23,142 bases of DNA from the IMG/VR virus record IMGVR_UViG_3300034520_000242, positions 1-23,142 of that record. One strand, 5' to 3'. The notes beneath the pieces are model-generated. The model ran no database searches. It saw only the letters and a program-made list of their open reading frames with translations, and was not told where the DNA came from. Source of the stretch: a virus. Of this stretch, positions 1 through 23,142 are shown one piece after another. The translations under genes were made by a program, and so were the position numbers. Position 1 is the first letter of the stretch; the number at the start of each line of letters is the position of its first letter.

Positions 1-419
1 TTTCCATTCTTAACCACATACCGGTTTGCCTCTACTGCAAGTCCACAAAAGCGGTTCTCAAGATAACTTATCTCTGTGGGACCAAAGGAGTTATTGGATG
101 TAGTAAATACAACAGCCTCTGTCCAATAATCCTTATCTGGATTTCGTTTGTGCTCTATTAACCGACAGAGAAGACCCTCGCCGTTTTTCCGTACACCGGC
201 TTGCCCAATATATACCACATTGTCATCAGTTTGATCTGATGTGCCAAATAAAAAGTAAACGCCGCTCTGGGATAAATCGTCTCGGCCTTTGCATTTATCT
301 AGTTCAGTGCGAGGTATCTTGTAAGCAACGCCAGTCCAATTAGCCAAAGTACACTTTATTCTTCCATTTGGTGTGCCATCCATTAAAAACAAATTTATGC
401 TTTTTCCTCTTGCAGCCAC
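1..419 (-). CDS. GIY-YIG nuclease family protein (3'-truncated by window edge)
   Basis: Partial gene of 139 codons that runs off the left edge. The GIY-YIG nuclease signature is visible: GVY at residues 53-55, YIG at 70-72, the family arginine at R86, and a likely metal-binding glutamate at E121 in the context SYLENRF. GIY-YIG domains cut DNA using one metal ion, and the fold is used by homing, repair and restriction enzymes. The start is GTG at 417-419, preceded by GGAGGTGA four bases upstream; no ATG fits better. It begins 26 bases after the hsdR stop, so it is probably the last gene of the same operon and an accessory nuclease of the restriction island. The C-terminal part, which may carry a targeting domain, is outside the window. 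The family call is firm, the role is inferred. Confidence 0.85.
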   Translation of the reverse strand, partial: MAARGKSINLFLMDGTPNGRIKCTLANWTGVAYKIPRTELDKCKGRDDLSQSGVYFLFGTSDQTDDNVVYIGQAGVRKNGEGLLCRLIEHKRNPDKDYWTEAVVFTTSNNSFGPTEISYLENRFCGLAVEANRYVVKNG

Positions 420-445
420 GCTATCACCTCCGTTCAAGTTTGAAG

Positions 446-3400
446 CTAATCAGCATATTTCTTAAAGTTTTCTGCTTGTTCCATTACTTGCTCAAAAACT
501 TCTTCGTCCCACTCAGGTGGATAACCGTTTTCGTATAAAAGAACGGTTAAGTCCATATTAAGCTGATTTTTAATATCATCTCGGGTTGACCAGTCTGCAT
601 ATTGGGCCTTATCATCTACAAGCTCTTTAATTTTTTTAGCAAGTATAAGGCACTTTTCATCCTCATACTTAAACTGATGCTCATCTCGTACTTTAATTAA
701 GATATCAAAGAAAGCCTTTTCTTCAAAAGAAATGCCAAGTTTCTCAAAAGAAGACTTATCATCCTGCAGATCTTGTAAAATTCTAATGAGCTCATTAGAA
801 AGTCCATTGATAAATTCTTCAACAACCTCACTCGTAAACACGAGTTTGTCTCTATTGTTATAACTTTCAACTACTTTTTTCAGTCTTTCATCAAATGCAA
901 TAGCCTTAACTTTGTTTGTTTTTCCATAACTTGATATGGCTTTTCTCAAAAGCTTTAGTAATGCATTGAACTTAGAAATTGGCAGATTAATAGCATCTAA
1001 CTGCTTTTGAAATTCTTCGCTAAACATATCTATAGACTTATTAGCATTGATAATATTTTCAACACCTGTACAGGTAATTGCATCCTGCACCATCTTTTCA
1101 ACTACACGATTCATAGTTTCAGCGTCGGGAGCATTGCCCTTTGTTTGCTTGTATATTATTGAACGAATAGCAAGATAGAATTGTGCCTTAGTTACTTCTT
1201 CATCGGTTAACTCACCAGACGGAAAACAGATTTCATAGGCTGCCTTTAGTTTGCGAGATAAATCCATAAAACGTGTCTCAAGCTCTTTGCTTAACTGTAC
1301 AAACTCTGCTGCTTCATTTAAACAAACCAGTCTTTCAAGCGGTGTACCAGAGTAGAATTTATCAGCATTAAATCCATGTAAAATACCGTCAATTAAGGAT
1401 AAGTGATTACGGAAAACGGAAAGCGATATCTTTATTTCATCGACAGGGCTTTCTTGAGGGCCACCATATACTTTTATGGCCTCGAGCATATCTTCTTTAA
1501 TGCCAATATAATCTACTACCAAGCCTTTATCTTTGCCTTCAAACACACGATTTACACGAGAAATTGTTTGGATCAAAGTATGTTTTTGAATGGGCTTATC
1601 AATGTACATCACCGAAAGTGACGGAACATCAAATCCGGTAATCCACATATCAACGACAATGGCAATCTTAAAGTTTGAGTCATTGTTTTTAAACTGCTTG
1701 TCAAGCTTTGCTCTATACTCTTTGTTGCCACAGAGGTCAAATAGTTCCTTTTCATCATTATCACCTTGTGTCGCAACAAGTTTAATCTTTTCAAGCGGAA
1801 TTAATTTATCAAGCTTTTCTTCGGTTAAAAGCGATTCATCTTCTGCTTTTTTAGGAATATTCCAGTCAGGACGCAGGGCAATAATCTCTTTATATAGGCT
1901 GAATGCAAGCTTTCTATCAGCACAAACAATCATTGCTTTTTGAACTATGGCAGGCTTCTCATTACACAAAGCCTCATAATGATTAACTATATCTGCTGCT
2001 AATCTCTTTAAACGATCCGGGTGACCAAGAAGTTGACGCATTTTGCTCATAGCTCGTTTGCTTTCTTCAACTTGCTCAGGATTAGCACCATTATTAGTAC
2101 ATTTATCGTAATAGGCTTGAATTTCTTTTGCTTGCTCTTCAGATAAAATTACCCTTGCAAGGCGGGGCTCATAAGCGATGCGTACCGTAATACCGTCATC
2201 GCTAGATTCTTTCATTGTATAGCTATCGACCACATCACCAAATACTGCTAAAGTCTCATCTATCGGAGTTCCGGTAAAACCACAATAGGTTGCATTTGGG
2301 AAGGAATCCCTTAAGTACTTGGCAAAACCAAATGTTGTGGTAATACCTTTTTCGGTGATTTTTAGCTTTGAGCCAGTGTTAGTCTGAGTTCTGTGTGCTT
2401 CGTCAGAAATACAAATTATGTTATTTCGATCGGAGATAAGTCCCGTTGACTCACAAAACTTTTGAATGGTTGTTATATATACACCACCGCTAACAGCGCT
2501 GCCTAAAGCCTCCTTTAAATCTTTTCGGCTTTCAATGCTACGAACATTTTTATCGTGTAAATAGCGCTTTGATACTTCGAATAATTCGGATGTTTGAGTG
2601 TCTAAATCCTCACGGTCTGTAATTATGACAATTGTAGGATTTTTAAATGTCTCCCGCTCTCTTAAAGCCAACATTCTGGAAAGGAACAGCATAGTGTAAG
2701 TTTTTCCACAACCTGTTGCGCCGAAATATGTGCCGCCTTTACCGTCACCATGCGGTCTAAGGTGTTTCTTAATATTTGCAAGCATTTTATTTGCAGCAAA
2801 GAACTGAGGATAGCGGGAAATAATTGCAAGGTCTCCCTTGCTCTCATCAGGGTAATAAACGAAATCACGTAAAATGGCTGTAACTCTATCAATAGCAAAA
2901 GCGCCTTTTATCATCGTAAACAATGAACTAATACCATTAGATACTTTTTCGTCATCGTTTGCCTTATTCCATGAATAGTAGTATTCATAAGGTGTAAAAA
3001 TACTTGCAAGTTTATTATTTGCACCATCTGATATAACTGATAAAAAGCAGTATTTCATAAGTTTAGGAATATCACGACAATACCTTTTGTGAATTTGCTC
3101 CCATGCATCATAGATAGTTGTATCTTCTTTTATTGCAGACTTAAACTCAAAAATTGCAATAGGTATACCGTTTATAAATAATAGCAAATCAGGACGACGT
3201 AAACGGCTGCCTTGAACGGAAAGCTGGTTTACAACCTTATAGCTGTTATTGGATGTATTTTCAAAGTCAATGTAATTCACATGAAGAGCTATTTTAGTAG
3301 GGTCGTCACGTTGAAGATCAAAACCTTCATTAATAAGCCAAAAAGCCTCTCTATTTCCTTGATACAAAGGTTCGGAGGGTACTAGCTTAATGTGGCTTAT

Positions 3401-3610
3401 TATCTTCCCAATCTCACTTTCAGTTAATGATGCATTTGCATATTTTTTATTAAGATATGCCTTTAAATCGTCTTCAAGTAAAACATCTTCAAACCGTCTG
3501 TGTAAGGTATCGCCATGCACATAGGTATAACCTTGCGCAACAAAAAGCTCTATGATGGATTTTTCCAGTTGTTCTTCGGTGAATTGTCCGGTTAAAAAGC
3601 TTAAATCCAT
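446..3610 (-). CDS. hsdR: Type I restriction enzyme subunit R (HsdR): ATP-dependent translocase-endonuclease
   Basis: 1054 residues, normal full length for HsdR. An N-terminal PD-(D/E)XK nuclease is visible with D141, E155 and K157 (E-F-K). The SF2 translocase motor follows: Walker A GATGCGKT at 297-304, DEAH at 403-406, TGTP at 446-449, a motif V-like segment (DMWITGFDVPSL) around 654-665, and motif VI QTISRVNR at 681-688. The C-terminal third is helical and should contact the methylase core. In this family HsdR joins the M2S complex, pulls in DNA from an unmethylated site using ATP, and cuts at a distance. The ATG has GGAGG ten bases upstream. The gene starts 21 bases after the hsdS stop and is followed by the GIY-YIG gene. 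No frameshift or missing catalytic residue is seen, so it appears intact. Confidence 0.97.
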   Translation of the reverse strand: MDLSFLTGQFTEEQLEKSIIELFVAQGYTYVHGDTLHRRFEDVLLEDDLKAYLNKKYANASLTESEIGKIISHIKLVPSEPLYQGNREAFWLINEGFDLQRDDPTKIALHVNYIDFENTSNNSYKVVNQLSVQGSRLRRPDLLLFINGIPIAIFEFKSAIKEDTTIYDAWEQIHKRYCRDIPKLMKYCFLSVISDGANNKLASIFTPYEYYYSWNKANDDEKVSNGISSLFTMIKGAFAIDRVTAILRDFVYYPDESKGDLAIISRYPQFFAANKMLANIKKHLRPHGDGKGGTYFGATGCGKTYTMLFLSRMLALRERETFKNPTIVIITDREDLDTQTSELFEVSKRYLHDKNVRSIESRKDLKEALGSAVSGGVYITTIQKFCESTGLISDRNNIICISDEAHRTQTNTGSKLKITEKGITTTFGFAKYLRDSFPNATYCGFTGTPIDETLAVFGDVVDSYTMKESSDDGITVRIAYEPRLARVILSEEQAKEIQAYYDKCTNNGANPEQVEESKRAMSKMRQLLGHPDRLKRLAADIVNHYEALCNEKPAIVQKAMIVCADRKLAFSLYKEIIALRPDWNIPKKAEDESLLTEEKLDKLIPLEKIKLVATQGDNDEKELFDLCGNKEYRAKLDKQFKNNDSNFKIAIVVDMWITGFDVPSLSVMYIDKPIQKHTLIQTISRVNRVFEGKDKGLVVDYIGIKEDMLEAIKVYGGPQESPVDEIKISLSVFRNHLSLIDGILHGFNADKFYSGTPLERLVCLNEAAEFVQLSKELETRFMDLSRKLKAAYEICFPSGELTDEEVTKAQFYLAIRSIIYKQTKGNAPDAETMNRVVEKMVQDAITCTGVENIINANKSIDMFSEEFQKQLDAINLPISKFNALLKLLRKAISSYGKTNKVKAIAFDERLKKVVESYNNRDKLVFTSEVVEEFINGLSNELIRILQDLQDDKSSFEKLGISFEEKAFFDILIKVRDEHQFKYEDEKCLILAKKIKELVDDKAQYADWSTRDDIKNQLNMDLTVLLYENGYPPEWDEEVFEQVMEQAENFKKYAD

Positions 3611-3631
3611 ATCTTTCTTACCTCCGTTCTT

Positions 3632-4753
3632 TTAGGTTTTTGCTGCTTCCTCCAAAGAGCCTTTTATGAGTATAGGGCATATATTTTTTGACAAATCGCT
3701 TAATTTTGAGATATTACTCTTAATCAAATATATTGAATTATAGAAGCTAACCACTGCTTCTTGCTCCTCAAGGCTTGGTAATGGTATTTCAATCTCATAG
3801 AATCTGCTTAATTCTAAACTTGCTCGAATACTACTATCGCTGATAAACCATCCATATCTATCACTTTCGGATCTTGAAAACCATAACATTATATACTCCG
3901 CTAAGACATCATCTGTTTTTGTTTGTAAAACGGAATAGGCTGGTGAGATAATAGCAGGTTCTTCTTCGTGGAATAAGGCAATTCTTATGCATTCATCTCT
4001 ACCTGTCTGCATAGCACTATATGCAAATTGATTTTTCTGAATGATTTTATACTTTGTCAGATCAGTTGAACTTAGATTAGCAACTGATGGTATAAATGTT
4101 TTTTCAATATTTATACCTTGAACATTACTGATTTTTCCATCGCTGTTTCGTATATCTACATCTTCTAGCAATTTTCCAACAGCAACTCTCTTACATTTAT
4201 GCTTGAATTGTTCCAAAGATATAACAATAAGTTTATTTAAGTCCTCAAGCCCTTTTTCATAAACCTTTTGATTTTCTTGCATGGATTTATATATATCTAC
4301 ATATTTCTGCTGTGTCTCAATGGACGGCAAATCAATTTCGATATCACACATATCATCCCAAGAGAAAGTTTCACGAGCGGAACCCCAAGAATTAAACCTT
4401 GCATACCTGTCAAATTCAGGACGGTTAAAATACATATAAAGATAGTCCGAAAGTAGTTCTTCAGTATTAGATACTCTAAAGATTGTAGAAATTGAAGAAA
4501 CTAATAAGTTTTTATTTGTCTTATTATAAGCAAGAGACATTTTATCGCCTCTTCTTGATGTGTCTGCAACAAATGCAAAACAATGTGGTGGTACTATTTT
4601 GTATGATGCCAGATTAACTCCTTCTAAATCTGCTTTTGTGGGAATAAACTCTTTTTGTGTAGAAATTCCAACAACAGCATCCTTACCAAGAGCATTATCT
4701 TTGTTTCTTAAATCTAAAAGTTCAATATAATTACCTAATTTATTCAATCGCAT
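3632..4753 (-). CDS. hsdS: Type I restriction-modification specificity subunit S (HsdS)
   Basis: 373 residues when started at the ATG at 4751-4753, which has AAGGGG seven bases upstream. An in-frame ATG nine codons earlier lacks such a site. The gene overlaps the end of hsdM by 14 bases, a common sign of translational coupling. The protein is visibly two homologous halves. Each starts with a target recognition domain (residues about 26-145 and 212-325), marked by the repeated pattern GI..(Q/E)K.FIP..A.L, then YKI. Each half ends in a conserved spacer helix, near LPSIETQQ (142-149) and LPSLEEQE (325-332). HsdS reads a bipartite DNA target and bridges two HsdM subunits. The recognised sequence cannot be read from the protein alone. 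No second hsdS copy or inverted repeats for shuffling are seen in the window. Confidence 0.93.
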   Translation of the reverse strand: MRLNKLGNYIELLDLRNKDNALGKDAVVGISTQKEFIPTKADLEGVNLASYKIVPPHCFAFVADTSRRGDKMSLAYNKTNKNLLVSSISTIFRVSNTEELLSDYLYMYFNRPEFDRYARFNSWGSARETFSWDDMCDIEIDLPSIETQQKYVDIYKSMQENQKVYEKGLEDLNKLIVISLEQFKHKCKRVAVGKLLEDVDIRNSDGKISNVQGINIEKTFIPSVANLSSTDLTKYKIIQKNQFAYSAMQTGRDECIRIALFHEEEPAIISPAYSVLQTKTDDVLAEYIMLWFSRSESDRYGWFISDSSIRASLELSRFYEIEIPLPSLEEQEAVVSFYNSIYLIKSNISKLSDLSKNICPILIKGSLEEAAKT

Positions 4754-6308
4754 AACCAATCCCCTTAAAGGCAGCTTCAATCATGGCTTGAGATTTTTTT
4801 CCTGCCTGTAAAATCTCTTTCATTTCCTGTTGAATGCGTGCCATTTCTTTTTCATAATCTATTTCTAGATCATGGTCAATAAACTCAATATATTTACTTG
4901 GGGCAAGAGAATAATCCTGTGCACGAATATCTTCAACAGTTGCTGATTTACAAAGTTCTGGAACATCGGAGTAATTCACTCCTGTCTGCCAGTTATTATA
5001 AATTTGTTTGATTTCCGAAATCTGCTCATCATTAAACATTACATATTTTTTTTCATAAACATTTTGATTCCATCTGCGAAGATCCATAAATAATATTTCA
5101 TTTTGTCTATCTCTAAGTTCACGACCATTTAAGCTTCGGGCTTTTTTATTATTGTTGATAATCCAAAGAGTGACCGATATATCTGTGGAATAAAACATAT
5201 CTCGTGGTAGTACAATAATAGCTTCCACTTTATCATTTTCGATTAGCTGTTTTCGAATTTTGTATTCGTCACCATCAGCATTAAGAGCTCCGTTGGCTAG
5301 TAAAAATCCTGCAATACCATTCGTTGTATCAAGCTTCGAGAGCATGTGTAAAATCCATGCATAGTTTGCATTTGATACAGGGGGAACTCCGTAACCCTTC
5401 CATCGATAATCGTCAGTAAGCTCATTTGCTCCACGCCATTTTTTTAGATTAAATGGGGGATTTGCCATTATGAAATCAACTTTATCATCTTTATGCTGAT
5501 CATCAAGAAAAGTAGAAGTTGCAATATCCCCTAGATCATAAGAGATTCCACGGATGGCAAGGTTCATTTTTGCCAATCGCCATGTATCTGGGTTTGATTC
5601 TTGACCAATCACTGAAATTTTCAACCTATTTCCATTATGTCTCTCAACAAACTTTACGGACTGAACAAACATACCGCCTGAACCGCAGCAGGGGTCATAC
5701 ACGCGACCACTGTAAGGTTCTATAAGCTCTGCAATTAGTTTTACAATGCTAGCAGGGGTGTAAAACTCTCCTTTTTCTGCACCAGTGCCAGAGTCGATAG
5801 CGAATAGTTGTAGAAAATATTCATAGACTCTACCGATTAGGTCCTTATCTTCAAACTTTTTTTCATCAATTTTATTTATTTCATCTATTAAGCCTTTAAG
5901 AGCTGATCCTCTGACATTAGAAGTAGCATAAAAGTTTTGAGGCAAAGCACCTTTAAGAGAAGAGTTTGCTTCTTCAATATCAGCCATTGCTTTGTCTAAA
6001 ATCACTGCAATCTCATCGGAGCTTGCATTCTTAACAATGTACGACCATCTTGACGTCTCATTTAAATAAAACACATTTTCTGAAAGATAAAATGATGGTT
6101 TCTCAAGGAATGCAGGGATATCTCCATACTTTTCTTGGATTTCTTTTCTTCTTTTTTCAAATTTATCTCCAGCAAATTTTAAGAAAACAAGCCCCATAAC
6201 AGCGTCGCGATTTTTTTCATTACTTCCTATAGTCCCTCTGAGAGCGTTTCGACAGTTCATTAATATTGTTTCAAGACTTATTTCTTGTTTTGTATTTTTT
6301 TTAGCCAT
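4740..6308 (-). CDS. hsdM: Type I restriction-modification DNA methyltransferase subunit (HsdM)
   Basis: 522 residues from the ATG at 6306-6308, which has a GAGG site eight bases upstream. An in-frame ATG seven codons earlier has no ribosome site. The N-terminal HsdM helical domain (about 8-150) precedes the N6-adenine methyltransferase domain. SAM-binding motif I is DPCCGSGGM at 205-213 and catalytic motif IV is NPPF at 283-286. The C-terminal region (about 470-522) is charged and helical, as expected for contact with HsdS. In this family the protein methylates adenine in both halves of the HsdS target and so protects the carrier DNA. The gene lies 29 bases downstream of the HTH gene and overlaps hsdS by 14 bases. 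All key residues are present, so it should be active. Confidence 0.96.
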   Translation of the reverse strand: MAKKNTKQEISLETILMNCRNALRGTIGSNEKNRDAVMGLVFLKFAGDKFEKRRKEIQEKYGDIPAFLEKPSFYLSENVFYLNETSRWSYIVKNASSDEIAVILDKAMADIEEANSSLKGALPQNFYATSNVRGSALKGLIDEINKIDEKKFEDKDLIGRVYEYFLQLFAIDSGTGAEKGEFYTPASIVKLIAELIEPYSGRVYDPCCGSGGMFVQSVKFVERHNGNRLKISVIGQESNPDTWRLAKMNLAIRGISYDLGDIATSTFLDDQHKDDKVDFIMANPPFNLKKWRGANELTDDYRWKGYGVPPVSNANYAWILHMLSKLDTTNGIAGFLLANGALNADGDEYKIRKQLIENDKVEAIIVLPRDMFYSTDISVTLWIINNNKKARSLNGRELRDRQNEILFMDLRRWNQNVYEKKYVMFNDEQISEIKQIYNNWQTGVNYSDVPELCKSATVEDIRAQDYSLAPSKYIEFIDHDLEIDYEKEMARIQQEMKEILQAGKKSQAMIEAAFKGIGYAIE

Positions 6309-6337
6309 GTAAATAACCTCACTTGTCATATATGTTA

Positions 6338-6550
6338 TTAAACATCATCTGAATCATTTTTCTCAGCTGCGCCGCCTGAACGAATCCATTCATCAACTTC
6401 GGAAATTTTAAATTTCCAGAGCCGTCCTACCTTATGGGCAGGCATGTTGCGATTGTTTATCCACTGCAATACAGTTTCACGGCTTACACCCAGATAATCT
6501 GTAATAGTGTCCATAGAAGACCATTTTTCAATATTTTGATCTTTGCTCAT
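6338..6550 (-). CDS. Excisionase-like winged HTH DNA-binding protein, putative operon regulator
   Basis: 70 residues from the ATG at 6548-6550, which has GGAGG eight bases upstream; a start five codons earlier would place this site inside the coding region. Residues about 10-58 form a MerR/excisionase-type helix-turn-helix: a YLGVSRETVLQWI recognition segment (19-31), then the typical VGRLWKFKISEVDEWI wing and helix (41-56). Such proteins bind DNA as small accessory or regulatory factors. It lies between the ABC-3C ATPase gene (18-base gap) and hsdM (29-base gap), so it may act as a controller that delays or tunes restriction expression. It is too isolated from any recombinase to be called a true excisionase here. 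The fold is clear and the role is inference. Confidence 0.8.
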   Translation of the reverse strand: MSKDQNIEKWSSMDTITDYLGVSRETVLQWINNRNMPAHKVGRLWKFKISEVDEWIRSGGAAEKNDSDDV

Positions 6551-6568
6551 TAAACAAGCCTCCATTTC

Positions 6569-8347
6569 TTATTGGCGAACGCCATTCAAGAATCCGTAAC
6601 GTCCACATGATTCATCTTTAGTAAACCGAATCACATTTGCTTCGCTATAATCTAAATCAGGAATATCATTTTCAACAATAATTACTTGCCCATGGGCTTG
6701 GTTGTCTAATAGGTATTGAAATAACGCAGCCTTCATTGTGTCAGATGCCACACCATCTCCTTTTTCTTTCAGAGAAAGAATAGGGGAGTCGATAATCAAT
6801 AGCTCGGGTGCGTATTTACCCTTATCGTATAGATACTCCATAAGAGAAATAGCAAGTACCGTATTTAAGAAAGCACGATATCCTTTACCATATGTGTTTT
6901 TAGGAGTTCCATTAATAATAATGTCAAAGGAACTTGGATCTAAATAAGCTGAACTATATGCATCAAATTTACATGATTCAAGTACTCTGTTTAGATAGCT
7001 GTCCAATGTAGCTATGATGTCGCGACTAAAGTAGTTCTTAATTTTGAACTCTACCTCTGATTCTTCTTCTATCATTGCTTCAAATAATTCAGATTTCATT
7101 GTTGTTTCATATTTACTAATAACCACTGATTCATTACGTATTTCAATGGCTCTTCGATAATCATATAAAGTTGCTTTAAGCGCAGCAATTTTTGGCTTTA
7201 ATTCATCCTTTATAAGTAATTCAACATCTGATTTTTCACTATTTAACGTAGCAAGTTTAGATTCAAGTACTGACCGTTCCTTTATCAGATCTTGCTCAGC
7301 TTCCACTAAATCATCTAATTGAAGTTGAATCCTATGGAGCTCAGCGTGTGATGCCTCTGCATAAGTAGCTTCTTTTTGTAAAGAAGGTATACTGCTGTCA
7401 CAGAACGGGCATTTAGAATTTGGATGCATATTTCTTTTATGCAGCTCACCCTCAACAATAAAAGTCAATCTTTTAATATCAGATGCATATTGACTCTTCA
7501 AAGCTTGGTACCGGTTATACAGAGTATTGCATTCAGCCAATTGTTCGCTGACAACATAAATTTCTTTTAAAAGTTGTTTGCTTCGGTTGACAAAATCAGT
7601 TATTTTTGCTTCTGTTTCGGCGATTTCAGCAAGTACATTCTCTACTTTCTCTTGAAGGTACTCTTCATCTCCGACTGGAAGTTTGTTCAGTTCATTTTTA
7701 CGTTCAGCAAAATCAGATAATCTTTTGTTAATGTAATCAACAACAGCCTTTTTTCGAGCTTCTTTTATCTTTTTTTCTTCCTTTGGATCGGAGTCAGCAA
7801 AATCTTGACCGGTAATCAAAAAGAAGAGGGCAGAAAGAGCAGCAGTATGTGCGGTATTTTGCTTTGGTAACAGTATAGAAGGCTCTTGAAAAACAACGGA
7901 TTCCTTAATGAGAAACATGTGTGAGAAAGTTCTCCAGGTAAGACGCTGTTTATCATACCTTGAGTTTTTGATAATAAAATGCTCCTCGTCAATACCTATA
8001 AGCCTTAACCATACATCACTGATATTCTTTTTTCCGCTAGTTCTATAGTCTCCAGACTCAATCCTGTGATCGTTACTATGAACTTTGATTTTATTAGAAT
8101 CTATCTCGCGATCAAATGTAATGCTACCATTATCTGTATCAACAATTATTTTGATATTATTGTAGCCTGTCTTCCTATCAAAACGAATATTATCACTGCC
8201 AAATAAGTAGTCGATACATTCTAAGATATAACTTTTTCCGGTATTTGATGGACCGCAGATAATATTTAATCCTTCATCAAATTCTAAAACTGAGGGTTCA
8301 TTGCCATTACCGGAAACAATCAGCTTTTTTATATAAAAGTTAGGCAT
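6569..8347 (-). CDS. ABC-3C system ATPase, SMC/Rad50-like (DUF3732-type)
   Basis: 592 residues. Walker A GPSNTGKS is at 32-39. A long coiled-coil-rich middle (about 190-400) is interrupted by a zinc-hook-like CPFC at 313-316. The second half has an ABC-signature-like stretch YGKGYRAF (486-493) and a Walker B LLIIDSP (516-522). This is the architecture of Rad50/SMC-related ABC ATPases, and the match to DUF3732 is by recalled similarity. In ABC-3C conflict systems such an ATPase is encoded with a middle component and a variable C-terminal-domain protein and is proposed to sense invading nucleic acid or its processing. The start ATG has AGGAGG nine bases upstream; the gap to the middle-component gene is four bases. 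The protein looks intact. The family call is good; mechanism and trigger are unknown. Confidence 0.85.
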   Translation of the reverse strand: MPNFYIKKLIVSGNGNEPSVLEFDEGLNIICGPSNTGKSYILECIDYLFGSDNIRFDRKTGYNNIKIIVDTDNGSITFDREIDSNKIKVHSNDHRIESGDYRTSGKKNISDVWLRLIGIDEEHFIIKNSRYDKQRLTWRTFSHMFLIKESVVFQEPSILLPKQNTAHTAALSALFFLITGQDFADSDPKEEKKIKEARKKAVVDYINKRLSDFAERKNELNKLPVGDEEYLQEKVENVLAEIAETEAKITDFVNRSKQLLKEIYVVSEQLAECNTLYNRYQALKSQYASDIKRLTFIVEGELHKRNMHPNSKCPFCDSSIPSLQKEATYAEASHAELHRIQLQLDDLVEAEQDLIKERSVLESKLATLNSEKSDVELLIKDELKPKIAALKATLYDYRRAIEIRNESVVISKYETTMKSELFEAMIEEESEVEFKIKNYFSRDIIATLDSYLNRVLESCKFDAYSSAYLDPSSFDIIINGTPKNTYGKGYRAFLNTVLAISLMEYLYDKGKYAPELLIIDSPILSLKEKGDGVASDTMKAALFQYLLDNQAHGQVIIVENDIPDLDYSEANVIRFTKDESCGRYGFLNGVRQ

Positions 8348-8351
8348 TTCA

Positions 8352-8801
8352 TTAATCCTCCTGTAGCGAATATATGGAGCGTCTATTTATAAAATTTAAA
8401 ATCTTACGCTCGGTTTTATTAGATATGAATTCCCGCGCCAAGCTCACAGCTCGACGGTATGCGGTCGCATAATCACTTGATAAATATTCGCTATAATTCA
8501 ACCCTTTTTGGTTAGCGCAATATGTAAAACCTTTTTCAGTTGAGTTTACTTTTATAAGGTCATCAACCACCAGTTGTTTAATTGCCTTTGTTATGAGTTC
8601 GCGACGTAAGGTGAACTCACTGAATTTATAGTTATTATCCCCATGTAGGTTTTCGTCAGAAATACCAAATTCTCTTCCGTAAATTGAAATAAAATCTATT
8701 GCAGCAAGCATGTCTGCACTAAAACTTTGATTTCTTGAAGTCTCTAGTATAAGCAAAATACGTAGGGATGCTTCAAATGGTGTATTATATAATTTACTCA
8801 T
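8352..8801 (-). CDS. ABC-3C system middle component
   Basis: 149 residues from the ATG at 8799-8801. This start overlaps the stop of the preceding gene by eight bases (ATGAGTAA) and has a G-rich AGGGGGTGGG site upstream; an upstream in-frame ATG would force a long overlap. The protein begins MSKLYNTPFEASLRILLIL, an opening I recognise from middle components of ABC-three-component systems. It is predicted to be alpha-helical with winged-helix-like features: a helix rich region (about 10-75), then the ELITKAIKQLVVDDLIKV segment (68-85) that resembles a wing-containing DNA-binding or adaptor fold. It likely bridges the ATPase and the C-terminal-domain protein. The family assignment rests on similarity recalled from the sequence and on gene order. 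No catalytic residues are seen. Confidence 0.75.
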   Translation of the reverse strand: MSKLYNTPFEASLRILLILETSRNQSFSADMLAAIDFISIYGREFGISDENLHGDNNYKFSEFTLRRELITKAIKQLVVDDLIKVNSTEKGFTYCANQKGLNYSEYLSSDYATAYRRAVSLAREFISNKTERKILNFINRRSIYSLQED

Positions 8802-9810
8802 CGGTATCAACCCACCCCCTAAGTTTGCCGTCATTTACAAGTATGTGGCAAACACCTTTCTTTTCACTAGCACCAATCCAATTAGGAATTTGGCTATATA
8901 CGCATTTATCCACTCGAATAAGAGCGGCTTGAGACATAACCCCTTTTAATCTAGCGAGGCCGTGAGGATACTCGTTTTCATAAACGTCTATGATACCGTC
9001 GTATGTTTCTTCTTTTAATACATCAAACTGATCTGGGGTTGTTTCTCCAAATACATCTCTAGCACCGCGCCTAATACTTTCAGCAGCATAGTAGTCTTTT
9101 CTTCTACGCTTAAAATCTTTCGCGTACTTTGGAAAACTTTCTAATGATTCCTTTGGTAACTCATCAAGGCCCTCCGCATCAGCATAAGCGGCTAATAATT
9201 CTCTGACGTAAACCATCTCATGTGATTCGATTTGTCCGGGTGGAGTAATAAGAGCGGGCTGCTCTGGATGGATTTTTTCAATAAGCTCCTTTAGTTTTTT
9301 TACATCATTAAGAATAGAAGGCATTTTATTATTCAAGGGAGCTGGAGATTCCTTAGAAAGTTTGTTTTCCTTTTTTATTACATACAAAAACAAGACAGAC
9401 AAAAAAACATGAAGAGAGGACGGATTAGCAAATTGCAAGAACTCATCTTTTTTATCTTGCGGAACAGTATCGTCACTGGATATGAGTTCTGCTAATTCGG
9501 CAATCATGTCTTGTATCATTTCAGGCATAATTTCAGGCATGACCACATCCTCAAAGTAGTCATGTGCTGCATTAATTATTGTTTGGGAGCTAGATGCTTC
9601 CTTTATTTTTTTACGCATATTAATTTTGCAGTTAAATAAGTCACTGGCAAGTTTGTCAGTGACAACAAAAGGTTCACCTTCTTGGTTTGTAACATCCTCA
9701 TTGTCAGTAATTAGCCCTAGCAACAATTCAGCGACACGTTTTTGACCATTCGGTTCTTTAATTGATTTTTGAACAATTTTGGCATATGTCCCAAAGCATA
9801 ACCTACCCAT
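8794..9810 (-). CDS. ABC-3C system CTD protein / putative effector, first gene of the defence operon
   Basis: 338 residues from the ATG at 9808-9810, preceded by AAGGG nine bases upstream; two earlier in-frame ATGs are less well placed. The N-terminus MGRLCFGTYAKIVQ resembles ABC-3C proteins whose N-terminal half varies between systems. The C-terminal part (about 200-338: ELPKES, then charged KDFKRRRKDYYAAESIRRG, then a GLARLKGVMSQAALI helix and a final IPNWIG...WVDTDE) fits the conserved C-terminal module. I see no known nuclease, NADase or TIR motif. A hydrophobic stretch at 134-146 (VFLSVLFLYVI) is short for a membrane span and more likely a buried helix. The gene overlaps the middle component by eight bases and lies next to the TTTGACC repeats, so its promoter should be just upstream. 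The effector role is inferred from gene position only. Confidence 0.65.
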   Translation of the reverse strand: MGRLCFGTYAKIVQKSIKEPNGQKRVAELLLGLITDNEDVTNQEGEPFVVTDKLASDLFNCKINMRKKIKEASSSQTIINAAHDYFEDVVMPEIMPEMIQDMIAELAELISSDDTVPQDKKDEFLQFANPSSLHVFLSVLFLYVIKKENKLSKESPAPLNNKMPSILNDVKKLKELIEKIHPEQPALITPPGQIESHEMVYVRELLAAYADAEGLDELPKESLESFPKYAKDFKRRRKDYYAAESIRRGARDVFGETTPDQFDVLKEETYDGIIDVYENEYPHGLARLKGVMSQAALIRVDKCVYSQIPNWIGASEKKGVCHILVNDGKLRGWVDTDE

Positions 9811-9835
9811 AACAACCATCCCTTTCTGCAGAACC

Positions 9836-9868
9836 ATAAGGTCAAAAAAGGGTCAAAAACAGGTCAAA
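9836..9868. repeat. Three tandem 11-bp repeats (GGTCAAA / TTTGACC cores)
   Basis: Seven-base cores GGTCAAA occur at 9840-9846, 9851-9857 and 9862-9868, exactly 11 bases apart. Each is preceded by a four-base A-rich spacer, giving three full 11-bp units. On the minus strand they read TTTGACC followed by a variable NNNT and end about 25 bases before the defence operon start codon at 9810. The layout of heptamers with four-base spacers is a direct-repeat operator shape and is helically phased. It may bind an activator or repressor of the operon, or overlap its -35 region (TTGACC). The repeat itself is certain, its function is not known. Confidence 0.85.
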
Positions 9869-10158
9869 CCGAGGGGAAATACTTTTAGGTCTAAAGCTTG
9901 TATCCTTTTCTTGTAAGCAATACAGGAAAGGGATTTTTCATTTTGTGATTATGGTCTCTGAGTTATGTTATTCCCCCAAAAAAACAACCCTAGTAAACCA
10001 TTGATTCTGCTAACTACATTTTATAAATTATATCACTTAAATAAGTATAATTCAATTCCTTTACCTGTAATAGAAATTTAAACTGCTTACATCAAATTAA
10101 ATACTCATAAATACACATAAATACCTGTTATCAGAAGAGGAGAAAGGATGAAAAGAAG
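9869..10158. promoter_or_regulatory. Divergent intergenic control region between defence operon and phage early operon
   Basis: About 290 AT-rich bases with no credible gene. Visible elements on the plus strand: a -10-like TATAAT at 10046-10051 with no good -35 at 17 bases; a short palindrome TTACCTGTAA at 10061-10070; a related TACCTGTTA at 10122-10130, exactly 60 bases after the TACCTGTAA core (10062-10070); and two direct CATAAATAC copies at 10106-10114 and 10116-10124. These could be operators for the early operon. Both promoters should lie here because the flanking genes diverge, but no consensus promoter can be fixed by eye. No cI/cro-type gene is present. Confidence 0.4.
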
Positions 10159-10305
10159 ATGAGTGAAGTGAGAAACCTTGATGGAAAACTTGTTTGTAGA
10201 GTAGATGAAGCTACTGGTACTGTAGAAATCAAAATCAAAGACTGTATTACATTAATCAAAAGAAATGCAGATGGCACTACAGAAGTAGTAAATCTTAAAA
10301 ATTAG
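10159..10305 (+). CDS. Conserved 48-residue phage/mobile-element microprotein, function unknown
   Basis: Reads MSEVRNLDGKLVCRVD and continues to a beta-rich end finishing in NLKN, 48 residues in all. The alternating hydrophobic pattern (LVCRVD, TVEIKIKDCITLI, TEVVNL) suggests a small beta-sheet protein. Similar short proteins with a V(R/K)NL(D/S)G(K/N)LVCR opening are, as I recall, common at the beginning of early regions of Firmicutes prophages and mobile elements; their function is unknown. The ATG at 10159-10161 has GAGGAG and AAAGG upstream. A four-codon frame (MKRR, 10149-10162) sits between the ribosome site and this start, and its TGA overlaps the ATG. It is the first gene of the plus-strand programme. 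Confidence 0.7.
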   Translation: MSEVRNLDGKLVCRVDEATGTVEIKIKDCITLIKRNADGTTEVVNLKN

Positions 10306-10334
10306 TTTATCTGCTTTTTAATGAAGTAAATATT

Positions 10335-10434
10335 AAATCCGCGAGACCGCTAGACGGCAGTGCGGAATACCTGAAAAGGTATTCCACTGCCGTCTTTTTT
10401 TGTCTCACGGATAATGAGCGGCTCCCGCGGATTT
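10335..10434 (+). terminator. Large nested hairpin with U-run; terminator or attenuator
   Basis: An inner stem pairs 10352-10372 with 10377-10395 around a GAAA loop (10373-10376). It is perfect apart from a two-base CG bulge on the left arm, and T7 follows at 10395-10401, giving an intrinsic-terminator shape. An outer arm ATCCGCGAGAC (10337-10347) can also pair with GTCTCACGGAT (10402-10412) with one mismatch. The left outer segment AAATCCGC (10335-10342) has a competing exact partner GCGGATTT at 10427-10434. It lies between the microprotein gene and the sigma-like gene, so it could attenuate entry into the regulator. The structure is certain, the regulatory switching is inferred. Confidence 0.8.
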
Positions 10435-10469
10435 CAAAGCCAAATTTTGAAAACCAAAGGAGTCAAATT

Positions 10470-10964
10470 ATGAAAAGAGCGTACAAAACTAGCCAAAAGA
10501 AGAGAACCAACTACATTTATTACACAGCTGAAGGAACAAAGATTGTGATTACCCCGGGTGAGAATGGGGTCACCGAAGCGGACATCGAGCTTTTGCACAT
10601 TATGGATGATGACGAAGTGGACGAGCAGCGTCGCTATGATTATCGAGTGAAAACACATCTGGATGCTTATTATGACGGAGAAGAGGAAGCTGCCAATGAC
10701 CGCAATAAATATCTTGCAGATGATACTGCGAATCCAGAACAGCTAATCATACAAGCTGAATATGAAGCCGATTATCAAGATATGTTGGACAAGTTAACAA
10801 AGGCAATGGAGTCTCTTTTGCCACAACAAAAAGAACTTTTCAAAAAAGTATATCTTGAGAAACGATCCAACACTGATATTGCAGCAGAAGAAGGCGTGAC
10901 AGAAGCTGCCATTCGCGGCCGCCTTAAGAAGCTTCATGAAAGACTAAGAAAAATTCTATCCTAA
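10470..10964 (+). CDS. Small sigma-70 region 4-like phage regulator
   Basis: 164 residues. The ATG has AAAGGAG seven bases upstream. The N-terminal 100 residues are acidic and tyrosine-rich, without a recognisable sigma region 2. Residues about 106-162 match sigma-70 region 4: an LTKAMESLLPQQKELFKKVYLE helix pair, then the helix-turn-helix NTDIAAEEGVTEAAIRGRLKK (134-154). Region 4 normally contacts -35 elements and the beta flap of RNA polymerase. A protein with this domain alone would act as an activator or an alternative recognition subunit rather than a full sigma factor. It is the first regulator of the plus-strand genes and is followed by tandem terminators, so it is likely expressed as a short early transcript. 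The domain call is good, target promoters are unknown. Confidence 0.8.
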   Translation: MKRAYKTSQKKRTNYIYYTAEGTKIVITPGENGVTEADIELLHIMDDDEVDEQRRYDYRVKTHLDAYYDGEEEAANDRNKYLADDTANPEQLIIQAEYEADYQDMLDKLTKAMESLLPQQKELFKKVYLEKRSNTDIAAEEGVTEAAIRGRLKKLHERLRKILS

Positions 10965-10966
10965 TT

Positions 10967-10985
10967 GGGTTCGTAAGAACCCTTT
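10967..10985 (+). terminator. Short hairpin after the sigma-like gene
   Basis: GGGTTC (10967-10972), GTAA loop, GAACCC (10977-10982), then TTT. It begins three bases after the sigma-like gene stop codon. The stem is perfect but only six pairs with a short U-run, so it is a weak terminator or a 3' stabilising hairpin. Confidence 0.55.
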
Positions 10986-11004
10986 ATATAAAAAATCTTT
11001 TCTG

Positions 11005-11033
11005 AAAGGGGGTTCGAAAGAACTCTCTTTTTC
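11005..11033 (+). terminator. Intrinsic terminator with GAAA loop
   Basis: AAAGGGGGTTC (11005-11015) pairs with GAACTCTCTTT (11020-11030) around GAAA, using two G-U wobbles, with the T-run reaching 11032. It follows the shorter hairpin at 10967 and separates the sigma-like gene from the replication operon. It forms the left part of an element repeated at 15225-15267. Confidence 0.7.
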
Positions 11034-11048
11034 GCTTATCGGTGAGGG
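11034..11048 (+). repeat. Post-terminator repeat element, copy 1
   Basis: GCTTATCGGTGAGGG directly after the terminator at 11005-11033. The same 15 bases recur with two changes at 15253-15267, also straight after a terminator that shares AGGGGGTTCGAA and CTCTTTTT. The combined unit spans about 43 bases and precedes a new gene block in both cases. Confidence 0.7.
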
Positions 11049-11081
11049 GTAGGTAAATTGCCCCCGGAAAGGAGAGGGAAT

Positions 11082-11291
11082 ATGAGCCTAAAACATAAAG
11101 TCACTATTAATGTGGCAAAGCCTAATGGCGAAAAAAGCTCCGTCATTCAAAGCACTCGTAAGACTATCCGAACTAGAATGCTTGATTTCCTATTTGGAAA
11201 GAAAGCCAGTTTGTTAGTAATTACTCCAGGTGACTCAGTTGAGATGGTAGAAATTAAAGAAATCAAGGAAGGAGGTGTAGGCCATGAGTAA
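11082..11291 (+). CDS. Small phage protein, function unknown
   Basis: 69 residues from the ATG at 11082, which has AGGAGAGGG just upstream; an upstream TTG in frame is disfavoured because the ribosome site would lie inside the gene. It opens MSLKHKVTINVAKPNGEK, followed by a basic stretch with several threonines and arginines (about 28-34), an FLFGKK patch, and a beta-like LLVITPGDSVEMVEI end. No family with known function is recognised. A small beta-rich DNA- or protein-binding role would fit but is not shown. Its end overlaps the next gene by eight bases, placing it first in the DUF2800-DUF2815-polymerase operon. Confidence 0.65.
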   Translation: MSLKHKVTINVAKPNGEKSSVIQSTRKTIRTRMLDFLFGKKASLLVITPGDSVEMVEIKEIKEGGVGHE

Positions 11292-11601
11292 GATTAAGCT
11301 CCTTCTCGATGTGGTATTAGATCTTCGAGCATTAGCAGATAGTGTTCAGGCTGTGGCTGATGCCATTGGAAGTAATGAGCCTAAGGAGGTTACAAAGCCA
11401 GAGCAGCCAAGATATGAAAAACAGCCTAAAGAAAAGCAAATCACCTTAGAAGAAGTTAGGGCGGTGCTCGCGGAGAAAAGTCATGATGGATTTACTGCTG
11501 AAGTTAGAGGTCTTCTAGAAAAGTATGGTGCATCAAAACTTAGTCAGATTGATCCAAGTAAGTATGCTGCAATTCTTGCTGATGCGGAGGAGTTGAAATG
11601 A
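11284..11601 (+). CDS. Phage protein of the replication/recombination operon, function unknown
   Basis: 105 residues. The ATG at 11284 has GGAGGTG seven bases upstream. The N-terminal helix (about 3-33) is hydrophobic-charged and coiled-coil-like. A proline/lysine linker follows (about 34-55). The C-terminal module (about 56-105: LEEVRAVLAEKSHDG, EVRGLLEKYGASKLSQIDPSKYAAIL) is a compact helical domain that I recall at the C-termini of several phage recombination or ssDNA-binding accessory proteins. Overlap with both neighbours (eight bases upstream, four bases with the DUF2800 gene) suggests coupled translation and a role with the nuclease. No enzymatic motif is visible, and the function remains open. 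Confidence 0.65.
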   Translation: MSKIKLLLDVVLDLRALADSVQAVADAIGSNEPKEVTKPEQPRYEKQPKEKQITLEEVRAVLAEKSHDGFTAEVRGLLEKYGASKLSQIDPSKYAAILADAEELK

Positions 11602-12725
11602 GTAAACATGCAATTCTCTCCGCGTCAGGAGCTCATCGCTGGATGAACTGTACACCATCAGCGAGGTTGGAGCTGGAGTTTGACGACAACAGCGGTGAAG
11701 CTGCAGCTGAAGGCACAGCTGCCCATGCGTTAAGTGAACACAAGCTCCGCAAGGCACTTAGGATGAGATCAAAAAAGCCGGTTTCTCCATATGACTCAGA
11801 TGAGATGGACAATTACACCGATGGTTACGTGGAGTTTGTGCTTGAAGTGATTGCGCAAGCCAAGCAGACCTGTAGTGATCCCTTGATCTTGATAGAACAG
11901 CAGCTTGATTTTTCAAAGTATGTGCCTGATGGCTTTGGGACTGGGGATTGTGTCATTATCGCTGACGGAACTCTTCACATTATTGATTTTAAGTATGGTC
12001 AGGGTGTCTTAGTCAGCGCAGAGGACAATCCTCAAATGAAACTATATGCCCTTGGTGCACTGGATCTCTTTGATGGTATTTATGACATCGAGATGGTTTC
12101 AATGACAATCTATCAGCCCCGTCGTGAAAATGTCAGCAAGTCCACAGTCTCAAAAGAAAGCTTGTATCAGTGGGCTGAAGAAGTTTTGAAGCCTAAAGCT
12201 GAACTGGCCTTCGCTGGTGACGGAAACTACTGCCCTGGAGAATGGTGTCAATTTTGTCGAGCAGCAGTGAAATGTAGAGCAAGAGCAGAAGCAAAAATGA
12301 AACTGGCTACATTTGAGTTTGCGCTACCGCCACTTTTATCAGATGAAGAAATTGCTGACATTCTATCTTCTATCGGTGATCTCACCAGCTGGGCAAATGA
12401 GATTATAGCATATGCGACAGATGTAGCGGTTAATCATGGAAAGAAGTGGCCTGGCTTTAAAGTAGTCGAAGGCCGTTCCAACCGTAAATACAAAGATGAA
12501 GAAGCGGTCGCAGAAGCAGCAAAGAACGCAGGTTATCGCGACATATACAAGCAAAGTCTCATCACTATTACTGAAATGGAGAAATTGATGGGCAAGACAA
12601 AATTTAATGAAGTCCTTGGTGGACTAATTATGAAGCCACCAGGCAAACCGACGCTAGTACCAGTTTCCGACAAGCGTCCTGAAATGAACACATCATCAGC
12701 AAAAAATGATTTTATGGAGGTATAA
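11598..12725 (+). CDS. DUF2800 family RecB/Cas4-like exonuclease with probable 4Fe-4S cluster
   Basis: 375 residues; the start ATG is coupled to the previous stop by ATGA and has GGAGGAG upstream. RecB-type PD-(D/E)XK residues can be traced: H43, D117 in GTGDC, D130 and K132 in IIDFKYG, and Q146 with Y150 (QMKLY). Four cysteines are placed as in AddB/Cas4 iron-sulphur nucleases: C18 near the N-terminus and the C-x2-C-x5-C group C217, C220, C226; C212 is an extra nearby cysteine. In these families the cluster staples the nuclease and the enzyme resects DNA ends. With DUF2815 next to it, this is a likely end-resection module for phage recombination or replication. The fold call is strong, the substrate polarity is unknown. 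Confidence 0.88.
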   Translation: MSKHAILSASGAHRWMNCTPSARLELEFDDNSGEAAAEGTAAHALSEHKLRKALRMRSKKPVSPYDSDEMDNYTDGYVEFVLEVIAQAKQTCSDPLILIEQQLDFSKYVPDGFGTGDCVIIADGTLHIIDFKYGQGVLVSAEDNPQMKLYALGALDLFDGIYDIEMVSMTIYQPRRENVSKSTVSKESLYQWAEEVLKPKAELAFAGDGNYCPGEWCQFCRAAVKCRARAEAKMKLATFEFALPPLLSDEEIADILSSIGDLTSWANEIIAYATDVAVNHGKKWPGFKVVEGRSNRKYKDEEAVAEAAKNAGYRDIYKQSLITITEMEKLMGKTKFNEVLGGLIMKPPGKPTLVPVSDKRPEMNTSSAKNDFMEV

Positions 12726-12729
12726 AACT

Positions 12730-13290
12730 ATGTCAAAAACAGCAAAAAGAATGAACCCAACGAAAGTAATCACAGGAGTTGTGCGACTCTCTTATGCCAA
12801 TGTCTGGGAACCTAAATCCATCAATGGCGGTGCTGAAAAATACAGTGTAAGTCTGATTATTCCTAAGAGTGATACTAAAACCTTAAGTGCTATCAACGAA
12901 GCAGTTAATGCTGCTATTGAGGAAGGCAAAGGTAAATTTGGTGGCAAGATTCCCAATAAAGCAGTTCTCAAGCTCCCTCTGCGTGATGGCGACATTGATC
13001 GTCCGGATGATGAGGCTTATGCCAACAGCTATTTTATCAATGCCAACAGCAATACTGCTCCACAAATTGTAGACAGAAACGTCAATCCAATCCTTGATCG
13101 TTCAGAAGTGTACTCCGGTGTCTATGCAAGAGTGAGTATCAACTTCTACGCCTTTAACTCCAATGGAAATAAGGGTATAGCGTGTGGTCTTGGAAACATT
13201 CAAAAAATCCGCGATGGTGAACCTTTAGGCGGTAGAACCAATGCAGCTGATGACTTTGCCACTGACGTGGATGACGACTTTTTATCATGA
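12730..13290 (+). CDS. DUF2815 family protein, probable ssDNA-binding protein
   Basis: 186 residues from the ATG at 12730, with GGAGG nine bases upstream; an in-frame ATG eight codons earlier would overlap the DUF2800 gene and lacks a site. The pattern SYANVWEPKSINGGAEKYSVSLIIPK near residue 22-47 (a beta strand pair with a loop) and the later VYSGVYARVSINFYAFN stretch (about 121-137) match DUF2815, for which an OB-like ssDNA-binding role is generally proposed. The acidic C-terminal tail (DDFATDVDDDFLS) is like the protein-docking tails of SSB proteins. It sits between the DUF2800 nuclease (four-base gap) and the polymerase (ATGA overlap), so it likely coats the ends made by the nuclease. Confidence 0.85.
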   Translation: MSKTAKRMNPTKVITGVVRLSYANVWEPKSINGGAEKYSVSLIIPKSDTKTLSAINEAVNAAIEEGKGKFGGKIPNKAVLKLPLRDGDIDRPDDEAYANSYFINANSNTAPQIVDRNVNPILDRSEVYSGVYARVSINFYAFNSNGNKGIACGLGNIQKIRDGEPLGGRTNAADDFATDVDDDFLS

Positions 13291-15221
13291 GAACCTTGCA
13301 TCTTGATATAGAAACATATAGTAGCATAGACCTCGCCAAAAGCGGGGTCTATCGTTACGCTGAAGCACCGGATTTTGAAATCCTACTTTTTGGCTACAGT
13401 GTAGATGGTGGTCCTGTGCAGGTAGTTGATTTGGCATGTGGCGAAAAGATCCCGCAAGAAATCCAGAATGCAGTTCTAGATAGCCAGATTATAAAGTGGG
13501 CATTTAATGCTCAATTTGAACGAATCTGCTTGTCACGTCATTTCGGTGTCTGGCTTGAGCCTGCTTCATGGCGTTGTACGATGGTATGGTCAGCCTACCT
13601 AGGCCTTCCTCTAACTCTGGAAGGGGCAGCAATCGTAACAGGAGCAGATAAGAAAAAGCTGACTGAGGGTAAGGAGCTCATCCGATATTTCTCTGTTCCA
13701 TGCAAAGCGACTCAGTCTAATGGAGGCCGAACTCGCAATCTACCGGAGCATGCTTTAGAAAAGTGGGAGAGTTTCAAAGCATATAACCTTCGAGATGTTG
13801 AAGCTGAACTTTCCATACAGGCAAAGCTTCAGAAGTTCCCTATGCCAGAAGAGGAGTGGCAGAACTATATTCTAGACCAGCAGATTAATGATCGAGGTAT
13901 TCAATTGGATTTAGACTTGGTAAGGAAGGCTATCCAGTGTGATGAACAAACCCGAGAAGAGTTCACAAGCCGACTAAAAGAGCTTACTAATCTTGAAAAT
14001 CCAAACTCAGTGACCCAGATGAAAACCTGGCTATCGGAAAGTGGTATGGAAACGGATAGCCTTGATAAGGCGTCAGTTAAGGCACTATTAAAGAAAGCTC
14101 CAGATCACCTGAGTGAAGTGCTGGAACTGAGGCAACTACTAGCCAAGTCCAGTGTAAAGAAATACACCGCTATGGAAAATGCAGTATGTGCTGATGGAAG
14201 AGCACATGGTCTATTGCAGTTTTATGGTGCCAATCGAACCGGCAGATTTGCAGGGAGGCTTATACAAGTTCAAAATCTTCCGCAGAACCATTTGCCGGAT
14301 CTGGAGCAGGCGAGAAGGCTAGTTAGAGGTGGTCATTTTGAGGCCTTGGAATTATTGTACGATTCTGTTCCAGGGGTTTTGTCCGAGTTAATCCGTACCG
14401 CCTTTGTTCCAAAGAAAGGATATAAGTTTATTGTTGCTGATTTTAGTGCAATTGAAGCTAGAGTGATTGCCTGGCTCGCAGGCGAGACATGGAGAAATGA
14501 GGTATTCGCTACACATGGCAAGATTTACGAAGCATCCGCTTCCCAGATGTTTAGGGTCCCCTTGGAAGAAGTCACAAAAGGTAGTCCACTCAGACAAAAA
14601 GGAAAAATTGCGGAGTTGGCCTTGGGTTATGGTGGATCAGTTGGTGCGTTAAAAGCAATGGGAGCACTTGATATGGGTCTTACCGAAGAAGAATTAAAAC
14701 CTTTGGTGTATGCATGGCGAAATGCGAATCAAAACATTGTTAGGCTTTGGTGGGATGTCGATAGAGCAGTTAAAAAAGCTGTAAAAGAAAGATGTAGAAC
14801 AGAAACTCATCGTATCCGTTTTGAATATCGCAGTGGAATGCTGTTGATATGGCTACCATCCGGGAGACAGCTTACCTATGTCAAACCAAGGATGGGGATT
14901 AACAGATTCGGCAGTGAAGCAGTGACGTATGAAGGCGTTGGTGCCACAAAGAAGTGGGAGCGTATTGAAAGTTATGGTCCGAAGTTTGTTGAGAACATCG
15001 TGCAGGCCATTTCAAGAGATCTTCTTTGCCATTCCATGCGAAATCTGGATGAATCAGGACTAAATATTGTCATGCATGTCCATGACGAGGTAGTTTTAGA
15101 GGTTCCTTTAGAAATATGCGTACAAGACGTCTGTGTTCTTATGGGTCAGGTACCGCCTTGGGCGCATGGGCTTCTACTTCGTGCGGATGGATTTGAATGC
15201 GATTTTTATAAAAAAGATTAA
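13287..15221 (+). CDS. Phage family A DNA polymerase with 3'-5' exonuclease domain
   Basis: 644 residues. The N-terminal DnaQ-like exonuclease shows Exo I DIET (7-10), an Exo II segment NAQFE (74-78, Glu where Asp is more usual), and Exo III YNLRD (166-170). The polymerase domain has motif A VADFSAIEAR (383-392; D385), motif B RQKGKIAELALGYGG (436-450), and motif C HVHDEV (597-602; D600). This is the compact replicative type of phage Pol I, without a 5'-3' nuclease domain. It synthesises DNA and probably proofreads. The start ATG overlaps the DUF2815 stop by four bases, and a strong terminator follows the gene. All polymerase catalytic residues are present, so it is likely functional. Confidence 0.95.
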   Translation: MRTLHLDIETYSSIDLAKSGVYRYAEAPDFEILLFGYSVDGGPVQVVDLACGEKIPQEIQNAVLDSQIIKWAFNAQFERICLSRHFGVWLEPASWRCTMVWSAYLGLPLTLEGAAIVTGADKKKLTEGKELIRYFSVPCKATQSNGGRTRNLPEHALEKWESFKAYNLRDVEAELSIQAKLQKFPMPEEEWQNYILDQQINDRGIQLDLDLVRKAIQCDEQTREEFTSRLKELTNLENPNSVTQMKTWLSESGMETDSLDKASVKALLKKAPDHLSEVLELRQLLAKSSVKKYTAMENAVCADGRAHGLLQFYGANRTGRFAGRLIQVQNLPQNHLPDLEQARRLVRGGHFEALELLYDSVPGVLSELIRTAFVPKKGYKFIVADFSAIEARVIAWLAGETWRNEVFATHGKIYEASASQMFRVPLEEVTKGSPLRQKGKIAELALGYGGSVGALKAMGALDMGLTEEELKPLVYAWRNANQNIVRLWWDVDRAVKKAVKERCRTETHRIRFEYRSGMLLIWLPSGRQLTYVKPRMGINRFGSEAVTYEGVGATKKWERIESYGPKFVENIVQAISRDLLCHSMRNLDESGLNIVMHVHDEVVLEVPLEICVQDVCVLMGQVPPWAHGLLLRADGFECDFYKKD

Positions 15222-15224
15222 TTT

Positions 15225-15252
15225 GAGGGGGTTCGAAGCCTCCTCTTTTTTT
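15225..15252 (+). terminator. Intrinsic terminator after the DNA polymerase gene
   Basis: GAGGGGG (15225-15231) pairs with CCTCCTC (15239-15245) around TTCGAAG, with one G-U pair, followed by T7. It starts four bases after the polymerase stop. Its AGGGGGTTCGAA portion repeats the terminator at 11005-11033. Confidence 0.8.
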
Positions 15253-15267
15253 GCTTATAGCTGAGGG
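15253..15267 (+). repeat. Post-terminator repeat element, copy 2
   Basis: GCTTATAGCTGAGGG, 13 of 15 bases identical to 11034-11048, in the same position immediately after a terminator and about 40 bases before the next start codon (15308). Confidence 0.7.
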
Positions 15268-15307
15268 CATGTTTTATCGCTCTACAACTATATGCTGGAG
15301 GTTCGAT

Positions 15308-16099
15308 ATGAACAAAATAACTTTATTCAACTATGAAGGCAACACAGTAAGAACAGTAATGAAGGATGGAAATCCTTGGTGGGTTCTAAAAGATGTATGT
15401 TCGGTACTAGACATTGGAAACAGTCGTGATGTTATGGCTCGTTTGGACAGTGATGAAAAGGGAGTCGATATTATCGACACCCCTGGAGGAAAACAGGAAG
15501 TATCTATTATCAATGAAAGTGGTCTTTATAGCGTGATATTGGTTTCACGTAAGCCAGAAGCTAAAAAGTTTAAGCGCTGGGTAACCCATGAGGTGCTTCC
15601 TTCAATCAGAAGGCATGGCCTTTATGCTACAGATGAGTTACTTGCTAATCCAGACTTTTTGATTCAGGCACTACAGGAACTTAAAGCGGAAAGAGCTAAA
15701 AATGCTGAGTTAACTACTACCATTAGCATTCAAGAACAGCAAATTGCAGAAATGAAACCTAAAGCAAGTTATTACGATGTGGTACTTAACTGTAAGGATG
15801 CGGTGTCTATCACAACAATAGCCAAGGACTATGGAAAGTCAGGGCGCTGGTTTAATGAGTATCTGCATAATTTAGGTGTTCAATTCCGTCAAGGGAAGAT
15901 TTGGCTTCTATATCAAAAGTACGCTCAACATGGATATACGACGACAAAAACCCATACTTACCTTGGAAATGATGGGACGATGCATTCAAAGGTTCATACT
16001 TACTGGACTCAGAAAGGACGCTTGTTCATTTATGAGCTTCTTAAGGATCATGGTATTTTACCATTGATTGAACAAGAGTCCGAATTCGAGGAGATGTAA
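15308..16099 (+). CDS. Phage antirepressor, Bro-N plus KilA-C domains
   Basis: 263 residues from the ATG at 15308, which has GGAGG six bases upstream; a longer in-frame reading from 15251 would start inside the repeat element and is rejected. Residues 1-110 form a Bro-N domain (MNKITLFNYEG, then NPWWVLKDVCSVLDIGN, and KKFKRWVTHEVLPSIRRHG). A coiled coil (about 115-150) links it to a C-terminal KilA-C/antirepressor domain (about 150-255: DAVSITTIAKDYG, GRWFNEYLHNLGVQFRQGKIWLLY). In related phages such proteins inactivate a repressor or bind DNA to favour lytic growth. The gene follows the polymerase terminator and lies three bases before the next gene. The target repressor is not in the window. 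Confidence 0.9.
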   Translation: MNKITLFNYEGNTVRTVMKDGNPWWVLKDVCSVLDIGNSRDVMARLDSDEKGVDIIDTPGGKQEVSIINESGLYSVILVSRKPEAKKFKRWVTHEVLPSIRRHGLYATDELLANPDFLIQALQELKAERAKNAELTTTISIQEQQIAEMKPKASYYDVVLNCKDAVSITTIAKDYGKSGRWFNEYLHNLGVQFRQGKIWLLYQKYAQHGYTTTKTHTYLGNDGTMHSKVHTYWTQKGRLFIYELLKDHGILPLIEQESEFEEM

Positions 16100-16102
16100 C
16101 TT

Positions 16103-16522
16103 ATGGATAGATATAACGCTGAAGGCTATCCAGATCCAACTGCAGCAGAAGCCTTGGAAAATATCATGCGTGAAGAAAAAGCAAAAAACTATAAACCTTG
16201 CGTTTTTATTTGTTCTCCTTTTGCTGGAGACATAGAAAAAAATCTGAATAAAGCTAGAGAATACCTGAAGTTTGCAGTGAAGCAAGGAACCATTCCTTTT
16301 GCTCCTCATCTGCTATACCCTCAAGTGCTAGATGATGGCGATCCTGAACAAAGAAAACTAGGACTATACTTTGGCATGGTATGGCTTAGAAAGTGTGATG
16401 AGCTGTGGGTATTTGGTCGCTATATCTCAAAAGGGATGCAAGCAGAGATAAATAAAGCATCGAAGCATCGTATACCTATCCGGTATTTTTCTGAAAACTG
16501 CGAGGAGGTGCAGAAGCTATGA
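16103..16522 (+). CDS. DUF4406/DUF7768-like protein with nucleoside deoxyribosyltransferase-type fold
   Basis: 139 residues. The ATG has GAGGAG nine bases upstream. The core reads VFICSPFAG (33-41), then NLNKAREYLKFAVKQGTIPFAPHLLYPQVLDD (46-77), then CDELWVFG (about 99-106) and a final GMQAEINKASKHRIPIRYF. The ICSPFAG start, the PxAPHLLYPQ segment and the DELWVFG strand are the pattern of the nucleoside 2-deoxyribosyltransferase superfamily and of DUF4406-type phage proteins. Activity on a nucleotide or NAD-like substrate is possible but unproven; the usual catalytic glutamate may be the E in GMQAEI. It overlaps vapE by four bases (ATGA), so it belongs to the replication block. Confidence 0.75.
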   Translation: MDRYNAEGYPDPTAAEALENIMREEKAKNYKPCVFICSPFAGDIEKNLNKAREYLKFAVKQGTIPFAPHLLYPQVLDDGDPEQRKLGLYFGMVWLRKCDELWVFGRYISKGMQAEINKASKHRIPIRYFSENCEEVQKL

Positions 16523-18864
16523 AGATAGCGGTTGGTAACAGCCGAATGGATAAAAAGTGGAAGAACAAAGATATCACATGGGAGGACTTTATCTCACGAG
16601 TTAAATCTACCATACGAACAACAGAAACTGTATCTGAGTTCCGAAAAATGAGTCGCGCTCAACAGGACTCAATAAAAGACGTCGGTGGATTTGTGGGAGG
16701 AGCCCTTCGTGAAGGAAAACGCAGAAATGGTTATGTCCTCTCCCGTTCCCTTCTGACTTTAGATATGGATTATGCCAAACCAGAGGTTTGGGAGCAAATT
16801 GAAGCGTTACATGATTTCAAATGCTGCATCTATTCTACCCATAAACATACACCAGATGCACCAAGATTAAGACTTATTATTCCACTTAAAAGAGAAGTAA
16901 CAGAGGATGAATACCCAGCCCTTGGTCGGATGGTGGCAAAGGAGATTGGGATTGATTTATTCGATGACACCACTTATGAACCTTCAAGACTAATGTATTG
17001 GCCTTCTACACCGTCAGATGGTGAATTTGTGTTTAAAGAGAAAGACGGTGAACTATTAGACCCGGATGTTTATCTTTCAAAATATGTAGACTGGCGGGAT
17101 ACTTCCATGTGGCCTGTATCCACAAGACAATCAGAGGTTGTACAAAGGAAAATCACAAAGCAAGCAGATCCTTTAAGTAAAGAGGGTGTTGTCGGGGCAT
17201 TTTGCAGAGCTTATACCATTGAAGAAGCTATCAGCACATTTTTGGCGGATGTATATGAGCCAAGTGCTATGAATGGCAGGTTTGATTATATTCCAGCAGA
17301 TTCTTCAGCGGGCTTGGTGATCTATGACGGTAAATTTGCTTATAGCCATCATGCCACCGATCCGGCTTGCGGAATGCTGCTAAACGCTTTTGATTTGGTA
17401 CGAGTGCATAAGTTTCGCGACTTAGATGAAAAGGCTGCAGAAAATACAGCGTCAAGTAAACTGCCTTCGTTTAAAGCCATGACAGATTTGGCTTTGGAGG
17501 ATGAACGGGTAAAAGAGCAGTTTGCTGAAGAAAGAAAGGCTCAGGCTGAAAAAGAGTTTATTGATGAAGATTGGGAAAAGCAGCTGGAACTTGACAAGAC
17601 AGGATCAGTAAAAAATACCCTTAGAAACTTGATTTTAATACTCGAAAATGATCCAAACCTGAAAAGCATTGTATTTAATCAGCTATCAGACAGCCTTGAA
17701 ATTAAAGGTGATGTTCCTTGGCCGCATCCATCAAAGTTCTGGAGAGATGCAGACGATGCTCAGTTGATTAGTTACATCGACACCCATTACGGAACCTTCT
17801 CTGCAAGAAACTATGATGTGGCGGTAGCAAAGGTAGCTGACGACCGATCTTATCATCCAATTCGGGAGTTTATTGAAGCACTCCCTGAATGGGATAAGGT
17901 ACCGCGAGTAGATACCCTGCTCATCGATTATCTAGGTGCATCAGATAACCCTTATGTTCGGGCTGTGACAAGAAAAACTTTATGTGCGGCTATCTCTCGT
18001 GTACTGACTCCTGGCATCAAGTTTGATTCCATGTTGGTTTTAAATGGGCCACAGGGAGTTGGAAAAAGCACTCTCATTGCCAAGTTAGGTGGAGACTGGT
18101 TTTCAGATAGCTTGAACTTATCGGATACCAAGGACAAGACTGCGGCGGAAAAGCTTCAGGGTTACTGGATTTTAGAAATTGGTGAATTGGCCGGACTTAA
18201 AAAAGCTGCAGTCGAAACGCTTCGAAGTTTCTTGTCTCGCCAAAATGACATTTATAGAGCTAGTTTTGGCAGAAGAGCTACTCCCCACTTAAGACAATGT
18301 ATCTTTTTTGGTACCACCAATGCTGAGAAAGGCTATTTGAGGGATACCACAGGAAACCGTCGCTTCTGGCCGGTAAAGACTCCGGGAAATGGTACAAAAA
18401 AGTCTTGGCAGCTAAAGCAGGATGAAATTCTGCAGATATGGGCTGAGGCTCTTACCTATGTGAAAGCTGGAGAGAAATTGTACCTTGATGCCAGTCTTGA
18501 GAAGCTTGCAAAAGAAGAACAGCGGGAAGCTATGGAATCGGATGAGCGTGAAGGTTTGGTACGAGAGTACCTTGATATGCTTTTGCCTGAGGATTGGGAC
18601 AATATGGATTTATATGAACGCCGAGCCTATATCAACGGGACTGAGTTTGGTGAAAGTCAAAGGGTAGGTGTTTGGAAACGAAAATCGGTTTCTAATATGG
18701 AAATCTGGTGTGAGTGCTTTGGGAAGGATCGAGCCAATCTTCGACGAGTGGATGGCAATGAGATATCTGCAATTATGGCAAGTATCGGAGGCTGGACGGG
18801 ACTAGTGAGAAAAGAACGTATCCCGCTTTATGGACCACAATGGGTTTATGTTCCCAAAGCATAA
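16519..18864 (+). CDS. Primase-helicase: AEP/PrimPol-like N-terminus fused to VapE-type helicase
   Basis: 781 residues, about twice the length of a VapE domain alone. The N-terminal part (about 75-190) fits an archaeo-eukaryotic-type primase: LDMD at 81-84 (acidic pair D82, D84), STH at 106-108, and PSRLMYWPS (155-163). A linker with a small globular segment follows (about 215-300), then a charged helical stretch (320-360). The VapE ATPase (about 440-640) has Walker A GPQGVGKST (510-518), a Walker B-like WILEIGE (550-556), a sensor FFGTTN (596-601), and GNRRFWPV (612-619) with an arginine finger candidate. It most likely primes and unwinds the phage origin. AGGAGG lies ten bases before the ATG. 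The adjacent non-coding repeats support an origin-linked role. Confidence 0.88.
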   Translation: MKIAVGNSRMDKKWKNKDITWEDFISRVKSTIRTTETVSEFRKMSRAQQDSIKDVGGFVGGALREGKRRNGYVLSRSLLTLDMDYAKPEVWEQIEALHDFKCCIYSTHKHTPDAPRLRLIIPLKREVTEDEYPALGRMVAKEIGIDLFDDTTYEPSRLMYWPSTPSDGEFVFKEKDGELLDPDVYLSKYVDWRDTSMWPVSTRQSEVVQRKITKQADPLSKEGVVGAFCRAYTIEEAISTFLADVYEPSAMNGRFDYIPADSSAGLVIYDGKFAYSHHATDPACGMLLNAFDLVRVHKFRDLDEKAAENTASSKLPSFKAMTDLALEDERVKEQFAEERKAQAEKEFIDEDWEKQLELDKTGSVKNTLRNLILILENDPNLKSIVFNQLSDSLEIKGDVPWPHPSKFWRDADDAQLISYIDTHYGTFSARNYDVAVAKVADDRSYHPIREFIEALPEWDKVPRVDTLLIDYLGASDNPYVRAVTRKTLCAAISRVLTPGIKFDSMLVLNGPQGVGKSTLIAKLGGDWFSDSLNLSDTKDKTAAEKLQGYWILEIGELAGLKKAAVETLRSFLSRQNDIYRASFGRRATPHLRQCIFFGTTNAEKGYLRDTTGNRRFWPVKTPGNGTKKSWQLKQDEILQIWAEALTYVKAGEKLYLDASLEKLAKEEQREAMESDEREGLVREYLDMLLPEDWDNMDLYERRAYINGTEFGESQRVGVWKRKSVSNMEIWCECFGKDRANLRRVDGNEISAIMASIGGWTGLVRKERIPLYGPQWVYVPKA

Positions 18865-18869
18865 TTTAG

Positions 18870-19016
18870 TTTGGAACGTATGGAACAATTTTTCTTCAGG
18901 AACAGATTTCACCTGTTCCGGTGAAACAAAAACGGTCTTTTGGTACACCTCATTGGAACAGGCGGCAGCCCCTTGTAAAGTAGGCTACTTTATAACTTCT
19001 GTTCCATTGTTCCAAA
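18870..19016. repeat. GGAACA repeat cluster with inverted outer pairs
   Basis: GGAAC at 18873, 18882, 18899 and 18955 on the plus strand; GTTCC at 18915, 19001 and 19009, i.e. GGAAC on the minus strand. The outer pairs are each spaced eight to nine bases, start to start. By chance well under one such five-base motif would be expected in this length. Confidence 0.85.
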
Positions 19017-19073
19017 AATAATTATTAAAAGTAATCCTAAAGACAAAAAGAGGAAATTACCTGCAGACGCATA

Positions 19074-19087
19074 TATACGCGCGTATA
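19074..19087. promoter_or_regulatory. Perfect 14-bp palindrome TATACGCGCGTATA
   Basis: A perfect self-complementary sequence 34 bases upstream of the VRR-NUC start codon, in an otherwise AT-rich stretch. It could be a dimeric regulator site or part of the origin region. No matching second copy was seen. Confidence 0.6.
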
Positions 19088-19121
19088 GAGATTTTTTGGA
19101 TTTAGGGAACATGGAGGAACT

Positions 19122-19403
19122 ATGAGAGAAAAATGGATTGAACAACAACTGGTAAAAGCAGTGAAAGATATAGGCGGTATTGCGCTGAAGATTGTATCAT
19201 CAGGTTTAGATGGAATGCCAGACAGATTGATTCTTTTGCCGGGTAGGAAACTAGCTTTTGTGGAGGTGAAAGCTCCAGGTAAAGCCTTAAGGCCACTTCA
19301 AGAAAAGAGAAAAAGACAGTTAGAATCACTTGGTTTTTTGGTATTCTGCCTGGATCACATAGAACAGATTGGAGGGATACTTCGTGAAATACAAGCCTCA
19401 TGA
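19122..19403 (+). CDS. VRR-NUC domain nuclease (phage Holliday-junction/flap-type endonuclease)
   Basis: 93 residues, the normal size of a stand-alone phage VRR-NUC. PD-(D/E)XK residues are visible: E7, D34 in GMPDR (31-35), E48 and K50 in VEVK, and Q60 in RPLQEKRKRQ. The family includes FAN1-type and phage structure-specific nucleases that act on branched DNA. The GGAGG site is four bases before the ATG, a little close but acceptable. Its end overlaps the helicase gene by 20 bases, and this VRR-NUC/SNF2 pair is a recurring phage combination, so the two probably act together on replication or recombination intermediates. Confidence 0.9.
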   Translation: MREKWIEQQLVKAVKDIGGIALKIVSSGLDGMPDRLILLPGRKLAFVEVKAPGKALRPLQEKRKRQLESLGFLVFCLDHIEQIGGILREIQAS

Positions 19404-20733
19404 ATATCAGGTTTATGCCACTGAGTATATTCTCACCCATCCCATAGCAGCAGTGCTGTTAGATATGGGATTAGGCAAGAGCGTTATTACCTTATCTGCT
19501 ATCTTTGATCTAACACTGGATAGTTTTCTTGTTCGTAAGGTTCTGGTCATTGCACCCTTTCGAGTTGCCAGAGATACATGGCCTGCAGAGATTGAAAAGT
19601 GGGATCATCTAAAAGGCCTTAACTACACCGTAGCAGTTGGTACTGTGGCTCAGAGAAAACGAGCGCTAATGAAAAGAGCTCAGGTATACATCATCAATCG
19701 AGAAAATATCGAATGGTTAATTTCAAGAAGTGGAATCTCCTTTGATTTTGACATGGTGGTAATTGATGAGCTGTCATCCTTCAAATCCCATCAAGCAAAA
19801 CGATTTAAAAGTCTGCTTAAAGTCAGGCCAAAGGTAAAAAGGATCGTAGGGCTCACTGGAACACCATCCTCCAATGGATTGATGGATTTGTGGGCAGAGT
19901 ATCGACTCTTGGATATGGGTCAAAGGCTTGGGCGCTTTATTGGCAGATATCGAGAGGACTACTTTGTACCGGATAAACGTAATCAACAAGTAATCTTCTC
20001 CTACAAACCAAAACCAGGAGCGGAAGAAGCAATTTATAGGCTCATATCTGACATCACTATTAGCATGAAAGGTTCTGATTACCTTAAGCTGCCGGAGTTG
20101 GTTATAAACGAAGTGCCAGTGAAGCTTTCTGAAAAAGAAATGAAAACCCTCGATACCATGAAGCGGGATTTCATTACAACGGTGAAAGGTGAGGAAATTA
20201 CTGCTGCCAATGCAGCGGCTCTTTCAGGAAAGCTCCTGCAGATGGCAAACGGAGCAGTCTATGATGATCAAGGTGTCGTTATTCATATACATGACCGTAA
20301 GCTGGATGCACTGGAAGACTTAATCGAAGCCGCTAATGGCAAGCCTGTTCTGATTGCTTATTGGTTTAAGCATGATTTATCTCGAATACAAAAGCGCTTT
20401 GAGGTCGAAGTATTGTCCACTAGGGATTCTATTAAGAGATGGAACGATGGAAAGATTCCCATTGCAGTCATCCATCCCGCATCCGCAGGACATGGCCTCA
20501 ACTTGCAAGCCGGAGGATCAACACTTGTATGGTTTGGCCTGACTTGGAGCTTGGAGCTTTACCAGCAAACCAATGCCCGTCTTTGGCGTCAAGGACAAAA
20601 TGAAACGGTAGTGATCCATCACTTGATTGCCAAAGGCACCATTGATGAACGTGTAATGAAAGCCCTAAATGATAAAAACAATACCCAAGCCGCACTGATA
20701 GATGCGGTAAAAGCAACGCTAAAGGAGGTCTGA
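19384..20733 (+). CDS. SNF2-like DEAD/DEAH-box helicase or DNA translocase
   Basis: 449 residues from the GTG at 19384, which has GGAGGG seven bases upstream; a TTG five codons earlier would lie over this site. SF2/SNF2 motifs in order: Walker A DMGLGKS (27-33), a DEXX box VIDELS (126-131), TGTP (158-161), then in the C-terminal lobe GHGLNLQAGG (369-378) and the motif VI region QQTNARLWRQGQ (394-405). SNF2-type enzymes translocate on double-stranded DNA. In phages this compact form is found next to VRR-NUC and is thought to process forks or recombination intermediates. All motor motifs are intact. The next gene begins four bases after its stop. Confidence 0.92.
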   Translation: MKYKPHEYQVYATEYILTHPIAAVLLDMGLGKSVITLSAIFDLTLDSFLVRKVLVIAPFRVARDTWPAEIEKWDHLKGLNYTVAVGTVAQRKRALMKRAQVYIINRENIEWLISRSGISFDFDMVVIDELSSFKSHQAKRFKSLLKVRPKVKRIVGLTGTPSSNGLMDLWAEYRLLDMGQRLGRFIGRYREDYFVPDKRNQQVIFSYKPKPGAEEAIYRLISDITISMKGSDYLKLPELVINEVPVKLSEKEMKTLDTMKRDFITTVKGEEITAANAAALSGKLLQMANGAVYDDQGVVIHIHDRKLDALEDLIEAANGKPVLIAYWFKHDLSRIQKRFEVEVLSTRDSIKRWNDGKIPIAVIHPASAGHGLNLQAGGSTLVWFGLTWSLELYQQTNARLWRQGQNETVVIHHLIAKGTIDERVMKALNDKNNTQAALIDAVKATLKEV

Positions 20734-20737
20734 TACA

Positions 20738-21196
20738 ATGAACATTGTCTGGCAATATTTAGATAAAAGGGCAGCGGCAATCAATGCCTTAAAAGATTAC
20801 AGCAGCATGAAGTACATCATAGAACATACCGATGAGGACATTGCCACCCTCAACGAAGAAATGAGTTCTCCTGTTTCTCCAGTTCTAAATGGCATGCCAT
20901 CAACGCATGATCCAAAAGCTGGAGAGAAAAGGCTCATTGCCTGCATTAATGAAATTGATGTATTAAAAGAACGCTATCGCCAAGCACTGGAATACATGGA
21001 CTGGTTTCAACCGGCGTGGGATGCCTTAACGGAGGATGAGCAGTATGTGTTAAAGGAGTTCTATTTGGACGATGAACAAAAGCAGATTGATGCAGTGTAC
21101 AACATCTGTGAACGTTTTAACATTGAACGCTCTTCAGCTTACAACAAGAAGAATCGCGCGCTTCAGCATTTAGCACTACTACTCTACGGAAAGTAA
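20738..21196 (+). CDS. Phage late transcription regulator candidate (DUF1492/ArpU/RinA-like, sigma region 4-like HTH)
   Basis: 152 residues; the ATG has AAGGAGG nine bases upstream. The N-terminal part (about 1-45) is helical, with a variable linker to about 65. Residues 65-150 read as a helix bundle ending in an HTH: ALTEDEQYVLKEFYLDD (96-112), then YNICERFNIERSSAYNKKNRALQHLALLL (121-149), the same logic as sigma region 4 or RinA-type activators. Proteins of this type sit just before the packaging genes of Firmicutes phages and switch on late transcription. The terminator at 21263-21293 follows it, and the HNH gene opens the late block, which fits. The domain assignment is by eye and the exact family is uncertain. 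Confidence 0.7.
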   Translation: MNIVWQYLDKRAAAINALKDYSSMKYIIEHTDEDIATLNEEMSSPVSPVLNGMPSTHDPKAGEKRLIACINEIDVLKERYRQALEYMDWFQPAWDALTEDEQYVLKEFYLDDEQKQIDAVYNICERFNIERSSAYNKKNRALQHLALLLYGK

Positions 21197-21262
21197 TGAG
21201 TAATATCGTGGACGATTTTACTCACAATCGGTTATACAATGGTATTGTGAAAAACTGTAGAG

Positions 21263-21293
21263 AGCCTTCGTGGAAAAAACACGAGGGCTTTTT
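21263..21293 (+). terminator. Intrinsic terminator between the late regulator and HNH genes
   Basis: AGCCTTCGTG (21263-21272) pairs with CACGAGGGCT (21280-21289) with one G-T wobble around GAAAAAA, followed by a five-T run. It separates the replication block from the packaging block, so a late promoter or read-through control is expected around here. Confidence 0.8.
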
Positions 21294-21316
21294 CTATGCC
21301 CAAATGGAGGTGCAAA

Positions 21317-21676
21317 ATGCCAAGGAAACCTAAACGACCATGTTCTTCTCCCGGTTGTCCTGAGCTGACTGATGGACGCTTTTGTCCTGATCATGCCAAA
21401 AAGGAAGCTTCACGATATGAAAAATATCAGCGAGATCCTGAAACGAGGAAGCGTTACGGGCGTGCGTGGAAAAGAATACGTGACCGTTACATTACAGCTC
21501 ATCCATTATGTGAAGAGTGCAAAAGAGAGGGAAAGCTGACACCAGCAGCTGAAGTCCATCACATCCTTCCTTTGTCTCGAGGAGGAACACACGATGAAAG
21601 CAACTTGATGGCTCTTTGTACTCCTTGTCACTCAGCCATCACAGCAAGAGATGGAGACCGTTGGCCATCCCGGTAG
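21317..21676 (+). CDS. Phage HNH endonuclease (packaging-associated)
   Basis: 119 residues from the ATG at 21317, with GGAGG six bases upstream; an in-frame ATG seven codons earlier is inside the terminator T-run region and lacks a site. An N-terminal zinc-binding group (C9, C14, C23, H26) is followed by an HNH nuclease: C65-x2-C68, H81-H82 (VHHILPLSRGG), N96, and C101-x2-C104-H105. In HK97-like phages an HNH protein beside the terminase genes is needed for cleavage at cos ends. Its position directly before the presumed cos region and the terminase small subunit gene fits that role. All metal ligands and the catalytic histidine are present. Confidence 0.9.
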   Translation: MPRKPKRPCSSPGCPELTDGRFCPDHAKKEASRYEKYQRDPETRKRYGRAWKRIRDRYITAHPLCEECKREGKLTPAAEVHHILPLSRGGTHDESNLMALCTPCHSAITARDGDRWPSR

Positions 21677-21788
21677 GGGGAGTCGAATCTCTACAGCTTT
21701 TTAAGCGGACAACGGGCGTGGGGCTTCGTGCAAAAAGTCGCAGTTTCAAACGGGGTAATACCCCCTTAATAAGAAATGAGGTGAGTTA
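21677..21788 (+). other. Candidate cos / packaging initiation region
   Basis: 112 non-coding bases between the HNH and terminase small subunit genes. It is GC-richer than its surroundings, with GGGGAGTCGAATCTCTACAG at the left, GGGCGTGGGGCTTCGTGC in the middle, and a GGGGT-AAT-ACCCC hairpin at 21752-21764. From memory, similar sequence occurs at the same place in many Firmicutes phages with HNH and P27 terminase genes, which points to a cohesive-end site. The nick positions cannot be set from this sequence alone. Confidence 0.45.
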
Positions 21789-22340
21789 ATGGCCAAAGAT
21801 GGTACAAATCGAGGTGGTGCCCGTATTGGATCTGGTCAGAAAAAGAAAGCACTTATAGATAAAATTGCTGAGGGAAATCCCGGAAAAAGAAAACTGGAAG
21901 TTATTGAATTTAAAAATACCGCAGAACTTCAAGGGCAGGAGATGCCACAGCCAAGGGCTATGCTTTCAGCAGTACAAAAGGATGGTAAAACCTTAGTAGC
22001 TAGCGAAATTTATGAGCTTACGTGGAAATGGCTTGAGGAGCGAGGGTGTGCACATCTAGTTCTACCACAGCTATTAGAAAGATATGCCATGAGTGCTGCT
22101 AGGTGGATACAGTGTGAGGAAGCAATAAGTGAGTTTGGTTTTCTTGCTAAGCATCCAACTACTGGCAACGCTATCCAAAGTCCATACGTTTCCATGAGCC
22201 ATAATTTTATGAGTCAAACCAACAGACTCTGGATGGAAATATATCAGATTGTTCGTGAAAACTGTGCGACAGAGTATTCCGGTACAAATCCACAGGATGA
22301 TGTGATGGAACGACTGTTGACTGCCCGTAGAGGCAAATAA
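21789..22340 (+). CDS. terS: Phage terminase small subunit, P27 family
   Basis: 183 residues. The ATG has GAGGTGAG a few bases upstream. The opening MAKDGTNRGGARIGSGQKKK and the early basic segment (14-35, including EGNPGKRKLEV) are typical of P27-type small subunits, whose N-terminus binds DNA. The central helical part (about 70-140: LTWKWLEERGCAHLVLPQLLERYAMSAARWIQCEEAI) and the C-terminal (146-183) helices are used in oligomer formation. The protein recognises the packaging site, here probably the region just upstream, and recruits the large subunit. In most relatives the large subunit gene follows directly, but here a SAM synthetase gene is interposed. The call is firm. Confidence 0.92.
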   Translation: MAKDGTNRGGARIGSGQKKKALIDKIAEGNPGKRKLEVIEFKNTAELQGQEMPQPRAMLSAVQKDGKTLVASEIYELTWKWLEERGCAHLVLPQLLERYAMSAARWIQCEEAISEFGFLAKHPTTGNAIQSPYVSMSHNFMSQTNRLWMEIYQIVRENCATEYSGTNPQDDVMERLLTARRGK

Positions 22341-22357
22341 AGATAAGGAGATGTGAA

Positions 22358-23142
22358 ATGAGTAAGAGATATTTAACAGCAGAAAGTGTATGTGCAGGGC
22401 ATCCTGATAAACTGTGCGATATTATTGCTGACAGTATTTTGGATGCATGTCTTAGAAAAGATAAAGCATCACGCGTAGCTTGTGAGGTTATGGCTACTAA
22501 AGGAAAAATTATCGTGGCGGGCGAGATCTCCTGCAGCGAGAAAATTGATATCAGAAGCATTGTTAAGAATGTGCTAAAAGAACTAGGTTATAACCCTTTG
22601 AAATTTTTAATTTATGTATATGTACACAATCAGAGTTCTGATATTGCAGCTGGTGTGAATACTGCACTAGAAGCACGAAATGGTATAAACGAACAATATG
22701 GTTCCATCGGCGCTGGTGATCAAGGTACTATGTATGGTTATGCCACAAAAGAAACCAGAGAAATGCTTCCCCTTCCCCTTGTCTTATCTCATCGAATTGT
22801 AAAGAGACTAGATGAGGCAAGGAAAGGTAAACTTATTAAAGGTATCCTTCCCGATGGAAAAGCACAGGTGACCATTGAGTATAATGATGATGTTCCAGTG
22901 AGAGTTAAGACCATTGTAGTGTCAGTTCAGCATGAAAAGAATAAAACTCAGGAAGAGTTAAAATCAGATATTCTAAATAATGTGTTATGGCAGTGTTTTG
23001 AGGATTTCCCTTTTGATGATGAAACAGAAATTCTTATTAATCCATCTGGACAGTTTGTATTAGGAGGACCTGCTGCAGATACAGGTTTAACTGGAAGAAA
23101 GATCATGGTGGATACTTATGGTGGACTTGCATCACATGGTGG
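22358..23142 (+). CDS. metK: Phage-encoded S-adenosylmethionine synthetase (methionine adenosyltransferase), 3'-truncated by window edge
   Basis: 261 codons are visible and the reading frame remains open at the right edge. The ATG has AAGGAG eight bases upstream and lies 17 bases after the terS stop. Family signatures: GHPDK at 14-18, HNQSSDIAAGV (90-100), the GAGDQG hexapeptide at 118-123, PDGKAQVTIEY (165-175), and GGPAADTGLTGRKI (236-249). The enzyme makes SAM from methionine and ATP. It is divergent from chromosomal MetK (for example SVCAGHPDKLCDIIADS and a short connector after residue 50). It probably serves a phage DNA methylase expected further right, which is not in view. Activity is inferred from retained motifs. 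Confidence 0.92.
   Translation, partial: MSKRYLTAESVCAGHPDKLCDIIADSILDACLRKDKASRVACEVMATKGKIIVAGEISCSEKIDIRSIVKNVLKELGYNPLKFLIYVYVHNQSSDIAAGVNTALEARNGINEQYGSIGAGDQGTMYGYATKETREMLPLPLVLSHRIVKRLDEARKGKLIKGILPDGKAQVTIEYNDDVPVRVKTIVVSVQHEKNKTQEELKSDILNNVLWQCFEDFPFDDETEILINPSGQFVLGGPAADTGLTGRKIMVDTYGGLASHG

Follow-up and report, generated by a model that had tools for sequence, protein, structure and literature searches.

Here, we show that a conserved array of short repeats directly follows the vapE gene in a stretch of viral DNA of 23,142 nucleotides (hereafter, the window), and we conclude with good confidence that positions 18850-19120 are a phage replication origin whose short iterons would serve as binding sites for the winged helix at the C-terminus of the VapE protein encoded immediately upstream. 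A candidate phage replication origin beside the primase-helicase gene had been put forward in the original prediction, and it is now the best-supported explanation, given the arrays in 194 of 224 relatives and the covariation of the repeats with the VapE wing. The surroundings of vapE are a phage replication module. Upstream, on the plus strand, lie genes for a sigma-70 region 4-like protein (10470), DUF2800, an Enc34-type ssDNA-binding protein (SSB) and a family A DNA polymerase, followed by a BRO/KilAC antirepressor and DUF7768; downstream are VRR-NUC, an SNF2-like helicase, an ArpU-like regulator, HNH and the terminase small subunit (TerS).

Seven copies of GGAAC/GTTCC occur within 141 bases (18873-19013), starting at 18873(+), 18882(+), 18899(+), 18915(-), 18955(+), 19001(-) and 19009(-), in agreement with the predicted seven five-base copies in about 145 bases. 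The six-base GGAACA of the prediction's title occurs six times rather than seven and, although the seven copies had been placed correctly, three of the same set (18850, 19106 and 19116) had been overlooked. Further elements of the prediction were also borne out: the outer pairs are near-copies in opposite orientation (TGGAACGTATGGAACA and TGTTCCATTGTTCCA; 22-nt arms, 73% complementary), the central inverted repeat GGAACAG/CTGTTCC (18899-18919) lies between them, and the first of the seven copies, at 18873, directly follows the end of the primase-helicase gene vapE at 18864. Since the right-hand copies before the VRR-NUC start codon belong to the set, the array flanks both the AT-rich stretch and the near-palindrome (Table 1). 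This density is beyond chance: the intergenic region 18865-19121 holds 9 copies, against a mean of 0.55 and a maximum of 4 in 2000 dinucleotide shuffles. No 5-mer reached seven copies within 150 bp in any of 2000 dinucleotide shuffles of the intergenic region, and when the whole 12.7-kb phage half was shuffled, 3 of 200 shuffles did so. An ATG-initiated frame of 63 aa (18830-19021) spans the array, and the repeats might accordingly be a by-product of coding; we give this almost no credence, because the ORF has no family match and the change of the motif set is one of DNA, affecting both strands and crossing gene boundaries.

Table 1 Coordinates of the array, its parts and the flanking genes in the window.
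Feature	Position	Strand	Remarks
vapE	16519..18864	+	Predicted initiator: primase-like N-terminus, VapE AAA+ helicase, C-terminal winged helix
C-terminal winged helix codons, residues 724-781	18688..18861	+	AlphaFold model
Wing codons, residues 766-777	18814-18849	+	
Iteron copy GTTCC	18850..18854	-	Within the vapE 3' coding end (last codons)
Left outer iteron pair TGGAACGTATGGAACA	18872..18887	+	Cores at 18873 and 18882
Inner inverted iterons GGAACAG and CTGTTCC	18899..18919	.	GGAACAG at 18899; core of CTGTTCC at 18915
Iteron GGAAC	18955..18959	+	Followed by conserved GGCGGCAGCCCC stretch
Right outer iteron pair TGTTCCATTGTTCCA	19000..19014	-	Cores at 19001 and 19009; 8-bp spacing
AT-rich stretch	19014..19043	.	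Candidate unwinding element; 87% A+T over 30 bp
Class-independent near-palindrome CGCATATATACGCGCGTATAGAG	19068..19090	.	CGCGCGTATAG conserved across motif classes
Right-hand iterons GGAAC	19106..19120	+	Starts at 19106 and 19116; second overlaps the Shine-Dalgarno region of the VRR-NUC gene
VRR-NUC nuclease gene	19122..19403	+	Pfam VRR_NUC; conserved downstream neighbour

The vapE product matched the Pfam VapE-like family (E=2e-73) and PHROG 256 (DNA helicase), and the match of residues 1-406 to PHROG 9765 (DNA primase) led us to describe the N-terminus as primase-like. A profile of VapE matched PDB 7pds over residues 348-744 (E=5e-93), an entry entitled PriRep1 with dsDNA; we take this PriRep1 to come from a SaPI, SaPI1. 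The predicted VapE model (mean pLDDT 86) resembled the PriRep1 chain over its whole length (Foldseek E=2e-36, TMt 0.75, 34% identity). Modelled alone, residues 695-781 (87 residues) were predicted by AlphaFold to form a winged helix (mean pLDDT 90), and the VapE and PriRep1 C-terminal domains superposed with Z 8.8 and 2.2 A over 78 residues, whereas comparisons with other winged-helix proteins stayed under Z 5 and were uninformative. By sequence and predicted fold, VapE is thus homologous to PriRep1, a SaPI initiator.

Subsequently, we collected 224 unique vapE-gap pairs from viral contigs and species genomes and scored the 5-mers of each gap against the background of the locus itself. Relatives without the motif array had been named as grounds for abandoning the prediction; instead, 194 of the 224 carried a significant array in the same gap, and the 30 below threshold mostly had 3-4 GGAAC copies. 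With class labels taken from a fixed list of nine 5-mers, picked after the arrays had been seen, the 194 comprised GGAAC (152), GGACA (14), GCAAC (14), GGCAA (5), GGCAC (3), GTAAC (2), GAAAC (2), GTCAC (1) and GGAGC (1). From these significant-motif loci we drew 95 representatives that shared under 90% identity or differed in class. In 44 of the 61 GGAAC-class representatives, the class motif also appeared in the last vapE codons, and the commonest tandem spacing among relatives was 8 bp.

The motif changes as a whole set, and a tree built from VapE residues 1-660 implies about 20 changes of class. Aligning the window with six relatives (L048, L097, L027, L031, L030 and L114) revealed many sites in register with their bases switched: TGTTCCATTGTTCCA was replaced by TGTTACAAGTGTTACG, TGTGACTATTGTGACA or TGCTCCAATGCTCCA, and GGAAC at aligned positions became GTAAC in L027, GTCAC in L031 and GGAGC in L114. 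Directly repeated copies also switch in concert, and orientation patterns vary among relatives, both of which argue against the inverted copies acting, once transcribed behind vapE, as a structured attenuator or terminator RNA. The 257-nt transcript does fold better than its shuffles (z=-2.9), but this is due to the inverted copies, as with any inverted-repeat set. There was no Rfam match, a scan of 18700-19300 found no terminator-like site, and covariation with a protein wing is not expected of a structured RNA; we therefore judge this explanation very improbable. Separately, the array of L030 (7295-7625) mixes GGAAC, GTAAC and GTGAC and accompanies the VapE wing YGQQW; it is possibly an intermediate of a motif switch. 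After the fifth iteron of the window, conservation extends past the iteron itself (GGAACAGGCGGCAGCCCC, 18950-18975), and includes the GTAAC-class L027.

The layout around the repeats persisted as well. Of 70 arrays that could be measured, 60 had copies on both sides of the AT-rich peak; the peak occupies the corresponding position in relatives, where the median fraction of locus windows that were as AT-rich was 0.0007. The CGCGCGTATAG element, allowing at most 2 mismatches, was found after the AT-rich stretch in 61 of 95 representatives, drawn from different motif classes, compared with 1.9% of random 450-bp segments, and VRR-NUC was downstream of the array in 91 of the 95. The core pattern AACAGGCGNCAGCCCCT had 32 viral-contig matches, 25 of them with at least seven copies and all of these beside vapE and VRR-NUC; no array away from vapE was found among the 32, the remaining 7 being without an array (L486 by eye).

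Moreover, 58 of 70 relatives had a motif copy no more than 60 nt from the VRR-NUC start, upstream of or overlapping its ribosome-binding site, as would suit an operator through which VapE or another phage protein regulates the VRR-NUC/SNF2 operon with no origin function. We consider this unlikely, as no sigma-70-type promoter was found in 18700-19300, the majority of copies are far upstream and inside vapE, and an operator explains neither the AT-rich stretch that separates the sets nor the resemblance to SaPI/PICI origins. Autoregulation may act on top of origin function.

The same order of vapE, array, nuclease and helicase genes recurred in named phages from seven host genera, every array having a motif of its own: Listeria LWP01 (GTCAACA), Enterococcus phiFL4A (GGATAC), S. 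aureus vB_SauS_690 (TGCAACA), Corynebacterium StAB (GGAACAA), C. difficile phiCDKH02 (GTCAACA), Gardnerella AB1 (GACAAG/GTGACA) and Streptococcus Javan405 (GGCAAC). Erysipelothrix phi1605 had a weaker array. In phiCDKH02 (L467, 4160-4480), the gap after vapE is an unannotated 637 bp, and by eye an apparent unannotated VRR-NUC-like ORF follows the array.

A protein that reads the motif should diverge in its DNA-contacting part when the motif changes. We compared class difference with excess divergence over the tree of VapE residues 1-660, using 1000 class histories simulated on that tree under a null with a single rate, chosen to match the number of changes observed. Motif class tracked VapE residues 721-781 (z=3.6, 0 of 1000 simulations) and 661-720 (z=2.9, 1000 simulated histories). 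These first labels included 45 nt of coding sequence, and the covariation was rerun with labels from non-coding DNA only. Under the non-coding labels, the wing (residues 766-777) retained the signal (z=6.0, 0 of 2000 tree simulations), residues 721-765 no longer carried it (z=0.5), and neither the predicted recognition helix 743-756 (z=-1.0) nor two 12-residue VapE control segments (z 0.3-0.4) covaried. In a scan of the variable columns among the 781 of VapE, P773 (z=10.3) and Q774 (z=7.3) ranked first and second, and their codons were free of the class motif in 94 of 95 representatives. A second segment, VapE 661-690 (18499-18588), also tracked motif class (z=3.2); this signal, together with the lack of one at the recognition helix, counts against the proposed explanation.

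VRR-NUC flanks the array on the opposite side and hence serves as a control for plain linkage; motif class did not covary with it (z=0.5). Nor was there covariation with SNF2 (z=0.1), polA (-0.8), SSB (-0.3), HNH (0.4), DUF7768 or TerS (z=0.2, n=33). The HNH and TerS values bear on the idea of a packaging or cos/pac site read by terminase, to which the HNH and TerS genes at 21296-22340, with the small-subunit gene 2.7 kb downstream, lend some plausibility; as motif class follows neither protein and the arrays remain next to vapE, we regard such a site as highly unlikely. Among the proteins that the original prediction had listed as candidates, VapE is the likely binder of the array, since motif class covaries with its C-terminal wing.

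Residue 773 was P in 41 and K in 14 of 61 GGAAC-class representatives, R in 10 of 11 of the GGACA class and V or I in all 14 of the GCAAC and GGCAA classes; it was Q or V with GTAAC, Q with GTCAC, M with GGAGC and P in 3 of 3 with GGCAC. Wing and motif do not correspond one-to-one: L158 and L160 have identical wings and different motifs, and the wing YGRQR accompanies GGAACAA in Corynebacterium StAB and GTCAACA in Listeria LWP01. Residue 773 is thus not a universal code. As the wing codons adjoin the array, local recombination could also contribute to the association between wing and motif.

In the mechanism we propose for a VapE-bound origin, VapE would form an assembly on the outer iteron sets, open the AT-rich stretch that lies between these sets (19014-19043) and load itself to serve as replicative helicase; its N-terminus would supply primase activity, and the phage family A polymerase and SSB would complete the replisome. 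This mode of working would resemble that of SV40 large T antigen, an initiator helicase that assembles on several GAGGC pentamers beside an AT-rich stretch. We claim no membership in that group, as the origin-binding domain of large T is N-terminal and unrelated. The S. thermophilus Sfi21 origin lies downstream of a primase gene. In two complete relatives, the cumulative GC skew showed no turn at the array, a result that counts against an origin. A literature search, confined to a limited collection of papers, found none on VapE phage origins.

The closest counterparts are the rep-ori replicons of SaPIs and PICIs (PriRep1; Rep of SaPIbov1). The PICI origin directly follows the 3' end of the initiator gene and contains two iteron sets, one on either side of an AT-rich region; the authors describe this organisation as not shared by any other known bacterial replicon (PMC6092414). 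In SaPI/PICI origins, the iterons directly 3' of rep are recognised by the C-terminal domain (PMC6092414, PMC7581432). The window has a homologous initiator and two iteron sets flanking an AT-rich region, the latter also seen in the 60 of 70 relatives, and in the window and its relatives alike several short iterons lie immediately 3' of the initiator gene. Unlike SaPIs and PICIs, it is no satellite island but a tailed-phage module that encodes a polymerase, SSB and terminase of its own; it has the extra conserved CGCGCGTATAG element, its iterons extend to the VRR-NUC start, and its array shows concerted motif switches across close relatives. Because the anatomical features are present and, in place of the PICI satellite gene set, family A polymerase, SSB, SNF2, HNH and TerS are encoded, we infer a phage replicon that is built like the SaPI/PICI kind and would function like it, and not a PICI. 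In addition, the isolated C-terminal domain of the SCCmec Cch2 helicase binds 5-nt iterons (AAGTG) just downstream of its gene (PMC7581432). Cch2 and its putative origin share with the window an initiator-type helicase, downstream 5-nt iterons and a family A polymerase encoded nearby; in contrast, Cch2 belongs to the D5/Primase_Cterm group rather than to VapE, only three iterons were found there, and switching is not described. The best explanation, which we consider very probable, is a VapE-bound iteron origin of the SaPI/PICI type in a tailed phage.

With these results, origins of the SaPI/PICI kind would extend to the tailed phages of many Firmicutes and of some Actinobacteria. With all repeats changing in step with the putative DNA-reading loop of VapE, nature appears to have already run the specificity experiment, and the natural switches offer ready matched initiator-origin pairs for asking how specificity shifts jointly in an initiator and in all of its sites; they may also help to predict between which phages and satellites an origin can be shared or blocked. 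More tentatively, the wing might set iteron specificity, phages might fall into origin-compatibility groups, and set switches might represent escape from origin use or blockage by co-resident prophages or satellites. If the wing does set specificity, such groups should be legible largely from two or three residues. Beside the phage module of the window, a defence island on the minus strand (446-9837) encodes the type I restriction-modification proteins HsdR, HsdS and HsdM, an MAD1/excisionase-like HTH protein and a Lamassu-like set of LmuB, LmuC and LmuA.
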